A stretch of 64,000 bases of DNA, from assembly GCF_026343955.1 (NCBI RefSeq), contig NZ_JAPKNI010000001.1:682001-746000 (forward strand), in the 5' to 3' direction. This document shows, in pieces, positions 1-64,000 of the stretch. Position numbers and translations under genes: made by a program. This DNA is from Kaistia defluvii. Its GTDB lineage: Bacteria > Pseudomonadota > Alphaproteobacteria > Rhizobiales > Kaistiaceae. The notes under the pieces were generated by a model, which was not told the DNA's origin, searched no databases, and saw only the letters and a list, made by a program, of their open reading frames with translations. Numbering within the stretch: the stretch's first letter is position 1; every line of letters begins with the position of its first letter.

Positions 1-613
1 GGCCACGCGGCTTCTGGTCGACGAGAGGATCGCCGATGATTTCGTCGCCCGCCTGGTGGCCCGGGCCAAGTCGCTCAAGCTCGGCGACATCCATGCCGAC
101 GATTCCGATATCGGCGCGATGATCAGCGACAAGCACTTCGAAAAGGTCTGCTCCTATCTGGGCAAGGGCAAGGCCGAGGGCGCGAGCGTCGCCCTGGGTG
201 GCGAAGCGGCGACGCTGGATCACGGCCTGTTCGTCCAGCCGACGATCTTCGACCATGTCACGCCCGACATGACGATCTTCCGCGAGGAGATCTTCGGGCC
301 GGTGCTGTCGGTCATCCGCTTCAAGGATCCGGACGAGGCCGTGCGCCTGGCCAATGACACCATCTACGGCCTGGCGAGCTCGATCTGGACCAAGAATTTC
401 GACACCGCGCACCAGATCACGCCGAAGCTGCGCAGCGGCTCGGTCTGGATCAACACGACCATCGACGGTTCGCCGCAGATGCCGTTCGGCGGCTACAAGG
501 CGTCCGGCTTCGGCCGCGAGATGGGCCAGGCCGGCCTCGACGAGTTCACCAACATCAAGACGGTATTCGCCCATCTCGGCAAGCGCGAGCCCTATTACGC
601 AGCCAAGCGCTGA
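1..613 (+). CDS. Aldehyde dehydrogenase (NAD(P)+), C-terminal part
   Basis: This is the 3' end of an aldehyde dehydrogenase gene whose start lies outside the window; the reading frame is open from base 2. The first visible residues (ATRLLVDERI) are the segment that in this family directly follows the catalytic cysteine, so the active-site Cys itself is off the left edge. Visible family motifs are EEIFGPVLSV (the conserved Glu and Phe that contact the nicotinamide ribose), NDTIYGLASSIWT and the C-terminal PFGGYKASGFGRE. It resembles betaine-aldehyde or gamma-aminobutyraldehyde dehydrogenases, but the substrate cannot be read from this part. It converges on the flavoprotein gene downstream. Family is certain; substrate is unknown. 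Confidence 0.93.
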   Translation, partial: ATRLLVDERIADDFVARLVARAKSLKLGDIHADDSDIGAMISDKHFEKVCSYLGKGKAEGASVALGGEAATLDHGLFVQPTIFDHVTPDMTIFREEIFGPVLSVIRFKDPDEAVRLANDTIYGLASSIWTKNFDTAHQITPKLRSGSVWINTTIDGSPQMPFGGYKASGFGREMGQAGLDEFTNIKTVFAHLGKREPYYAAKR

Positions 614-733
614 CGGCGGAGGGCAAGGCCCTCTTTCCCGGTGAAGTCCGGCTCAGAAGGAACGGGCGCCGCGATCTCTCGCGGCGCCCGTTCCATTTGC
701 CCTTCCAAGGGCAAACGGCCGGAGGAACAGGGT

Positions 734-2464
734 TCAGAGATCGCCGAGCCGGGCGCGGAAGAAGCCGCCCGCGGCATGGCGGTCGAGCAGGATGTTGTGT
801 TCGAAGGCCGGATCCCGCTCAGGGAAATCCTCGCGATAATGGCTGCCACGGCTCTCGGGACGGGCGAGAGCCGCCAGCGCCATCAGTTCACCGACCGCGA
901 TCAGGTTCTCGAGTTCCAGCGCCTGCACGGTCTCGGCCGGCGTATCGATCCGCGCCTCACTCTCCAGGCTCCGCCGGATATCAGCGCATTCGGCACGGAA
1001 GGCCTGGAGGCCTGCCTCATCACGCAGGATCAGAAGATGGCGGTTGGCCGCGTCCTGCAGCCTGGCGCGAAGCTCGGGCAATTCGCGCGTCGCGGCGCCG
1101 TTGGCGCCCTTGAGCAGGGCGGCGTGCCCATCGAGCGGATCGGCCAGCGGGCGGTGATCGATCTCGCGCGCCCGCGCCGCCGCCGCCCTTCCGGCCCGAC
1201 CGCCGAACACCTGGCAGGTCACCGACATGTTGCCGCCGAGCCGGTCGGCGCCATGCGGTCCGGCCGCCACTTCGCCGGCCGCGAACAGGCCCTTGATGTT
1301 GGACTGGGCGTCCGCGTCAATCCGCAGACCGCCATTGATGGCATGCGCCGAGCAGGTGATCTCGACCGAGTCCTTGCGCAGATCGGTGCCGCGTTCCTTG
1401 TACCAGTCATAGGTCAGCGGCCACATCTTGGCGACGCTGCGGCTTTGATCCCCCAGGATGGCGTCGAGATCGTCATGGATGAAATCGAGCCGCAATCCGC
1501 CCTTGTCGGTGCCGCGTCCTTCATTGATCGCCTTCTGGATCGAGATCTCGATGAAGCGGGAGATGTCGCTGGAGCTGAACGGGAAATGCCGCTGCTTCTC
1601 ATGGATCACCGCGTCGAGGGTTAGTCCATCCGGCAAGTAGTCGGTGATGAACGGCCTGCCGTCGCGATCGGTCAGGTTGGGGCGCGCATCCCAGAGATAG
1701 TTGCCGAACAGGTTGACGAAGGGATCGATGATCGAGACGCCCGCCTGCATGAACTCCATATTGACCAGATGCGCGCCGGCGCGATGCGCCATGGCATAGC
1801 CGTCGCCCGTGATGTCGGACGGGTAGAGGTTGGTGCGGAAGAGCTGGCTGGCGCCGCCGGTTGTCAGGATCGTCGCCTTGGCGCGGATGACGACCAGCTT
1901 CCCCTCGGCATCCACCGCGACCGCGCCCAGGCACTCGCCGTCGCGCACGATCAGGTCCTTGATCATCAGCCGGTCGAGCGCCGAGAGACCGCGTCGCGTC
2001 GCCTCGCCGCCCAGCGCCTTCACGATCGGCTTGAAGTGATCCTTGATCACATGCGAGCGCGGCTTCGACGAAAAGCAGGCCTTGAAGGTCAGATAGGGCT
2101 CGCCCGCCCCGGGACCGACACGCTCGAAGGGAACGCCGTAGCCCTCCAGATAGCGCAGCGCCGCCTCGGCCTCCTCGGCGAGGATCGCCGACAGGCGCGG
2201 ATCCGACATGCCCTGCCCGGCGGTCAGGATATCGTTCAGGAACACCTCGGGACTGTCGTTCGCATCGCCGGCCCCGTCCGGCACGTTGAAGGCGCCGACC
2301 TCGGCCACGGAGTGGAAGGTCGCGCCGCTGCGCCGGAATTCGCCCTTGATGGCGACAGTGACCTCGGCCCCGCCCTCCTGTGCCTCGAGCGCGGCCCGCA
2401 ACGCCGCCCCACCGCTTCCAACCACGAGGACGTCGGTCCTGATTTCCCTGAGCTCCCTTGGCAT
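734..2464 (-). CDS. FAD-dependent oxidoreductase, fumarate reductase/succinate dehydrogenase flavoprotein type
   Basis: A 576-residue flavoprotein. An N-terminal Rossmann dinucleotide-binding motif (VLVVGSGGAALRAALEA, about residues 12-28) is followed by FRRSGAT, the stretch that binds FAD in the succinate dehydrogenase/fumarate reductase/L-aspartate oxidase family. Further family signatures are TGGASQLF (about 201-208), the HAINGGLRID segment and the second FAD contact AAGEVAAGPHGADRLGGNM. The C-terminal helical domain is of the succinate dehydrogenase type. Family members oxidise or reduce C-C bonds next to carboxylates; no iron-sulfur or membrane-anchor partner gene is next door, so it is probably a soluble stand-alone enzyme. 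The ATG at 2464 has a good ribosome site (AAAGGA). An 18-bp palindrome lies 72 bp upstream. The substrate cannot be assigned. Confidence 0.88.
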   Translation of the reverse strand: MPRELREIRTDVLVVGSGGAALRAALEAQEGGAEVTVAIKGEFRRSGATFHSVAEVGAFNVPDGAGDANDSPEVFLNDILTAGQGMSDPRLSAILAEEAEAALRYLEGYGVPFERVGPGAGEPYLTFKACFSSKPRSHVIKDHFKPIVKALGGEATRRGLSALDRLMIKDLIVRDGECLGAVAVDAEGKLVVIRAKATILTTGGASQLFRTNLYPSDITGDGYAMAHRAGAHLVNMEFMQAGVSIIDPFVNLFGNYLWDARPNLTDRDGRPFITDYLPDGLTLDAVIHEKQRHFPFSSSDISRFIEISIQKAINEGRGTDKGGLRLDFIHDDLDAILGDQSRSVAKMWPLTYDWYKERGTDLRKDSVEITCSAHAINGGLRIDADAQSNIKGLFAAGEVAAGPHGADRLGGNMSVTCQVFGGRAGRAAAARAREIDHRPLADPLDGHAALLKGANGAATRELPELRARLQDAANRHLLILRDEAGLQAFRAECADIRRSLESEARIDTPAETVQALELENLIAVGELMALAALARPESRGSHYREDFPERDPAFEHNILLDRHAAGGFFRARLGDL

Positions 2465-2535
2465 CCCGTTCCTTTCGCGCCGGCGCGATGCCAGGCGTCC
2501 GTCCTTATGGCCGACGAAGTCAAACCGCCTCCAGC

Positions 2536-2553
2536 AATGAAAGCGCTTTCATT
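2536..2553. promoter_or_regulatory. 18-bp perfect palindrome, LacI-type operator candidate
   Basis: AATGAAAGCGCTTTCATT is a perfect 18-bp inverted repeat with a central CG, the symmetry of LacI/GalR-family operators. It lies 72 bp upstream of the flavoprotein start codon and 238 bp upstream of the bestrophin-like gene. It sits in a 326-bp intergenic stretch in which I see no gene. No regulator gene is adjacent, so the cognate protein would be encoded elsewhere. Confidence 0.6.
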
Positions 2554-2790
2554 TCCACCGGTATCCGACTTTCAGGCCTTTGGCAATGCGGGGGACGGGT
2601 GGGCGGATCGCGTCGGCGAGCGCTCGCACGATGCGTGCGAAAGCCCGTCGCGGGCGGATCGGAAGCGGGTCGTCTGCCGGAGTCACCGCGGGTCCTGTAG
2701 CCTCCCGCGACAACGTCGATTGCGCGTTCGAGGCGGGCGAGCTAAGCCTTTCAAGACGAGAGCCTCGCAACAGCATGGACGTGTCCTGCT

Positions 2791-3609
2791 ATGATGGCAT
2801 TTCTGGTCTCGATTGCAGAAGTCAGCCCGTTATTGTTTGGCGCTCTACTTCTGTTCGCTCAGTTGATTGTGTACGAGGTCGGCATTCGCCTCGGCCTCGA
2901 TAGCCACAGGCGCGGCTGGCAATCCGAGGCAGCCGGCATCGTCGTCGGCGGCATGATGGCGCTGCTGGCCTTCGTGCTGGCTCTCACCCTGACCTTCGCC
3001 CACACGCGCTATACCGAGCGGCGGCAGGGAACCATGACCGAGGCAAATGCGATTGGCACGGCCTGGCTGAGGGCCAACGCCGTCGGCGGCCCGCAGGGCA
3101 CCGAAATCGCCCGCCGGATCGAGGAATACAACGACCTCCGCAAGGCATTCATCCAGGCCAAGGGCGAGACAGGCGACGTCGCGGCGATCAACGATCGCTC
3201 CACCGCGATGCAATCCGAGATCTGGGGCCAGCTGACCCAACTGGTCCGCGAGCAGCCCAACCCGATTTCCGCCTCGCTGATGTCGGCACTCAACGAGATG
3301 TTCGACGCCTCGACCAGCGAGCGATTTGCCTTCCAGATGCGATTGCCGTCGCAGATATTCTGGCTGCTGATTGCCATGGCGATGCTGAGCATGGGCTGCC
3401 TCGGCTTCCAGATGGGCCTCAAGGAGCGACCGGCCCGCGTTCTGGTGGCGCTGCTCTCCATGATGTGGACGATCGTCATCGTCGACATTCTGGATTTGAG
3501 CGCGCCGAGGATCGGCAACTTCCGGACCAGCGCTGCGCTCTATGACTGGAATGCCAGCAGCTTCAAAAGCGGGCCCGCCGGGCCGCCGGCCACCACTGGC
3601 AAGCCGTAG
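2791..3609 (+). CDS. Bestrophin-like (DUF4239) membrane protein
   Basis: A 272-residue integral membrane protein. Two hydrophobic helices lie near the N-terminus (about residues 5-27 and 48-70, the latter GGMMALLAFVLALTLTFA). A polar region of about 115 residues follows, with TEANAIGTAWLRA and a charged helical stretch, then two more helices (about 190-208 and 215-235). The arrangement and the ANAIGTAWLRA segment are those of the bestrophin-like domain family (DUF4239), which is widespread in proteobacteria and whose function is unproven; a role as an anion channel is only suggested by the name. ATG codons at 2791 and 2794 are both possible and neither has a strong ribosome site. It stands alone, convergent with the YCII gene. 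Confidence 0.72.
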   Translation: MMAFLVSIAEVSPLLFGALLLFAQLIVYEVGIRLGLDSHRRGWQSEAAGIVVGGMMALLAFVLALTLTFAHTRYTERRQGTMTEANAIGTAWLRANAVGGPQGTEIARRIEEYNDLRKAFIQAKGETGDVAAINDRSTAMQSEIWGQLTQLVREQPNPISASLMSALNEMFDASTSERFAFQMRLPSQIFWLLIAMAMLSMGCLGFQMGLKERPARVLVALLSMMWTIVIVDILDLSAPRIGNFRTSAALYDWNASSFKSGPAGPPATTGKP

Positions 3610-3636
3610 CGGCTGCAGGAGATCGTTGCGGCTGCG

Positions 3637-3975
3637 TCAGTGAAACGCCCGCACCTCGACCGGCGCGCGACAGGCGATGGCGGCCTTCCGGCCCCATTCC
3701 AGCGCTTCCTCGGCGGTGCCAACGTCCAGGATCCAGAAGCCGCCGACATGCTCCTTCGCCTCGATATAGGGCCCGTCGGTGACATGGACCTCGCCATTGG
3801 GCTGAGGCCGCAGCGAGCGCGCGCTGGCGGCCGGCTGCAGCCCGCCGGCGAACAGCCGGACTCCGGCCGCCTTCATCTCGACGTTGAGCGCCTGAATATC
3901 CCGGATCGTCGCTTCCGATTCCATCAAAGGGTCGAAATCGTCGGGGTGGTGAATGGCGACCAGATATTGGGTCAT
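3637..3975 (-). CDS. YCII-related (DGPF-domain) protein
   Basis: A 112-residue cytosolic protein with the YCII-related fold: MTQYLVAIHHPDDF at the N-terminus, then a central VHVTDGPYIEAKEHVGGFWILDV, which carries the conserved DGPF-like motif (here DGPY) and the following EAKE/GG residues. Small proteins of this family are ferredoxin-like dimers and often partner extracytoplasmic-function sigma factors, but no sigma factor is adjacent here. The biochemical role is unknown. The ATG at 3975 is preceded by CAGGA at suitable spacing. No operon partner is evident. Confidence 0.85.
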   Translation of the reverse strand: MTQYLVAIHHPDDFDPLMESEATIRDIQALNVEMKAAGVRLFAGGLQPAASARSLRPQPNGEVHVTDGPYIEAKEHVGGFWILDVGTAEEALEWGRKAAIACRAPVEVRAFH

Positions 3976-4108
3976 CGGCGGTTCCTGTCACGGTTCTCGG
4001 CCAGGCGCCTTGCCTCGCCCTCGCCAGAACGACGGACCAGTCACCCCGGATTCGACACGTCACCAGAAAAGACCGCGCCTGACGGCGCGGCCTCCCGATG
4101 TCCGGCGG

Positions 4109-4717
4109 CTACTTGCCGGGCAGATATTTGCCGATATTGATCAGCTGGACGCGCCGATTGATCGGGTTCTTCGGATTCTTGACGTCCTCCAACGCCTCTT
4201 CGCCAAGACCGACCGCCTCCACGCGGGAAGGGTCGACGCTGAAGGTCGTCGTCAGGGCTTCCACCACGGCGTCGGCCCGAGCCTGGCTCAATGCCAGATT
4301 GTCCTTGCGGTTGCCGGTCGTGTCGGTGTTGCCCGTGACGACGAACTTGTATCCGCCCAGAATGGGGTGATGCAGAGCATCGGCCATCGAGCCGATCGTC
4401 GAATAGGACTCCGGCCGGATGATCGCCGAGTTCAGCGCGAACTGGATCTGCACGTCGATCTGCGCGAGGTTATCCAGCAGTTCCAACGGCTTCCAGGTGA
4501 TCGGCATTCCCGGATTGTCGATCATGTGCTGCTGCACGGCCTGGCGGATGAGCGCGGCCGTGAGACCGGGAGGGGCGGCCCGCGCCGCGCTGCCCATGGT
4601 CTGGACAATCTGGTCCCCACTCAGCGCCGTCTGCGCGTTGGCGGAACTGAGCCCGCCGGCAAGCATGCCGGCGACGGCGAGCGAAAGAAGCGAAGTATTC
4701 CGGATCGATCTCGACAT
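4109..4717 (-). CDS. OmpA-family outer-membrane/peptidoglycan-associated protein
   Basis: A secreted protein of about 202 residues. A signal peptide (SLLSLAVAGMLAGGLSSANAQ) is followed by about 70 residues of linker and a C-terminal OmpA-like peptidoglycan-binding domain: IQFALNSAIIRPES, then VVTGNTDTTGN, the LSQARADAVVEAL helix and INRRVQLINIG. The last segment supplies the conserved Asn/Arg that hold diaminopimelate. It therefore probably anchors something to the cell wall from the periplasm. An upstream TTG at 4726 would overlap the stop of the preceding gene, but the ATG at 4717 gives a cleaner signal peptide and is preferred. It follows the Cys-repeat gene by a few bases, so the two are probably co-transcribed. 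Confidence 0.85.
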   Translation of the reverse strand: MSRSIRNTSLLSLAVAGMLAGGLSSANAQTALSGDQIVQTMGSAARAAPPGLTAALIRQAVQQHMIDNPGMPITWKPLELLDNLAQIDVQIQFALNSAIIRPESYSTIGSMADALHHPILGGYKFVVTGNTDTTGNRKDNLALSQARADAVVEALTTTFSVDPSRVEAVGLGEEALEDVKNPKNPINRRVQLINIGKYLPGK

Positions 4718-4722
4718 GACGC

Positions 4723-5157
4723 TCAATTCCAGCCAGCGTTGGTGATGGCGGTGGTGCAGCGCTTGCTGACAACCTTCTTGGCGGCGTTCAGGCAGTTGAG
4801 ATAATGCGCGTTGCCGGGGGCCGTGCCCTGGCAGAACTGCGTCGCGTCACCCCGGCACGCCTTGGTCACCGCCGCCTGCGCCGCAAGGCGGGCGCTGAGC
4901 GACGCGACCACGGTCTTGTAGTCGGCGATGCATTGCGGATTGATCTGCGCGGCCCGCTCCTGCAGGCAGTCCTTGAGCGCCCCGCCGCCGAGATTGACCT
5001 TCGGACAATACTTCTCGATGTCCTTGCCGCAGCTCTTGGCGAGCAAGGCGCCCGCCTCCGAGTAGCTGATCGTCTGCGCCGAGACGGATCCCGCCAGGCC
5101 CATCAGGAGCCCCGCCGCCAGTCCCGCGCCGAGCAGCCTTCGACATGAAAAACGCAT
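4723..5157 (-). CDS. Secreted cysteine-rich repeat protein
   Basis: A 144-residue protein with a clear signal peptide (cleavage after SVSAQ, about residue 28). The mature part has two copies of the same cysteine spacing, C-x7-C-x12-C-x11-C: first SCGKDIEKYC through PQC, then ACRGDATQFC through KRC. This spacing is that of the cysteine-rich repeats known from Golgi glycoprotein GLG1 and from many rhizobial periplasmic proteins. Eight cysteines suggest two disulfide-bonded modules. It sits immediately upstream of, and probably in one transcript with, the OmpA-like gene, so a shared envelope role is likely. The molecular function is unknown. Confidence 0.82.
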   Translation of the reverse strand: MRFSCRRLLGAGLAAGLLMGLAGSVSAQTISYSEAGALLAKSCGKDIEKYCPKVNLGGGALKDCLQERAAQINPQCIADYKTVVASLSARLAAQAAVTKACRGDATQFCQGTAPGNAHYLNCLNAAKKVVSKRCTTAITNAGWN

Positions 5158-5542
5158 TGCTTCATTCCCCCGCTAACCGTCGCTACGGTCGCCGGGCGAA
5201 GCCCGACGCGACCACCGACATTTCCAATTCGCCCGTCTGGATCTTCGACGAAAGCCCCACCTGCAGGCGCCGCGTGGATATGGCCCGCCCGCCCCTGGCA
5301 CCCAGCAGGCGCGTTGGCGAACCGAAGACCCTGCCCGCCGCCGGAAAGCGTCGCGCCCATCCAGGGCCGGACCAACGCGCAATTCCCCAACGACATGCAC
5401 GCCATTTACGCACAGATTCGCCCGGGGCCGAGATAAATTTCGATGACAGCGCCAAAACGGGCGCGAGCGCCGGCGGCGCGAAGCCGCCGTGCCATGCGTG
5501 CCGCCGGACGGGCTTGGAAAGCTGCGGTGCTGGAAAGCTGCG
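5158..5542. other. Intergenic region, no gene seen; small hairpin
   Basis: I see no convincing gene in these 385 bases. A 7-bp hairpin (CGGCGGC/GCCGCCG, 5471-5489) lies about 55 bases beyond the ABC ATPase stop codon and could help end that operon, but it lacks a T-run. The 12-base unit TGGAAAGCTGCG occurs twice close together around 5514-5540. Confidence 0.4.
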
Positions 5543-6346
5543 CTACAGCACGCGCGAGAGGAATTCGCGCGTTCGGGCGGATTGCGGGTTGGCAATCACC
5601 TCGCGCGGTTCGCCGCGCTCGACGATGACGCCCTCATCCATGAAGATCAGGTCGTCGCCGACTTCGCGGGCGAAACCGATCTCATGCGTCACCACAACCA
5701 TGGTCATGCCGCTCTCGGCCAGATCTCGCATCACCTGCAGCACCTCGCCGACCAGTTCCGGGTCGAGAGCCGAGGTCGGCTCGTCGAACAGCAGCACCTT
5801 GGGGTTCATGGCGAGCGCGCGCGCGATCGCGACGCGCTGCTGCTGGCCGCCCGACAACTCGCGCGGATAGCGTCCGGCCTTGTCGGAAAGCCCGACCCGC
5901 GCGAGCAGAACCTCGGCGCTGGCCTTCGCCTCGGCGACGGACATGCCGCGCACCCGGGTCGGCGCCTCGATCAGGTTCTCCATCACCGTCATGTGCGAGA
6001 ACAGGTTGAACGACTGGAACACCATGCCGATATCGGCGCGGCGCTTGCAAAGCAGGCTGTCCTTCACCTCATAGAGCTTGCCGTCGCGCAGATCGTAGCC
6101 GACGAACTCGCCATCGACGAGCAGGACGCCGCCGGTCAACTGCTCGAGGTGGTTGATGCAGCGCAGGAAGGTACTCTTGCCCGAGCCGGACGGCCCGATG
6201 ATGCAGGCGACCGAGCCCTTCGGCACGATCAGGTCGATGCCCTTCAGGACATCGAGCGAGCCATAGGACTTGCGGACGGAGCGCGCGAAGACCATTGCAT
6301 CGGCTGGCACGCCGAAGCGCGCGCGGCTTTCCGCCTGAGACGTCAT
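5543..6346 (-). CDS. Amino-acid-type ABC transporter ATP-binding protein
   Basis: A 267-residue ATPase of the polar amino acid (GlnQ/HisP) class. Walker A is GPSGSGKST, the Q-loop is [17 protein letters not shown], the signature is [15 protein letters not shown], Walker B is [14 protein letters not shown], and the H-loop is VVTHE. All catalytic residues are present. The ATG overlaps the stop of the permease gene upstream as ATGA (6343-6346), so the two are translationally coupled. It is the last gene of the substrate-binding protein, permease, ATPase unit. The cargo is likely an amino acid or related small nitrogen compound, judged from family only. Confidence 0.93.
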
Positions 6347-7287
6347 GACTGGACACTCCCCTTGCGAGACCCAAGCAGCGATTGCAGCAGCCGGATCAGC
6401 GGGTTCTCCTGGCGGCGGTCGCTGCGGCCGTAATAGCGCTCGAGGAAGTGCTGCCCGATCGACATCACCGTGACCACGAACAGGTACCAGAACGCCACGA
6501 CGATCAGCAGCGGGATGGTTTCAAAGGTGCGGGCATAGATGCTCTGCGCGGTATAGAACAGATCGTCCACGGCGATGAAGGTGACGAGCGACGTCATCTT
6601 CAGCAGGCTGATCGCCTCGTTGCCGGTCGGCGGCACGATGAAGCGCATCGCCTGCGGCAGGATGATCCGGCGCAGGATCTGCCGGTAGGACATGCCGAGG
6701 CCGCTCGCCGCCTCGAACTGGCCGTGCGGCACGGACTTGATGCCGGCGCGGATGATCTCCGCCAGATAGCCGGCCTCGCAGAGCGACAGGGCGACGACGG
6801 CCGAGACGAACGGCGTCATGAAATCGTTGGTGTTGACCGAGAAGATCGTGCCGACACCGGGGATCGACAGCGACGCCGTGCGGAACAGCAGCGACAGGTT
6901 GAACCAGAAGATCAGCTGGATCAGCGCCGGAACGCCGCGGAAGAACCAGACATAGGCGCTGGCGAAGGTCTGCAGCACCGCGCTCGGCGACACGCGCATG
7001 ATGGCGATGATCGTGCCGATCACGATCGCCGCCGCCATGATCACGACCGTCAGCAGCAGCGTCTTGCCGAGGCCGCGCATGATCGACGGGTGGAACAGAT
7101 AGTTGGCAGCCGTTCCCCAATCGAAGGCGGGATTGGTCGCGAATGCCTTGCCGATGAAGAAGGCGAACAGCATCGCGATCGCGATGCCGATCCAGATGCC
7201 ATAGCGCCGGCGCGGCACCACGACCAGCTCTTCAACGGGTAAATCCAATGGAAGCCCGGTAGTGTTTTTCGGCTCAACCAGGCTCAT
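6343..7287 (-). CDS. Amino-acid-type ABC transporter permease (HisM/GlnP family)
   Basis: A 314-residue inner-membrane permease with several hydrophobic helices and an N-terminal extension relative to minimal HisMQ proteins: one extra helix (about residues 28-48) before the usual domain. The cytoplasmic EAA loop is seen as [26 protein letters not shown] (about residues 205-230 overall), with the conserved Glu-Ala-Ala and Gly. I chose ATG 7287 because GAGGA lies 9 bases upstream; the GTG at 7293 is the alternative. It is coupled to the ATPase by a 4-base overlap and lies 76 bases after the binding-protein gene. Confidence 0.9.
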
Positions 7288-7363
7288 CCGCACGGTTCCT
7301 CGAAGCTATTTGGGGGGTCGATGGGAGCGGCGCCGGACGCCGTGACGCCCGGCGCCGACAGAC

Positions 7364-8230
7364 TCAGTCCTTGCGGACCTTGTCCATGCTGTCGACCAGA
7401 TAGGGTTCCTGGATGGCGTATTTGCCCATGCCGTACTTGTCGAGGATCTTCTGGTAGGTGCCGTTCTTGAACAGCTCCGAAAGCGCCTCGATCATCATCG
7501 TCTGGGTGGCCGCGTCGCCCTTGGCGACCGCCATGCCGAGCGGTGCGACGTCATAGAGCTCCGGCAGCACGACCAGCTTGCCCTTGCTCGTCACCTCGAA
7601 ATAGCTCGACGCCGTAGCGTCGTCGAGGCGCGCATCGATGCGGCCGGACAGAACGGCCTGGATGATGTCCGTCGAGGCGTTGAAGACCGACTTCTGGATC
7701 GGCGGCAAATTGGCGGCCTTGCATTCGGCGTCCAGCTTGTCGACGAGGAAATCGGAAGCTGTGCCGGCCGAGACGCCGACGCGCTTGCCGCAGAGCGGAT
7801 GGTCGCCGGTGAAGGAGGCGACCAGGTCCGGCGCCGTCGATGCGGCCACGCCAGCCTTCAGGAACATGACGAAATCGACCTGCTTCAGGCGATCCTCATT
7901 GGCCGAGAAGGTCTCCCAGGCGATCTTGAAACGACCGGCGGAAAGGCCGGGGATCATCGAGGGAAACGGCGTCCGCTGGATGTCGAGCTTGGCGCCGACC
8001 AGCTTGGCGACCTCGCCGGCCAGCTCGATGATGATGCCCGTCTGCTGGCCATCGGCATCGAGATATTCGAACGGCGCGAAGTCGAGCGTGTTGGCGATCG
8101 CCAGCGTGCCCGTCTGGGCGACCTCGGGCGACTTGGCGATCTCGGCCGAGGCCGGTGCGGCGGACCAGGCCGCCAGCCCCAGCGCAATTCCCAGCCCTGC
8201 CATCGGCTTCAGATATCGGATCATCGTCAT
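7364..8230 (-). CDS. Amino-acid-type ABC transporter substrate-binding protein
   Basis: A periplasmic solute-binding protein of family 3 (288 residues). It has a signal peptide ending near APASAE, then the family-3 core: LDFAPFEYLDADGQQTGIIIELAGEVAKLVGAKLDIQ, the FMLFLKAG-like strand and a second lobe starting at LCGKRVGVSAGTASD. ATG 8230 is preferred over the longer reading because AGAGGAA lies directly upstream and the product then begins with a normal signal peptide (MTMIRYLKPMAGLG). It is the first gene of the three-gene transporter unit and the third of a same-strand run that starts with the oxygenase at 10813. The ligand is unknown. Confidence 0.9.
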   Translation of the reverse strand: MTMIRYLKPMAGLGIALGLAAWSAAPASAEIAKSPEVAQTGTLAIANTLDFAPFEYLDADGQQTGIIIELAGEVAKLVGAKLDIQRTPFPSMIPGLSAGRFKIAWETFSANEDRLKQVDFVMFLKAGVAASTAPDLVASFTGDHPLCGKRVGVSAGTASDFLVDKLDAECKAANLPPIQKSVFNASTDIIQAVLSGRIDARLDDATASSYFEVTSKGKLVVLPELYDVAPLGMAVAKGDAATQTMMIEALSELFKNGTYQKILDKYGMGKYAIQEPYLVDSMDKVRKD

Positions 8231-8386
8231 TTCCTCTCGATCTCTCCTGGAAGTCCACTGTCTCGTCCCCGCCCAGTCGGTGGGGTTTCCCCGCAATCCA
8301 GCCCGCGCTCTTCGGGGCGGGTTTGGATTTCGAAAATTCGTCAATCCAGATGCCGACCGGCGGCGGTTCGAAGCACGCCGTCGCCC

Positions 8387-9715
8387 TCAGACCCCCGTCG
8401 TCGGTTGCGGCCGCGTGCCGTCGATGAAGCGTTCATAGCGGAAGGCGCGCGGGTCGACGATCGGCGTCGCGCCCGTGACCAGATCCGCCGCGAGCCGCCC
8501 TGCCGCCGGACCGATGCCGAAGCCATGCCCGGAAAAGCCCGTGGCGATCACCAGCCCGGGATGCGTCTGGACGGTCGAGATCACCGGCACCGCGTCGGGC
8601 GTGGCGTCGATCATGCCGGCCCATTGCTGCACCACCGGAACATTCCTGAAAGCCGGGAACACGTCCTTCAGCGCGGCATAGGCGGCGGCGAGCTGGCGCT
8701 GGCGGGGTTGCGGATCCAGGGTCCGCGTCTGTTCGAAGGCCATCGCCGCGCCCTCGACGCCGCGCAGACTCTGGCGCAGGCCGGCCACGAGCGGCGCGCC
8801 GAAGCCGAGGCGCATGTGGCGCCATTCGCGCTTCAGGATCGGCACGAAATCGCCGAGGAAGCGAAAGCTGTCCGGCACCACGTCATGCAGGCTGCGGCTG
8901 CCATCGGCGATCGTATAGCCGCCATCGAGGCGCTTGCGATAGGCGAAGCGCGACCCCCAGGCAGCGCCTTCCGGGCCTCCCTCGAAGGGAGCCGTCCGCA
9001 GCACCGAGGACCGTATGCCGAGTTGCGGCAGGCGCAGGCCCAGCGTCCGGCAAAGCTGGCTCGACCAGATGCCACCGGCGATCACCACGCGCTTGGTGGC
9101 GATCCGACCCCGCTCGGTGACGACGCCGGATAGCGTACCGCCGCTGGTCTCGATCCCGCGCACGGCGCAATCCGCCAGAAGCACGGCGCCATCGCGCGCG
9201 GCGGCAGCCGCGATCGCCGGCGCCGCCTTCTGCGGCTCGGCGCGGCCGTCGCTGGCCGTGTAGAGCGCCGCGTGAAACGGCCGGGTGGCGCCGGGCAGCA
9301 ACGCCGCCAGTTCCGGGCCGGAGATGATCCGCGTGTCGAGCGCATGCGCGCCGGCGCGGGCGATCCAGCCCAAGTGATGCGCCACGTCGGCGTCGTTCTC
9401 GCAGAGATAAAGAATGCCGGTGCGCCGGAAGCCGACATCGCGCCCGACCAGAGCCTCCATGTCATCCCAGAGGCGCATGGCCTCGACGACCAGGGGCAGT
9501 TCGCGCGGATCGCGACCCATGCGACGAACCCAGCCCCAGTTGCGGCTCGATTGTTCGCCGGCAAACTGACCCTTTTCGCAGACGACAACGGACAGCCCTT
9601 CCCGCGCAAGGAACAGGGCCGTGCTCAAACCAATAATGCCGCCGCCAATGACGACGACATCGGACGATGTCGGCTGAGTGTCGGAGGATCCGACGGGATC
9701 AGTGGGTGGCCCCAA
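8387..9715 (-). CDS. FAD-dependent oxidoreductase, DAO (D-amino acid oxidase/glycine oxidase) family
   Basis: A flavoprotein of about 442 residues. The FAD-binding motif DVVVIGGGIIGLSTALFLAREGLSVVVCEKG lies near the N-terminus. The substrate domain follows, and the C-terminal FAD contact is GLVIATGFSGHGFGIGPAAGRLAADL. The segment AGEQSSRNWGWVRRMGRDP is typical of the ordY/glycine-oxidase-like DAO branch, which oxidises secondary or primary amines. The start is uncertain: ATG 9763 lies inside a perfect hairpin stem, whereas TTG 9715 has AAAGGA just upstream and is preferred. With the adjacent amino-acid-type ABC transporter, the likely job is oxidative deamination or demethylation of the imported compound. 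Confidence 0.87.
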   Translation of the reverse strand: MGPPTDPVGSSDTQPTSSDVVVIGGGIIGLSTALFLAREGLSVVVCEKGQFAGEQSSRNWGWVRRMGRDPRELPLVVEAMRLWDDMEALVGRDVGFRRTGILYLCENDADVAHHLGWIARAGAHALDTRIISGPELAALLPGATRPFHAALYTASDGRAEPQKAAPAIAAAAARDGAVLLADCAVRGIETSGGTLSGVVTERGRIATKRVVIAGGIWSSQLCRTLGLRLPQLGIRSSVLRTAPFEGGPEGAAWGSRFAYRKRLDGGYTIADGSRSLHDVVPDSFRFLGDFVPILKREWRHMRLGFGAPLVAGLRQSLRGVEGAAMAFEQTRTLDPQPRQRQLAAAYAALKDVFPAFRNVPVVQQWAGMIDATPDAVPVISTVQTHPGLVIATGFSGHGFGIGPAAGRLAADLVTGATPIVDPRAFRYERFIDGTRPQPTTGV

Positions 9716-9740
9716 ACTTGGTCCTTTCGCAGTCAGGATG

Positions 9741-9775
9741 CCGGCGGGCCGGACGTCATGCATCCGGCCCGCCGG
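9741..9775. terminator. Strong intergenic hairpin between oxygenase and DAO genes
   Basis: A perfect 13-bp stem (CCGGCGGGCCGGA, 9741-9753, pairing with 9763-9775) with a 9-base loop, lying 25 bases after the oxygenase stop codon. There is no T-run, so it may be a weak terminator or an RNA-stability element that sets different levels of the upstream oxygenase and the downstream oxidase/transporter genes. It also argues against an oxidase start at 9763. Confidence 0.55.
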
Positions 9776-9799
9776 GTTCTCGGCGCAGGATCCTGCGCG

Positions 9800-10813
9800 C
9801 TAGCTCGCCTGGGAGGAAGCCGCCGCGCCCTTGCGGTAGTGATAGTTCTTGTCGATGCGCTCCATCAGATAGTCGCGATAGACCACCGGCTCGTATTTGG
9901 GCTGCGTGCCTGCCGGAACGCAGGGCGGCAGCGCCTCGATCGTCTCGTCCATCGAGGGATCGAAGAAGAAGGGCTGCGAATAGCGCTCGCGGCCCGAGCG
10001 GTTGATGACGCGGTGCGGCGTCGACACGAACAGGTCGTTCGACCAGCGGGCGAGGATGTCGCCGACATTCATCACGAACGTATCGGGAATCGGCGGCGCG
10101 GGGATCCAGTCGCCGGCCTTGTTCTTGACCTCGAGCCCGCCGACATCGTCCTGCGCGAGCAGGGTGATGTAGCCGTAATCGGTATGCGGCGCGGAACCGA
10201 ACAGGCCGGCTTCCTCGGGCTGGGTCGGATAGTGCAGCAGGCGCAGGAAGGTCGTCGGCTTCTCGAAATAGCGATCCATGCTCTCGGGCGGCAGGCCGAG
10301 CGAGATCGAGATGGCGCCGACCAACTCGCGGGCCAGCGCGCTCATTTCGGCGACATAGCGATCGATCGTGGCGTGGAAGCCCGGCAGTTCCGCCTCGGAC
10401 GGCCACTGGTTCGGACCCTGCAGCGGCTTGCCGGCCAGCGCGTCCGGGTCGTCGGCCGCGACCTCGTGCATGAAGAAGATGGATTCGCTCTGGTTCGGCT
10501 TGCTGACCTTGGCGACCGAGGACGTGACGATGGTCGATCCGTTGAACGGCAGGTAGCCGCGGAAGTTCTTGTCGATCTTGAGCTTCAGCTTCTGCTCGTC
10601 CGGCAGAGCGAAGAACGCGCGGCTCATGCTGCGCACCGCCTCGACATCCTCGCGCGGCACGCGATGGCCCGAAACATACAGGAAGCCAACCGTCTCGAGA
10701 TAGCCGCGCAGCGTCTCCGCCACGGCGCGGGCGTCAGCGAGATTGCCGGTATACAGCCCCGAAACGTCGAGGATCGGAATGTGCGAAAAATCTCCGCGTG
10801 CCTCTGCAACCAT
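9800..10813 (-). CDS. Isopenicillin-N-synthase-family 2-oxoglutarate/Fe(II) oxygenase
   Basis: A 337-residue enzyme. The N-terminal DIOX_N-type domain (IPILDVSGLYTG, then GFLYVSGHRVP) is followed by the double-stranded beta-helix catalytic domain. The iron triad is His210-x-Asp212 (HTDYGYITLL) and His267 (STPHRVINRSG). The co-substrate-binding Arg-x-Ser is Arg277-Tyr-Ser279, so 2-oxoglutarate use is likely. ATG 10813 is preceded by GGAGG and is clearly better than the longer reading. The gene heads a same-strand run with the DAO oxidase and amino-acid-type ABC transporter and is divergent from a nucleoside hydrolase. The substrate is unknown; hydroxylation or dealkylation of the imported compound is an inference. 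Confidence 0.9.
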   Translation of the reverse strand: MVAEARGDFSHIPILDVSGLYTGNLADARAVAETLRGYLETVGFLYVSGHRVPREDVEAVRSMSRAFFALPDEQKLKLKIDKNFRGYLPFNGSTIVTSSVAKVSKPNQSESIFFMHEVAADDPDALAGKPLQGPNQWPSEAELPGFHATIDRYVAEMSALARELVGAISISLGLPPESMDRYFEKPTTFLRLLHYPTQPEEAGLFGSAPHTDYGYITLLAQDDVGGLEVKNKAGDWIPAPPIPDTFVMNVGDILARWSNDLFVSTPHRVINRSGRERYSQPFFFDPSMDETIEALPPCVPAGTQPKYEPVVYRDYLMERIDKNYHYRKGAAASSQAS

Positions 10814-10838
10814 GCAAGCCTCCCATCTTGAACATAAG

Positions 10839-10852
10839 ATACAGTACTGTAT
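10839..10852. promoter_or_regulatory. 14-bp perfect palindrome, operator between divergent genes
   Basis: ATACAGTACTGTAT is a perfect inverted repeat. It lies 26 bp upstream of the oxygenase ATG and 65 bp upstream of the nucleoside hydrolase GTG, where it could control both directions. The closest regulator gene is the TetR-family gene at 12004, downstream of the hydrolase, and TetR proteins commonly bind sites of this size; the pairing is an inference. Confidence 0.6.
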
Positions 10853-10916
10853 TCTCGGATCGCGTCGCTTGGCAATAGTCAGGCCCTTCCTCCCACAGCA
10901 TCGACAAGGAAACGCC

Positions 10917-11861
10917 GTGGCTCCGCGCAAGATCATCATCGATACCGACCCGGGACAGGACGACGCCTTCGCGCTCCTGTTCGCCCTGGGCTCTCCTGCG
11001 GAACTCGAGGTGGTGGGCGTCACGACGGTCGGCGGCAACGTGCCCCTGAAACTGACGACGGAGAACGCGCTCAAGGTGGTCGAACTGGCCGGCCGCGCCG
11101 ATGTCCCGGTCTATGCCGGCTGCGCGGGCCCGATGGTGAAGACGCTGATGACGGCCGAATATGTGCACGGCCCGACCGGCATGGACGGCGCCGACCTCCC
11201 TGCCCCCTCGGTCGCCGCCCAGGACGAACACGCCGTCAACTACCTGGTCCGCACGATCATGGCCGCGCCGGAAGGCGAGCTCACGGTCTGCACGCTGGGT
11301 CCGATGACCAACCTCGCCATGGCGATGGTCATGGAGCCGCGGATCATCCCCCGTCTGCGCGAAGTCGTGCTGATGGGCGGCGGATTCTTCCAGGGTGGCA
11401 ACGCGACCCCGGCGGCCGAATTCAACATCTTCGTCGACCCGCACGCGGCCCATGTCGTGTTCGAATCCGGCGTGCCGGTGACGATGTGCCCGATCGATTG
11501 CACCTATACGGCCGAGATGACCGTCGAATGGCTCGACCGGCTGCGGGCGACGGGCAAGCGGGCGGCGATCGAGGCGGCGAACATGGCCGATTTCTACCGC
11601 CAGTATGGCAGCCACAAATTCGCGACGACGGCGCGGCCGATCCATGACGCCTGCGTCACCGGCTATCTGCTGGCGCCGGAGATCTACGAGCAGCGCCAGT
11701 GCAACGTCACCATCGACATCGTGTCGCCGGAGACGATCGGCATGACCGTGGTGGACTGGTGGCATGTCACCGGCCGCCGCCGCAATTGCAACGTGCTGCG
11801 CCGGATCGATCCGGCCCCGTTCTTCGAACTGATGCTGGAACGCATCGGTTCGCTCGACTGA
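10917..11861 (+). CDS. Inosine/uridine-preferring nucleoside hydrolase
   Basis: A 314-residue cytosolic enzyme that hydrolyses the N-glycosidic bond of ribonucleosides to give base and ribose. The calcium-binding signature IIIDTDPGQDDAFALLFAL is at residues 6-24, with the aspartates Asp9, Asp11, Asp15 and Asp16. Further on are the VTTVGGNV strand, LTVCTLGPMTNLA, the VLMGGGFFQGGNATPAAEFNIFVDPHAA substrate loop and HDACVTGYLL near the C-terminus with the last calcium Asp. GTG 10917 is chosen because AAGGA lies upstream and translation then begins directly at the conserved core. It is divergent from the oxygenase gene and followed by a TetR regulator. Confidence 0.93.
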   Translation: MAPRKIIIDTDPGQDDAFALLFALGSPAELEVVGVTTVGGNVPLKLTTENALKVVELAGRADVPVYAGCAGPMVKTLMTAEYVHGPTGMDGADLPAPSVAAQDEHAVNYLVRTIMAAPEGELTVCTLGPMTNLAMAMVMEPRIIPRLREVVLMGGGFFQGGNATPAAEFNIFVDPHAAHVVFESGVPVTMCPIDCTYTAEMTVEWLDRLRATGKRAAIEAANMADFYRQYGSHKFATTARPIHDACVTGYLLAPEIYEQRQCNVTIDIVSPETIGMTVVDWWHVTGRRRNCNVLRRIDPAPFFELMLERIGSLD

Positions 11862-11898
11862 CCTCGCTCTCGGCGCGCGGTCGGCGCACGCCCGGCCT

Positions 11899-11947
11899 GT
11901 CCCGACCGAAGCGGGACGGGTTGTGGCCGGATTTTCCGGCCACAACC
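11899..11947. terminator. Two tandem hairpins after the nucleoside hydrolase gene
   Basis: The first hairpin has a 6-bp stem (GTCCCG/CGGGAC, 11899-11917). The second has a perfect 13-bp stem with a 3-base loop (11919-11931 pairing with 11935-11947). Together they probably limit read-through into the TetR gene. The second hairpin covers a GTG at 11923 that would otherwise be a possible TetR start. Confidence 0.55.
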
Positions 11948-12003
11948 TTCGCGCGGCTGGGCTAAGGTTGTCGCCTCTACGTCACCAATTGCTGGAGCGC
12001 GTT

Positions 12004-12660
12004 TTGCCGAAGACCGACCGACCTGCCAAGCAAGGCACCCAGGAAGCGCCGGCCGTTCGGCGCAAGACGCTGACGCGCGAAGCCTGGATCGCCGCGGCGC
12101 TCAAAGTGCTCGAAAAGCGCGGCATCGCCGACGTGAAGATCGATGTGCTGGCGAAGCAGTTCAAGGTGACGCGCGGCAGCTTCTATTTCCACTTCTCCAG
12201 CATCAAGGACCTGCGTGAAGCGCTGCTGGAAGAGTGGCGCGCGCGCAATTGCCGGCCCTTCGAGGCGCTGGCTAGGAATCCGCATCCGGACGGGCTGGTC
12301 TTCTTCGAGATCATCGTGCTGACCTGGGTCAACGAAGACCCGTTCAGCCCCTTGCTCGACTTGGCTGTGCGCGACTGGTCGCGCGGATCGCGCAAGCTCG
12401 CCGACGAAATGGCAGCGGCGGACGATCTGCGCATCTCGCTGCTGGAAAAGGCGTTCCTGGCTCTGGATTACCCGGCCGACGAAGCGCTTGTTCGCGCCCG
12501 CATCACCTATTTCCACCAGATCGGCCACTACACGCTGTATTTCCGCGAGTCCGCCGCCGACCGGAAGCGCTACCAGCCGATCTACGGCAAGGTCCTGCTC
12601 GGCCCCAACGCCGAGGCGGCGGAGGCGCGTCAGGCGATCCCGCAGGGCCAGGACGGCTGA
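12004..12660 (+). CDS. TetR-family transcriptional regulator
   Basis: A 218-residue regulator from TTG 12004 (GGAG lies upstream; a GTG at 11923 is inside a hairpin and less likely). The N-terminal TetR helix-turn-helix is LTREAWIAAALKVLEKRGIADVKIDVLAKQFKVTRGSFYFHFSSIKDLREALLEEW, about residues 20-75, with the typical GSFYFHF recognition-helix end. The C-terminal ligand domain has no signature I can name. It follows the nucleoside hydrolase and is the natural candidate to bind the palindrome at 10839-10852. Confidence 0.88.
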   Translation: MPKTDRPAKQGTQEAPAVRRKTLTREAWIAAALKVLEKRGIADVKIDVLAKQFKVTRGSFYFHFSSIKDLREALLEEWRARNCRPFEALARNPHPDGLVFFEIIVLTWVNEDPFSPLLDLAVRDWSRGSRKLADEMAAADDLRISLLEKAFLALDYPADEALVRARITYFHQIGHYTLYFRESAADRKRYQPIYGKVLLGPNAEAAEARQAIPQGQDG

Positions 12661-13148
12661 ACGCCGGTCCCGGGGCCGACGGCCGCCGGCGCGGCTGTCC
12701 GGGTTCCGCCCCTCCCCGCAGGTGAGGCTGCATGCGGGATGGTTCGCGCCGGATGGTCGGCGCGGGTGCTGCTCCGCATGGATCTCGCACGCGGCGGAAG
12801 TGCCGCGCGGACTGCCGAAGCGACCAGGCATCTACCCCCTCGTTGCCACGCCGGCTTCGGCGCTGCCGTGCCCCGGCATCTGCCCGCCGGGTGGGTTCAG
12901 GGTGGTCTTAACCATCGCGCCGGCTTGTCCCGCCGACTCTCCAGAATTCACTGGCCACGAAGTTCCTGAGCCGCCATAGGCTGGGTAACGGCAAAGTTGG
13001 AAACAAGGTGGCGGCGTGGAACGTACTGCAACCCCAGGCTGCTCGATGACAGGCTGGAAGAGTTCTAAGGTCACTCATCCGCAACCGTGGCGCGGTTCTC
13101 TCGGATTCCGCTTCGTCAACAAAAAATCCCGGTCGAGATGAGGCCCCA
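12661..13148. other. Intergenic region, no gene seen
   Basis: I found no convincing coding region, RNA or repeat in these 488 bases. Base composition falls towards the right end (13000-13150), consistent with a promoter for the EAL-domain gene. Confidence 0.4.
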
Positions 13149-14801
13149 ATGCAATGGCCCCCTTTTCGGCATCTAAACTTACTATCAGCCATCCAGAGCG
13201 TAGAAGGAACCGACCTGAAGGAGCAAGGCCCGCAGGTGCGGACAAGCTTGATCTGGTTGGTCTGTGGCCTCGTGTTTGGCGCGTGCGTCGCCCTGATTGT
13301 CACGCTCTGCATTCTGTACATGGTCATCCTGCCCCAGCTGTCCTCGAAGGGGGCAACCGGCCGCCTGTATGTGCAGGGCCGGGAAATCCATAGAACCTTC
13401 CGGAGGCTCGAAGCCATCACGGCGGCACGATGCTCGCCGGAATTCCTCGCAGCCATGCGATCCATCGTTCTCGACACCTACACGATCCGCGACGCGGCCT
13501 ACCGCGAAGGCGATATGGTTCGGTGCAGCAGCGGTGCAGGCCAGGTCCTTGTTTCGGTTCAGTCCTTTGGGCCACCCCTCTTTCGAGCCGTCTCGGGTGC
13601 GGAAACCTGGCGCAACATCGAACTGCCCTCGGCACCCGGGGTCAAATCGACCATCATCATGAGGGGCGCTTTCAGTCTGATGGTCGCGCCCGTCAGCCCG
13701 CAGAGCCGGTCCGGCCGTCCGATCAGCACCGTCCTCGTCAATCCGCTTTCAGGCGCGGTCACGACGATCTCCGGCCCCAAGATCAGCCTCAGCGCCGCCG
13801 CGCTCCTTGCGCACAAGCCGGCTCGCAAAGGTCTGCGCTTCATTTCTGCGGAGTGCGTGGAGGGCGCCTATGTCTGTTACGTGCAGGTGATGGGGCTCAG
13901 GGAGATCTGGCACGAGTTCAGCCTGCCGATTGCCCTGCTTGTCCTGCTGGGCTCGGTCGTCGGAGGTAGCCTGTCCGTGCTTGTCCTGCAGGCGCAGCGC
14001 AAGCGGGCGACCCTCGAGAATCGCCTCCGACGCGCCCTGGACACGAATGAGATCTCGCTCGAATACCAGCCGATCGTGGAACTCGGAAGCGGCCGGGTAT
14101 GCGGGGCGGAGGCCCTGATGCGCTGGACGCTTCGCTCGAACGAGAAGGTCTCCCCCACCGCCTTCATCGCCTGCGCCGAAGAAAGCTCGCTGATTACCGA
14201 CCTCACCTGCTTTGCCATCCGGACCGTGAGCCGCGAGCTTCGTAGCCTGCTCAGGAACGAGCAGGACTTCGTGATCAGCATCAATATCGGGTCGCGCGAC
14301 CTGACGGACCCTCGTTTCCTGCTGGCCCTGGAGACACACATCGTGGCCACGGGCATCAGTCCGCGGCGCATCGCGCTCGAACTGACCGAGCGGCAGCCGA
14401 TCGATACCCCGGATGCCCGAGCGACGATCCGGTCGCTGCATGCCAAGGGCTACAGGATCTACATTGATGACTTCGGCACCGGATACAGCAACCTGGCCTA
14501 TCTCGGCGAACTGTCTGTGGACACGATCAAGGTCGACATGATCTTCACGCAAAGCGTCGGCAGCGACACTATCCGGGCCCGCCTGATCCCTTCCATCCTC
14601 GGCGTCGCAAGAGACCTCGGAATATCGGTGATCATCGAAGGCGTCGAGTCGGAGGAGCAGGAGAGGTACTTCCGCGCATCCGGCGCCCATTTCGCCCAGG
14701 GCTGGCGCTACAGTCGCAGCGTTCCGGCGCGCGACCTCCTATCCGTCGCCAGGTCCAGTCGAACGTCCCGTCCGCTGCACGGACCCGCCGGCGGCGGATA
14801 A
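13149..14801 (+). CDS. Membrane-bound cyclic-di-GMP phosphodiesterase, CSS-motif sensor plus EAL domain
   Basis: A 550-residue inner-membrane enzyme that hydrolyses cyclic-di-GMP to pGpG. The order is: transmembrane helix about 34-57 (LIWLVCGLVFGACVALIVTL), a periplasmic CSS-motif domain with Cys126-Ser-Ser, a second helix about 258-283, then the EAL domain from about 290. Catalytic motifs look intact: AEALMRW (EAL), SINIGSRDL, LELTERQ, IDDFGTGYSN, IKVD, EGVES and AQGWRYS. In characterised CSS-EAL proteins (E. coli PdeB/C group) periplasmic disulfide formation in the CSS domain restrains activity, so periplasmic redox state may be the input here. ATG 13149 lacks an obvious ribosome site; a GTG near 13235 is an alternative. 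It has no operon partner. Confidence 0.92.
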   Translation: MQWPPFRHLNLLSAIQSVEGTDLKEQGPQVRTSLIWLVCGLVFGACVALIVTLCILYMVILPQLSSKGATGRLYVQGREIHRTFRRLEAITAARCSPEFLAAMRSIVLDTYTIRDAAYREGDMVRCSSGAGQVLVSVQSFGPPLFRAVSGAETWRNIELPSAPGVKSTIIMRGAFSLMVAPVSPQSRSGRPISTVLVNPLSGAVTTISGPKISLSAAALLAHKPARKGLRFISAECVEGAYVCYVQVMGLREIWHEFSLPIALLVLLGSVVGGSLSVLVLQAQRKRATLENRLRRALDTNEISLEYQPIVELGSGRVCGAEALMRWTLRSNEKVSPTAFIACAEESSLITDLTCFAIRTVSRELRSLLRNEQDFVISINIGSRDLTDPRFLLALETHIVATGISPRRIALELTERQPIDTPDARATIRSLHAKGYRIYIDDFGTGYSNLAYLGELSVDTIKVDMIFTQSVGSDTIRARLIPSILGVARDLGISVIIEGVESEEQERYFRASGAHFAQGWRYSRSVPARDLLSVARSSRTSRPLHGPAGGG

Positions 14802-14910
14802 CGCATTGGCCCGGCCGTCTCGCAGGCCGATCCGGATCCGATGCGCCGGCTCCGGCCACTCCGAGCGGCGGCGGTGCCCAGGCCGCTCATCGGGCAGGCC
14901 GCAGGCGGCC

Positions 14911-15531
14911 CTAGGGAAGCAGCAGACCCACCCGCATGGTGAAGTCCATCGCCTCCAGGGCGAGCAGCGCGGAGATGGCCGCCCAGATCTTGCCCGGCAG
15001 CCCCTTGAGCGAGGACAGGCGCGACGACGCCGGCTCGCCCTCGGCGCGGCAGGCCTCGAAATCGACCAGGAACCGCAAGGACGAACCGGTCTTCGCCGCG
15101 TTGTCGTGCCGGATCGAATAGCGTCCACCCGGCTCAATCGACACCACCGTTCCGACATTGTCCTGGCCACGAACCTTGGGCCAGAGAACCCGGTCGCCGA
15201 CGCGGAATCTCGGCTGGATCTCCTGCTCGGCCGCCCAGCGCACCTGAAGCGCCTCCAGCCGCTCGGCCAGCAGGCGACTGTAGCCGTCAAGCGCGGCGCA
15301 GACGGCATCGTTGCAGCGCCACGCCTCGTAGCGGGCGAGGTCGCGGCCCAATTCCCGGCCATCCTTGGTGAAGTCGCCATAGGTCGCGATATCATGCGGG
15401 GCGTCGGCAAGCCGGTCGGCCCGGATCAGCCCCGCCTCATACATCTGCGCGGCAAGCTCGGTCGCGAGGCGCAGCCGATCCGGAAAGGGTACATCCGTCG
15501 GGCGAACCAGTCCCGTCAGCAGTTCACTCAT
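14911..15531 (-). CDS. Conserved-looking hypothetical protein with a KOW/SH3-like core
   Basis: A 206-residue protein that I do not recognise by family. The N-terminal half is helical (LATELAAQMYEAGLIRADRLADAPHDIATYGDF, then a Cys-containing helix RCNDAVCAALDGYSRLLAERLEALQ). The middle (FRVGDRVLWPKVRGQDNVGTVVSIEPGGRYSIRHDNA, about 110-145) reads like a small KOW/SH3-type beta barrel. The C-terminus has a hydrophobic stretch. There is no signal peptide. It lies 48 bases downstream of the cation diffusion facilitator gene on the same strand, so the two could be transcribed together. Coding is supported by length and codon pattern only. Confidence 0.6.
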   Translation of the reverse strand: MSELLTGLVRPTDVPFPDRLRLATELAAQMYEAGLIRADRLADAPHDIATYGDFTKDGRELGRDLARYEAWRCNDAVCAALDGYSRLLAERLEALQVRWAAEQEIQPRFRVGDRVLWPKVRGQDNVGTVVSIEPGGRYSIRHDNAAKTGSSLRFLVDFEACRAEGEPASSRLSSLKGLPGKIWAAISALLALEAMDFTMRVGLLLP

Positions 15532-15579
15532 GGCAGGTCCCGTCAGTCTTGGTCAGCGAGGCTTGGGCAGCAGCAACGA

Positions 15580-16467
15580 TCATAGGACGACAATTCCCTT
15601 ATGCTTGGCCTTGTTTGCGGGCTCGACATGGATACTGACCACGGCGCCGTCAACGGCCGCTTCCAGCGCCGATTCCAGCCGGTCGCACACCGCATGGGCC
15701 CGCGAAATCGTCATCTCGCTGGCGACGACCAGGTGGAAATCGATGAAGGTGGCCGCGCCGGCATGCCGGGTCCGGAGATCATGGGCCTCGATGGCTTCCT
15801 CCGCCTGGGTCGAGATAATGCCGCGGATCCTGTCCAGAGTCGCGGCCGGGACCGCCTCGTCGAGCAGCGCGCTGGCGCTTTCGCGCAGCACGCCATAGCC
15901 GCTCCAGAGAATATGCAGCCCCACCAGCGCCGCGATCGCCGCATCGAGCACCGCCATGCCGGTGATGACGACCAGGACGACACCGACGAGCACACCCAGC
16001 GACGTCACGACATCGGCCAGCATATGCTTGCCGTCCGCCACGAGCGACGCCGAGCGGGCGCGCCGGCCGAAACGAATGATCAACAGTCCCCAGACGGCAT
16101 TGATCGCGGTCGCGCCCATGCTGACGGCGAGGCCGAGCGCCGGCGCCTCGATCGGTTTCGGGTCGAGAAAGCCGGCCCACGCCTCATGGAAGATCAGGAG
16201 CGAGGCGACGATGATCATGACGCCGATCAGCACCGCCGAAAGATACTCGGCCTTGTGGTGCCCGAACGGATGATTGGCGTCCGCCGGGAGCGCGGAAACC
16301 CGGATGGCGACGATGGCGGCAACCGACGTGCCGACATTGATGATGCTTTCCAGGAAGTCCGAGTACAGCGCCAGGCTGCCCGTGACGGCGAAGGCGACAT
16401 ATTTGATGCCCAGCACGACGAAGCTCACCACCAGGCTGCCGATCGCGAACTTCATGGCCTTTTTCAT
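15580..16467 (-). CDS. Cation diffusion facilitator (CDF) family divalent-metal exporter
   Basis: A 295-residue inner-membrane antiporter exporting divalent metals such as zinc, iron or manganese. Transmembrane helices are visible from about residue 7, and the metal-site helix carries YSDFLESIINVGTS (the usual HxxxD is here YxxxD, with Tyr in the first position). The second site is SLVADGKHMLADVVTS (DxxxD/HxxxD type). The cytoplasmic C-terminal domain has HDLRTRHAGAATFIDFHLVV and ends IHVEP. The Y/D pairing at the first motif is typical of the iron/zinc or manganese groups rather than strict zinc exporters. ATG 16467 has GAAGG upstream and is preferred over a longer reading. Metal identity is not settled. 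Confidence 0.9.
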   Translation of the reverse strand: MKKAMKFAIGSLVVSFVVLGIKYVAFAVTGSLALYSDFLESIINVGTSVAAIVAIRVSALPADANHPFGHHKAEYLSAVLIGVMIIVASLLIFHEAWAGFLDPKPIEAPALGLAVSMGATAINAVWGLLIIRFGRRARSASLVADGKHMLADVVTSLGVLVGVVLVVITGMAVLDAAIAALVGLHILWSGYGVLRESASALLDEAVPAATLDRIRGIISTQAEEAIEAHDLRTRHAGAATFIDFHLVVASEMTISRAHAVCDRLESALEAAVDGAVVSIHVEPANKAKHKGIVVL

Positions 16468-16739
16468 GGAAACCTTCGAGCGGATTGGCACAGGGCGGGT
16501 CAGGACAAGCTTAGCATGCCTTGCGAGTGTGACGTCCTTGCAGGACGAAAGCGGCAAAAGCCGGTCCTGAAGAAGCGCTTCCCCAAAGAAGCGGCGCACC
16601 CTTGCGAGATCGTCGCGAGAGCCCCCTCCCCACCGGGTGTCCGGATCGGAATCGCCGCCTGACAGCGGACTGACAGCTCCTTCCGCCACATTGCGCTGGC
16701 CGGCCGGTGGCCGTGCGAAACCGCAACCCGGAGCTACCC

Positions 16740-17021
16740 ATGCGTATTGTCTCGACTCTCGCCCTCGCCGCCCTGTCCCTGCCGCTTCTGGCGGGCGCCG
16801 CCCTTGCCGGCCCCGCCTGCACCAAGGAGCCCAAGTCGGCCTGGATGAGCCAGGAGGCCATGAAGGCCAAGATCGCCGACATGGGCTACCAGAAGATCAA
16901 GACCTTCAAGGTCACGGGCTCGTGCTACGAGATCTATGGCTACGACAAGGCCAACAAGAAGGCCGAGGTCTATTTCAACCCGGTCGACGGCTCCATCGTG
17001 AAGGCCGAGATCGGTGATTGA
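16740..17021 (+). CDS. Secreted PepSY-domain protein
   Basis: A 93-residue protein. A signal peptide (IVSTLALAALSLPLLAGAALAG) is followed by one PepSY-type domain: KSAWMSQEAMKAKIADMGYQKIKTFKVTGSCYEIYGYDKANKKAEVYFNPVDGSIVKAEIGD. The family fold is seen in the MGY-KI-F-V-GSCYEIYG core and the final NPVDG. Single-domain PepSY proteins often precede cytochrome b561-type genes and metal- or redox-responsive two-component systems. Here the gene overlaps the cytochrome gene by 8 bases, so they are co-translated. It may present or sense metal or heme in the periplasm; that is an inference. The start is ATG 16740. Confidence 0.85.
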   Translation: MRIVSTLALAALSLPLLAGAALAGPACTKEPKSAWMSQEAMKAKIADMGYQKIKTFKVTGSCYEIYGYDKANKKAEVYFNPVDGSIVKAEIGD

Positions 17022-17589
17022 TCGCGGCGAGACAAGCGTCTCGTCCGAGGATTTCACGGTCGCCCCGAAAGGGGCGGCCACGATCCGCGTCTGGGACCCG
17101 ATCGTCCGGCTCTTTCACTGGACCGTCGTCACCGCCTGCATCCTCAACCTGTTCGTGCTGGAACCCGGCCACGCGTTGCATCGCGCCGCCGGCTATACGG
17201 TCGCCGCCGCGCTGGCGATCCGCCTGGTGTGGGGTTTCATCGGCACGCGCCATGCCCGCTTCTCCGATTTCTTCCCGACACCCCGCCGGTTGCTGCCCTA
17301 TCTGCGCGCCCTGGTGCAACGCCGCGAGCCACGGCATCTGGGTCACAATCCCGCCGGCGCGGTGATGATGATCCTTCTCATGGTCCTGCTGTCCGGCGTA
17401 TGCTTGACGGGGTGGATGATGGGCCTCGACGCGTTCTGGGGCGAGGACTGGCTGCAGGAAGTGCATGGCACGCTGGCAAATTCCATCATGGTGCTCGCGC
17501 TGTTGCATGCCGCCGCCGCGCTGTTCGAGAGCTTCCGGCATCGCGAGAACCTGGTTTTGTCGATGGTGACGGGTCGCAAGAAGGCATGA
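17014..17589 (+). CDS. Cytochrome b561-family membrane protein
   Basis: A 191-residue di-heme-type membrane protein. Helix 1 carries WDPIVRLFHWTVV (conserved heme His), helix 2 GHALHRAAGYTVAAALAIRLVWG (His and Arg), helix 3 VMMILLMVLLSGVCLTGWMMG, and helix 4 LQEVHGTLANSIMVLALLHAAAAL (two His). Four helices and these histidines fit the bacterial cytochrome b561/Ni-hydrogenase b-subunit fold. It probably moves electrons across the inner membrane, perhaps to the PepSY partner. The GTG start overlaps the PepSY gene by 8 bases, and its stop overlaps the response-regulator ATG as ATGA. Confidence 0.9.
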   Translation: MIDRGETSVSSEDFTVAPKGAATIRVWDPIVRLFHWTVVTACILNLFVLEPGHALHRAAGYTVAAALAIRLVWGFIGTRHARFSDFFPTPRRLLPYLRALVQRREPRHLGHNPAGAVMMILLMVLLSGVCLTGWMMGLDAFWGEDWLQEVHGTLANSIMVLALLHAAAALFESFRHRENLVLSMVTGRKKA

Positions 17590-18266
17590 GGATCCTGCTC
17601 GTCGAAGACAGCCCGCGCCTTCGCGAGCTCCTCATCGAAACCATCCACAAGGCGGAGTGGCGCGTCGACGGCGTCGAAACGGTCGCCGACGCCCGTGCCG
17701 CCATCGCGGTCGCGCCCTATGACCTGCTGCTCGTCGACCTGGGCCTGCCGGATGGCGACGGACTCGATCTGGTCCGGGGCATCCGCGCCGACGGCCACAC
17801 GCTTCCCGTCCTGATCATGACCGCGCGCGGCGCGGTGGATGAACGGATCGCCGGCCTCGACGCCGGCGCGGACGACTATCTAGTCAAGCCGTTCAACCAT
17901 TTCGAGCTGCTGGCGCGCTGCCGCGCGTTGCTCCGACGCGCGCCGGCCCATGTCGCCGACCTGATCGAACTGGGCCATGTCGCCTTCGACCCGACCAGCG
18001 CGGTCCTCTCCTGCGCCGGCGAGCCGGTCGCGCTGTCGCCGCGCGAGCGCTCGGTGCTGGCCGTGCTGCTGCGCAACGCTGGCGCCGTCGTGCCCAAGGA
18101 GCGGATCGAAGCGAAGCTCTCCGAATTCGGCGATGAACTCTCCGCCAATGCCATCGAGCTTGCCATATCGAGGCTTCGCAAGCGCCTGGAAGGGATCGAG
18201 GCCGGCCTGGCGATCGAGACGGTGCGCGGCGCCGGCTATCTCCTGCGGGACCTCACCCATGGCTGA
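17586..18266 (+). CDS. OmpR/PhoB-family response regulator
   Basis: A 226-residue regulator. Receiver domain residues 1-115: the acidic pair is in LLVEDSPRLR, the phosphorylated Asp51 lies in LLLVDLGLPDGDGLD, and the switch residues are in MTAR and VKPF. The C-terminal winged helix (about 128-223) has LSPRERSVLAVLLRNAGAVVPKERIEAKL, NAIELAISRLRKRLEG and the wing VRGAGYLL. Its ATG overlaps the cytochrome stop by 4 bases, and its stop overlaps the kinase start by 8 bases, so all four genes form one tightly coupled unit. By sequence it is close to the QseB/PmrA/BasR group, which often answers metal ions. Confidence 0.93.
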   Translation: MRILLVEDSPRLRELLIETIHKAEWRVDGVETVADARAAIAVAPYDLLLVDLGLPDGDGLDLVRGIRADGHTLPVLIMTARGAVDERIAGLDAGADDYLVKPFNHFELLARCRALLRRAPAHVADLIELGHVAFDPTSAVLSCAGEPVALSPRERSVLAVLLRNAGAVVPKERIEAKLSEFGDELSANAIELAISRLRKRLEGIEAGLAIETVRGAGYLLRDLTHG

Positions 18267-19626
18267 GCGGGCGGCGCGTCGGCCGGGCCTGGTTGCGACG
18301 ATCGCCTGGGGCATCGTCTTCTTCGCCGTCGTCGCGATGGCGGCGCAACTCGTCATCGTCTTCGCCGACTATTATTTCGACGATTCCGAGCTCGGCTCGC
18401 TGATGATCGAGCGCGAAACGGCGCTGCTGGCGCAAGGCATCTCCCGGCAGGATGGGCGGTGGCGCTTCGAACTGCCGGAATCGGACGGAGGGTTCGGCCC
18501 CGACAGCCCGACCCGCGTCGCGCGCATCCGCACTGCCGATGGCACGCGGATCTTCTCCAATTGCGGCGACCAGTGCCGGGAGCACCTGCTACCCGAAGAG
18601 ATCGATCCACCGGATCGCTGGACGCGGCTTCTGAGCCAGGGCAAGCCGATTGCCGTGGCGGGCGGGCGGTCCGTCCGGATCGACGGCCAGCAGGTCATCA
18701 TCGAGATCGCGATCCTCGACAGGAACGAAGCGGTCATGTGGCGGGCACTGGGCCACGAATTCGCCGATCACCTCGCCATCCCGATGCTGCTGCAGCTGGT
18801 GCTGGTCCTGGGCGGTTCCCTCGTCTCGACCTGGCTCGCGCTGCGGCCGGTCAAGGCGGCGGCGCGGCAGGCGGGAGCCATCGACCCGCTCGACCCGGAG
18901 CACAAGATCGACATCAGCCAGATGCCGAGGGAGGTCGCGGAACTGGGCGCAGCCGTCAATCGCTCGCTGGCGCGGATCGGACGGCTCATGCGCGAGCAGA
19001 AGCTGTTCACCACCGCCGTCGCGCATGAGATCCGGACACCGCTCGCCATGCTGCAACTCGAGCTCGGCCAGATCGACAGTCCCCGCGCCCGGCGCATGGA
19101 AAAGGACGTCGAGGGCCTGGCCCGGTTTGTCGGCCAGATCACCGCGCTCGGCCGTCTGGAGGCGATCGAGCGAAAGGGCTTCAAGCCGATCGACCTGGCC
19201 CGGCTTGGCAGGGGCGTCGTGGCCTCCATGGGACCCTGGGTCTACGATCATGCGCACGCGATCGCCTTCGTCGAAAGGGAGGCCGGGACCATGATGGGAG
19301 ATCGCGGGCTCCTGGAGGACGCCCTGATGAACCTCATCACCAACGCCGTCACGCACACGCCGCCCGGCACCGAGATCGAGCTCTGCGCCGGCCCGGGTTC
19401 CCGGATCGCGGTGGTCGACAAGGCGGGTCTCTACCACGCCACGGCCAGCGACGAGGCGCCGATGGCCAAGGCCGGCGACAGCCTCGGCATGGGCCTCGAG
19501 ATCGTCAAGCGAATCGCCGCCCTGCATGACGGGCGGTTCGCGATTTCGGCCGATCCGGCGATCGGCACGATGGCCGTGCTGACATTCCCGCCGCTGGCCC
19601 CCGAACCCATGAACCCCGTACCATGA
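18259..19626 (+). CDS. Two-component sensor histidine kinase
   Basis: A 455-residue inner-membrane kinase. Helix 1 is about residues 10-36, then comes a periplasmic sensor of about 135 residues including a CGDQC motif (two Cys three residues apart), then helix 2 about 172-193 (LLQLVLVLGGSLVSTWLAL). A short linker leads to the dimerisation helix with phospho-acceptor His256 (FTTAVAHEIRTPLAML). The ATPase domain has the N-box NLITNAVTHT and a degenerate G1 (AVVDKAG instead of the usual DxGxG), then GDSLGMGLEIVKRIA. The altered G1 box may lower ATP affinity. The start ATG 18259 overlaps the regulator stop. The CxxxC pair in the sensor could bind metal or respond to redox state. Confidence 0.9.
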   Translation: MAERAARRPGLVATIAWGIVFFAVVAMAAQLVIVFADYYFDDSELGSLMIERETALLAQGISRQDGRWRFELPESDGGFGPDSPTRVARIRTADGTRIFSNCGDQCREHLLPEEIDPPDRWTRLLSQGKPIAVAGGRSVRIDGQQVIIEIAILDRNEAVMWRALGHEFADHLAIPMLLQLVLVLGGSLVSTWLALRPVKAAARQAGAIDPLDPEHKIDISQMPREVAELGAAVNRSLARIGRLMREQKLFTTAVAHEIRTPLAMLQLELGQIDSPRARRMEKDVEGLARFVGQITALGRLEAIERKGFKPIDLARLGRGVVASMGPWVYDHAHAIAFVEREAGTMMGDRGLLEDALMNLITNAVTHTPPGTEIELCAGPGSRIAVVDKAGLYHATASDEAPMAKAGDSLGMGLEIVKRIAALHDGRFAISADPAIGTMAVLTFPPLAPEPMNPVP

Positions 19627-19660
19627 ACCCCGCTTCCCTCCCGCATTCAGGAAACCAAAG

Positions 19661-20362
19661 ATGCCGCGTCATTTGACCCACCGGGAAAACCATCTGGTCC
19701 ATCGCATCGGCTGGCTCAGGGCGGCCGTGCTCGGGGCCAATGACGGCATCCTCTCGACCTCCAGCCTGATCGTGGGCGTGGCCGCGGCGGCGTCCGGGCC
19801 GAGCGAGATCCTGCTGGCCGGCATCGCCGGCTTGGTGGCGGGCGCCATGTCGATGGCCGCCGGGGAGTATGTGTCGGTAAGTTCGCAGGCCGACACGGAA
19901 AACGCCGATCTTGACCGGGAACGCGCGGAACTGGCGACCGATATCGAGGCCGAGCGACAGGAACTCGCCCAGATCTACGAGCAGAGAGGACTGGACAGCG
20001 CTCTCGCCCGCCAGGTGGCCGAGCAGCTGATGGCAAAGGATGCGCTCGGCGCGCATGCCCGCGACGAGCTCGGCATTTCCGAGATCACCACGGCCCGTCC
20101 CATTCAGGCGGCGATGGCCTCGGCCGCGACCTTCTCCATCGGCGCACTGATGCCGCTGCTGACGGCGCTGATCGCCCCGGCTTCCTGGGTGGTGCCGGCG
20201 GTGTCGATCGCCTCGCTCGCCTTTCTGGCCTTGCTGGGCGCCATCGGCGCCAAGGCGGGTGGCGCGAATGTGCTGAAAGCCACGATCCGCATGACCTTCT
20301 GGGGCGCGATCGCCATGGCGATCACCGCCGGCATCGGCGCGGCCTTCGGCACGGTCGTCTGA
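19661..20362 (+). CDS. VIT/CCC1-family iron or manganese transporter
   Basis: A 233-residue membrane transporter of the vacuolar iron transporter family. N-terminal ENHLVHRIGWLRAAVLGANDGILSTSSLIVGVAAA carries the conserved GANDGI motif. The second helix is AGLVAGAMSMAAGEYVSVSSQADTE, with the conserved SMAAGEYVS; a charged cytoplasmic helix (DLDRERAELATDIEAERQELAQIYEQRG) forms the metal-binding domain, followed by three C-terminal helices. It exports Fe2+ or Mn2+ from the cytosol by proton exchange. It lies 34 bases after the kinase gene on the same strand, so the upstream PepSY/cytochrome/two-component unit may be concerned with the same metal. Confidence 0.93.
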   Translation: MPRHLTHRENHLVHRIGWLRAAVLGANDGILSTSSLIVGVAAAASGPSEILLAGIAGLVAGAMSMAAGEYVSVSSQADTENADLDRERAELATDIEAERQELAQIYEQRGLDSALARQVAEQLMAKDALGAHARDELGISEITTARPIQAAMASAATFSIGALMPLLTALIAPASWVVPAVSIASLAFLALLGAIGAKAGGANVLKATIRMTFWGAIAMAITAGIGAAFGTVV

Positions 20363-20519
20363 CGCGCCGTCGCGTTCAAGAGAGGAAACACCCGAGCGGC
20401 AACGCGGCACCGGGGCGGCCAAACTCCGCCTCCCCGGTCCCAAGTCAGGCTTGAAACGTCCCCCTCCCCCCGACCCGGGTTCGCCCATTTTCTTTGACCG
20501 GCTGCACAGGCTCTGATAC

Positions 20520-20535
20520 TAAGGCATATGCCTTA
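20520..20535. promoter_or_regulatory. 16-bp perfect palindrome centred on the ArsR start codon
   Basis: TAAGGCATATGCCTTA is a perfect inverted repeat, and its centre coincides with the first base of the ArsR ATG (20528). A bound protein would block both the transcription start region and early translation, so this looks like an autoregulatory operator for the ArsR-family protein. Confidence 0.62.
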
Positions 20536-20884
20536 CCATTCATCGCCACTCGATCTCGCCTTTCACGCGCTCAGTGACCCGACCCGCCGCGCCGTGGTCT
20601 CGCGGCTGGCCGAGGGCGAGGTGCAGGTCAGCGCGCTGGCAGAGCCTTTCGACATGGCGCTGCCTTCCTTCGTCCAGCATCTCAAGGTGCTGGAGGACTG
20701 TGGCCTGATCGCCAGCGAGAAGCGCGGCCGCAGCCGCTGGTGCCGGCTGGTGCAGCCGCGCTTCGAAGAGGCGGCGGACTGGATGGAAGCGGAACGGCGA
20801 CGCTGGGCCCAGCGGCTGGATCGGCTGGAAGCCTATTTGGACAAGAGGGAGGCGGAGGATGAAGGACATGGAAAGTCTGTTTGA
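20528..20884 (+). CDS. ArsR-family transcriptional regulator
   Basis: A 118-residue winged-helix repressor: ALSDPTRRAVVSRLAEGEVQVSALAEPFDMALPSFVQHLKVLEDCGLIASEKRGRSRWCRL, about residues 10-75, with the recognition helix PSFVQHLKVLE. There is no CxC metal site of the arsenic/cadmium sensors. The subgroup that precedes AHSA1/SRPBCC genes is usually not metal-dependent. It overlaps the AHSA1 gene by 26 bases, so the two form one operon. A 16-bp palindrome covers its start codon and probably serves autorepression. Confidence 0.92.
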   Translation: MPYHSSPLDLAFHALSDPTRRAVVSRLAEGEVQVSALAEPFDMALPSFVQHLKVLEDCGLIASEKRGRSRWCRLVQPRFEEAADWMEAERRRWAQRLDRLEAYLDKREAEDEGHGKSV

Positions 20885-21347
20885 GACCTGGTCGCTCGAC
20901 CGCGAGATCGTGCTGGTGAAGCTTCTCGATCACCCGCGCGAAAAGGTCTTCGCCGCCTGGATGGACCCCGACGCCTTGGCCGAGTGGTATGGCCCGGCCG
21001 GCCTCCGCATCGAAAGCCACGAGGCCGACATTCGCGAGGGCGGGCTCTGGCGGTTCGACATGGTCGGCATGTTCGAGGGCCGCGAGCAGCGCTTCCCCAA
21101 CCTGATGCGCTTTCTCGAGATCGTGCCGAACGAGCGGATCGTGATGGACTATGGCACGCCCGCCGCCGACGATCCCGAGCGTTTCCGCGTCACGGTGACG
21201 TTCGACGAACAGTCCGACGGCAAGACGGTCCTGACCTTGCGCCAGCTGCATCCGAGCGCCCAGCGGCGGCGGGAGGTCATCGGTTTCGGCGCGGTGGAAT
21301 ATGGGCTGCAGACGCTGGACGGGCTCGCTGCCTGGCTGGACAGATGA
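20859..21347 (+). CDS. SRPBCC/AHSA1-domain protein
   Basis: A 162-residue protein with the START-like SRPBCC fold of the AHSA1 group: IVLVKLLDHPREKVFAAWMDPDALAEWYGPAGLRIESHEADIREGGLWRFDMVGM, then FLEIVPNERIVMDYGT, VTVTFDEQSDGKTVLTLRQLHPS and a C-terminal helix ending TLDGLAAWLDR. The family forms a hydrophobic ligand pocket; bacterial members of ArsR/AHSA1 pairs have no settled function. It overlaps the ArsR gene by 26 bases; the start at 20859 (ATGAAGGAC) could instead be the ATG three codons later. Confidence 0.9.
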   Translation: MKDMESLFETWSLDREIVLVKLLDHPREKVFAAWMDPDALAEWYGPAGLRIESHEADIREGGLWRFDMVGMFEGREQRFPNLMRFLEIVPNERIVMDYGTPAADDPERFRVTVTFDEQSDGKTVLTLRQLHPSAQRRREVIGFGAVEYGLQTLDGLAAWLDR

Positions 21348-21535
21348 ACTGGACAGATGAATCTGTCACGAGGGAAAGACCGTCGGCGCGGCGCGACCCT
21401 TTTGCAACGCTGGGCCACGGCATGACCACGCAGCGACACGCTGTGTTTGCCAATCGAGCGGTTTGACGGCAATGTTGGTGCGGCAAGATTTTCGCTGCTG
21501 TGCGCCGAAGTCTTTCGGGGGGCGGGCAACAGGAC

Positions 21536-22264
21536 ATGGGACACTCCGACATCATGATCATGGACCGTATGTTTGCCGGTAGCGACGCGCTGCCTGAGGA
21601 AGCTCTGCCCGAAGCCAGGCCCGGGCAGCTCAACCGCCGATCGTTTCTGGTAGGTTCCGCGCTCGGTCTGGGCACGCTGGGTCTGGCCGGTTGCGCATCG
21701 TCGGGCGGCATGAGCCACGCCGAGGCGGTGCGGGCCTACGGGCCGGTGCCCGACGACAAATTCCCGATCGCCGCCGTGGATATCAGCAAGGTCGATCCGA
21801 AGTACTATCGCCGCACCGTGCGCTATCCCAGCAAGGAAGCGCCGGGCACGATCATCATCGATCCCGGCAAGCATTATGTTTACCGCATCGAGGGCGACGG
21901 AAATGCCACCCGCTACGGCGCCAATGTCGGCCGCGAGGGCTTCCTGTGGAGCGGCGAGGCCTATGTCGGGCGCAAGGCAGAATGGCCGACCTGGACGCCG
22001 CCCAAGGAGATGATCGCACGCCAGCCGGAGGCCGCCAAATATGCCGGCGGCATGCCCGGAGGCCCCGACAATCCGCTCGGCGCGCGCACGCTCTATCTCT
22101 ATCAGGACGGCAAATACACGCTCTACACGATCTACAGCACCCGCGTGGCCCGCTCGATCGGGACGGGCGTGACCAGCGGCTGCACGGGCCTGCTGACCCA
22201 GGACATGCTCGACCTCTATGCGCGCACCCCCGTCAACACCAAGGTGCTCGTCCTGCCGGCCTAG
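21536..22264 (+). CDS. L,D-transpeptidase (YkuD) lipoprotein with altered active-site motif
   Basis: A 242-residue exported protein. The N-terminus has a twin-arginine motif (NRRSFLVGSALGLGTLGLAGC) that ends in a lipobox Cys, so it is probably a Tat-exported lipoprotein. The YkuD domain runs from about residue 100 to the end: GTIIIDPGKHYVYRIEG, then RTLYLYQDGKYTLYTIYSTRVARSIGTGVTSGCTGLLTQDMLDLY. The catalytic Cys216 is present in SGCTG. The usual preceding HGT is YST and the usual Arg after GC(I/H) is Gly, so two conserved residues differ. The family cross-links peptidoglycan or attaches outer-membrane proteins. A GTG at 21500 is an alternative start. Activity is uncertain. Confidence 0.85.
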   Translation: MGHSDIMIMDRMFAGSDALPEEALPEARPGQLNRRSFLVGSALGLGTLGLAGCASSGGMSHAEAVRAYGPVPDDKFPIAAVDISKVDPKYYRRTVRYPSKEAPGTIIIDPGKHYVYRIEGDGNATRYGANVGREGFLWSGEAYVGRKAEWPTWTPPKEMIARQPEAAKYAGGMPGGPDNPLGARTLYLYQDGKYTLYTIYSTRVARSIGTGVTSGCTGLLTQDMLDLYARTPVNTKVLVLPA

Positions 22265-22453
22265 GCAGGCACGTCCTCCCGGCTGCGCGGACGCCCTGCG
22301 AGGCTCGCGGAAGCCGCGATCCGGCGCGCCGGAAGAGGCGGCGCTCCGCTGGCGCGTTGTCCAGCCCGGCGCCGGCTTGGACGGCGCCGGGCTCGCCACG
22401 TGTGGTTGCCGCCCGCGCGGCGGGTCTCCCTACGGCCATCCCCGCCGGCAGCG

Positions 22454-24202
22454 TCACGAACCGATATCGAGCCCGGCCTTCTGGAGCGAGTCGAGAAAGC
22501 GCGCCGCATCCTCGGCGCGCGTGAAACGCTCGGAGGTTTCCCGGCGGACGTTTTGCACCAGGGACGGCGCGTCCCGCTTCAGCCAGGCGACCTCGCGGGC
22601 GGCATCGGCCGTTTGCCCGGCCTCGATGAATATGGCGGCGGCGATCGCGTGGTAGATCGCGTTCTTGGGGGCCGTCGTGCGGGTGATCCAGGTCGCCGCC
22701 TCCCCATAATCACCCTTGAAATAAGCGCATAGCGCGAGCGCGGATTCGAAATAGGCGAACGGTCCGGGATTTCTTTCCCGTGCCTCGACGACCATCGGAC
22801 ACCCCTCCTTCCAATTGCCCGAAAGGGCCAGTCGATAGCCGTATTCCCCCATCAGCTCCGTATCGTTCGGATTGATTTCCAGGGCCCGCTTGCCAACGGC
22901 CAGGCCGGCGGCCGGCTGCTTGACGAAGAACAGCGCGAACATCTCCGCCTGCAATCCGCGCACATTCAAAGGGTCCAGTTCGACCGCCTGCCGGGCCTCG
23001 GACAGCGCCTGCTCGATCGCCGCCGTCGATTTCTCGCGATCGAAGGGATAGAGGAAACGGACCTGATCGATCCTGGCTTGCGAGAGCAGCCCCCAGGCGG
23101 TCGCGTAGTCGGGGAAGCGCTTCACCGCGTTTTCCAGGCACGCCAGCACAGCCGGCAGCCGCGTCTGGTCCAGATTGGCGCGATAGGCATAGTAGGAAAG
23201 CGTGCAGGCATAGGCGTCCCAGTCGCCTGTCAAAGGCGGCCGGTGGCGCCCGGAATCGGCTTCATAGATGACGCCATAGGGCTGGCCGACCGCGGTCGCC
23301 ACCCGGCGGGCCAGATCCGCCTCGATCGCCAGTCCCCGCGCCGGGTCATAGGGCGCCTCATAGGTCCTGGCCCAGAGCACGCTGACGTCCTGCGCGTCGA
23401 GCACGCGCGCCTGCAGGCGGAGCTTGTCTTCGGTGACGCTGACCGCGCCCATCAGGACATAGCGGGAGCCGTGGTCCGCTCCGTCGCGCTCTCCCTGGAC
23501 CGTGACGATATCCTTGAACTTGGTCAGCTGGTTGAGGACCTCCTGCGTCAGGCCATTGGCGACGGCCGAAGCGGCATCCGTTCGGGACAGGTCCTCGAAC
23601 GGCCGGACCAGCAGGCGTGGAACGGCGGGCACGGAGGTCGCGCTCCGCCACGGTGCCCAGCCCGAGGCAGACAGCGCCACGGCCATGACGACGCCGGCAC
23701 AGAGGCCCACGACGAGCGTCGCCGGCCACCATCGCCGCGAGCCCGGCGGCGCTGCGGATTGGGCAGCCAGGTCGGGCCGCCGGGGCTCGAATGCCGGAAC
23801 ATAGCCTCCCTTCGGGATGGAGATCACGATCGGATCTTCCGCCCCGGCGCGCTCATAATACTGCTCGAGCGCCCGGCGCAGCCGCACGGCTTCCAGCCGC
23901 ACGATCGGATCGGCATGCGCATCGAAATCCGCGCCACGGCCGAACACGTCGGTCGCGATCACAAAAGCCTTGATGCGGTCGGCCCTGCCGGCCAGCGTCT
24001 CGTCGACGACATAGCCGAGAAATCGGCGCGACCGGGGCGTCGCGTCGAATTTCGCGCTCCCGAGGATCCTGGCGAGCGCATCCCGGATGGCATCGGGCGT
24101 CGGGTCGCAGCCCTCCGCAGCCAACGCACTGTCTCCGGGCGCCGGCTGGGTCTCTCCTGCCGCTGCCGGACCGGTTCGAAGCGCTGCAAACCACCCCCGC
24201 AT
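22454..24202 (-). CDS. Membrane-anchored TPR protein with TolB/FlgO-like domain
   Basis: A 582-residue protein. The N-terminal cytoplasmic domain (about residues 30-130) has DALARILGSAKFDATPRSRRFLGYVVDETLAGRADRIKAFVIATDVFGRGADFDAHADPIVRLEAVRLRRALEQYY and IPKGGYVPAF, a module common in rhizobial regulators and adenylate-cyclase-like proteins. A single membrane helix follows (WWPATLVVGLCAGVVMAVALSA). Beyond it is a TolB/FlgO-like domain (RLLVRPFEDLSRTDAASAVANGLTQEVLNQLTKF) and then several TPR-type helical repeats to the C-terminus (AVELDPLNVRGLQAEMFAL, ALEINPNDTELMGEYGY). There is no catalytic cyclase domain. I chose ATG 24202; a much longer upstream reading is not supported. The function is unknown, probably signalling or scaffolding. 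Confidence 0.82.
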   Translation of the reverse strand: MRGWFAALRTGPAAAGETQPAPGDSALAAEGCDPTPDAIRDALARILGSAKFDATPRSRRFLGYVVDETLAGRADRIKAFVIATDVFGRGADFDAHADPIVRLEAVRLRRALEQYYERAGAEDPIVISIPKGGYVPAFEPRRPDLAAQSAAPPGSRRWWPATLVVGLCAGVVMAVALSASGWAPWRSATSVPAVPRLLVRPFEDLSRTDAASAVANGLTQEVLNQLTKFKDIVTVQGERDGADHGSRYVLMGAVSVTEDKLRLQARVLDAQDVSVLWARTYEAPYDPARGLAIEADLARRVATAVGQPYGVIYEADSGRHRPPLTGDWDAYACTLSYYAYRANLDQTRLPAVLACLENAVKRFPDYATAWGLLSQARIDQVRFLYPFDREKSTAAIEQALSEARQAVELDPLNVRGLQAEMFALFFVKQPAAGLAVGKRALEINPNDTELMGEYGYRLALSGNWKEGCPMVVEARERNPGPFAYFESALALCAYFKGDYGEAATWITRTTAPKNAIYHAIAAAIFIEAGQTADAAREVAWLKRDAPSLVQNVRRETSERFTRAEDAARFLDSLQKAGLDIGS

Positions 24203-24436
24203 CGCGTCGCCTACCCCCCAAATGCTGCGTAACCTTACGCTACGAAACAGCCTCCGCACTCTATAGCTGCATTTCGGTGCTGGGAAGGACGGTGCGGCAT
24301 CTGGATTTTTCCCCAGCCCGGGAAGTCCCACGCTGCCGGCGCACGGCCAGATTGCGCGATGGCGCGCGGGTTCAGCAGGAAGGGTCGGCGGCGTGCGACG
24401 CACCCGTCCCTCCATCAACCGGAGAGGAGTTCGGAC

Positions 24437-24571
24437 ATGAAGACCGCATGGGCTCTCGTCGTTTGCGCTTTCGTCCTGGCGGCTTGCCAAAGCAGCCAGT
24501 CGTCCACGGGAGGGCTTTCGACGTGCCAATCCACCGGAGCGGGCGGCACGACGGATGTGATCTGCCCCTGA
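24437..24571 (+). CDS. Small lipoprotein
   Basis: A 44-residue product from ATG 24437, with a strong ribosome site (GGAGAGGAG at 24421). It has a short signal sequence and lipobox (MKTAWALVVCAFVLAACQSSQ), followed by about 28 residues rich in Ser, Thr and Gly with two more Cys. It is a probable outer-membrane or periplasmic lipoprotein of unknown role, first in a run of small same-strand genes. Confidence 0.68.
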   Translation: MKTAWALVVCAFVLAACQSSQSSTGGLSTCQSTGAGGTTDVICP

Positions 24572-24613
24572 GCCCCGCGCCCCCAGGGAACGACGGGCGG
24601 ACTGGAGTTCAAC

Positions 24614-24919
24614 ATGGCAGGCGCGGAACAATCGGACACAGGACGCGACGGGATTGAGGCCGCCATTCGCCACTTCCCGGCCCAGGCGACGGATATCGAG
24701 GCGCTCGCCCGCGAAAGCGAGCGCTTCCGGGACCTCTGCGAGGAACTGGTCGAGGCCGAGGCGGCGCTATCGGCTGTCGATGAGCTCGAAATGGCCCTGC
24801 GCGCGGAACGGCGGCTGGAATGGCTCGCCTTTGTGCGCTGGGCGCTGAAGGAAATCGACCGCGACCTGCGACAGACGCGGGTCGTGTCCATCAACCGGAC
24901 CAGCCGGTCCAACGGATAG
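24614..24919 (+). CDS. Small helical hypothetical protein
   Basis: A 101-residue cytosolic protein that I do not recognise. Residues 20-85 form a charged amphipathic helix region (ATDIEALARESERFRDLCEELVEAEAALSAVDELEMALRAERRLEWLAFVRWALKEIDRDLR) that could form a coiled coil. There is no signal peptide or membrane segment. It lies 42 bases after the small lipoprotein gene and 41 bases before the next gene, all on the same strand, consistent with one operon. Confidence 0.6.
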   Translation: MAGAEQSDTGRDGIEAAIRHFPAQATDIEALARESERFRDLCEELVEAEAALSAVDELEMALRAERRLEWLAFVRWALKEIDRDLRQTRVVSINRTSRSNG

Positions 24920-24960
24920 AGCGGTGACACCCGCTGCCACGACAACCGAGGAGAACGAAG

Positions 24961-25614
24961 ATGAAGCGAACCATTCTGATGGTCGCGGCGCTGTCCTGCG
25001 CCCTCGCCGCCGCCACCGCGGCTCGGGCGCAGGACGCCATCCAGGCGCCAGCCCAGAAACCGATCGGCGGCAATTCCAAGACGCAGATCGAACCGTCGCT
25101 GATCGTGATGAACGCGGCCGGTGCGAAACTCGAGGGCAACCGGCTCACGCTCATCGGCGCGGCGCCCAACGCGATCATCTTCGCCGACCGCCCGGTGCGG
25201 GCAGCCGGCCATGCGCTGACCGCGCATCTTCTCGAGGAATGGGACACCGGCTCCGACAGCTTCGCCAAGGACCCGCCCAACGCGACCGTATCGGTCTTCG
25301 ACAAGAACGGCGAGAGCGTGAAGGACGCCGTCGTGACGCTTCGCTCGCCCAAGCGGGACGGGGCGAACATCGTCTTCGACGTCGCCGTGCTCGAGGGCGA
25401 CCTCGGCGATGCGGCGGGGCCGGCCTCCGTGTTCATCGACATCATCGGCATGCCTTTGACGCCGTTCTCCTTTGCCGGCGCGGCGCGGCGCACGGCCTAT
25501 CGCGGCGCGTTCTACGCCGGCGCGGCGGCGGGGGCGGCCTATCGCTACGCGCCCTATCCTCCCTACCCGGTCTATCCGCCCTATCCTTATTACCCGCCCT
25601 ATCGCCCCTACTGA
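24961..25614 (+). CDS. Secreted protein with Pro/Tyr-rich C-terminal tail
   Basis: A 217-residue exported protein. A signal peptide (ILMVAALSCALAAATAARAQ) precedes a beta-rich domain of about 140 residues: IEPSLIVMNAAGAKLEGNRLTLIG, then ATVSVFDKNGESVKDAVVTLRSPKRDGANIVFDVAVLEG. After a Gly/Ala-rich segment, the last 25 residues are a Pro/Tyr repeat (YPPYPVYPPYPYYPPYRPY). Such tails occur on surface or wall-associated proteins. The ATG at 24961 has a good upstream GAGGAGAACGAAG. The family is not recognised; a cell-surface role is an inference. Confidence 0.75.
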   Translation: MKRTILMVAALSCALAAATAARAQDAIQAPAQKPIGGNSKTQIEPSLIVMNAAGAKLEGNRLTLIGAAPNAIIFADRPVRAAGHALTAHLLEEWDTGSDSFAKDPPNATVSVFDKNGESVKDAVVTLRSPKRDGANIVFDVAVLEGDLGDAAGPASVFIDIIGMPLTPFSFAGAARRTAYRGAFYAGAAAGAAYRYAPYPPYPVYPPYPYYPPYRPY

Positions 25615-25623
25615 TCGAGGAGC

Positions 25624-26046
25624 ATGATGATGATGGATATTGCGCGCCGTACGGCGACCCTTCTGGGCGCCGGCCTGCTTGGTTCCGCCGCCCTCTCGCC
25701 CGCGCTCGCGCTGGACGGCCCGCTGTACGACATCGTCGCCGGTTTCTAGACGGGGCGTCGAGGCCTACATCTACGGCTACCCGCTGGTGACGATGGAACT
25801 GACGTGCCGCGTCGTCACCAGTGGTGGAGCCCAAGGACACCCGCGCCCCGAGCGGCCATCTGATCAAGCCGCGGGAATATCCCGACATGGGCGACCAAGT
25901 CCCCGGGCCAGGAAAAGGAGTCCAACTGGCTGCCGGCGTCCAAGGACAAGTTCTACCTGATGATGCGCCTGTACTGGCCGGACGAAAGCGATCCGACGAT
26001 CCTGAACGGAAGCTGGATCATTCCGGCTGTGATGAAGACGAGATAG
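25624..26046 (+). pseudogene. Broken and internally deleted DUF1254/DUF1214 gene
   Basis: The remains of a secreted DUF1254/DUF1214 protein spread over three frames. A signal-peptide start at 25624 (ILLGAGLLGSAALSPALAL-like) reaches a stop at 25747. The next frame then carries GVEAYIYGYPLVTMELT, the conserved start of DUF1254. A shift to a third reading gives VEPKDTRAPSGHLIKPREYPD. Another shift gives the typical DUF1214 end, ESNWLPASKDKFYLMMRLYWP followed by ILNGSWIIPAV and a stop at 26046. The family is normally more than 400 residues, so most of the middle is missing. A strong hairpin follows the old stop codon. Confidence 0.85.
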
Positions 26047-26056
26047 CTCCATCGGC

Positions 26057-26089
26057 GGGCGGGCGGCAGACAGGGTCCGCCGCCCGCCC
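26057..26089 (+). terminator. Hairpin after the DUF1254 pseudogene
   Basis: A perfect 11-bp GC stem (GGGCGGGCGGC, 26057-26067, with 26079-26089) and an 11-base loop, 10 bases after the pseudogene stop codon and followed by CTTCT. It is likely the old gene's terminator. Confidence 0.6.
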
Positions 26090-26751
26090 CTTCTCCCCGA
26101 ATTCTCGGAGCGGATCCCGCAGCACCCGTCAAGAGCGGCCCCGCCGGCGGGAGATCGACCCCGCCGCAGAGGCCGGGCGCGCTCGACCGATGCCTCTGGG
26201 GCCTCCAGGCTTCGGCGCTTCCCCGGGCGAAGGGCCCGGCGGGGTCTGCGCGCCTCGATGGCGGCAAGCCCTCCTCGCACAGATCCTCCGGTTCCCGATG
26301 CCGGCCGCCGATCTCCCAATCCGGCAGCTTATGGGCCGGGGCCGAGCCCCGGCTCGGCGACCGCGATCTTCCTGCCGTCCAGCCTGCCCGGCAGGACATC
26401 GCCTCCTTCCCAGGAGATGCATGGCCCCATCCTCCCGGCGTCTTCGCCATCGAGGCTTCGTCGGCATGCCCGACCGATTCCGTCCGTTCCAGCCGCGGCG
26501 CGCGGCCGTTCTGCGGCCCGCCGATCCGCGCCTCGCCCCGCCTTTCCGTAAAGGACGGTGAAACGGCGAAAATGGACGTGAAGACAATTTCCCGGATTCC
26601 AAGATAGAGACCGCATACCCAAAGTTTCCTATCGTCAGACATCAACAATACGCACGAGCTTCCTGCGTGACGTCTTGAATTGACGGATACGCAGATCGGA
26701 TCTTCACGCGGCTGGTCCGAGTAATTTCTCCTTGTTCTGACGGAGGAAAAA
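26090..26751. other. Intergenic region upstream of the polysaccharide operon
   Basis: I see no convincing gene in these 662 bases; open readings on both strands lack family features and good starts. The left two thirds are GC-rich. From about 26570 the sequence turns markedly richer in A and T and probably holds the promoter of the polysaccharide operon. GGAGG at 26742 serves the TTG start at 26752. Confidence 0.5.
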
Positions 26752-27768
26752 TTGAAAAACATATTCGACACAACAAAGATCATTTCAAAGAGGCCGCCGG
26801 CTCGCCGAATTCTTGTCGCGGGCGGGGCGGGATTTCTAGGATCTCATCTTTGCGAACGGCTGGTCCACGAAGGCAATACCGTCATCTGCGTCGATAATTT
26901 CTCCACCGGTAGAATGGAGAACCTGAGCGATCTGCTGCGTTTCGACACGTTCAGCGTCATCCAGCACGACATCGTGGATCCCCTCGAGCTGCCCGTCGAC
27001 GAGATCTACAATCTCGCCTGCCCGGCCTCGCCACCGCATTATCAGGCGGATCCGATCCATACGCTGAAGACCAGCGTTATCGGTTCGCTCCATCTTCTGG
27101 AACTGGCGCGCAAGCATCAGGCGCGGATCTTCCAGGCCTCGACCTCGGAAGTCTATGGCGATCCCCATGTGCATCCGCAGCCGGAAGCCTATTGGGGCAA
27201 CGTCAATTCCTTCGGACCGCGCTCCTGCTACGACGAAGGCAAGCGCTCCGCGGAAACGCTGTTCTACGACTTTCACCACCAGCATGGCGTCGATATCCGC
27301 ATCGTCCGCATCTTCAACACCTATGGGCCGCGGATGCGGGCCGACGACGGCCGCGTGGTGTCGAACTTCATCGTCCAGGCGCTCCGGGGCGATGACATCA
27401 CCGTCTATGGCGACGGGTCGCAGACCCGTTCCTTCTGCTATGTCGATGACCTGATCGAAGGCTTCTGCCGGCTGATGTACAACCAGCCGGCAATCCGGAC
27501 ACCGGTCAATCTGGGCAATCCCGGCGAATTCACCGTGCGGGAACTGGCCCAGCAGATCATCCGCATGACCGGCTCGTCCTCGAAGATCGTCCATCGCCCG
27601 CTGCCGACCGACGATCCGCGCCAGCGCCGGCCCGATATCTCCGCGGCGAAACGCGACCTCGACTGGACGCCTGGCGTGGCCCTTACCGAAGGCCTGACGT
27701 CGACGATCGCCTATTTCGAGCATCAGCTGAGCCGGGCGGACGGCGAATTCGTCGAGGCAGCGCAATGA
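26752..27768 (+). CDS. UDP-glucuronate decarboxylase (UDP-xylose synthase)
   Basis: A 338-residue short-chain dehydrogenase/reductase-type enzyme that converts UDP-glucuronate to UDP-xylose with NAD+. The nucleotide-binding motif is [18 protein letters not shown] (about residues 22-40). The catalytic Tyr160-x3-Lys164 pair sits in [16 protein letters not shown], a signature of the UXS family as opposed to general epimerases, and [12 protein letters not shown] is also UXS-typical. The TTG start has GGAGG 5 bases upstream. It is the first gene of the polysaccharide operon, coupled to the epimerase by an ATGA overlap. Together with the dehydrogenase gene at 30604 it completes the route UDP-glucose to UDP-xylose. 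Confidence 0.9.
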
Positions 27769-28751
27769 GCCGGCCAGCCGTTCTCGTGGTCGGCGGCGCG
27801 GGCTTCATCGGCAGCCACACGGCCAAGCTCCTATCGAAACAGGGTTATGACCCCGTCGTCTATGACAATCTCTCGACGGGGTCGGCGGCGGCGGTGCGCT
27901 GGGGCGCGCTGGTCGAGGGCGATATCCTCGACCAGAAGAAGCTGGTCGAGACGATCGAGGCCTTCGATCCGGTCGCGGTCATCCATTTCGCCGCTTCCGC
28001 CTATGTCGGCGAGTCCGTCCAGAACCCCGCCAAATACTACCAGAACAACGTCAACGGCACGCAGTCGCTGCTCGAGGCCTGCCGCCTCGCCGGCGCGCCT
28101 CCCGTCATCTTTTCCTCCAGTTGCGCCACCTATGGCGTTCCGGATCACCTGCCGATCCGGGAAGGCGAAATCCAGCACCCGATCAACCCCTACGGACGCA
28201 CCAAGCTGATCGCCGAGCAGATGCTGGCCGACTATTCGGCGGCCTATGGCATCCGCTATGCGGCGCTTCGCTATTTCAATGCCTGCGGCGCCGACCTCGA
28301 GGGCGAACTGGGCGAAGCCCATGATCCCGAGACGCATCTGATCCCGCGCGCCATGCTCGCGGCGGCCCGCTCGATCGACTTCCTCGAAGTCTTCGGCGAC
28401 GACTACGACACGCCCGACGGCACCTGCATCCGCGACTACATCCACGTGACGGATCTGGCGCGCGCCCATGTCATGGCCGTCGAGCACCTGATCCGGGGCG
28501 GCGACAATCTCGCCGTCAACCTGGGCACCGGCCGCGGCACCTCGATCCGGGAAATCCTCGAGACGATCGGCCGCGTGACCGGCAGTCCGGTTCCGGTGGC
28601 GTTGCGGGCACGCCGGGCCGGCGACCCGCCGATCCTCTACGCCGATCCGACGCTCGCCGCAGAAAAGCTCGGCTTCCGCGTGATGCACTCCGATCTCGAT
28701 ACGATCATCCGCACGGCGGCACCGTTTTTCGGACTGACGGTGCGGCCATGA
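27765..28751 (+). CDS. UDP-sugar 4-epimerase (GalE family; UDP-glucose or UDP-xylose epimerase)
   Basis: A 328-residue NAD-dependent epimerase. It has [18 protein letters not shown], then DNLSTG, the catalytic Tyr143-x3-Lys147 (NPYGRTKL) and FSSSCATYG with the catalytic Ser. The C-terminal part has [13 protein letters not shown] and [13 protein letters not shown]. By sequence it is a GalE/ExoB-type UDP-hexose 4-epimerase. Because it lies directly downstream of UDP-xylose synthase, its real substrate may be UDP-xylose, giving UDP-L-arabinose, as in the Sinorhizobium Uxs/Uxe pair. It overlaps both neighbours by 4 bases. The substrate cannot be decided from the sequence. Confidence 0.9.
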
Positions 28752-30601
28752 AGACGCCGCGCATTCTTCCCACGACGCAGGGCGAAGAGCCGCTTCTGGT
28801 GCCGATCTTCACCGGCCGCAAGCGGGTTGAATATGTCGTGGGCGTCGCCTTCTGGGCCGCGGCCCTCATCTTCTTCTGGCAATGGTGGCTGTTCGAGGCG
28901 ACGCATACGCATCTCGTCGGGTCGGTGCTGGTCACGGCCATCCTGGCCTGGATCACCATCCTGCCGGTCTATTTCATCACGATTTTCTACAAGGCGCGCC
29001 GGCCGAACGGCCCGCTCCGCATTCCCGCCGGCAGCCGGGTCGCCATGGTCGTGACCAAGGCGCCATCCGAGCCCTTCCCCATCGTCGCCGAGACGTTGCT
29101 GGCAATGCTGGCGCAGAATGTGCCGCACGATACCTGGCTCGCCGACGAGGATCCGTCTCCCGAGACGCTCGACTGGTGCCGCGAGCACGGCGTGTTCGTC
29201 TCCACACGCAAGGGGCGCGCCGACTATCATCGCCAGACCTGGCCGCGCCGCACGCGCTGCAAGGAAGGCAACTTGGCCTTCTTCTACGACACCTATGGCT
29301 ATGAGCGGTATGACTTCGTCTCCCAGCTCGATGCCGACCACGTGCCGGATCTGGACTATCTGTACAACATGCTGCGGCCCTTCGCGGACCCGGCCATCGG
29401 CTATGTGTCCGCTCCCAGCATCTGTGATCGCAATGCGCATGAGAGCTGGTCGGCGCGCGGCCGCCTCTATGTCGAGGCAAGCATGCATGGCTCGCTGCAG
29501 GCCGGCTATAATGGCGGCTATGCCCCGGTCTGCATCGGATCCCATTATGCGGTGCGCACGGCCGCGCTGAAGCAGATCGGCGGCCTCGGCCCGGAGCTCG
29601 CCGAGGATCACTCGACGACGCTGTTCATGAACGCGCATGGCTGGCGCGGAACACATGCCCTCGACGCCATTGCCCATGGCGACGGCCCGCGAACCTTCGC
29701 CGATCTCGTGACGCAGGAATTCCAGTGGTCGCGCAGCCTGGTGATGATCCTGCTGCAGTATTCGCCGACGCTGGTGAAGCGGCTGCCGCTGCGCCTGAAG
29801 GTCCAGTTCCTGTTCTCGCAGCTCTGGTACCCGCTCTATGCGTTCTTCCTGGCGGCGACGTTCCTGCTGCCCGTGACGGTGCTGCTCTACGGCGCCAATT
29901 TCGTGACGGTCACCTATCCGGACTTCCTGCTCCATTTCATGCCGCAATCGCTCATGATCCTGGTGCTGGCGTTCTGGTGGCGGTCGAGCCGGACATTCCG
30001 TCCGGTCGACGGCAAGATCTTCAGCTGGGAAGCGATGCTGTTCCTGCTGGCGCGCTGGCCCTGGGTGATGGCCGGCACGATCGCCGCCTTCCGCGACTGG
30101 GCAACCGGCTCGTTCGTCGACTTCCGGGTCACGCCCAAGGGGGCCTCCGAAGTCGATCCGCTGCCGTTCCGCGTCCTGGCGCCCTACGTCGTGATCATCG
30201 CTCTCTCGATCCTGCCGGTTCTCCTTGTCCAGGATGCCTTCGAGACACGCGGCTTCTACGTCTTCGCCATCATCAATACCTGCTTCTACCTGGTTCTGAT
30301 GGCCGTGATCGTGCTGCGGCATTCCCGCGAGAACAACATTCGCATGCGCAGCCGCGCCTATCGTCCCGCGCTGGCGAGCGGTCTCGTCACGCTGTGCGCA
30401 ATCGTCAGTTTCGCCACCATCGAACGCGGCCGGGACGGCATCGAGGCGCTGGCCTGGGGCACGAAGAGCTTCTCCATCTTCGACGACCGCTTCTCGGTTG
30501 CGGGCGCGGGCGTAGGGGGACATGCGGTCCACAAGACCGTCTTCAATCCGCGTTGGCGGGGCAGTTCAACCAGTCCTCAGGACGAGCGGGAGCAAGACTG
30601 A
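28748..30601 (+). CDS. Cellulose-synthase-like family 2 glycosyltransferase (processive membrane synthase)
   Basis: A 617-residue inner-membrane enzyme. Two N-terminal helices (about 30-75) precede a GT-2 catalytic domain of about 300 residues with the processive-synthase motifs: Asp195-Ala-Asp197 (SQLDADHVPDLDY), the Glu286-Asp287 pair (LAEDHSTTLFM) and a Q-x-x-x-W element at Gln323-Trp327 (TQEFQWSRSLVMI), here lacking the usual Arg before Trp. Several membrane helices follow (about 360-560). The layout matches cellulose/hyaluronan/curdlan-type synthases that polymerise and export a glycan. There is no PilZ domain, so direct cyclic-di-GMP control is not seen. The donor is likely one of the UDP-sugars made by its neighbours. 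Confidence 0.9.
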   Translation: MKTPRILPTTQGEEPLLVPIFTGRKRVEYVVGVAFWAAALIFFWQWWLFEATHTHLVGSVLVTAILAWITILPVYFITIFYKARRPNGPLRIPAGSRVAMVVTKAPSEPFPIVAETLLAMLAQNVPHDTWLADEDPSPETLDWCREHGVFVSTRKGRADYHRQTWPRRTRCKEGNLAFFYDTYGYERYDFVSQLDADHVPDLDYLYNMLRPFADPAIGYVSAPSICDRNAHESWSARGRLYVEASMHGSLQAGYNGGYAPVCIGSHYAVRTAALKQIGGLGPELAEDHSTTLFMNAHGWRGTHALDAIAHGDGPRTFADLVTQEFQWSRSLVMILLQYSPTLVKRLPLRLKVQFLFSQLWYPLYAFFLAATFLLPVTVLLYGANFVTVTYPDFLLHFMPQSLMILVLAFWWRSSRTFRPVDGKIFSWEAMLFLLARWPWVMAGTIAAFRDWATGSFVDFRVTPKGASEVDPLPFRVLAPYVVIIALSILPVLLVQDAFETRGFYVFAIINTCFYLVLMAVIVLRHSRENNIRMRSRAYRPALASGLVTLCAIVSFATIERGRDGIEALAWGTKSFSIFDDRFSVAGAGVGGHAVHKTVFNPRWRGSSTSPQDEREQD

Positions 30602-30603
30602 TC

Positions 30604-32034
30604 ATGAAAATCGCGGTCATTGGAACGGGTTACGTCGGATTGGTCAGCGGCACCTGCTTTGCCGCCTGGGGCCACGAGGTCGTCTGCGTCGACAAGGACG
30701 CGCAGAAGATCGCCGGCCTGAAGCGCGGCGTCCTGCCGATCTACGAGCCAGGACTGGACGATCTGGTGGCGCGCAACGCCGGCGCGGGCCGGCTCGGCTT
30801 CACCTGCCATCTCGCCGAGGCCCTGAAGGGCGCCGCCATCGTGCTGATCGCGGTCGGGACACCGACCCGCGCCAACCATGGCGACGCGGATCTCTCCTTC
30901 GTCTACATGGCCGCCCGCGAACTGGCGCCCCATCTCGAAAAGGGCGCCGTGATCGTCGTCAAGTCGACGGTCCCCGTCGGCACCGGCGACGTCGTCGAGA
31001 AGATCGTCGGCTCGATCCGGCCGGCCGGATCGTTCTCGGTCGCCTCCAACCCCGAATTCCTGCGCGAGGGGGCCGCCATCCGCGATTTTCTCGAACCCGA
31101 TCGCGTGGTGATCGGCGTCGAGGACGACTGCGCGCGCAAGGTGCTGATGTCGCTGTATGGCCCGCCGCTGCAGGCGCGCGAAACCCCCATCGTGGTGACT
31201 CGGCGCCGCACGTCCGAGCTGATCAAATATGCGGCCAACGCGTTCCTGGCGACCAAGATCACCTTCATCAACGAACTGGCCGACCTTTGCGAGGAAGTCG
31301 GCAGCGATGTCGGCGAACTGGCGCTCGGCATGGGGCTGGACAAGCGCATTGGCGCCAGCTTCCTGAATGCCGGCCCCGGCTATGGCGGCTCCTGCTTCCC
31401 GAAGGACACGCTGGCGCTGCTGCGCACCGCACAGGATCACGGCGTCTCTCTGCGGCTGGTGGAGGAAACCGTCACCGCCAATGAAGCGCGCAAGCGCCGC
31501 ATGGCGCTCAAGGTGATGGATGCGCTCGGCGGCGACGTCGAAGGCGCGACCATCGCGGTGTTGGGCCTTACCTTCAAGCCCGACACGGACGACATGCGCG
31601 ACGCGCCGTCCGTGCCGCTGATCGAAACCCTGCAGCGCTTCGGCGCCCGGATCCGCGCCTACGATCCCGTCGGCGCGGAAAACGCCAGTCGGGTCCTTTC
31701 CGACGTGGAGTTTTGCAAGGATGCGCATGAGTGCGTCCGCGGCGCCGATGCGGCGGTGGTCGTGACGGAATGGGACAGCATCCGCGGCCTCGATCTCGTG
31801 CGCGTCAGAAGCGCGATGCGGCAACCGGTGCTGATCGACCTCCGCAACGCCCTGCCGCGGGCGATTGCCGAGGATCTCGGCTTCCACGTCTCGGCGATTG
31901 GCCGTCCCGCGCCCACGCGGCAGGAGGCTGCCGGAAAAGGCCCCCACGCGAACGATCATCGCTCGCCCCGGCGCGTGGGCGGAATGAGAAGCCATGCACG
32001 AATGGGAGGTTCGAATGAGCGGATGGAGATCTAA
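30604..32034 (+). CDS. ugd: UDP-glucose 6-dehydrogenase
   Basis: A 476-residue enzyme that oxidises UDP-glucose to UDP-glucuronate with two NAD+. The N-terminal domain is MKIAVIGTGYVGLVSGTCFA with the substrate loop VGTPTRANHGDADLS. Catalytic Cys264 lies in NAGPGYGGSCFPKDTLALL, and the UDP-binding domain has GLTFKPDTDDMRDAPS. The family core ends near FHVSAIGRPAP (about residue 438). The last 35-40 residues are a poorly conserved, charged tail that runs into the start of the DUF995 gene (20-base overlap) and may come from loss of an earlier stop. It follows the synthase gene by 2 bases and supplies the precursor for UDP-xylose synthase. Confidence 0.93.
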   Translation: MKIAVIGTGYVGLVSGTCFAAWGHEVVCVDKDAQKIAGLKRGVLPIYEPGLDDLVARNAGAGRLGFTCHLAEALKGAAIVLIAVGTPTRANHGDADLSFVYMAARELAPHLEKGAVIVVKSTVPVGTGDVVEKIVGSIRPAGSFSVASNPEFLREGAAIRDFLEPDRVVIGVEDDCARKVLMSLYGPPLQARETPIVVTRRRTSELIKYAANAFLATKITFINELADLCEEVGSDVGELALGMGLDKRIGASFLNAGPGYGGSCFPKDTLALLRTAQDHGVSLRLVEETVTANEARKRRMALKVMDALGGDVEGATIAVLGLTFKPDTDDMRDAPSVPLIETLQRFGARIRAYDPVGAENASRVLSDVEFCKDAHECVRGADAAVVVTEWDSIRGLDLVRVRSAMRQPVLIDLRNALPRAIAEDLGFHVSAIGRPAPTRQEAAGKGPHANDHRSPRRVGGMRSHARMGGSNERMEI

Positions 32035-32641
32035 AGCGGGCCGGTCCCGGTCGGGATCGACGAGTCTGGCCCTGGCCGTTGTGGCAGCGTCGACGATTGC
32101 CGGCGTGACCATGGCCGGCGCGGCCTCGGCCCCCGGCCGTCCCGCCACGGCCAACACGGCAACCGCACCGGCCGCCTCCGCCAGCGAGGCGAGTCCGCCC
32201 GCGGGCACCATCCCCATGGCGGCTTCCGAGCTCTACCTGCTCTATCGGAACAAGAGCTGGCAATGGGCGGACGGCGCAGGACGGATGGCCGACGAGGATC
32301 GCCGGTTCACCGCCTGGGTCGAGAGCGACAAGGGCAAATCCTGGGCCGAAGGCCGCTGGCTGGTCACGGATGCCGGCACGATGTGCCTCAAGGCGGACTG
32401 GCACAGCGCCGAGGGGGTATTCCCGGGCAAGACCTGCTTCGCCCACCGCATCGGCGACGGGACGATCTACCAGAGGCAGGTGCCGGACGGCGCCTGGTAC
32501 GTGTTTCGCCACGCCGACGGCCGCGCCGACGACGAAGCGAAGAAGCTCGTCTCCGCCGATCTGGTCACCGACCACATCGACAGCCTGAAGCCGGTGCGGC
32601 GCCCGAAACAATCGCCGATGAAACAACAGAGCAGGAAGTGA
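32015..32641 (+). CDS. Secreted DUF995 protein (first copy)
   Basis: A 208-residue exported protein. The signal sequence (STSLALAVVAASTIAGVTMAGAASA) is followed by an Ala/Pro/Ser-rich linker and a DUF995 domain: AASELYLLYRNKSWQWADGAGRM, then FTAWVESDKGKSWAEGRWLVTDAGTMCLKADWHS, KTCFAHRIGDGTIYQRQVPDGAWYVF. Two Cys (in TMCLKA and KTCFAH) are probably disulfide-bonded. ATG 32015 has GGGAGG upstream. DUF995 has no settled function but is common near rhizobial polysaccharide genes. A second copy lies at 33733, on the far side of the GH26-like gene. A role in handling or retaining the polymer is an inference. Confidence 0.85.
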   Translation: MSGWRSKAGRSRSGSTSLALAVVAASTIAGVTMAGAASAPGRPATANTATAPAASASEASPPAGTIPMAASELYLLYRNKSWQWADGAGRMADEDRRFTAWVESDKGKSWAEGRWLVTDAGTMCLKADWHSAEGVFPGKTCFAHRIGDGTIYQRQVPDGAWYVFRHADGRADDEAKKLVSADLVTDHIDSLKPVRRPKQSPMKQQSRK

Positions 32642-32647
32642 GGGGCC

Positions 32648-33619
32648 ATGCAGTCACGACTCTTTATCGCAACGCTTTTGCTGTGCGGGGCGGCCTTCCC
32701 CGGCACGCTCCATGCCGCCAGCGGCGTCTCCGGCGCCAATGTCGACAACCGCAGCCAGTTTCAGGACAAGCGGCCTGTCATCGCCACGCCGTCGGTAACC
32801 CCCGGCGCCTATGACCCGCATGGCGACTATGCCAATGACGCCAACTCGAAGATCGAGCATCTCTTCCTGCCCTGGGAAGACGTCGATCTCGAAACGCTCG
32901 CCTTGGCGGACCAGTACGCCAGCGAGCGCGGACGCGCATTGCTGATTACCGTCGAGCCCTGGTCATGGGCCCGCGACTGGCGCGTCGCGCCGGACGACCT
33001 GCTACGGGGCATTTTGAACGGGCGCTATGATGCCAACATGGCATCCGTCTGTTCGGCCGCGTCCGAGCTGAAGAGCCCGGTCACGATCCGCTGGGCCCAG
33101 GAAATGGACGACAAATCCGGACAGTTCACATGGTCGTACTGGAAGCCGGACGACTACATCAAGGCCTACCGGCATGCGGTGGATGTGTGCCGCAAGGAAC
33201 TCCCCTCCGCCCAGTACATGTGGTCGCCCCGGGGCGATGAGGGCCTGGAAGCCTACTATCCGGGCGATGACTACGTCGACTCGATCGGCCTCTCGGTCTT
33301 CGGCTACCAGCCCTATGACCAGTTGACCACCGGGCGCGACACCACCTTCGTCGAACGCACCAAGCCTGGATACGACCGGGTGAAAGGCTTCGGCAAGCCG
33401 ATCGCCATCGCCGAACTGGGCTATGAAGGCAAGGACGACTATGTCCGCGCCTGGGCGCTGGCGGCCAACCGTCCGCATGCCGAATTTCCGGCCATGACGG
33501 CGGTGGTCTATTTCAACGATCGCGAAGTCTATCCCTGGCCCAAGGGCGTTGGACGGCCGGACTGGCGCGTCGCCAACCATCCGCTGGACTGGCCCGCTCC
33601 GTCGGATCCGCTGGAGTAG
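32648..33619 (+). CDS. Secreted glycoside hydrolase, GH26-like
   Basis: A 323-residue exported enzyme. A signal peptide (LFIATLLLCGAAFPGTLHA) precedes a TIM-barrel domain. The acid/base candidate is Glu152 in TIRWAQEMDDKSG, and the nucleophile candidate is Glu256 in PIAIAELGYEGKDD, at the ends of strands 4 and 7 as in clan GH-A enzymes. Preceding features, LLITVEPWSWA and a Trp/Tyr-rich SYWKPDDYIKAYRHAVDVCR, match GH26 beta-mannanase-like proteins. It sits in the polysaccharide operon 6 bases after the first DUF995 gene, so it most likely trims or releases the operon's own glycan in the periplasm or outside. Confidence 0.85.
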   Translation: MQSRLFIATLLLCGAAFPGTLHAASGVSGANVDNRSQFQDKRPVIATPSVTPGAYDPHGDYANDANSKIEHLFLPWEDVDLETLALADQYASERGRALLITVEPWSWARDWRVAPDDLLRGILNGRYDANMASVCSAASELKSPVTIRWAQEMDDKSGQFTWSYWKPDDYIKAYRHAVDVCRKELPSAQYMWSPRGDEGLEAYYPGDDYVDSIGLSVFGYQPYDQLTTGRDTTFVERTKPGYDRVKGFGKPIAIAELGYEGKDDYVRAWALAANRPHAEFPAMTAVVYFNDREVYPWPKGVGRPDWRVANHPLDWPAPSDPLE

Positions 33620-33732
33620 CCGGCGATCCCCCGGGGTCGCGGCCATCTCGAACCTGGAATGAATGCGCGTCCGGCCTTGGAAGACCGCCCGGTCTGGCCC
33701 GGATCCGCCCCAAGGATGAATAGGAGAGAAAA

Positions 33733-34245
33733 TTGTTTCCGATCCGATTCACGATCATGAGCGCGGCGCTGTCCACGCTCTGCCTCGCCGGCGCCAGCGC
33801 CGCAACCCCATCCAGGACCGACGACGGGACGGCGAAGCTCGCTGCGGCCGCAGCGCCGATGAGTGCCCGGGCGCTGGAGGCGCTGTATTCCGGCAAGACC
33901 TGGAAATGGAAGGATGGCGGCGGCTATTTCTCCAGCGACCGCCACCGCTTCGCCGGCTGGTCGCAGAAGGGCGATGCCTGGTCCTATGGCAAGGGCCGCT
34001 GGCAGGTGAACAATAGCGGCAAGCTCTGCATGCCGGCGGTCTGGTACTACCGGACCGGCTATTCCAACAACGTCACCTGCTTCCTGCATCGCGAAAAGGA
34101 TGGCGTGATCTACCAGAAGCCGGCGCTTGGCGGGTCCTGGTACGTGTTTCAGCACAATCCCGTCCGCCGCAGCGACGAGGTTCGCAAGCTGGTTCCCGGT
34201 GATCGGGTGAGCAAGCCGCTCGCCCGGCTCCAGGCGGGTTCCTGA
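33733..34245 (+). CDS. Secreted DUF995 protein (second copy)
   Basis: A 170-residue exported paralogue of the protein at 32015. It has the signal sequence IMSAALSTLCLAGASAA, then the DUF995 domain: ARALEALYSGKTWKWKDGGGYFSS, RFAGWSQKGDAWSYGKGRWQVNNSGKLCMPAVWYY, NVTCFLHREKDGVIYQKPALGGSWYVFQHN. The pair of Cys is at the same places as in the first copy. The TTG start at 33733 has TAGGAGAG upstream; ATG 33757 is an alternative that leaves a shorter signal peptide. The two copies are clearly divergent, so the duplication is not recent. Confidence 0.83.
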   Translation: MFPIRFTIMSAALSTLCLAGASAATPSRTDDGTAKLAAAAAPMSARALEALYSGKTWKWKDGGGYFSSDRHRFAGWSQKGDAWSYGKGRWQVNNSGKLCMPAVWYYRTGYSNNVTCFLHREKDGVIYQKPALGGSWYVFQHNPVRRSDEVRKLVPGDRVSKPLARLQAGS

Positions 34246-34283
34246 ACCCACCTGCCCTGTACGCATCCGGACAAGCAGGTCTT

Positions 34284-34318
34284 CACATCCCGGAAACGCA
34301 GGCCGTATCCGGGATGTG
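34284..34318 (+). terminator. Hairpin closing the polysaccharide operon
   Basis: A perfect 11-bp stem (CACATCCCGGA with TCCGGGATGTG) and a 13-base loop, 38 bases beyond the second DUF995 stop codon. There is no T-run. It lies before the convergent small gene at 34383-34697. Confidence 0.5.
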
Positions 34319-34382
34319 CGCGGCTGAGGAGGCCCCGTCGGAAGTCGCGCCATCGCCCGGCGCGGGACGACGCCGCGCCCGC

Positions 34383-34697
34383 TCAGAAAAAGTTGCGGCG
34401 GAAGCATCGCGATTGCTGGCCAAAACCGCTGGGCGTGCAGACATAGGGCGTGCCTCCGCGATAGGCGTCGGCGGAAATTTTCAGGATCTTGCCGGCGCGG
34501 CCCTTGTTGTAGCGAACCTCGCCGTTGACCCGATACTTGACGAGGTAGACGGAACGCACCTCGCCACCCTTCTTGCGGGCCGGTTCGGCCTGTGCGCCGC
34601 CTTGCAGCGACAAGGACAAGGCCATTCCGGTGGCGGCGATCGCCAGCCACTTCCGGCAGTTCCAACGAAGATGCTGAAGCCGTTCGAGGTGTTTCAC
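34383..34697 (-). CDS. Small secreted basic protein of unknown function
   Basis: A 104-residue protein that I do not recognise. An N-terminal signal (WLAIAATGMALSLSLQGGAQAE) follows a basic leader, then comes a Lys/Arg-rich mature part with GEVRSVYLVKYRVNGEVRYNKGRAGKILKISADAYRGGTPYVCTPSGFGQQSRCFRRNFF. Two Cys near the C-terminus could pair. The start may be 34697 or a later codon, as the leader before the signal core is long. It is convergent with the DUF995 gene and may belong functionally to the polysaccharide locus, but nothing proves it. Confidence 0.6.
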   Translation of the reverse strand: MKHLERLQHLRWNCRKWLAIAATGMALSLSLQGGAQAEPARKKGGEVRSVYLVKYRVNGEVRYNKGRAGKILKISADAYRGGTPYVCTPSGFGQQSRCFRRNFF

Positions 34698-35030
34698 AGG
34701 GTTGTCTCCAGATTGTGGATCTGGGGAATTCCTAGGGGCCGTCCGCTAAGAATCCTGCCGGGAATTGGCTCCAATTTTCATCAATACCCATCCAGGACTT
34801 CCGCAACGGCACGGGCAACGCCCCCCCCGGCGCATGGCGGCTGGCAAGCCATCGTCCGGCACGCCTCACCGCCGGCGCCAGGCCCCGCACGGTCTGCCCT
34901 CGAGCCCGAACGAAACCCGCCCCCCCCTGACTGGATGCCTCCTCCTGTGGCGAAGATCACTGAGGGCGCAGGGAGGTCATGCCTATTCTGCCCAGCTTGA
35001 AAGGAGAGCGCGGCTCTTCTAGGTTCTCAA
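34698..35030. other. Intergenic region, no gene seen
   Basis: The 333 bases between the divergent small-protein gene and the AraC gene contain no supported gene. Long C-runs (around 34820-34830 and 34918-34927) are the only unusual feature. Confidence 0.4.
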
Positions 35031-36191
35031 ATGGATTGGCAGGGTATTGCTGTGACAGCGGATGGGCACAAGGAACCTTACCCTCAGTTCGATTTTGTCG
35101 AACGCCGATTGCTGCCTCGCGTATCGATGGCCCCGCTTGGAGACAACGAGACCGAATGCGCCAATCTGGTTCCGCAGCATTTCACCACGCATACTCTCCC
35201 TCGGGCCCAGCAGTTCCAGGCGTGGCAGGACCACATCTCGCCTCTGCTTGACGTTCGCCTGCCCGAGGACGTCGTTGCCGACGACGGCTTCCTGGCGTCG
35301 CAGACATGCTGGAATCTCGGCGGAATGCTGCTCGTGCAGCAATCGACGGCGACGCATAGCTATGAGCGGTCTCCCGAAAAGGTTCGCTTCAGCCCCATCG
35401 ACCATTGGATGATAACCCTGCTGCGGGCCGGTCACACCTGGACGGCGGTGGATGGGCGAGTCGCCGAGAACAAGCCCGGCATGATCGCCATCCGCTCGCT
35501 CGGCCAGCCCTTCCGCGGCCGCGCGCTGGCAACGGAATCCGTCTCCCTCATCATTCCCATCGATCATTTCGCGGCCCATGGCGGCCTGCCGGGCGCAAGC
35601 GACCACACCGTTCTCGTCGGCCACCGCGCCAAGCTGCTGATCGAATTCGTCGCCAGCGTCGAGGAAAGCCTCAGCCGGTTGACCATCGACGATCTCGCCA
35701 GCGTGAGAACCTCCCTGATCGAGATCGTCTTCAACACCGTGTCCCATCTGGTGGGGCCGAACAGCGAGCGGGATTTCACCGCGAACACCAGCCTGATGAC
35801 GCGGGCGCGCCGGTTCATCCATGGCCACCTCCTGTCGGACGATCTGAGCCCGGAGGTTCTGAGCCGGGAATTGGCGATTTCGCGCACCCGCCTCTACGAA
35901 TTGTTCGAGAGCTTCGGCGGGGTGCAGAAATACATCCGCGAGCGGCGCCTGCTCGCCGCCCACGCCATGCTGGCGGACGGGTCCGAATACCGGAAGATCG
36001 CCGATATCGCGACAGACTTCGGCTTCGATTCCGCCGCCAATTTCAGCCGAGCCTTCACCCAGCAGTTCGGCTATAGCCCGAGCCTCGTGCGGAAGCTGCG
36101 GGCGGGCCTGGACACCCATTTGAAGACGCCTTCCAGGCTTGGGAGCGACGAAAACTTCGGCGCCTTGTTGCAAACACTCGAGCTTCGGTAA
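35031..36191 (+). CDS. AraC-family transcriptional regulator
   Basis: A 386-residue regulator, longer than typical. An N-terminal AraC-binding-like (cupin) sensor of about 230 residues (QQFQAWQDHISPLLDVRLPED, later RFSPIDHWMITLLRAGHTW) is followed by the two helix-turn-helix DNA-binding domain: SPEVLSRELAISRTRLYELFESFGGVQKYIRERRLLAAHAML, then IADIATDFGFDSAANFSRAFTQQFGYSPS, which carries the AraC signature. The start at 35031 (ATGGATTGG) has no strong ribosome site. The gene is convergent with the arylsulfatase gene and close to the whole sulfatase/outer-membrane block, which it may control. Its ligand is unknown. Confidence 0.9.
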   Translation: MDWQGIAVTADGHKEPYPQFDFVERRLLPRVSMAPLGDNETECANLVPQHFTTHTLPRAQQFQAWQDHISPLLDVRLPEDVVADDGFLASQTCWNLGGMLLVQQSTATHSYERSPEKVRFSPIDHWMITLLRAGHTWTAVDGRVAENKPGMIAIRSLGQPFRGRALATESVSLIIPIDHFAAHGGLPGASDHTVLVGHRAKLLIEFVASVEESLSRLTIDDLASVRTSLIEIVFNTVSHLVGPNSERDFTANTSLMTRARRFIHGHLLSDDLSPEVLSRELAISRTRLYELFESFGGVQKYIRERRLLAAHAMLADGSEYRKIADIATDFGFDSAANFSRAFTQQFGYSPSLVRKLRAGLDTHLKTPSRLGSDENFGALLQTLELR

Positions 36192-36261
36192 TGGCGCGGC
36201 TTCAAGCCCGCGCAAGCTCCCGGACGCGCCGAACCGAAAAAGCGGGCGCCCCCGGAAAGGC

Positions 36262-36289
36262 GCGATGCCACCCTCATGGGCGGCATCGC
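36262..36289. terminator. Hairpin between convergent AraC and arylsulfatase genes
   Basis: An 8-bp stem (GCGATGCC with GGCATCGC) and a 12-base loop, placed between two convergent stop codons (36191 and 36315). It could serve either gene. There is no T-run. Confidence 0.4.
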
Positions 36290-36314
36290 CCGCATCGCCG
36301 CCACGCGTCCCTTG

Positions 36315-38684
36315 CTAGTTGAGCAACTCCACGACGACCGCCTCGAGCTTTCCCTGGAAGGGGAAGGCGCCCGAATAGTCGGAGACGACCGGCGAGCCGG
36401 TGTCGCTGCCGACGTCCTGATTTTCAGACAGCGAGTATTTGAACGGCGTCGTCTGTTCGATCTTGCCGGATCCCGCCGGCTTTCCGTCAACCGACAGGTC
36501 GACAATGCCGCTCTTCCCCATCTCTTTCCCGCCCTCATAGGTGAAGGTCATCTTGAGATCATGTTTGCCAGCGGGCACGGTCTGGTCGCTGCGAACGACA
36601 TACTCCTTCACATCAATGAAGTTGTGCGCAACGACGAGCTTGCCATCCTTCATGTAGAAGCCCCACCCGCCGGTATTGCCGCCTTGCGTGAAGATCATGC
36701 CGTTGTTGTCATCCTGGATGTCGACCTTGGCGGACACGCTGAACGACTTGTTCTTGAGATCCGGGGCGGCCGCCTCGGGCAGGCCGGTGAAGTTGCCGGC
36801 ATAGACAAACGTCTTGCGGTCTCCGGCAAGATTGGGCTTGCCCGTAAGTTCGCCGCTGAAGCGCTCGGGGCCGCGCCAGTCGAGCGGAAGCGCGTTGTTC
36901 ACCCGCGCCTCGGCCCACCAGAGGGCGGTCAACTCGTCCAGCTTGGACGGGTCGTCCTGCGCGAGGTCTTTGCCCTGGGAGAAGTCCTTGTCCAGATTGT
37001 AGAGTTCCCACCTGGCTTTGAACGGGTCGAACGCCCCGCGCTCGGCCTGCCAGGGCTCAAACGACATGGATGCCGCCCACCAGCCATCCTTGTAGATGCC
37101 CCGATTGGCAAACATCTCGAAATACTGGCTGGTCCGCATCTCGCCCGCTCCCGCATCGGTCATGGTGTCGAGGAAGCTGCGGCCCTGGATGGGCTCCTGC
37201 GATGTGCCGTTCACGCTGCGCGGCTCGTCGATACCGGCCGCCGCGAGCAGTGTGGGCGCGATGTCGATGACGTGGGTGAACTGCGAACGGATCGCATGCT
37301 GGTCCTTGATCCTGGCGGGCCATTTCACGATCATCGGGTTGCGAACGCCGCCCAGGTGGCTGGCAACCTGCTTGGTCCACTGGAACGGCGTGTTCATCGC
37401 CCAGGCCCATGCCGCCGGGAAGTGGTTGAAGTGCTTCTCCGTCCCGATTTCGTCGATCAGCGGCAGCATCTGCTGCCAGGTCATCTGGTAGAGGTTGAAG
37501 ATGGCGTTCTCGTTCAACGTCCCGTCGAACCCGCCCTCGGCCGAGGCGCCATTGTCGCCGATGATGTAGAGGATCATCGTGTTGGAAGCGTCGGGAAGCG
37601 TGGCGACGTAGTCGAGCACGCGGCCGACCTGCTGATCGACGTGGTCGCCATAGGCGGCGAAGACCTCCATCATCCGTGAATAGAGCTCTTTCTGCTCGGC
37701 GCTTGCGCTGTCCCAGGCCGGCAGGCTCGCCGGCCGCGGCGTCAGCACCGCATCCGGCGGGATGACGCCGAGGCGTTTCTGGCGCTCGAAGGTCTGCCTG
37801 CGGTATTCGTCCCATCCCATGTCGAACTTGCCCTTGTATTTGGCGATCAGTTCCTTCGGAGCTTGGTGCGGGGCATGGGTCGCAGCCGGCGCGAGATAGA
37901 GGAACCAGGGTTTTCCCGGCTCGACCGCCTCGGTCATTTTTAGCCATTGGATCGATTTGTCGGCGAGATCGGTGCTCAGGAAGTAATTCGGGTCCTGCGG
38001 CGTGCCGACGGGCGTCTGGTTCTCGAACAGATACGGCTTGATCTGGTTGATGTCGCCGCCCATGAAGCCGTAGAAGTAGTCGAAGCCGAGACCGTTCGGC
38101 CAATGGTCAAAAGGCCCCATCGCGCTGGTCTCGTAGATCGGCGTGTTGTGGTTCTTGCCGAGCCAGGCCGTCGCGTAACCGTTCTGTCGCAGCACCTCGG
38201 CGACCGTCGCCGTGCGCTTTGGGATAATGCCGGTATAGCCGTCATAGCCGGTGGCGAGCTCGGTGATGATGCCGGTTCCCGAAGCCTGGTGGTTGCGTCC
38301 CGTCAGCAGGGCCGCCCGCGTCGGCGAACAGAGCGCGGTAGTGTGGAATCGATTGTACAGGAGCCCTTCCTTCGCCAGCCTTTCCAGGTTCAGCGACGGA
38401 ACGCCGCCACCGGTCACGGAGAACTGGCCGAAACCGACATCGTCCAGCAGGACGAGCAGGATGTTGGGCGCGCCGTCGGGCGCCTGGACGGCCTTCGGGA
38501 AGGCCGCCGGATCCGAGTCCTTGAAGGTCGTTCCGACCGAGCCCCGAAAGCGAGGTTCCGCATAGGGCAGCACCGATTGCCCGCGCGATGTATCGGCGTC
38601 GCGCGCCAACGCTGCGCCGGAATGCATCGCCACCAGCACGGACACGCCAAACAACAGAGATTTTGAGACAAACGATCCCAACAT
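36315..38684 (-). CDS. Periplasmic arylsulfatase with CSPTR formylglycine motif
   Basis: A 789-residue exported sulfatase. It has the signal sequence SLLFGVSVLVAMHSGAALA, then the sulfatase domain starting at APNILLVLLDDVGFGQFSVTGGG with the metal-binding Asp pair. The formylglycine motif is Cys119-Ser-Pro-Thr-Arg followed by AALLTGRNHQ, the standard C-x-P-x-R. Further on are LGKNHNTP, THAPHQAPKELIAKYKG and IIGDNGASAEGG with the C-terminal metal Asp/Asn. A long C-terminal beta-rich part (from about 600) is shared with large PF00884 arylsulfatases. It needs a formylglycine-generating enzyme, which is not in the window. ATG 38684 has GGGAGG upstream. It releases sulfate from aryl or sugar sulfate esters. 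Confidence 0.92.
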   Translation of the reverse strand: MLGSFVSKSLLFGVSVLVAMHSGAALARDADTSRGQSVLPYAEPRFRGSVGTTFKDSDPAAFPKAVQAPDGAPNILLVLLDDVGFGQFSVTGGGVPSLNLERLAKEGLLYNRFHTTALCSPTRAALLTGRNHQASGTGIITELATGYDGYTGIIPKRTATVAEVLRQNGYATAWLGKNHNTPIYETSAMGPFDHWPNGLGFDYFYGFMGGDINQIKPYLFENQTPVGTPQDPNYFLSTDLADKSIQWLKMTEAVEPGKPWFLYLAPAATHAPHQAPKELIAKYKGKFDMGWDEYRRQTFERQKRLGVIPPDAVLTPRPASLPAWDSASAEQKELYSRMMEVFAAYGDHVDQQVGRVLDYVATLPDASNTMILYIIGDNGASAEGGFDGTLNENAIFNLYQMTWQQMLPLIDEIGTEKHFNHFPAAWAWAMNTPFQWTKQVASHLGGVRNPMIVKWPARIKDQHAIRSQFTHVIDIAPTLLAAAGIDEPRSVNGTSQEPIQGRSFLDTMTDAGAGEMRTSQYFEMFANRGIYKDGWWAASMSFEPWQAERGAFDPFKARWELYNLDKDFSQGKDLAQDDPSKLDELTALWWAEARVNNALPLDWRGPERFSGELTGKPNLAGDRKTFVYAGNFTGLPEAAAPDLKNKSFSVSAKVDIQDDNNGMIFTQGGNTGGWGFYMKDGKLVVAHNFIDVKEYVVRSDQTVPAGKHDLKMTFTYEGGKEMGKSGIVDLSVDGKPAGSGKIEQTTPFKYSLSENQDVGSDTGSPVVSDYSGAFPFQGKLEAVVVELLN

Positions 38685-39125
38685 GGCTCTCGGCCTCCCA
38701 TGGAAACGAAGGAACACGGATCTCAGCCCATGAACCGACGGATGAGATCACGACACACGCGCCGGCCGGCCGGCCGGCGACAACGACGCGCGGGATGGCC
38801 GATCCGCCCCATGTCCGGCTGGCCACCCTGCCCGCTCGCCCTCCATCCATCGCCGCCGCACGACGCTTGACGGTCACGCCGGATGCCCCCCGCTGACAGG
38901 CATGAAGACCCGCCACGGACATGGACAGCGACAGAACCGCCGGAGCCCAGTCGATACGTCCCCGCACCAGCCCGGCGCAGGCATTGCCCATCCAGCCAAT
39001 GAATAAACTACAGAATTCAATCTATAGAACAGACTTATTATTCATCACCTTACGTTGAGTTTCGTCTGGACGCATATTGATCCAGCATGTATATTGAAGA
39101 TATTGCGGTGACGGAATGCATCACA
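38685..39125. promoter_or_regulatory. AT-rich divergent control region of the sulfatase locus
   Basis: The 441 bases between the divergent sulfatase and outer-membrane genes hold no supported gene. From about 39000 to 39110 the sequence is unusually AT-rich. It contains an 8-bp inverted repeat, ATGAATAA (38999-39006) with TTATTCAT (39038-39045), spaced by 31 bases. It is probably the promoter and operator region for the rightward genes. Confidence 0.45.
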
Positions 39126-40064
39126 ATGAAACATCCGATCACATTCGTATCAATAGTCGTGAGCCTTCTGGCGCTTTGCCCGACGGGCGGCCTGGCGACC
39201 GAGGCCGCGTTGGGGCGCTATACAGTGGGCCTGTTCGCCGTGCCGGGCGCCGGCATCGTCCCGCCCTCTCCCAACGTCTACTGGCAGAGTTCGAGCTTCG
39301 TCTATTCCGGCTCGGCGGCAGCTGGCCTCGAGATCCCGATTGGTGGAACCGCGCAATTCGGCATATCTGCCGAGGTCATCGCGACCGCCATGACGGGCCT
39401 CTGGGTGCCCGACATCAAGCTGGGTGACAATCTGACGTTTGCCATCAGCGGTACGATCCCGGCGGGCTACATGAAGGTGGATGCGGCGCTCGGCCCGCTC
39501 GGCGCATCCGACCATGTCACGGATATCGGCGACATCATGGTGGCGCCGACGATCGGCTGGAACGAGGGGGCGAACTTCATCTCGGCCGCGCTTCGGATCT
39601 ATGCCCCCACCGGAGGCTGGGAGAAGAATGCGCTGGCCAATATCGGCCTGAACTATTGGACGTTCTCGCCGACGCTCTCCTATACCCACCTGGTACCGCA
39701 GCAAGGGATCGATTTTACCGTGGTTGCGGGCCTCGACATCAATACCGAGAATACCACGACCGACTATACCAGCGGCCTGCTGGCCCATGTCGACGCGGTG
39801 CTCAGCAAGAAATTCGAGAACAATGTCGGCATCGGCATTTTCGCGTCGGCGCTGCTGCAACTGACCAAGGATCAGGGCGGCCCCCTCGTGGACCGGCTGG
39901 ACGGGTTCGAGGGCCGCTCTTTCGCGATCGGCCCTGTGCTGACCTATACCGGCGGCACCAAGGAAAAGCCGGTTAACTTCAGCGTCAACTGGGCGCCCGA
40001 ATTCGGCGTCAAGAACCGGCTCGAAGGCAACGCTGTCTATCTCAACATAGCGGGCTCGTTCTAG
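39126..40064 (+). CDS. Outer-membrane barrel-like protein, phenol_MetA_deg-type (first copy)
   Basis: A 312-residue exported protein. A signal sequence (ITFVSIVVSLLALCPTGGLATE) is followed by alternating beta-strand patterns through to the C-terminal aromatic residue (YLNIAGSF), typical of outer-membrane barrels. Segments such as LTFAISGTIPAGYMKVDAALGPLGASDHVTDIGDIMVAPTIGWNEG and LSYTHLVPQQGIDFTVVAGLDINTENTTTDYTSG match the family annotated as MetA-pathway phenol-degradation or transporter proteins. It may let a hydrophobic or aryl substrate cross the outer membrane. ATG 39126 is chosen because the signal peptide then starts correctly. Confidence 0.78.
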   Translation: MKHPITFVSIVVSLLALCPTGGLATEAALGRYTVGLFAVPGAGIVPPSPNVYWQSSSFVYSGSAAAGLEIPIGGTAQFGISAEVIATAMTGLWVPDIKLGDNLTFAISGTIPAGYMKVDAALGPLGASDHVTDIGDIMVAPTIGWNEGANFISAALRIYAPTGGWEKNALANIGLNYWTFSPTLSYTHLVPQQGIDFTVVAGLDINTENTTTDYTSGLLAHVDAVLSKKFENNVGIGIFASALLQLTKDQGGPLVDRLDGFEGRSFAIGPVLTYTGGTKEKPVNFSVNWAPEFGVKNRLEGNAVYLNIAGSF

Positions 40065-40101
40065 GACACGATATCCAGCAACCGTACGGAGACATACGGC
40101 A

Positions 40102-40893
40102 ATGCAGAACTCGCTCCGGGCAATCTTGGGTGCGACAGCAGCTCTGATCCTAGGCATGGGCGGGGCGCTCGCCGATGACGCGGAACTCGCCAAGCAGCTG
40201 GCCAACCCTGTCGCGGACCTGATCAGCGTACCCTTCCAGGGAAACTATGATTGCTGCCTGGGGCCCAGCGATGCCGGCCAGTACACGCTGAACCTGCAGC
40301 CCGTCATCCCCATCACGCTGTCCGACAATCTCAACCTGATTGTCCGCACCATCCTTCCGACCATCCAGCAGGGAGAACTGGCGCCTGGCTATGGCAGCCA
40401 TTTCGGGCTCGGCGACACCACGCAGAGCTTCTTCCTCTCCCCCGCCCTGAAAAATGGATGGGTGTTCGGCGCCGGCCCCGCTTTCCTGTGGCCGACAGCG
40501 ACGGAAAGCGAACTTGGCAGCGGCATCTGGGGCGCCGGCCCGACCGCGGTCTTGCTGAAGCAGACGGGCGGCTGGACCGTTGGCGTGCTCGCCAACCAGA
40601 TCTGGTCCTATGCCGGACCGGACAGTCGCGACGACTACAGCAAGGCTTTCATCCAGCCTTTCCTCAACTATACCTTCCCCGATACGACGTCGCTCATACT
40701 GAACACGGAGTCGACCTACGATTGGCAATCGGGCGACTGGACCGTCCCGATCAATTTCGGCGTCAGCAAGATCTTCAAGTTCGGCGACCAGCGCGTCAGT
40801 CTCGGCGCCATGGGACGCGTCTACGCCGTCGCGCCGGAAGAAGGCCCGGAATGGGGCGTGCGCCTGATCGCAACCTTCCTGTTTCCAAAATAA
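40102..40893 (+). CDS. Outer-membrane barrel-like protein (second copy)
   Basis: A 263-residue exported protein. It has the signal sequence ILGATAALILGMGGALADD, then NPVADLISVPFQGNYDCCLGPSDAGQYTLNLQPVIPITLSDNLNLIVRTILPTI, GLGDTTQSFFLSPAL, WVFGAGPAFLWPTAT and the C-terminal VRLIATFLFPK. The strand pattern and the NPVADLISVPFQ...LNLQPVIP segment are those of proteobacterial outer-membrane proteins often labelled transporter and found beside arylsulfatase genes. It lies 37 bases after the first barrel gene and 110 bases before the second sulfatase, all on the same strand. A vicinal Cys-Cys sits near residue 51. Confidence 0.8.
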   Translation: MQNSLRAILGATAALILGMGGALADDAELAKQLANPVADLISVPFQGNYDCCLGPSDAGQYTLNLQPVIPITLSDNLNLIVRTILPTIQQGELAPGYGSHFGLGDTTQSFFLSPALKNGWVFGAGPAFLWPTATESELGSGIWGAGPTAVLLKQTGGWTVGVLANQIWSYAGPDSRDDYSKAFIQPFLNYTFPDTTSLILNTESTYDWQSGDWTVPINFGVSKIFKFGDQRVSLGAMGRVYAVAPEEGPEWGVRLIATFLFPK

Positions 40894-41003
40894 CGGCACC
40901 GCCGGACGCCGAAGACAACACCATTCGCGACGATCGCCTGAAAGAAGCCCCTATCGCCACGGGATCAGTGAAGGACGTTTCTCAAAGAACAGGAGGATCC
41001 GTT

Positions 41004-42596
41004 ATGCGAGTGCCCAGACTCATCGCCTCGGCGGCTGTCGTTGGAGCGGGGCTGCTTGGCCCTGCGGCGCTTGCCTTCGCCCAGGACGCACCCGCCCCGA
41101 ACAACGCCGCCAAGCCCAACATCCTCGTCATCTTCGGAGACGACATCGGCCAGACCAACCTCTCGACCTACAGCTTCGGCCTGATGGGCTACCAGACACC
41201 GAACATCGATCGCATCGCCCAGGAAGGACTGAAGTTCACCGACTATTATGCCGAGCAGAGCTGCACGGCGGGTCGCTCGACCTTCCTCACCGGGCAGTCG
41301 ACGCTGCGAACGGGCCTTTCGAAAGTCGGGATACCCGGCGCCGATCTCGGGCTCCAGGCGTCCGACGTGACCCTGGCCTCGGCGCTCAAGGACCAGGGCT
41401 ACGCAACCGGCCAGTTCGGCAAGAACCATCTCGGCGACAAGGATGAGTTTCTGCCGACCGCCCATGGCTTCGACGAATTCTTCGGCAATCTCTATCATCT
41501 CAATGCGGAGGAAGAGCCGGAAGATCGCAACTACCCGCGCGATCCTCAGTTCAGCAAGCGGTTCGGCCCCCGCGGCGTCCTCCGCTCCTTTGCCGACGGC
41601 AGGATCGAAGACACCGGCGCCCTGACACGCAAGCGCATGGAGACCGTGGACGACGAGACGGCGGCGGCCGCCATCGACTTCATGCAGCGCCAGAACTCGG
41701 CGAAACAGCCATTCTTCACCTGGTTCAACACCACGCGGATGCATTTCCGCACCCATGTCCGCGACGAGCATCGCAGTCCCCCGGGCCTGGCGGCGCTGAC
41801 CGAATATGCCGACGGCATGATCGAGCACGACGCGCTGATCGGCACGGTACTGAAGTCGCTGGACGACATGGGCATCGCCGACAACACGATCGTGATCTAC
41901 ACGACCGACAATGGCCCGCACCAGAACTCCTGGCCGGATGCCGGTACGACGCCGTTCCGCAGCGAGAAGAACACCAATTGGGAAGGCGCCTACCGCGTAC
42001 CGGCGATGATCCGGTGGCCCGGACACATCAAGGAAGGCAGCGTCGCCAACGGCATTTTCTCGGGCCTGGACTGGTTCCCGACCCTGATGGCCGCAGCCGG
42101 CGATGCCGATATCAGCGAGCGGCTGCTCAAGGGCACGACGATCAACGGCAAGTCGTACAAGAACCATCTCGACGGCTACAACCAACTCCCCTACCTGACG
42201 GGCGAGTCCGACAAGAGCGCCCGCAATTCGTTCATCTATCTCAACGATGACGGCGAGGTGGTCGGGCTGCGGTTCGAGAACTGGAAGCTTGTCTTCGCCG
42301 AGCAGCGCAAGACCGGCACGATGGGAATCTGGGCGGAACCCTTCACCCGGCTACGCCTGCCGAAGATGTTCGACTTGCGGGCGGATCCCTACGAACGCGC
42401 CGACATCACCTCCAATACCTATTGGGACTGGATGCTTGCGCACAGCTACCTGGCGATCGCCGGACAGGCCTATGTCGCCAACTTCCTCGCGACATTCAAG
42501 GACTTCCCGCCGGCGCAGCGTCCGGCCAGCTTCTCGATCGACCAGATCCAGGATCAGCTGAACGAGTCCTTCAAGAACGTCGGAGGCGGCCAATAG
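41004..42596 (+). CDS. Periplasmic arylsulfatase with CTAGR motif
   Basis: A 530-residue exported sulfatase. It has the signal sequence LIASAAVVGAGLLGPAALAFAQ, then KPNILVIFGDDIGQTNLSTYSFGLMGY with the metal-binding Asp-Asp. The formylglycine motif is Cys87-Thr-Ala-Gly-Arg91 followed by STFLTGQSTLRTGL, a variant with Ala where Pro is usual (C-x-A-x-R). It continues with FGKNHLGDKDEFLPTAHGFDEFFG and IYTTDNGPHQNSWPD with the distal Asp-Asn. It is clearly a different subfamily from the sulfatase at 36315. AGGAGG lies upstream of ATG 41004. It probably forms an operon with the two barrel genes. Confidence 0.92.
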   Translation: MRVPRLIASAAVVGAGLLGPAALAFAQDAPAPNNAAKPNILVIFGDDIGQTNLSTYSFGLMGYQTPNIDRIAQEGLKFTDYYAEQSCTAGRSTFLTGQSTLRTGLSKVGIPGADLGLQASDVTLASALKDQGYATGQFGKNHLGDKDEFLPTAHGFDEFFGNLYHLNAEEEPEDRNYPRDPQFSKRFGPRGVLRSFADGRIEDTGALTRKRMETVDDETAAAAIDFMQRQNSAKQPFFTWFNTTRMHFRTHVRDEHRSPPGLAALTEYADGMIEHDALIGTVLKSLDDMGIADNTIVIYTTDNGPHQNSWPDAGTTPFRSEKNTNWEGAYRVPAMIRWPGHIKEGSVANGIFSGLDWFPTLMAAAGDADISERLLKGTTINGKSYKNHLDGYNQLPYLTGESDKSARNSFIYLNDDGEVVGLRFENWKLVFAEQRKTGTMGIWAEPFTRLRLPKMFDLRADPYERADITSNTYWDWMLAHSYLAIAGQAYVANFLATFKDFPPAQRPASFSIDQIQDQLNESFKNVGGGQ

Positions 42597-43025
42597 CGAG
42601 CCGGGGCGCGGAGCCAGCCACCCGCGCCTCCACGCGCCCGGAATGCGCGGTCCCTGGCCGTCTTGGGACGCCAGGGACCCCGCCGACCCGGTTGCGCCGC
42701 CTGGTTCCAGAACCGTACGGCACGCTGGACATGCCCAGGGACGCGTCCGACGCGGACGGTGCATGCGACCGCTGCGGAGAGACCTTTCATCGCCTCCGGC
42801 CTGGACAGCGGAACGGCGCAAGGGCCGTCGTCCAGATGGTGGGACCGATCGCCGCCACCGACCGCCGTCCTGTCCCCTCCTGTGAATTCGGCCGGGCATA
42901 AGGCCTTTGGTTCGATCCGAACCACGATCCCGGGCGACGGCTACCCGGCCTTCTGGGCTATGGCATCCGCTCCACCCCTGCTAGTTGCCCGGCGCCTGGG
43001 ATCCATGGAGACAATGTCAGCAAGG
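42597..43025. other. Intergenic region, no gene seen
   Basis: I see no supported gene, RNA or clear hairpin in these 429 bases between the convergent sulfatase and LacI genes. Confidence 0.4.
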
Positions 43026-44045
43026 TCAGACGGAACCCCGCCTCAGGGGCGCGCAGCTCTCGCCCAGAATCAGGGCCGGCTGGAACACGACGTTTCGCGG
43101 CGGCGTATTATCGCCGCGCTGGATCCGATCCACCAGAAGCCGCAGCGCCTCGTTGGTCATCTCGATGATCGGGTGCTCGGTGCGCGTCAATCGCGGCCGC
43201 AAGCCTCCGATACCGGGGATCGTATCGGTCGACGCGATCGAGATCTCCTGCGGACAAGGAATCGAGAGATCGGCCAGGGCCCGCATGACGCCCAGCGCCA
43301 TCACGCCGTTGGCGACATATAAAGCGGTCGGCCTGTCCGGACGATCGAGCATCTCGCGCGCCACGGAATAGGCAACGTCCTCTCGGAACTCACCGGCGCG
43401 GACATGGCCCGGCTCGGGCGCGAGGCCACGCTGCTGCATCGCCTGCAGCATTCCATCCAGCCGGCCGCGCCCCGTGGTCAAATGGAGCGGGCCGGTAATC
43501 GAGCCGATCCGCGTATGGCCGAGATCGAGCAGATAGTTCGTGACCTGGCTCGCTGCGGCGACATTGTCGATGGTGACAGTATCCGAGCGTCGATCCTCGA
43601 CAATGCGCCCGAACAGCACCGTCGGGATGCCATGGCCCTCCGCATCGCGCTGGGCATAGTGGGCCGGCAGCCCCACCGGAACGACCAGCGCCCCATCGCA
43701 GGATAGAGCGCGAATGCGGGCGAGCGCCTTCCTCTCGTTCTCGGGCTTCTCGTCGCTGTTGAACACGACCAGAGAATAGCCCCAGGCCGCCACGGCCGCC
43801 TCCGCCGCCCAGACCATGCGGGCGAAGAACGGATTGGCGAGGTCGGCGACGACCAGGCCGATAAGCTGGCTGCGCCCCTTCTTGAGGTTTCGCGCCATCT
43901 GCGACGGCTCGTATTTCAGATCATCGATCGCCGCCTGCACGCGCGCCCGGAGCGGGGGGCTGACATAGGCGGAATCATTGATCACAGCCGACACCGTCGC
44001 CGTGGAAACTGCCGCGGCCTTCGCCACATCCTTGATGGTCGTCAT
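43026..44045 (-). CDS. LacI-family transcriptional regulator
   Basis: A 339-residue repressor. The N-terminal LacI helix-turn-helix and hinge are TTIKDVAKAAAVSTATVSAVINDSAYVSPPLRARVQAAIDDLKYEPSQMARNLKKG (residues 2-57). A periplasmic-binding-protein-like sugar domain follows: LIGLVVADLANPFFARMVWAAE, later VTIDNVAAASQVTNYLLDLGHTRIGSITGP and PTALYVANGVMALGVMRAL. It is divergent from the sugar ABC operon. Two similar 14-bp operators with the GCxAAxCGxTTxGC pattern lie in the intergenic region, one only 11 bp upstream of its own ATG, so it most likely represses both itself and the transporter until a sugar binds. Confidence 0.93.
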   Translation of the reverse strand: MTTIKDVAKAAAVSTATVSAVINDSAYVSPPLRARVQAAIDDLKYEPSQMARNLKKGRSQLIGLVVADLANPFFARMVWAAEAAVAAWGYSLVVFNSDEKPENERKALARIRALSCDGALVVPVGLPAHYAQRDAEGHGIPTVLFGRIVEDRRSDTVTIDNVAAASQVTNYLLDLGHTRIGSITGPLHLTTGRGRLDGMLQAMQQRGLAPEPGHVRAGEFREDVAYSVAREMLDRPDRPTALYVANGVMALGVMRALADLSIPCPQEISIASTDTIPGIGGLRPRLTRTEHPIIEMTNEALRLLVDRIQRGDNTPPRNVVFQPALILGESCAPLRRGSV

Positions 44046-44055
44046 TCCACACCGA

Positions 44056-44069
44056 GCTAATCGTTTCGC
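44056..44069. promoter_or_regulatory. LacI-type operator 1
   Basis: GCTAATCGTTTCGC has the dyad GC-x-AA-x-CG-x-TT-x-GC around a central CG, as in LacI/GalR-family operators. It lies 11 bp upstream of the LacI start codon. Confidence 0.65.
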
Positions 44070-44152
44070 TGTATTTTAGCCGATGGAAATGGCTTGTCTA
44101 GGCCGCAATCCATAACTTGCACTTGCCAAGGAATGCCGTTTCAACGAACATA

Positions 44153-44166
44153 GCAAAACGGTTAGC
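44153..44166. promoter_or_regulatory. LacI-type operator 2
   Basis: GCAAAACGGTTAGC, which read on the other strand is GCTAACCGTTTTGC, differs from operator 1 by two transitions within the 14-bp dyad. It lies 54 bp upstream of the binding-protein ATG. The centres of the two sites are 97 bp apart, a distance compatible with repression by looping. Confidence 0.65.
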
Positions 44167-44220
44167 ACGCGTTCGCTGCATGTCGAGGCGTGTTGAAGCG
44201 GATTTTTGGGGAGGAACCCA

Positions 44221-45168
44221 ATGACCAAAATAACACTCGGCGTCTCGCTGCTGGCGAGCCTTGTCCTATCGGCCGGCGTCGCGGCGGCGCAGGAAAAGCC
44301 ACTGCTCGGCATCGTTTCGATCGCAGCGACCGAGGCGAACAATGTTCGCTACATCACGGGCGCGAAGGCTGCCGGCGAGGAGCTCGGCTGGGAAGTCTCG
44401 GTCATCGACGCGGCCGGCAACGCCGATCAGGCGAACTCCGCCATCCAGAATTTCGCCCAGCGTGGCGCCGTCGCCGTCATCGACATGGTGTTCCCGTATT
44501 CCTCGATTGGCGCCGGCCTCGAAGCCGCGAAGACCGCAGGCATACCGGTCGTAACCTGGGGCGGCGGAATCGGCGGCTCGGTTTCCGCGACCAACGGTTC
44601 GGGCGCGCCGATCGCCCTGCCCGTCATCGAAAGGATGATCGCCGATCTCGGCGACAAGGCGAGCCTGCTGGCCCTCACCTATCGCACCGGCGAAGTCTGC
44701 CGCAATCGCGAGACCTTGCTGGACGAAGTGCTTGCCAAGCACCCGGGCATCGAAGTCACCAAGAACGAAGTTCGCATCCCAGGCTATTTCGAGGATGGCG
44801 CACAATATGCCAACGCCTGGCTTGCCTCGCATCCGGCCGGCGACGGCAATCTCGCCATCTGGGGCTGCTGGGATGATCCGGCCATCGGCGCGATCGGCTC
44901 GCTGCGCCAGCAGGGCCGCACGGACGTCAAGGTTTACGGCGTCAACGGCAACGCGCAGGCAATCGAGAACATCAAGAACGGCCATATGACCGCGACAGCC
45001 TGGGAAGACAGCCACAAGGAAGGCTATGACATGGTCAAGCTGCTTCCCGAGATCATCAAGGCCAAAGCGGACTGGCAGCCCAAGGCGGTCGAAGTGCCCG
45101 CCGTCCTGATCACGGCCGAGAATGTCGCAGCGTTCATCGCCCAACATCCCGAAGCCGTCGGCAACTGA
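44221..45168 (+). CDS. Sugar ABC transporter substrate-binding protein (ribose-binding type)
   Basis: A 315-residue periplasmic protein of the family I (RbsB-like) fold. It has the signal sequence ITLGVSLLASLVLSAGVAAAQ, then LLGIVSIAATEANNVRYITGAKAAGEELGWEVSVIDAAGNADQANSAIQNFAQRGAVAVIDMVFP, and a second lobe ending LPEIIKAKADWQPKAVEVPAVLITAENV. It carries WGCWDDPAIGAIGSLRQQG at the usual hinge-side ligand region. ATG 44221 has GGGGAGGAA upstream. It is the first gene of the transporter operon under the LacI repressor. A sugar or sugar-like ligand is likely, but the identity is not readable. Confidence 0.9.
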   Translation: MTKITLGVSLLASLVLSAGVAAAQEKPLLGIVSIAATEANNVRYITGAKAAGEELGWEVSVIDAAGNADQANSAIQNFAQRGAVAVIDMVFPYSSIGAGLEAAKTAGIPVVTWGGGIGGSVSATNGSGAPIALPVIERMIADLGDKASLLALTYRTGEVCRNRETLLDEVLAKHPGIEVTKNEVRIPGYFEDGAQYANAWLASHPAGDGNLAIWGCWDDPAIGAIGSLRQQGRTDVKVYGVNGNAQAIENIKNGHMTATAWEDSHKEGYDMVKLLPEIIKAKADWQPKAVEVPAVLITAENVAAFIAQHPEAVGN

Positions 45169-45186
45169 TCGCCGAGCCCCATAGCA

Positions 45187-46749
45187 ATGCTCTCACCTGA
45201 CAGGACTGTTTCGGCCGCGATGACGCCTTTCGTCGCGGCCGAAAGCATCGCCAAGGCCTATGGCGGCGTGCAGGCGCTGACCGACGTATCGCTGATGATT
45301 GCCCCCGGCGAGGTGCATGGCCTCGTGGGGGCCAACGGCGCCGGCAAGTCGACCCTGATCAAGATACTGGCCGGCCTCGTCCAGCCGGACGCAGGCCGGA
45401 TTCTGGTCGACGGCGCACCGACATCGCTGCCGACGCCGCACCACGCAACCGACCTTGGCATGAGCTTCATCCATCAGGAACTCGCCTTCATTCCGGGCAT
45501 GACCGTCCTGCAGAACATCCTGCTCGGCGTTCCGAAGAAGACGCGGTTCGGCATGGTCGACTGGCAGGCGGCCGCGCGCGAGGTTGCGCCGATTGCCGAG
45601 CGCGTCGGCATTAAGGCGCCGCTCTCTGCCAGCGTGAAGGGCCTCTCGACCGCCGAAAACTGGCTGATCAATATCTGTCGGGCCCTCGTGCGCAATGCGC
45701 GGCTGATCGTGATGGACGAGCCGACCGCCTCGCTCTCGGCAGCCGAGGCCGAGAAACTGTTCGCGATCGTGGAAGACCTGTCTGCATCCGGCGTCGCGGT
45801 TCTCTATGTTTCCCACCGGCTTGACGAGATCATGCGGCTTTGCAGCCGGGTCAGCGTGTTTCGCGACGGCAGATCCGTCGGCTGCCTCGAAGGCGCGGCG
45901 ATCACCCGCCCCGCCCTGATCGAAGCCATTGTCGGCAGCGCGGTCGCGCCTCTGGCGGCGACGCAACGCCATCCGGTCGCCGGACGGAAGATCACCCTTA
46001 CCGTAGACGCCCTCACCCGTGCGCCAAAAGTCAACGGCGTGAGCTTCGAGCTCCGCCAGGGCGAAGTGCTCGGCATTGGCGGGCTCGTCGGTGCCGGACG
46101 AACCGAACTGGCGCGCCTGATCTATGGCGCTGACCGGGCGGATTCCGGCGTGATGACGCTGGACGGAGCTTCCTTCTCGCCGAGCAACCCGACCGAGGCC
46201 GTCAAAGCGGGGCTTGGCCTCGTGCCGGAAGAGCGCCGCTCCGAAGGCCTGCTGCTCACCAAGAGCGTCGCGTTCAATCTGCAGATCGCCAATCTGGCGA
46301 ATATCGTCCGCAGCCCGGTCCTGCCGCTTATCGACCGGCGCAAGCGCGAGGCGCTTTCGCTTGAGATCGTGCGCGACCTCGCGGTCAAGACGCCGAGCAT
46401 CGACACCCCGGTCGGACGCCTCTCGGGCGGCAATCAGCAGAAGGTGGTGATCGGCCGCTGGCTGTTGCGGGCGCCGAAGGTGCTGATCCTCGACGAGCCG
46501 ACGCGCGGCGTCGATATCGGCGCGCGGGGCGAAATCCATCGCCTGGTGCGGGAACTGGCCGCCAGGGGTATGGCGGTCATCGTGATTTCGTCCGAGCCGG
46601 ACGAGCTTCCCGACCTCTGCGACCGCGTCCTGATCATGGTGGAAGGTCGCATCGTCAGGGCACTCGAAGGCGCGGACATCACGCGCAACGCCATTGTCGA
46701 AGCGAGCTATTTTGTCGGCGAACCGCCGTCCAGGGAGAATACGATATGA
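45187..46749 (+). CDS. Sugar ABC transporter ATP-binding protein (RbsA/MglA type)
   Basis: A 520-residue protein with two fused ATPase domains. The first has Walker A GANGAGKST, the Q-loop in MSFIHQELAFIPGMTVLQN, a degenerate signature (VKGLSTAENWLINICRAL) and Walker B LIVMDEPTASLS. The second starts near residue 270: a degenerate Walker A (GLVGAGRTEL), a good signature LSGGNQQKVVIGRWL and Walker B VLILDEPTRGVDIG. This split of intact and altered sites is normal for the RbsA family. Its stop overlaps the permease ATG by 4 bases. The start at 45187 has a poor ribosome site; ATG 45220 is possible. Confidence 0.93.
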   Translation: MLSPDRTVSAAMTPFVAAESIAKAYGGVQALTDVSLMIAPGEVHGLVGANGAGKSTLIKILAGLVQPDAGRILVDGAPTSLPTPHHATDLGMSFIHQELAFIPGMTVLQNILLGVPKKTRFGMVDWQAAAREVAPIAERVGIKAPLSASVKGLSTAENWLINICRALVRNARLIVMDEPTASLSAAEAEKLFAIVEDLSASGVAVLYVSHRLDEIMRLCSRVSVFRDGRSVGCLEGAAITRPALIEAIVGSAVAPLAATQRHPVAGRKITLTVDALTRAPKVNGVSFELRQGEVLGIGGLVGAGRTELARLIYGADRADSGVMTLDGASFSPSNPTEAVKAGLGLVPEERRSEGLLLTKSVAFNLQIANLANIVRSPVLPLIDRRKREALSLEIVRDLAVKTPSIDTPVGRLSGGNQQKVVIGRWLLRAPKVLILDEPTRGVDIGARGEIHRLVRELAARGMAVIVISSEPDELPDLCDRVLIMVEGRIVRALEGADITRNAIVEASYFVGEPPSRENTI

Positions 46750-47741
46750 GCATGGTGATGAGCGGCGGACGGCGCCTTTCGCCGTCATCGAAGGCGGCGC
46801 TCGGCTTTTTCGCCCGCTACGCGACCATCATCGGCCTGCTGCTGATGATCGCCGTCTTTGCCTTCCTGTCGCCGCGAGCGTTCCCGACGCTGAACAATTT
46901 CACCAACGTCCTCAATCAGGCATCGCTTGCCATGATCATCGCCGGCGGCCTGACGCTCGCGGTCATCGTCGGCGAACTCGATCTTTCGATCGGTTTCGCG
47001 GCGAGCCTGCACGGCGTGCTCGTCACCGGCCTGATCGTCGCCAACAAGCTGCCGATTCCCCTGGCCATCGTGATCGTGATCGCGCTCGGCGCGCTGATCG
47101 GCCTCGTCAACGGCATCATCGTGACCAAGGCGAAGGTCAATTCGGTGATCGCGACGCTGGGCGTCGGCACGATCCTGACCGGCCTCGCCTTCGCCTATTC
47201 GGCCGGCGTGCCCATCGTCGCCGGCGTGCCGGAAGCGTTCCTGCAGCTTTCGCTCGGACGCTGGCTTTTCGGTATCCCGAACAACATCATCATCATGGCG
47301 GTCGTGCTCGGCGGCCTGTGGATCCTCGTCGAACGCACCGCTCTCGGCCAGGAGATCCAGGCGGTCGGCGGCAATCCGGCCGCGGCCCGCCTCGCCGGCA
47401 TCAATGTCGACCGGATCAAGATCCTCGGCTTCGTCGTCTCGGGCATGTGCGCGGCGCTGACCGGCATCCTGCTCGCCTCGCGCCTCGGCAGCGGCACGAC
47501 AAGCGCTGCCGACAGCTATCTGCTCACCGCCTTCGCCGCAGTCTTCCTGGGCTCGGCGACCCTGCGCGACGGCGAATTCCATGTGCTCGGCACGTTTGTC
47601 GGCGTCCTCATCATCGCGTTCGGCTTCAACGGCCTGAACATCTTCGGCGCCCCGACCTTCTCGCAATACATCTTCCAGGGCGCGATCCTGATCGTGGCCG
47701 TGGGCCTGGCCAGCCTTGGCCGCATGATTTCGGAAAGCTGA
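46746..47741 (+). CDS. Sugar ABC transporter permease (RbsC type)
   Basis: A 331-residue inner-membrane permease with about nine to ten hydrophobic helices. Family features are ASLAMIIAGGLTLAVIVGELDLSIGFAASLHG, a loop VKVNSVIATLGVGTILTGLAF-like (here AKVNSVIATLG), and the C-terminal RTALGQEIQAVGGNPAAARLAGINVDRIKILGFVVSGMCAALTGIL. It is translationally coupled to the ATPase by the ATGA overlap at 46746-46749. Only one permease gene is present, so it should act as a homodimer. Confidence 0.92.
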   Translation: MSMVMSGGRRLSPSSKAALGFFARYATIIGLLLMIAVFAFLSPRAFPTLNNFTNVLNQASLAMIIAGGLTLAVIVGELDLSIGFAASLHGVLVTGLIVANKLPIPLAIVIVIALGALIGLVNGIIVTKAKVNSVIATLGVGTILTGLAFAYSAGVPIVAGVPEAFLQLSLGRWLFGIPNNIIIMAVVLGGLWILVERTALGQEIQAVGGNPAAARLAGINVDRIKILGFVVSGMCAALTGILLASRLGSGTTSAADSYLLTAFAAVFLGSATLRDGEFHVLGTFVGVLIIAFGFNGLNIFGAPTFSQYIFQGAILIVAVGLASLGRMISES

Positions 47742-47751
47742 GGAATCCCCG

Positions 47752-48603
47752 ATGACCGGCACAGAAGCGCTCTGGGAAGTCCATATTCTCGAATTCGCCC
47801 GCTCAAAGGACCAACTCGTCGCAGGCCTGATCCTGGACGCGCATGATCAGGGCGTCGTCGACCTGCCCTTCTCCTTCCTCCTCGCACGACGGGACGAGCG
47901 GGTCGTCCTGATCGACACCGGGTTCATGCGCGAAGGCAGCGGGGCCGAGTTCAGCGAGAAGTTCGGCATCCCCGACTGGATCTCGCCGCTCGCATTGCTG
48001 AAGCGGCTCGGCGTCGAGCCGGGCGACGTCACCGACATCGTCCTCAGCCACGCACATTTCGACCATATGGGCTCGATCGGCAAGTTTCCGAACGCCATGA
48101 TCCACGTGCAGAAGCAGGAGATCCTGAGCTGGGTCGAACTGCTCGCGCTGCCGCCGCGTTTCGGCGCGCTGACGGCGATCATAAACCCGGACGACATGCG
48201 CAGGGCCTTTGACGCCTCGATCGAGCACCGGCTCGACCTGCTGGATGGCGACCGCGACAATCTTCTCCCCGGCCTGCATGTGCGGACCGGCCCCGGCCAT
48301 ACGATCGGCCAGCAGTTCATCATTCTGGAGACGGCGCGCGGCCGACTGGTCGTCGCCGGCGACTGCATCTACACCAGCGCCAATATCTGCGGCCACAAGC
48401 ATGGCGGCGTTGCCAGCGGCGTCTATGTGCCGCTGGCCAACGCCGTCGGCAGCACCTGGGACCAGTTGAAGACGATCGACAGGATCCATACGGAAATCGG
48501 CGGCGATCTGAGCCGCCTGATCATCCTGCACGACACGGAGCGGTGGGCCGGCCTGCCTATCGTCGAGGAAATCGACGGCTTCCGGATCGTGAAAGCCGCG
48601 TGA
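47752..48603 (+). CDS. Metallo-beta-lactamase-fold hydrolase, N-acyl-homoserine-lactonase-like
   Basis: A 283-residue enzyme. The dinuclear zinc motif is His100-Ala-His102-Phe-Asp104-His105 (VLSHAHFDHMGSIGKFP), followed by GPGHTIGQQF (third His), VVAGDCIY (bridging Asp) and LHDTER (last His). The overall layout resembles the AHL-lactonase (AiiA/AttM) group rather than beta-lactamases. It is the last gene of the sugar ABC operon, 10 bases after the permease. In that setting it may open a lactone made from the imported sugar, such as a sugar-derived lactone, rather than quench quorum signals. That is an inference. Confidence 0.87.
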   Translation: MTGTEALWEVHILEFARSKDQLVAGLILDAHDQGVVDLPFSFLLARRDERVVLIDTGFMREGSGAEFSEKFGIPDWISPLALLKRLGVEPGDVTDIVLSHAHFDHMGSIGKFPNAMIHVQKQEILSWVELLALPPRFGALTAIINPDDMRRAFDASIEHRLDLLDGDRDNLLPGLHVRTGPGHTIGQQFIILETARGRLVVAGDCIYTSANICGHKHGGVASGVYVPLANAVGSTWDQLKTIDRIHTEIGGDLSRLIILHDTERWAGLPIVEEIDGFRIVKAA

Positions 48604-48895
48604 ATACTCACGGATATCGCGGCGTATCTGGCGACGGCCGGCAGGGATGAACGGGCCATCCACTCGCCCCGCCTTGCCGTTGCAAGTCGGAATCGGGCGC
48701 GCGCGACATATCGGACCGGCAGCCAACCGCCCAATCGGATAGCTGGCCTGGTCTCCAGTCCCGTTGAACACCTTGTCTCGGTGTCCACAAAACCGGCAGG
48801 AGGCCGCTGCTGCCGGGGCACCACGATCCGCGTTCCAGGGCGCTGCTGGGATGGTTCCGCCAGCCGTTGATTGGCCGTGACAAGATCAGCGGGGC

Positions 48896-49846
48896 TCAGT
48901 CGACTTCGGCACGACGACCTGCCGCGCGGGCACATTCGAGTGACGACCTGATCTCTTCCGTCAGCATGTCGACGACGATCCGCCCAATGCGGGAGAGCGG
49001 CTTTTTCGCATCAATGGCGACGGAGACCGTTTGCGGCTCAGCTCCCTTGTCCCGAACCGGCAGGAAGATAAGCGACCCGGCCATGATTTCGGGCGCAGCG
49101 TCGAGTTCCGAGGTGAAGGCGACATAGCTGCCGCCGCGGGCGAGCTGCTTGACCAATTGCAATGAGTTGGTGACCAGCGCCTTGTGCGGGTCAGCAAACA
49201 GCCAGCCATAGCGCGCATCGAGATAGCGGCGGATCATCAGGGCCTTGCTCTGCAGCGCGATGGGGTGAGCCACCACCTCCTGCAGGCTGACCGACCGGCT
49301 TTTCGCCAGCGCATGATCCGGCGCCACGACGCAGCCGAACGGCAGGTCCGCGCTCCAGTGCACGTGAAGGTCACGGCGCGGCGTGAGATTGAAGATCGCC
49401 GCGATGTCGGCGCTGCCCGCCAGCAAGGCCGACAGCGCGTCGTCCGGACTTGCGACCTCGACCTCCAGCGAAATGCGGGGCTGCTCCGCCGCGAGGCGCT
49501 GGATGAAGCGCGGCAGGAAACCATTGGCGTGGCTGTCCATGGCGACGAGCCGGACGTGCCCCTGATCGACCCCTTGCAACTGCTTGATCTCGTTGGCGAC
49601 GCGCCGCTCGTCGCTGCGCCAGCGCCGGGACAGCGTCACCAGGGCGTCGCCAGCCGCCGTCGGGCGCATGCCCCTTGGCAATCGCTCGAACAGTTCGACG
49701 TCGAGTTCCTGCTCAAGCAGCAGGATCTGCCGGTCTATGGCCGAGGCGGCGACGTTGAGTTCCTTGGCTGCCTTCTGGATCGAGCCCGATCGTGCCACCT
49801 GATCGAGATAGCGAAGCGAAGCCGGGACAAGGGAAGCGCGGGCCAT
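48896..49846 (-). CDS. LysR-family transcriptional regulator
   Basis: A 316-residue regulator. The N-terminal winged helix is SLRYLDQVARSGSIQKAAKELNVAASAIDRQILLLEQELDVELFERLPRGMRPTAAGDAL (about residues 8-68), with AIDRQILLLE as recognition helix. The inducer-binding domain follows (VRLVAMDSHANGFLPRFIQRLAAEQPRISLEVEVASPDDALSALLAGSADIAAIF). ATG 49846 is preceded by AGGA 8 bases upstream; ATG 49855 is the alternative. It is divergent from the spermidine/putrescine-type ABC operon and is the likely regulator of it. Confidence 0.92.
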   Translation of the reverse strand: MARASLVPASLRYLDQVARSGSIQKAAKELNVAASAIDRQILLLEQELDVELFERLPRGMRPTAAGDALVTLSRRWRSDERRVANEIKQLQGVDQGHVRLVAMDSHANGFLPRFIQRLAAEQPRISLEVEVASPDDALSALLAGSADIAAIFNLTPRRDLHVHWSADLPFGCVVAPDHALAKSRSVSLQEVVAHPIALQSKALMIRRYLDARYGWLFADPHKALVTNSLQLVKQLARGGSYVAFTSELDAAPEIMAGSLIFLPVRDKGAEPQTVSVAIDAKKPLSRIGRIVVDMLTEEIRSSLECARAAGRRAEVD

Positions 49847-49980
49847 CGGTACCATCCTAATAATTCGAACGGACTGTTGCTCAATCTGCGCTGGACGGCA
49901 ACGCGTTTGTGGCTGACCCTGCGAATACAGTTGAGATCGCAGCGCCGGAACCAGGATCCGGGCAGCCACAGGAACAGCCG

Positions 49981-50955
49981 ATGAGCCGGGCCGACATCAT
50001 CGACGTGACCGCCTCTTCTTCCCCGGACCTCCGCGCGGCGCGCGAGATCCCGGAAGGCTGGATCTCGCGCCTTGCCGGCAAGGCATGGAGCCTGCTCTCC
50101 GGTCGCTATACCGGATACCTGCTGGTGGCGCCGACCGTCCTGTTCCTGGCCGCGTGGTTCCTCTGGCCGGTGCTGACGATGGTCTATCTCAGCCTCACCG
50201 CGCATAGCGTCGACGGCGTGATGGTCGAGGGCTTCACGCTGGAAAACTACATCCGGCTGTTCTCCTCGGATCTGTATTTCCGCATCCTGATGCGCACCAT
50301 CCGTATCGCGCTGATGACCAGCCTGTTCGCCGCTCTGTTCGCCTACCCGCTGGCCATCACCATCGCCCGCGGCGGCCCCACGCTCGCTCGCCTGGTGACG
50401 ATCACCATTCTCGCGCCGCTGCTGGTCAATGTGGTGGTGCGCTCCTATGGCTGGCAGACCATCCTTAACAAGACCGGCGCGCTCGCCTGGGTTCTGAAGC
50501 TGCTCGGCGTCAGCAATCCGCCGGTGCTGCTCTATACCGAATGGGCGGTGCTGATCGCCTGCGTCCACGTCTATCTGCCCTTCGTGGTGATGCCACTCGC
50601 GGGCGCCATAGGCCGGATCGATCGAACCGTGGAAGAGGCGGCACGGGTCGCCGGCGCGACGCGGTTCTCGGTGTTCCTGCGCGTGATCTTCCCACTCAGC
50701 CTGCCCGGCCTTGCGGTGGGCGTGTCGCTGGTTTTCTCGCTCAGCGCGGCGGCCTATGTCACGCCGCAGATACTGGGCGGCAATTTCTCGCCCCTGCTCG
50801 GCACGCTGATCGAACAGCAGATCCTGACCCTCAACGACTGGCCCTTCGGCGCGGCGATCTCGACCCTGCTGATCGCCATGGTGCTCGCCTCCAACCTCAT
50901 CTTCCTCAAGCTCGTCAGCCGGCGCTTCGCGCGCTGGACGGCCGGCGCACGGTGA
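49981..50955 (+). CDS. Spermidine/putrescine-type ABC transporter permease 1 (PotB-like)
   Basis: A 324-residue inner-membrane permease. Six main helices follow a polar N-terminus of about 45 residues (YTGYLLVAPTVLFLAAWFLWPVLTMVYLSL is the first). The cytoplasmic EAA loop is VEEAARVAGATRFSVFLRVIFPLSLPGL. The start is uncertain: ATG 49981 with AGGAA nearby is preferred over GTG 49909. It lies 13 bases before the second permease. The family includes transporters for polyamines and for other organic cations or opines, so the cargo is not fixed. Confidence 0.9.
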   Translation: MSRADIIDVTASSSPDLRAAREIPEGWISRLAGKAWSLLSGRYTGYLLVAPTVLFLAAWFLWPVLTMVYLSLTAHSVDGVMVEGFTLENYIRLFSSDLYFRILMRTIRIALMTSLFAALFAYPLAITIARGGPTLARLVTITILAPLLVNVVVRSYGWQTILNKTGALAWVLKLLGVSNPPVLLYTEWAVLIACVHVYLPFVVMPLAGAIGRIDRTVEEAARVAGATRFSVFLRVIFPLSLPGLAVGVSLVFSLSAAAYVTPQILGGNFSPLLGTLIEQQILTLNDWPFGAAISTLLIAMVLASNLIFLKLVSRRFARWTAGAR

Positions 50956-50968
50956 AGGAGTCCGCGCG

Positions 50969-51763
50969 ATGAACGAGACCGTCAGTCCGCTTCTCAAGGT
51001 CGTCGTCGGCATCATCCTGCTGATCGTGGTGGCGCCGCTTGTCGTGCCCCTGCTGATGTCGATCTCCGACACGCCCTTCATCGTGTTCCCGCCGCAGGGC
51101 TTCACGCTGAAATGGTATGGCGCGGTGCTGGCGAACCCGGAGGCACGCGCCAGCTTCCTGTTCTCACTCGAACTTGCCGCCATCGTCACAGGCGTGTCGC
51201 TCCTCCTCGGTGTCCCCTGCGCGGCCGGGCTCACCCGCTTCAAGCTACCCGGGCAGGACGCAATCCTCGGCCTCATCCTGTCGCCGCTGATCGTGCCGCT
51301 GATCGTCACCGGCGTCGCGCTACTCCAGCTCTTCGCAATGCTGGGCTCGCGCGCCACGCTGCTGCAACTCGTCATCGGACACACGGTGGTATGCCTGCCC
51401 TATGTGATCCGCTCCGTGTCGGCGAGCCTGCTGCTGGTCAACCGCAACCTGGAGGACGCCGCCTCGGTGCTCGGCGCGCCCCCTCACATCGTGGCGACCC
51501 GGGTAATCTGGCCGCAGGTACGCCCCGGCATCCTGGCGGGCGGCATCTTCAGCTTCATCGTCTCGTTCGACGACTACCCGATCTCGATGTGGCTGGCCGA
51601 CGGCAACCACTTCCCGGTGCCGCTCTACCTCTACACCGTCATCGAGCGCTCGTTCGATCCATCCATCGCGGCCATCGCCTCGCTGATGATCTTCTTCGCG
51701 CTGCTTCTCGTGCTCGTCATTGAAAAAGTCTTCGGACTCAGCCTGGCCCGGCTTGCGAGCTGA
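50969..51763 (+). CDS. Spermidine/putrescine-type ABC transporter permease 2 (PotC-like)
   Basis: A 264-residue inner-membrane permease. The first helix is VVVGIILLIVVAPLVVPLLMSI, then the PotC-type periplasmic segment GFTLKWYGAVLANPEARASFLFSLELA, and the EAA loop is LEDAASVLGAPPHIVATRVIWPQVRPGILAG. It pairs with the PotB-like permease to form the membrane channel. It is placed second in the operon, followed by the binding-protein gene after 38 bases. Confidence 0.91.
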   Translation: MNETVSPLLKVVVGIILLIVVAPLVVPLLMSISDTPFIVFPPQGFTLKWYGAVLANPEARASFLFSLELAAIVTGVSLLLGVPCAAGLTRFKLPGQDAILGLILSPLIVPLIVTGVALLQLFAMLGSRATLLQLVIGHTVVCLPYVIRSVSASLLLVNRNLEDAASVLGAPPHIVATRVIWPQVRPGILAGGIFSFIVSFDDYPISMWLADGNHFPVPLYLYTVIERSFDPSIAAIASLMIFFALLLVLVIEKVFGLSLARLAS

Positions 51764-51801
51764 CGCCTGCCTATACGCATAACCAGAACAGGGGACCTCG
51801 C

Positions 51802-52872
51802 ATGACCACTCTTTCGCGACGTACATTCGGCAAACTCGCCCTGGGAGCCACCACCCTCGCCGCTCCCATGGGCTTCACCCGCAATGGCTGGGCGCAGGGC
51901 AAGGAGATCCAGATCGGCATCTGGGGCGGCTCGCAGGGCGAGTTCGTCAAGAAGAACATCATCCCGGCCTTCGAGAAGGATTTCGGCTGCAAGGTCACGG
52001 CGGAAGAGGGTTTCACCCTCGCCAATGTCGGCAAGATGCGGGCGACCAAGGCCAACCCGAAGTTCTCGGTCATGTTCATCGACGACGTGGCGATCCCGAT
52101 CTGCAAGACCGAAGGCCTGATCGATCAACTGCCGAGCGCCGACATGCCCGCGCTCGCCAATCTCTATCCGCGCTTCGGCTTCGATGGCTGGGGCACCGCG
52201 CTCGCCATCTCGGTGGCCAGCATGTTCCACAACACCTCGATCACGCCGCCCGGCAGCTATGCCGATCTGTGGAAGCCGGAATATGCCGGCAAACTGAAGC
52301 TCGTCAGCCCCAAGAATACGCCGTCCGTATTCTTCCTGATCGTGGCGGCCGCCGTGAAGTCGGGCAAGCCATTTGCCGAAGCGCAGTATCTCGTCGACGA
52401 CAGCTTCGACAAGGTCGCGGCGCTGAAGCCCAACATCATGAACCTGTTCGACAACGGCCCGCAGGCCGCCGCCGAGGTGGCGCAGGGCCAGGCCGAGATC
52501 GGTCTGCTGGAGCTGTCCAAATACATCTACCCCTACACCGCCAAGGGCGCGCCGGTGACGATGAGCTTCCCGAGCGAGGGCAGCTTCGCCGGCAACAACT
52601 GCCAGGTGCTGGTCAAGGGCGCGCCGAACAAGGATCTCGCCGTCGCCTTCATGAATCGCATGATCGAGCCCGCCGTGCAGAAAGCGTTCTCCGAATACGC
52701 GCTGACCGCACCGCCGGTTTCGGGCATCGAATTCTCGGCGGAAACGCTGAAGTACATCGCCTACCCGGTCGAGGAGATGGACAAGCGCGGTCTGTTCACG
52801 CCGGACTGGGAATACATCAACGCCAAGCGCTCGGGCTGGACCGAGAAGATGAATGGCATCTTCGCCGTCTGA
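51802..52872 (+). CDS. Spermidine/putrescine-type ABC transporter substrate-binding protein, Tat-exported
   Basis: A 356-residue periplasmic protein of the PotD/iron-binding-protein fold. The N-terminus has a twin-arginine signal (SRRTFGKLALGATTLAAPMGF), so it is exported folded. It continues with IQIGIWGGSQGEFVKKNIIPAFEKDFGCKVTAEEG, SVMFIDDVAIPICKTEGLIDQLP, then SYADLWKPEYAGKLKLVSPKNT and AFMNRMIEPAVQKAFSEY. The acidic residues that bind polyamine in PotD cannot be confirmed by eye, so another organic ligand is possible. It lies between the permease and ATPase genes. Confidence 0.9.
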   Translation: MTTLSRRTFGKLALGATTLAAPMGFTRNGWAQGKEIQIGIWGGSQGEFVKKNIIPAFEKDFGCKVTAEEGFTLANVGKMRATKANPKFSVMFIDDVAIPICKTEGLIDQLPSADMPALANLYPRFGFDGWGTALAISVASMFHNTSITPPGSYADLWKPEYAGKLKLVSPKNTPSVFFLIVAAAVKSGKPFAEAQYLVDDSFDKVAALKPNIMNLFDNGPQAAAEVAQGQAEIGLLELSKYIYPYTAKGAPVTMSFPSEGSFAGNNCQVLVKGAPNKDLAVAFMNRMIEPAVQKAFSEYALTAPPVSGIEFSAETLKYIAYPVEEMDKRGLFTPDWEYINAKRSGWTEKMNGIFAV

Positions 52873-52900
52873 CATTGCGGGACCAGCAGGGGAGTACCAG

Positions 52901-53998
52901 ATGGCGACATCTCAGGGGGCCGAGGTCCGCCTCACCGGCATCTGCCGAAGCTATGGCGATGCCCAGGTGGTGAGCGACGTGAATCTGAGGGCGTCTGGCG
53001 GCGAGATTCTCGCTTTGCTCGGTCCCTCGGGCTGCGGCAAGACGACGACGTTGCGGATGATCGCGGGGCTGGTGCAACCGTCGGCCGGCGAGATCACGAT
53101 CGACGGCGCATCGGTCACCGGCCTGCCGGTGCACCGGCGAAACCTCGGCATGCTGTTCCAGAACTATGCGCTGTTTCCCCATCTCACGGTTCTGGAAAAC
53201 GTCGCCTTCGGCCTCACCATGCGTGGCGTATCCCGGGCAGAGACCGCAAGACTGGCTCTCCAGGCGCTGGACCTCGTGCGCCTGACGGGCTTCGGGGACC
53301 GGATGCCGGCGGCGCTTTCCGGCGGCCAGCAACAGCGCGTGGCGATGGCGCGCGCCATCGTCTACCGCCCGCGCGTGTTGCTGCTCGACGAGCCGTTCGG
53401 GGCGCTCGACAAGAAGCTTCGCGAAGAGATGCAGATCGAGCTGCGCCAGCTCTGCAACGAGCTCGGACTGACCACAATCCTCGTCACCCACGACCAGGAA
53501 GAGGCGCTTGTCCTCGCCGACCAGATCGCGGTGATGCGCGGCGGGTGCATCGAGCAGGTCGCCGCCGCTCGCGCCATCTATGAGCGGCCGGTCTCGCATT
53601 TCGTCGCTGACTTCATCGGCACGTCCAACTTCCTGCCGGCCGGCATCGTCGAAAGGACCGGCGGGCGAACGGTTCTGAGAAACGCGCAGGGGCTGGTGTT
53701 CGAAAGCACCGTTGCCAATGATTTTACGGCGCAGGATCGCGTCGCGGTCGCCATTCGTCCCGAAAGCGTGAAGCTCACGCCGGGAGTGGCCCCGGCCGCG
53801 GCCAACACCCTCACCGGCACGATCCGGCGCAGCCTGTTCAAAGGGCAGATCATCTCGGTCTGGATGGAGATTGGTGAAGGAACGGAAATCGTCGTCTCCG
53901 TTCCCATCGAACAGGCCGGAACGACCAAGCCCGAGCCGGGTGAGGTCTGGACGGCGCGCTGGTCGCAGGAGCGCACGCTTGTGGTGCGCGAACAGTGA
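52901..53998 (+). CDS. Spermidine/putrescine-type ABC transporter ATP-binding protein (PotA-like)
   Basis: A 365-residue ATPase. Walker A is GPSGCGKTT, the Q-loop is MLFQNYALFPHLTVLENV, the signature is [15 protein letters not shown], Walker B is VLLLDEPFGALD and the H-loop is VTHDQEEAL. A C-terminal TOBE-type regulatory domain follows (VAIRPESVKL, then FKGQIISVWMEIGEGTEIVVSVP). ATG 52901 has GGGGAG upstream. Its stop overlaps the GTG of the racemase-family gene (53995-53998), so that gene is part of the same operon. Confidence 0.93.
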   Translation: MATSQGAEVRLTGICRSYGDAQVVSDVNLRASGGEILALLGPSGCGKTTTLRMIAGLVQPSAGEITIDGASVTGLPVHRRNLGMLFQNYALFPHLTVLENVAFGLTMRGVSRAETARLALQALDLVRLTGFGDRMPAALSGGQQQRVAMARAIVYRPRVLLLDEPFGALDKKLREEMQIELRQLCNELGLTTILVTHDQEEALVLADQIAVMRGGCIEQVAAARAIYERPVSHFVADFIGTSNFLPAGIVERTGGRTVLRNAQGLVFESTVANDFTAQDRVAVAIRPESVKLTPGVAPAAANTLTGTIRRSLFKGQIISVWMEIGEGTEIVVSVPIEQAGTTKPEPGEVWTARWSQERTLVVREQ

Positions 53999-54678
53999 GC
54001 TCGATTCACCCGGATACGCCCCACGCGATAGGAATTATCGTGCCGTCGTCCAATCGCGTCGTCGAACGGGTGGCGCGCTCCATCCTCGACGATCGGCCGG
54101 GCATCGATGCCTGCTTCGCCCGCGTTCCCTATGCGGGCCATCCCCCGGATGGCTATGACATGGCCTCGTTCCGGCAGGCGGCATCCTTGCTCGCGCAGGC
54201 GCACCCCGCGGTCATTCTCTGGAATGCGACGCGCGGTGCCCTGATCGGCTTCACGCCCGATCGCCAGCTTTGCGAAACGATCGAAGGCGAGACCGGTATC
54301 CCCTGCGCGACAACCGCTCTGGCCACCGTCGACCTGCTGCGCCGCCGGAATCTGCGGCGGATCGGACTTGTCGCGCAAGGCGACGATCCGGACGGCGCAC
54401 GCCTGAAGCAGACCTTCGCGCAGGAGGGCATAGAGATCGTGGCGGGGCATAATTTCGGCATCACCGACAATTTCGAGGCGGCCAGCGTCACGCCCGAGCA
54501 GATTGAAGCACAGGTCATCCGCCTCTCGACCGTCGCCGATCTCGATGCGGTGCTGATCTGGAGCACCAACCTGGCCGGTCACGGACTATCGGCCCGGCTT
54601 GGGAAACACTTGGGCATGCCGGTACTGGACTCGGCAGCTTTGGGAATACTCGCCGCGATGCCCTATGTAGACGACTAG
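53995..54678 (+). CDS. Asp/Glu racemase-superfamily protein (maleate isomerase-like) lacking both catalytic Cys
   Basis: A 227-residue cytosolic protein with the two-domain Asp/Glu racemase fold: AIGIIVPSSNRVVERVARSIL, AHPAVILWNATRGALIGF, LATVDLLRRRNLRRIGLVAQGDD, and DLDAVLIWSTNLAGHGLSARLGKHLGMPVLDSAALGIL. It reads most like maleate cis-trans isomerases or arylmalonate decarboxylases. The two positions that normally hold the catalytic cysteines are Asn77 (WNAT) and Ser190 (WSTN), so classical two-Cys chemistry is impossible. The GTG start overlaps the ATPase stop as GTGA. The closing position in the ABC operon suggests it acts on, or senses, the imported compound. Confidence 0.8.
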   Translation: MSSIHPDTPHAIGIIVPSSNRVVERVARSILDDRPGIDACFARVPYAGHPPDGYDMASFRQAASLLAQAHPAVILWNATRGALIGFTPDRQLCETIEGETGIPCATTALATVDLLRRRNLRRIGLVAQGDDPDGARLKQTFAQEGIEIVAGHNFGITDNFEAASVTPEQIEAQVIRLSTVADLDAVLIWSTNLAGHGLSARLGKHLGMPVLDSAALGILAAMPYVDD

Positions 54679-54682
54679 GGTC

Positions 54683-54800
54683 GGCCTCAACCGCCCCCCC
54701 TGGATGAGGGACGGCAGCCATGACAGTGGCGGCGTGGGACGTTCCGGCGAGTTTGTCGTAGCGGATTGCGGCGCGCCGCCAGCCCTTTGGGCGGCACCAC
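54683..54800 (-). mobile_element. Remnant of an IS5-family (IS427-like) transposase
   Basis: On the minus strand, GWRRAAIRYDKLAGTSHAATVMAAV matches the C-terminal end of IS5/IS427-group transposases, where a segment of the form RLKDWRR-A-RYDKLA-TF--AV-LAAV precedes the stop. The rest of the transposase is absent or scrambled, and no inverted repeats could be paired, so this is a dead fragment. The surrounding 54679-55064 shows no other supported gene. Confidence 0.6.
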
Positions 54801-55064
54801 AGTCTCCCGCCTGCTGGACTGCGACGCGATGACGAGTTCGGCGTCCTGGCCGGCAATGGGTGGTCGAGCCCGTCCAAGAAGATCGTGAGATGCTCCGGCG
54901 CGAGCGGGAATAGGAAGGGACAAATCTCCCTCCCAATTTTCCTGCGGACGTCGAGCGAATGATGCACAAGCAGGCGACGCGGATCGAAGTGGCGGAGCGT
55001 GTGCCCCTATGCGCGCCGAGCGCGTCCGAGATCGGGAGGGGCGTCCATCGAGATGGAAGTGCGC

Positions 55065-55373
55065 CTAAGCCACATCTTCTTGGGCAGCGCGCATGCGGGC
55101 GCGAAATTCGAACGAGCGGCCGCGCCGAAAATGGATCGGGATGGGCACTTTGATGGGTGGGGTCTGGCGCGGCTCGAAATAGAACGCGACCGGATATTCG
55201 CCAGGGCGCGCCACGGTCGCAGCCACCGGCCCAACCGCATGGATATGCAAAGCCCGCTTGGTGAATTGTGCGATGGCTGCCTGGCCCGACGCGGCACTGA
55301 CAGGTTCATAGGAAACGGCAGGAGAAGCGCCAAGCCCCTTGGGAAGATAGGTCGTCACATAGTAGTAGGTCAT
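55065..55373 (-). CDS. Small hypothetical protein
   Basis: A 102-residue cytosolic protein that I do not recognise. It has MTYYYVTTYLPKGLGASPAVSYEPVSAASGQAAIAQFTKRALHIHAVGPVAATVARPGEYPVAFYFEPRQTPPIKVPIPIHFRRGRSFEFRARM, with beta-rich and basic parts and no signal peptide. GGGGGAT lies upstream of ATG 55373. It follows the small gene at 55408-55629 by 34 bases, so they may form one operon in the variable stretch beside tRNA-Met. Confidence 0.5.
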   Translation of the reverse strand: MTYYYVTTYLPKGLGASPAVSYEPVSAASGQAAIAQFTKRALHIHAVGPVAATVARPGEYPVAFYFEPRQTPPIKVPIPIHFRRGRSFEFRARMRAAQEDVA

Positions 55374-55407
55374 GCCAATCCCCCATCGAACGGACCAAGG
55401 GCCGCAA

Positions 55408-55629
55408 CTAACTGATCTGGGCTCGAGCCAACATGGCGTTTATCTGCTGCAGAACGATGGCTGATCGACGGAGAGCGGCGGCTCCCTCGCTGAGCAAAGC
55501 TTCAGTATCGGCGCCTTCGACAATTCGTGCAGGAGGCGAGGCCGACTGAGTCATGCCCGCATAAGCCGCCTTTACGCAAGGGAAGTCCAGCACCAACTCT
55601 CTGGCACGAAATCCCATCTCGCGTTTCAT
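55408..55629 (-). CDS. Small hypothetical protein
   Basis: A 73-residue product, mostly helical (ADTEALLSEGAAALRRSAIVLQQINAMLARAQIS), with no recognised domain. The ribosome site is weak and coding is supported only by the open frame and its position just upstream of another small gene on the same strand. Confidence 0.42.
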   Translation of the reverse strand: MKREMGFRARELVLDFPCVKAAYAGMTQSASPPARIVEGADTEALLSEGAAALRRSAIVLQQINAMLARAQIS

Positions 55630-55759
55630 GTCGCGTGCATTCGCCGTGCCTCGGTGAAGCCGCTGGAATCCAGCGTATCTGGCTGCAACACGGACGCGAC
55701 GGGAAATGCCCCCCAGAGGGAGGATATTTCACAGGTCTATGAAGTCATTGAGGAAATGA

Positions 55760-55836
55760 TGGTAGCGGAGGAGGGACTTGAACCCCCGACACGCGGATTA
55801 TGATTCCGCTGCTCTAACCAGCTGAGCTACTCCGCC
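55760..55836 (-). tRNA. tRNA-Met (anticodon CAT), elongator type
   Basis: A 77-base cloverleaf on the minus strand including an encoded CCA (TGG at 55760-55762). The acceptor stem is GGCGGAG with CTCCGCT (one G-U pair), the D arm is GCTCAGCTGGTTAGAGC, the anticodon stem-loop is GCGGA-ATCATAA-TCCGC and the T arm contains GGTTCAAGTCC. The first base pair being G-U and the D-loop form fit elongator rather than initiator Met. A variable stretch with a transposase remnant lies just beyond the 3' end. Confidence 0.95.
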
Positions 55837-55918
55837 CCAGGACCGGCGCTTGCCGCGCCGGCTGGAATGGCCCGCTTATAGGGAGCCGGGCCGAGGGCTG
55901 TCAAGCATCGACCGCGCT

Positions 55919-56611
55919 TCACACACGCTCAAATACCAGCAGTGTGAAAAACCCGATCGGACCGACGCGGCGACGGTCGACAAGGCGCAGATCCGAGCGA
56001 CCGAGAATCCGGCTGATATCGAAATCCATGTGCCAGCCGAGCGAGGCCGACAGCGGCGCCAGCTTCTCGCCGAGCCAGCCGCGCCAGCCCTTCTGCTCGG
56101 GAAAATGGCTGACCAGCACGACAGCGCCGCCGGGCTTGGTGACGCGGGCGAGTTCGCCCATCACGGCGCGCGGATCCGGCACCACGGTCAGCACGAACAT
56201 GGCCACCGACGTGTCGAAGCTGGCATCCGCCATCTGCAGGTCGCCGGCATCGGCGACTTCCAGCGCCTCGACATGATCGAGTTGGCCCGCCGTGACGCGC
56301 TCGCGCGCGATCTCCAGCATTTCCGGCGACAGGTCGATGCCGGTGATGCGGTGTTCGGCGCGGTAATGCGGCAGCGAAATTCCCGTGCCGACGCCGCATT
56401 CGAGGATGCGGCCGGGCGAAAGCTCGTTGACGAAGCTGACGGCGGCGCGCCGGCCGGATTCGAACACATAGCCAAATACCCGGTCATAGACCGGCGCCCA
56501 GCGGGCATAGGTATTGCGGACGGCGTTCTCGTCGATGCGGTTTGCCGACCGGCGCTTGCCGGCAAAGGATTTCCACTTGCGCGCGACGTCTTCCAAGAAT
56601 TCCGGCATCAC
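55919..56611 (-). CDS. Class I SAM-dependent methyltransferase, PmtA-like
   Basis: A 230-residue enzyme. VRNTYARWAPVYDRVFGYVFESGRRAAVSFV precedes the SAM-binding motif I ILECGVGTGIS, motif II ITGIDLSPEMLEIARERV and the post-motif FDTSVAMFVLTVVPDP and LARVTKPGGAVVLVSH. The YARWAPVYD opening and overall length resemble Rhodobacter-type phosphatidylethanolamine N-methyltransferases, which make phosphatidylcholine; ubiquinone-type methyltransferases are an alternative. It starts at ATG 56611, six bases after the mnmA stop on the same strand, so the two are probably co-transcribed. Confidence 0.85.
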   Translation of the reverse strand: MMPEFLEDVARKWKSFAGKRRSANRIDENAVRNTYARWAPVYDRVFGYVFESGRRAAVSFVNELSPGRILECGVGTGISLPHYRAEHRITGIDLSPEMLEIARERVTAGQLDHVEALEVADAGDLQMADASFDTSVAMFVLTVVPDPRAVMGELARVTKPGGAVVLVSHFPEQKGWRGWLGEKLAPLSASLGWHMDFDISRILGRSDLRLVDRRRVGPIGFFTLLVFERV

Positions 56612-56617
56612 TCTCCC

Positions 56618-57811
56618 TCAAGCTGCGGCGACGGTATCCGTCACGATCAGGCGACGAAGCGCCTGTTCTGCCTCGGCGTCGCGCTCGGCCCGGCTGATCC
56701 AGCCACCGCCAAGGACGCGAGCCCCTTCCCCCTGGCCGGCATAGAATACGCAGGCCTGGCCCGGCGCGACACCCGTCTCGCCATCGAACAGCGAGACCTG
56801 TGTCTCGCCATCCCTCTGCACGATCTGCGCCCGCTGCGGCGCGCGCGTTGAGCGGACGCGGGCATAGATCTCCATCCCGTCGGCGCCGATCGCCTCCAGC
56901 GGCGCATCGCCCAGCCAGTTGACGTTGCGCAGCACCAGCCGGCGGGCGGCGAGCGCCTCGCGCGGGCCGACGATGACCCGGCTGCGCCGCGCGTCGAGAT
57001 GGATGACGTAGAGCGGATCGGCCGAGGCGATGCCGAGGCCGCGGCGCTGGCCGACCGTGTAATGGATGATGCCCTCGTGCCGGCCGAGCACGCGGCCGTC
57101 GATATGCACGACCTCGCCGCCCTCGGCCGCGCCCGGCTTCAGCCGCTCGATGACGTCGGAATATTTTCCGTTCGGCACGAAGCAGATGTCCTGGCTGTCA
57201 TGCTTGTCGGCGATCTCCAGGCCGAGCTCGCGGGCGATGGCGCGCGTCTCCGGCTTGGTCAGATGGCCGAGCGGGAAGCGGATGAAATCGAGCTGCTCGG
57301 GCGTGGTGGCGAACAGGAAATAGCTCTGGTCGCGGTCGAGGTCGGCGGGGCGGAACATGCCGCGATGGCCGTTCGGCTGCAGCCGGCTCTGGACGTAGTG
57401 GCCGGTGGCGAGCGCGGCCGCCCCCAGCTCGCGCGCCGTGGTCAGGAGGTCGGAGAACTTGACCGTCTGGTTGCAGGAGACGCAGGGGATCGGTGTCTCG
57501 CCGGCGATGTAGCTCTCGGCGAAACGGTCGATGACCGACTTGCGGAAGCGCTCCTCATAGTCGAGCACATAGTGCGGAATATCGAGCCTTTCCGCGACGC
57601 GGCGCGCGTCATGGATATCCTGGCCGGCGCAGCAGGCGCCTTTGCGGTGCGTCGCCTCGCCATGATCGTAAAGCTGCAGCGTCATTCCGACGACGTCGTA
57701 GCCTTCGCGTTTCAGCAGTCCCGCGACAACCGAGGAATCAACGCCGCCGGACATGGCGACGACGATGCGCGTGTCCTCGGGTCGGCCGGGAAGATCGAGA
57801 CTGTTGAGCAT
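56618..57811 (-). CDS. mnmA: tRNA-specific 2-thiouridylase MnmA
   Basis: A 397-residue enzyme that thiolates U34 of tRNA-Lys, -Glu and -Gln. The PP-loop ATP motif is [17 protein letters not shown]. The first catalytic Cys lies in [19 protein letters not shown] and the second in the [14 protein letters not shown] segment (family TG-YDSQDICF form). Other conserved parts are [31 protein letters not shown] and the C-terminal [25 protein letters not shown] 57811 is the start that matches family length. The 327 bases upstream (57812-58138) contain no gene but hold the sciP promoter region. Confidence 0.96.
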
Positions 57812-58068
57812 GGTGGAATGCCTTGCCGGAATGCTGCGCGAAACAGGTTTCGAACAGCGGCAGAAACGCAGGAGGCGGCAGAGCCGCGTTAAGCGCGGGA
57901 CTATAGCGGCGATCGCGTCATCTTCAAGGCGCAAGCGGCGCCACAACCTGGAATGGGGCCCGGTTTCCGACGCGACATCCTGCCGGCACAGCCGGCAGCG
58001 GCCAGACCGAAAGCGCAGATTTCGGGGCTGCGGGCGGCTGCAAACCTTACCGAAGTGTTGCCGGGGGC

Positions 58069-58083
58069 TTAGTCAATTTTTAA
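58069..58083 (+). promoter_or_regulatory. CtrA-type box upstream of sciP
   Basis: TTAG-TCAATTT-TTAA matches the CtrA consensus TTAA-N7-TTAA at seven of eight key bases with the exact 7-base spacer. It is centred about 63 bp upstream of the sciP ATG in an otherwise GC-rich region. In Caulobacter the sciP gene is itself activated by CtrA, so the site is plausible; binding is not shown here. Confidence 0.6.
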
Positions 58084-58138
58084 AGCCGACGTCGTAGTCT
58101 CCCCTTCGACAAGGTCAGGTTGAGTATGTGAGAGTAGA

Positions 58139-58414
58139 ATGACCGATCAAATGCGTCCGCGCGTCAAATATGTCATCGGACCGGACGGTAGTCCGCTTAC
58201 GATTGCCGATTTGCCGCCGCGGGACACGAAACGTTGGGTTATCCGCCGTAAGGCAGAAGTTGTCGCGGCGGTGCGGGGGGGCCTGCTCAGCCTTGAAGAG
58301 GCGTGTCAGCGTTATACGTTGACCGTCGAGGAATTCATCTCCTGGCAGCAATCGATCGACCAGCACGGCCTCGCCGGGCTGCGGACGACGCGGATTCAGC
58401 AATATCGCCAGTAG
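58139..58414 (+). CDS. sciP: CtrA inhibitor SciP (DUF1153)
   Basis: A 91-residue DNA-binding protein of the DUF1153 family: RVKYVIGPDGSPLTIADLPPRDTKRWVIRRKAEVVAAVRGGLLSLEEACQRYTLTVEEFISWQ, covering nearly the whole protein. In Caulobacter SciP binds CtrA and stops it from recruiting RNA polymerase at G1-phase promoters, and it also binds DNA itself. The conserved GPDGSPLT, TKRWVIRRKAEVV and YTLTVEEF parts are all present. A CtrA-type box lies upstream and a strong terminator follows at 58454. This is a good marker that the host is an alphaproteobacterium. Confidence 0.95.
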   Translation: MTDQMRPRVKYVIGPDGSPLTIADLPPRDTKRWVIRRKAEVVAAVRGGLLSLEEACQRYTLTVEEFISWQQSIDQHGLAGLRTTRIQQYRQ

Positions 58415-58453
58415 ATCGGGCAACCGGGCCACCGGTTGACCTTCAAATGCACC

Positions 58454-58481
58454 AAAAGGCCGGCGGCAACGCCGGCCTTTT
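58454..58481 (+). terminator. Rho-independent terminator of sciP
   Basis: A perfect 11-bp stem (AAAAGGCCGGC with GCCGGCCTTTT), loop GGCAAC, ending in TTTT, 40 bases after the sciP stop; a second T-rich run follows at about 58490. The A-run on the left arm means it may work in both directions. Confidence 0.88.
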
Positions 58482-58581
58482 CTTTTGGCTTTTTTTTGCC
58501 CAGGCCGCCGGTCGGTTGGCCGGGCGCAACCCGTTCGCCTTTCGACTCAAGAAAGACCCTGCTCCACGTGGGCCACCCTCC

Positions 58582-58683
58582 GCCGTCATCCTCGCGGAAG
58601 CGAGGATCCATGCAGCCGGAATTGCGGAAGGCTTGCACCCAACCCGGCTGGATGGATCCCGGGTCTTCGCCCGGGATGACGGC
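58582..58683. repeat. 102-bp interspersed palindromic element
   Basis: The ends are a perfect 10-bp inverted repeat (GCCGTCATCC at 58582, GGATGACGGC at 58674-58683). Inside are nested palindromes: CCTCGCGGAAGCGAGG near the left end, ATCCCGGGTCTTCGCCCGGGAT near the right end, and ATCCATGCAGCCGG against CCGGCTGGATGGAT in between. This is the form of short non-coding intergenic palindromes that occur in many copies in rhizobial genomes. No second copy was seen in the window. Confidence 0.8.
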
Positions 58684-58703
58684 GAGTGTGGGGCGCGCGC
58701 GCC

Positions 58704-59406
58704 TCAGAGCGTCAGCATTTCGCCGATCGCCGGGACCGCAACCTTGGTGTCGGCGCCCTGCATCGCCTCAACGAATTTGTCCGCCGTCTGGTCGAGCAGG
58801 CCGAAGGTCGCGTAGTGGCAGGGGATCACCGTGTCGAAATGGAAGAAGCGCCGCGCGGCAAGCGCCGCCACCTTGCCGCCCATGGTGAAGCGGTCGCCGA
58901 TCGGCAGGATGCCGATCTTCGGCTGGTAGATCTCGTCGATCAGCGCCATGTCGGAAAAGATGTCGGTATCGCCGGCGAGGTAGAGCGTCTTCTCGCCGGG
59001 GGCGGCGATGACAAGGCCATGCGGATGGCCAAGCGAATGCGAGACGCCGTTCTCGTCCAGCGTGGCCGAGGAATGGTGCGCCACCGTCATCGAGACGCGG
59101 AACGCGCCCTGGTCGGTGGTCCCGCCCGTGTTCATCGGGTCGACCTTGGCGACGCCCTTATGGGCGAGATAGCTGGCGAGATCCGCATCCGCCACCACCC
59201 TGGCGCCGGTCTTCGCCGCGATCGCGACCGTGTCGCCGAGGTGATCGCCATGGCCATGCGTCAGCAGGATATGCGTGACGCCGCGCGTCCAGGCCTGGTC
59301 GTTACCGGGAAAGCTTGGATTGCCGGTGAAGAACGGGTCGATCAGGATGACGGCGCCGTCGATCTCGACGCGAAAGGCCGAATGGCCGAGCCAGGTAAGC
59401 TGCATG
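58704..59406 (-). CDS. UPF0173 metal-dependent hydrolase
   Basis: A 234-residue metallo-beta-lactamase-fold enzyme of the UPF0173 family. It has [33 protein letters not shown], the zinc motif [17 protein letters not shown], the mid-protein [36 protein letters not shown] (bridging Asp) and [11 protein letters not shown], with the last His in VIPCHYATF. Substrate is unknown for the family. ATG 59406 fits the family start; ATG 59418 has a ribosome-like GAAGG but at zero spacing. It is divergent from the DedA-like gene. Confidence 0.93.
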
Positions 59407-59563
59407 GAGAGATTCATCCTTCTGTCGAATTTCAGCTCCAATATGGCGGCGGCGGGCCGATTAAACACCCCCGCGGGCGCGCAATCTTGCCGCGCCCCGG
59501 CGGGCTTGCTTGCCGCGCGCGGCATGATCCGTGATAAGGGCGGGTGAACCGACCGGAGGGAAC

Positions 59564-60187
59564 GTGACGGACATGGAAGCAACCGCGCCGAAGGCCGCCC
59601 GCCCAGGGCTGATGAAGCGGCTCTTCGACCGATGCATGGAAGTCTCGGCCGGGCCGCATGCGCTCTGGCTGCTGGCCGTGGTGTCCTTCGCCGAAGCGTC
59701 GTTCTTCCCGATTCCGCCCGATCCGATCCTCGCCGCCATCGTGCTGGCGCGGCGCGAGCGCGCCTGGATCGCGGCCCTGGTCTGCACGGTCTTCTCGGTT
59801 TTGGGCGGCCTTGCCGGCTATGCCATCGGCGCCGGACTCTACGAGGCGATCGGCCAGCCGGTCATCGTCTTCTACAATCTGCAGGAAGCCTTCCATACCT
59901 TCCAGCTGCGCTTCGACGAATGGGGCGGCTGGATCATCGTCGCCAAGGGGCTGACGCCGATCCCGTTCAAGCTGGTGACGATCGCGTCGGGCGTGGCGCA
60001 TCTGAACCTCGCCACCTTCATCATCGCCTGCATCATCACGCGCGGCCTGCGCTTCTTCCTGGTGGCGGGCCTGTTCTACGCCTTCGGTCCGCAGGCGCGC
60101 GCCATCATCGATCGCCATTTCTCGAAGGTGATGATCGCCGGCACCATCCTTGTCATCCTCGGCTTCGTCGCCGTCGTCTACATTTGA
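59564..60187 (+). CDS. DedA/YqaA-family membrane protein
   Basis: A 207-residue inner-membrane protein of the DedA/VTT (SNARE-associated) superfamily, YqaA branch. Hydrophobic segments include [60 protein letters not shown], with the conserved Glu and the FFPIPPD loop, then [51 protein letters not shown], containing the amphipathic GLTPIP-K loop. DedA proteins recycle undecaprenyl phosphate or move lipids. The start is GTG 59564 with GGAGG directly before it, or ATG 59573. RuvX follows after 8 bases, so the two are co-transcribed. Confidence 0.9.
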
Positions 60188-60195
60188 GGGCGGGC

Positions 60196-60723
60196 ATGAC
60201 CGGCACCATCCTGGACTTCGCGGAACTGCAGCAGGCGCTGCCGCCCGCCGCCGCCGTGATCGGCCTCGATCTCGGCACCAAGACGATCGGCGTCGCGATC
60301 TCGGATCTCGGCCGCCGCATCGCCTCGCCGCTGGTCCTGATCAACCGCGTGAAGTTCACCCAGGACGTCGAGGCGCTGACCAAGGTCATCGGCCAGCGTC
60401 AGGTGGCGGGCATCATCATCGGCCTGCCGCTCAACATGGACGGCTCGGAAGGCCCGCGCGCCCAGGCGACGCGCGCCTTCGTGCGCAATCTGCTGCCGAA
60501 GATCGATATCTCGGTGTCGTTCTGGGACGAACGGCTGTCTACCGTGGCGGTGACGCGGACGCTGCTCGAGGCCGATACCAGCCGCAAGCGGCGCGGCGAG
60601 CTGGTCGACAAGATGGCGGCCGCCTTCATCCTGCAGGGCGCGCTCGACCGCATGCAGAAGATCACGCGCGACATCCAGGACGCGCGCGATCTCGAGGACG
60701 ATCAGCCCTTCGGGCAGATGTAG
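60196..60723 (+). CDS. ruvX: Pre-16S rRNA nuclease / Holliday-junction resolvase-like RuvX (YqgF)
   Basis: A 175-residue RNase H-fold nuclease that matures the 5' end of 16S rRNA in E. coli. Conserved parts are [27 protein letters not shown] (catalytic Asp in GLDLGTK), [38 protein letters not shown] (catalytic Glu) and [16 protein letters not shown] (catalytic Asp). ATG 60196 is 8 bases after the DedA-like stop codon. Its 3' end overlaps the convergent acyl-CoA dehydrogenase gene by 22 bases. Confidence 0.94.
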
Positions 60724-62345
60724 TCGACGAAGGCGCGCGCATCGAAGCGGGCGTCGAGCATGCCATAGGTCGAACGCCACGGCTTGCCGAGGCGCGATTC
60801 CAGGAACGCGTCGGCAATCACGGCCGGGAAGCGGCGGCGCATCGCGGCGGCGGCCACCGTCATGGCCAGCTGTTCGACCAGGATGCGGGCCGATCCCTCG
60901 TCGGCCAGCGCCACGGCGGTGGCGGCGCGCAGCACGTTGAGCGTCGAGCGGGCGGCCTGGCCGAGCCCGTCCTCGATCACCCGGAGCACCGCTTCGAGCG
61001 AATCCGACGAGCGGCGCAGGATCCGCAGCACGTCGAGGCAGAGCACGTTGCCGGGACCATCGGCCAGCGCCGGCGCCAAGGCATCGCGATAGAGCCGCGC
61101 GAGATGGCTCTCCTCGACGAAGCCGTTGCCGCCGGTGCATTCGATCGCCTCGGCGACCACCGACGGCGTCACCTTGGTGATCCAGTATTTCACCACCGGC
61201 GTCATCAGCCGCGCGAAGGCGGCCTCGAGCGGATCGTCATGCGAGCGGTCGACGGCTTCCGCGAGGCGGAAGGCGAGCGCCGCCGACGCCGTGACGTCGA
61301 GCGCCATGTCGGCGAGCACGCGGGTCATCAGCGGCTGGTCGAGCAGCGGAGCGCCGAAGGCCTTGCGGTGGCGCGCATAATGCACGGCCTCCGCCAGCGC
61401 CGCGCGGGAGATCCCGGCCGAGGTGATGGCGCTGTCGACGCGGGTCAGCGTCACCGTCTCGTTGATGGTCGAGACGCCGCGCCCGGCCTCGCCGACGAGG
61501 AAGCCGGTCGTGCCGGGGAATTCGACCTCGGCGACCGCGTTGGAGCGGGTGCCGAGCTTGTCCTTGAGGCGCGCCAGGCGGATCGGGTTGCGCTTGCCGT
61601 CAGGCATGAAGCGCGGCACCAGGAAGAAGGAGAGCCCTTCCAGCGTCTGCGCCAGCACCAGCAGCGCGTCGCTCATCGGCGCCGAGACGTACCATTTGTG
61701 GCCGACGAGCCGGTAACTGCCATCGCCCGAGGCCTCGGCCCGCGTCGAATTGGAGCGAAGGTCCGAGCCGCCCTGCTTCTCGGTCGTGGCGAAGGCGAAC
61801 AGCGCACCCGCCTTCTGCGCCGGGGGGATGACGCGCGAATCATAGCGCCGCGAACGGATCATCGGCAGCCAGGTTTCGGCGAGGTTCGGCGCGTGTGCCA
61901 GCGCGGCGACGCTGGCGCTGGTCAGCGACATGGCGCCGACATGGCCTGCCTCGACCTGCGCGGTCATGTAGATGCGGGCGGCGCGGGCGACCGCGCGGAC
62001 GCTGGCCTCGTCGCCGCTGGCGTCCCAGATCGACGCCTGCAGGCCGGCGGCCACGCTGCGCCGCATCAGGGCATGGTAGGCCGGATGGAACTCGACCGTA
62101 TCGGCGCGGCGCCCGGCCGCGTCATGCGTCTTGAGGACAGGCGGCACGGCGTTGGCCAGCCGCGCGAGATCGGCCATCTCGGCCGATCCCCATTGCTGAC
62201 CATGGGTTGCAAGCCCCTCGACCACCGGCCGTGGCAGGCCCTCGACCAGCGCGGCCAGCACCGGGTCGGACGCATAGAGGTTCGCGCCGACGCGAAACGC
62301 GACCTGGTTGTTGACTTCGTGCGTCTCATAATCCGGCGAAACCAT
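60702..62345 (-). CDS. AidB-like acyl-CoA dehydrogenase-family flavoprotein
   Basis: A 547-residue protein of the acyl-CoA dehydrogenase fold, AidB branch. The N-terminal extension [27 protein letters not shown] is typical of AidB, followed by [18 protein letters not shown] with the FAD/substrate signature, [39 protein letters not shown], and the catalytic-side [22 protein letters not shown]. coli AidB protects DNA against alkylation, has weak isovaleryl-CoA dehydrogenase activity and binds its own promoter. The C-terminal helical region (about 440-540) matches the DNA-binding part of AidB. It overlaps ruvX at the 3' end. Confidence 0.9.
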
Positions 62346-62444
62346 GCGTCCCCTGCCCCGTCCTCGGCCCGCGCCCCTTATGGCCCGCCAAGGTTAATAG
62401 GGGCAAAAGGCGCCGGTGTCTTGCCTCAAGGATTTGAGATTTTT

Positions 62445-64000
62445 CTAGCGCCGCTTGCCCCCCGGCCGGCCCTTGAACGCCGCTCCGGCAGGACGCCCGC
62501 CGCGGCCGCGGAACTCGCGCTCCACAACCTTGCGTTCGCCCTTGGGAAGCAGCTTGCCATCGGACATCAGCTCGAAGCGCAGCGCGCCGGCGACCGGCGC
62601 GACTTCGACCAGCTTGACGTCGACGCTGTCGCCCAGGCGGAACATCTCGCCATTGCGCGAGCCGATCACGGCCTGGCGCGCCTCGTCGAACTGGTAGAAG
62701 TCCGAACCAATGGAGCCGATCGGCACGAAGCCGTCGGCTCCGGTCTCGTCCAGCTTGACGAACAGGCCGGCGCGGGTAACGCCGGCGATGCGGCCATGGA
62801 ACTGGGCGCCGATGCGATCGGCCAGCCAATGCGCGACGAGACGGTCGATAGTCTCGCGCTCGGCCGCCATGGCCCGGCGCTCGGCCGTCGAGATCTCCTC
62901 GGCGATCGCCGGCAGGTCCTTGTCCATGCCGTCCGGCAGACCGCCCTCGCCCATTTCGAGCGAACGCACCAGCGCGCGATGCACGATCAGATCGGCATAG
63001 CGGCGGATCGGCGAGGTGAAATGCGCGTAGCGGCGCAGGTTGAGGCCGAAATGGCCGATATTGTCGGGGCTGTAGATCGCCTGGCTCTGCGACCGCAGCA
63101 CCACCTCGTTGACGAGGGCGGCGTGCTCGCTATCCTTCACCCGTCCGAGGATGGTGTTGAAGTTGCTCGGGCGCAGATTGCCGCTCTTCGGCAGGTTCAT
63201 CTCGATCGTGGCGAGGAACTCGCGCAGCGATTCGAGCTTCGCCAGCGAAGGCTGGTCGTGCACGCGATAGACCAGCGGCGACCCCTTGCGCTCCAGCGTT
63301 TCCGCCGCCGCGACATTCGCCTGGATCATGAACTCCTCGATCAGCTTGTGCGCGTCGAGGCGTTCGGGAATGACGATCTTGTCGATCGAGCCATCGGGAC
63401 CGACGATCACCTTGCGCTCGGGCAGGTCGAGATCGAGCGGCTCGCGATTGTCCCGGCCGCGCTTCATCACGGCATAGGCCGCCCAGAGCGGCTTCAGGAT
63501 CGGCCCGAGCAGCGGCCCGGTCTTGTCATCCGGCCGGCCGTCGATCGCGGCCTGCGCCTGCTGGTAGGAAAGCTTGGCCGCCGACCGCATCATGATGCGG
63601 TGGAACCAGTGGAACTTCTTCTTGCCCTCGGCGGTGAACTGCATCTTCACGGCCAGCGCCGGGCGATCCTCGCCCTCGCGCAGCGAGCAGAGATCGTTCG
63701 AGATGCGCTCGGGCAGCATCGGAACGACGCGGTCGGGGAAATAGACCGAATTGCCGCGCTTCAGCGCCTCGCGGTCGAGCGCCGAATTCGGGCGCACATA
63801 CCAGGCGACATCGGCGATGGCGACGGTGACGAGGAAGCCGCCGGGATTCTCCGGGTCGGTGTCCGGCTCGGCATAGACGGCGTCGTCATGGTCCTTGGCG
63901 TCGGCCGGATCGATGGTGACGAGCGGCACCTGCCGCCAGTCCTCGCGGCCGCCGGCGATCTTCGCCGGCTTGGCCTTCTCCGCGTCTTCCAGAACCTGCG
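62445..64000 (-). CDS. rnr: Ribonuclease R, C-terminal two thirds
   Basis: The gene runs off the right edge; 518 codons are visible, and the frame is open to base 64000. The RNB catalytic domain shows VTIDPADAKDHDDAVYAE (the four metal-binding aspartates), VAWYVRPNSALDREALKRGNSVYFPDRVVPMLPERISNDLCSL, VYRVHDQP and YAHFTSPIRRYADLIVHRAL. An S1 domain follows (GRIAGVTRAGLFVKLDETGADGFVPIGSIG) and then a short basic tail rich in Gly, Arg and Lys. It degrades structured RNA 3' to 5'. A GTG at 63929 is inside the gene and is not the start. Confidence 0.96.
   Translation of the reverse strand, partial: QVLEDAEKAKPAKIAGGREDWRQVPLVTIDPADAKDHDDAVYAEPDTDPENPGGFLVTVAIADVAWYVRPNSALDREALKRGNSVYFPDRVVPMLPERISNDLCSLREGEDRPALAVKMQFTAEGKKKFHWFHRIMMRSAAKLSYQQAQAAIDGRPDDKTGPLLGPILKPLWAAYAVMKRGRDNREPLDLDLPERKVIVGPDGSIDKIVIPERLDAHKLIEEFMIQANVAAAETLERKGSPLVYRVHDQPSLAKLESLREFLATIEMNLPKSGNLRPSNFNTILGRVKDSEHAALVNEVVLRSQSQAIYSPDNIGHFGLNLRRYAHFTSPIRRYADLIVHRALVRSLEMGEGGLPDGMDKDLPAIAEEISTAERRAMAAERETIDRLVAHWLADRIGAQFHGRIAGVTRAGLFVKLDETGADGFVPIGSIGSDFYQFDEARQAVIGSRNGEMFRLGDSVDVKLVEVAPVAGALRFELMSDGKLLPKGERKVVEREFRGRGGRPAGAAFKGRPGGKRR

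What the first reader, a model, noticed from the sequence alone, without database searches (positions are those of the whole stretch)
26752..34245. Compact single-synthase polysaccharide operon predicted to make a pentose- or uronic-acid-containing glycan
Seen: UDP-glucuronate decarboxylase, GalE-type epimerase, one processive GT-2 synthase and UDP-glucose dehydrogenase overlap by 4 bases or are spaced by 2, followed by a secreted DUF995 protein, a secreted GH26-like hydrolase and another DUF995 protein. Known: Ugd makes UDP-GlcA, UXS makes UDP-xylose, and GalE-like Uxe can make UDP-arabinose (Sinorhizobium). Inference: the operon makes and exports a polymer whose building block comes from this UDP-pentose/uronate line, with the GH26 enzyme trimming it and DUF995 proteins handling it. 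I know of no described system with this exact gene set.
Basis: partly seen in the sequence, partly recalled or inferred. Interest (0 to 1): 0.72.

Follow-up and report, generated by a model that had tools for sequence, protein, structure and literature searches.

The report
Arabinose-polymer operon in Kaistia
This gene set is a relative of a known rhizobial operon that builds an arabinose-containing surface polymer on a c-di-GMP cue; here it also carries its own precursor gene, and beside it lie a conserved upstream element and a small secreted protein that travels with the operon.

Summary
The seven genes are real, with the stated coordinates and spacing. UXS, Uxe, synthase, first DUF995 and GH26 are 71, 69, 69, 44 and 58% identical to that locus, the second DUF995 38%. 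The AraC-type gene at 35031-36191 is an orthologue of CuxR, the c-di-GMP-responsive APS activator (PDB 5nla, E 8e-86).

The seven-gene order occurs in 34 of 54 loci examined, one with only a ugd fragment.

Found in no paper passage I saw: (1) a 44-bp element upstream of uxs, in 38 of 53 loci, 37 with cuxR in the locus; (2) a small secreted protein (34383-34697, minus strand) with a C-[TS]PSGFG-x4-C loop, in 17 of 397 genomes of the order, all among the 21 with ApsS; (3) DUF995's confident model without PDB match. The primary APS papers were not held, so (1) or (2) may be partly known.

The parts
26570..26613 (+). conserved 44-bp element, consensus AAATGgACG....GAtAA.TTTccGGATTc...GATAaCGACa; proposed CuxR operator of the operon (inference)
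   Evidence: found in 22 of 23 representative loci, leave-one-out scores far above shuffles; 38 of 53 loci, 37 of them with cuxR in the locus; one match in the own genome at up to 3 mismatches; held-out second operon of the L034 genome has it beside cuxR
26752..27768 (+). uxs: UDP-glucuronate decarboxylase (UDP-xylose synthase), TTG start
   Evidence: 71% to the S. meliloti uxs1-position ORF; Pfam Epimerase/GDP_Man_Dehyd; GGAGG upstream of TTG
27765..28751 (+). uxe: UDP-xylose/UDP-glucose 4-epimerase, GalE-type
   Evidence: 69% to the S. meliloti Uxe-position ORF; groups with APS-locus Uxe in a partly resolved tree
28748..30601 (+). apsS: membrane GT2 synthase, distantly cellulose-synthase-like
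   Evidence: 69% to S. meliloti ApsS; PDB hits to BcsA at E 7e-16 to 1e-15; seven hydrophobic segments
30604..32034 (+). ugd: UDP-glucose 6-dehydrogenase, absent from the S. meliloti operon
   Evidence: Pfam UDPG_MGDP_dh N, central and C domains; intact gene in 38 of 53 loci
31994..32641 (+). apsH1: DUF995 protein, probably exported
   Evidence: PF06191 E 2e-55; one N-terminal hydrophobic segment
32648..33619 (+). apsE: GH26 hydrolase, probably exported, with E152 and E256 conserved
   Evidence: PF02156; E152 and E256 invariant in 19 sequences; Foldseek best matches GH26 lichenase; N-terminal hydrophobic segment
33733..34245 (+). apsH2: DUF995 protein, probably exported
   Evidence: PF06191 E 9e-54; model pLDDT 90.7 without PDB match
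34383..34697 (-). small protein, probably exported, ending in a PY[IV]C[TS]PSGFG-x4-C motif; proposed eighth component
   Evidence: 24 aligned members; 17 of 397 genomes, all within the 21 ApsS-positive, same picture with the C-terminus alone; no Pfam family
35031..36191 (+). cuxR orthologue: AraC-type c-di-GMP-responsive activator (a GTG start near 35052 is also possible)
   Evidence: PDB 5nla E 8e-86; 44% to the S. meliloti locus regulator; ERRxxxR in 28 of 30 aligned rows, the other 2 lack that end in the ORF picked

Best explanation
This is an APS (arabinose-containing polysaccharide) operon of the S. meliloti kind. When c-di-GMP rises, the CuxR orthologue binds it and switches on the operon, probably at the 44-bp element that begins 182 bp upstream of uxs (inferred). 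Ugd turns UDP-glucose into UDP-glucuronate, UXS decarboxylates it to UDP-xylose, and Uxe epimerises that to UDP-L-arabinose (roles by orthology). The membrane GT2 synthase ApsS polymerises and extrudes the chain, as a cellulose synthase does (by homology). The exported GH26 enzyme trims it, and two small beta-rich DUF995 proteins help outside the cytoplasm (inferred). Ugd makes the pathway self-sufficient from UDP-glucose. The small PSGFG-motif protein on the opposite strand belongs to the same system (inferred from linkage); its role is most likely at the cell surface. Product: a surface polymer used for aggregation and biofilm.
For: Gene-by-gene orthology and order with S. meliloti 1021 pSymB. 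Published operon, c-di-GMP and CuxR control (passages of PMC7902896, PMC9495663, PMC8546604). CuxR orthologue; that CuxR uses an RxxxR motif is in passages of PMC9045272. Seven-gene order in 34 of 54 loci. Uxe tree. GH26 glutamates invariant in 19 rows. Element and cuxR in the locus: 37 with both, 15 with neither, 1 element only, 0 cuxR only, of 53, plus the held-out case.
Against: No sugar analysis exists for this organism that I know of and none can be done here. A GalE-type epimerase cannot be assigned to pentose or hexose by sequence alone, and the Uxe tree is only partly resolved: APS-locus copies L038 and L081 fall with the GalE group and own-genome copy L004 falls inside the APS side. 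ugd is extra relative to the published operon. The element was found, not shown to bind CuxR; L040 has it with no close CuxR in its genome (best relative 25%).
Confidence: 0.87

Rival explanations
1. The in-operon ugd marks a changed product: the synthase takes UDP-glucuronate or UDP-xylose as well, so the polymer holds uronate or xylose, unlike S. meliloti APS.
For: An intact ugd is at 38 of 53 loci and absent from the S. meliloti locus; UDP-glucuronate and UDP-xylose are both made on the way.
Against: Synthases with and without ugd interleave: S. meliloti, L010 and L067 nest inside ugd-bearing lineages, and L012/L013 have zero-length synthase branches although L013 has lost ugd. A product switch would be expected to follow the synthase, not ugd.
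Confidence: 0.12
2. The epimerase works as a GalE in vivo and the polymer is a galactan or galactose-containing glycan.
For: The protein passes the GalE NCBIfam cut-off (397 bits against 262). S. [quoted passage not shown]
Against: UXS and Ugd would then have no role, yet UXS and Uxe genes are adjacent in 54 of 54 loci; the own genome has three other GalE-like genes.
Confidence: 0.08
3. The operon supplies nucleotide sugars and a glycan for the cell envelope (LPS or a capsule) rather than a free synthase-dependent exopolysaccharide.
For: UDP-pentoses can be shared substrates (general knowledge).
Against: A membrane GT2 synthase plus an exported hydrolase is the layout of synthase-dependent secretion (recalled); no Wzx/Wzy or ABC gene among the operon's own genes.
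Confidence: 0.04

Closest known systems
[quoted passage not shown] 2017, 2019; seen only through passages of PMC7902896 and others)
   Same: six genes in the same order and strand, CuxR orthologue at the locus; the 44-bp element and the small PSGFG protein are also present in the S. meliloti locus L007
   Different: ugd inserted between apsS and apsH1; cuxR downstream on the same strand instead of upstream and divergent; protein identities 38-71%
Seven-gene locus of Phyllobacterium zundukense plasmid NZ_CP104972 (L008)
   Same: identical seven-gene order with ugd; cuxR and the small protein also present
   Different: cuxR upstream and divergent; a GGDEF gene lies nearby
Mixed-linkage beta-glucan synthase BgsA and cellulose synthase BcsA systems
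   Same: membrane GT2 synthase and c-di-GMP-dependent exopolysaccharide (passages); the GH26 model is nearest a GH26 lichenase
   Different: BcsA is a distant match (60 bits); UDP-pentose genes, DUF995 and CuxR are not parts of those systems (recalled)

Membership tests
APS operon (S. meliloti kind) | uxs-uxe-apsS-DUF995-GH26-DUF995 collinear and co-directional | tested here: met
   with ugd as an insertion
APS operon (S. meliloti kind) | synthase orthologous to ApsS rather than to another GT2 | tested here: met
   69% over 99% of the length (hit H27); ApsS tree
APS operon (S. meliloti kind) | CuxR-type activator gene at the locus | tested here: met
APS operon (S. meliloti kind) | transcription raised by c-di-GMP through CuxR | not testable with these tools
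   the RxxxR stretch and shared upstream element are indirect
APS operon (S. meliloti kind) | product is an arabinose-containing polymer | not testable with these tools
   needs sugar analysis
APS operon (S. meliloti kind) | epimerase acts on UDP-xylose | tested here: inconclusive
   groups with the S. meliloti Uxe, but the tree is partly resolved; activity not testable
CuxR (AraC-type c-di-GMP effector) | near full-length homology to the solved CuxR structure with N-terminal RxxxR | tested here: met
   query 23-367 on 5nla 21-361; ERRxxxR in 28 of 30 rows. Which of CuxR's RxxxR stretches binds the ligand was not seen in a source; taken as this one because it is conserved
GH26 | family profile match, GH26-like fold and two conserved Glu | tested here: met
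   Pfam 26.6 bits over cut-off 20.2; E152 and E256 invariant in 19 rows; Foldseek E 1.9e-12 to GH26 lichenase although mean pLDDT is only 68.5. That these two Glu are the catalytic pair is recalled family knowledge
Cellulose synthase BcsA | TIGR03030 CelA cut-off | tested here: not met
   62.3 bits against a cut-off of 699.1

The most novel reading that the evidence does not exclude
APS loci contain an unrecognised dedicated eighth component: a family of small exported proteins or lipoproteins whose C-terminus is a Cys-bracketed PSGFG loop. In the 397-genome sample it occurs only with ApsS, so it probably binds, anchors or caps the arabinose polymer at the surface; together with DUF995 (a beta-rich fold without PDB match) it would make a dedicated export and attachment kit. 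The 44-bp element would be the CuxR operator, the signature by which c-di-GMP-controlled copies can be told from uncontrolled paralogues such as the one in Nitratireductor luteus.
Probability: 0.5. Interest if true: 0.55.

Novelty: new member of a known kind. Interest (0 to 1): 0.42.

Why it matters
It turns a 'novel operon' into a testable member of a known pathway: an arabinose-polymer operon known from rhizobia is present in ten genera of the sampled order and, in most of the loci seen here (38 of 53; the loci are not an even sample), comes with its own UDP-glucuronate supply; the reference S. meliloti operon looks like a form that lost ugd. The small PSGFG protein and the 44-bp element give new handles: a gene that should be knocked out next to the aps genes, and a search motif for CuxR-controlled operons. 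DUF995, a family of unknown function, gets a clear biological setting and a confident model.

Tried and rejected
Small protein as a general exported family: not supported in this order. The whole profile and the C-terminal 30 residues alone found strong matches only in ApsS-positive genomes. In one search the other 8 of 25 genomes had E 0.002 to 0.009, chance-like, though one of them (G264, E 0.007) is ApsS-positive and the hit lies 3 kb from apsS.

CuxR element upstream of the small gene: looked for and not found (22 upstream stretches); that gene has a different, weaker conserved upstream stretch, which I cannot assign.

tblastx of window flanks against loci was swamped by composition-driven matches and not used. 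Promoter and terminator scan: no more matches than shuffles. The first whole-genome pattern for the element was written one base out of register and found nothing; the corrected one found one site. The GH26 model is of modest confidence, so no substrate is read from it. An early automatic search for the element by a regular expression also found nothing because it was badly written; the weight matrix replaced it.

Papers: the searches were run on the open library. I saw passages of five papers and only listings of the rest. None of what I saw tells of the small gene, of the element, or of a ugd-bearing form. Schaper 2017 and 2019 were not held, so these points may be in them. PMC9495663 speaks of a supplementary figure of an APS-like operon in Rhizobium etli that I did not see.

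Full report
What is there. The window lies in a 4.9-Mb genome. Two genomes of the same genus have contigs of exactly the lengths of Kaistia adipata and K. granuli records (573137 and 396348 bases), so the organism is most likely a Kaistia (inference).

It is a known kind of operon. A library search led to PMC7902896, whose passages describe the S. [quoted passage not shown] passages only). PMC9495663 and PMC8546604 passages tell of CuxR activating APS. I fetched the S. meliloti 1021 locus and compared it gene by gene: UXS 71%, Uxe 69%, GT2 69%, first DUF995 44%, GH26 58%. The second S. meliloti DUF995 is 38% identical to the window's second; its best match was the window's first, at 44%. The primary papers (Schaper 2017, 2019) were not held; anything beyond the passages cited is recalled.

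The AraC-type protein at 35031-36191 matches the solved CuxR structure 5nla (named CuxR in PMC7499043 passages) along most of its length (E 8e-86) and the S. meliloti locus regulator at 44%. An N-terminal ERRxxxR stretch is kept in 28 of 30 aligned orthologues; in the other two (L018, L039) the ORF picked lacks that end. PMC9045272 passages state that CuxR binds c-di-GMP through an RxxxR motif; I did not see which one.

The seven-gene form is widespread. Of 54 loci examined by tblastn, 34 have the full order (the window included, and L015 with only a ugd fragment), 2 have the S. meliloti six-gene order (L007, L010), and 18 have other layouts or miss genes, some perhaps because the contig or fetched stretch ends. 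They are not an even sample. In 397 sampled genomes of the order, 21 have ApsS at E <= 1e-100, in 10 of 142 genera. The window's genus has 11 genomes in that sample, 4 of them positive, so the operon is accessory. In 385 genomes drawn from the class only the own genome matched, although Paracoccus and Thalassovita loci with 53-56% synthases were found elsewhere.

ugd. In a tree of 53 synthases the ugd-less S. meliloti, L010 and L067 rows sit inside ugd-bearing lineages; the label needs 6 changes, at least 3 forced by well-supported branches; some deep branches are long and unsure. Two Mesorhizobium loci show recent loss: L013 and L015 lack about 1.4 and 1.1 kb relative to L012, with 98-100% identical flanks. 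So ugd is probably old in the main group and has been lost more than once, as expected if other Ugd genes can stand in; the own genome has another Ugd, another UXS and three GalE-like genes.

A conserved element upstream of uxs. A 44-bp stretch at 26570-26613 is shared by 22 of 23 representative loci; leave-one-out scores were 30 to 57 bits in those 22, against at most 7.3 in 50 shuffles each; the failure is L034. Over 53 loci it is present in 38: 37 with cuxR in the locus (over 80 bits; in L010 only a fragment of cuxR) and L040 without. The 15 loci without the element lack cuxR in the locus; one of them, L071, has a weak 53-bit relative. Fisher P is 2.6e-12, not corrected for relatedness, and the matrix was trained on cuxR-bearing loci. 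Held-out test: the genome of L034 has a close cuxR on another contig, and there it stands beside a second aps operon (uxs-uxe-apsS-ugd-GH26-DUF995 in the stretch fetched) whose uxs has the element at 50.7 bits. For the other 14 element-less loci I did not look for cuxR elsewhere in the genome. In the own genome the degenerate core matches once, at this place. The element holds two GATAA-like half-sites 20 bp apart, which would suit an AraC-type dimer (inference). L040's genome has only a 25% regulator relative, a result against a strict link.

A small exported protein. The opposite-strand frame 34383-34697 encodes 104 residues with an N-terminal export-type segment by eye (it did not pass the simple hydropathy cut); relatives have either that or a lipobox-like cysteine (by eye). 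The C-terminus keeps C, P, S, G, F, G and a second C in all 24 aligned rows. No Pfam family matches. In the same 397 genomes a profile finds it in 17, all among the 21 ApsS-positive and none of the 376 others (Fisher 2e-26, not corrected for relatedness). All 20 matches lie on the same contig within 9 kb of apsS by the coordinates. A profile of the last 30 residues alone gives the same picture. The profiles were built from aps loci, so distant unlinked relatives could be missed. The four ApsS-positive genomes without a match are G098, G224, G250 and G264, with 55-59% synthases. Among the 54 loci a copy was seen in 43.

DUF995 and GH26. DUF995 is found in 27 of 397 genomes; strong matches (E below 1e-20) are in 19 genomes, all ApsS-positive, and 8 weaker ones are in ApsS-negative genomes. 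G357 and G372 have ApsS without a DUF995 match, and in G098 and G224 the DUF995 gene is on another contig than apsS. The model of the second DUF995 is confident (pLDDT 90.7), mostly beta strands, with no significant PDB match (best E 0.25, TM 0.30). The GH26 has invariant E152 and E256 (19 rows) and is nearest GH26 lichenase by fold, on a model of mean pLDDT 68.5.

How it probably works. Shown here: gene content, order, orthology, and conservation of the regulator, the element and the small gene. By orthology: UDP-glucose to UDP-glucuronate to UDP-xylose to UDP-arabinose, then polymerisation by ApsS. Inferred: c-di-GMP switching through CuxR at the 44-bp element; trimming by GH26; a surface role for DUF995 and the PSGFG protein. 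From recalled carbohydrate chemistry, UDP-L-arabinopyranose polymerised by an inverting GT2 would give alpha-L-arabinopyranosyl links, equatorial like the links that GH26 enzymes cut; this is a prediction only.

Verdict. A new member of the known APS kind, in the ugd-bearing form that is the commoner one in the loci seen.

Noticed in passing
window 34733-34784 (upstream of the minus-strand small gene): A second conserved stretch, TT.atgaaAATT.TCa..a.ttTt...ccgg....TTAA, precedes the small gene; clearly above shuffles in 16 of 24 loci in leave-one-out scoring. It is not the uxs element.
   Followed up: partly
L010 (NC_010865.1, pSmeSM11b): S. meliloti SM11 carries an APS operon on a plasmid typed as conjugative, with transposase genes around it and only a fragment of cuxR; its pSymB record also has an ApsS match (H34).
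   Followed up: partly
L034 and L103 (Nitratireductor luteus genome): One genome with two aps operons: one with cuxR and the element, one with neither.
   Followed up: yes
L008:12988-13989: A GGDEF gene lies next to the seven-gene operon in Phyllobacterium zundukense, a possible local source of c-di-GMP.
   Followed up: no
L033:14448-15638 and L034:16518-17741: An extra GH26-like gene on the opposite strand beside the operon.
   Followed up: no
L076 and L078: Rearranged loci in which the synthase, GH26 and UXS-Uxe point in different directions; the small protein has two and three matches in these two genomes.
   Followed up: no
window 36315-38717 and 39087-40064: A sulfatase with a concanavalin-like domain and a Phenol_MetA_deg protein follow cuxR.
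   Followed up: no
L039 (Brucella oryzae): Several reading frames of the locus (synthase, GH26, regulator) are split in this assembly; described only.
   Followed up: no
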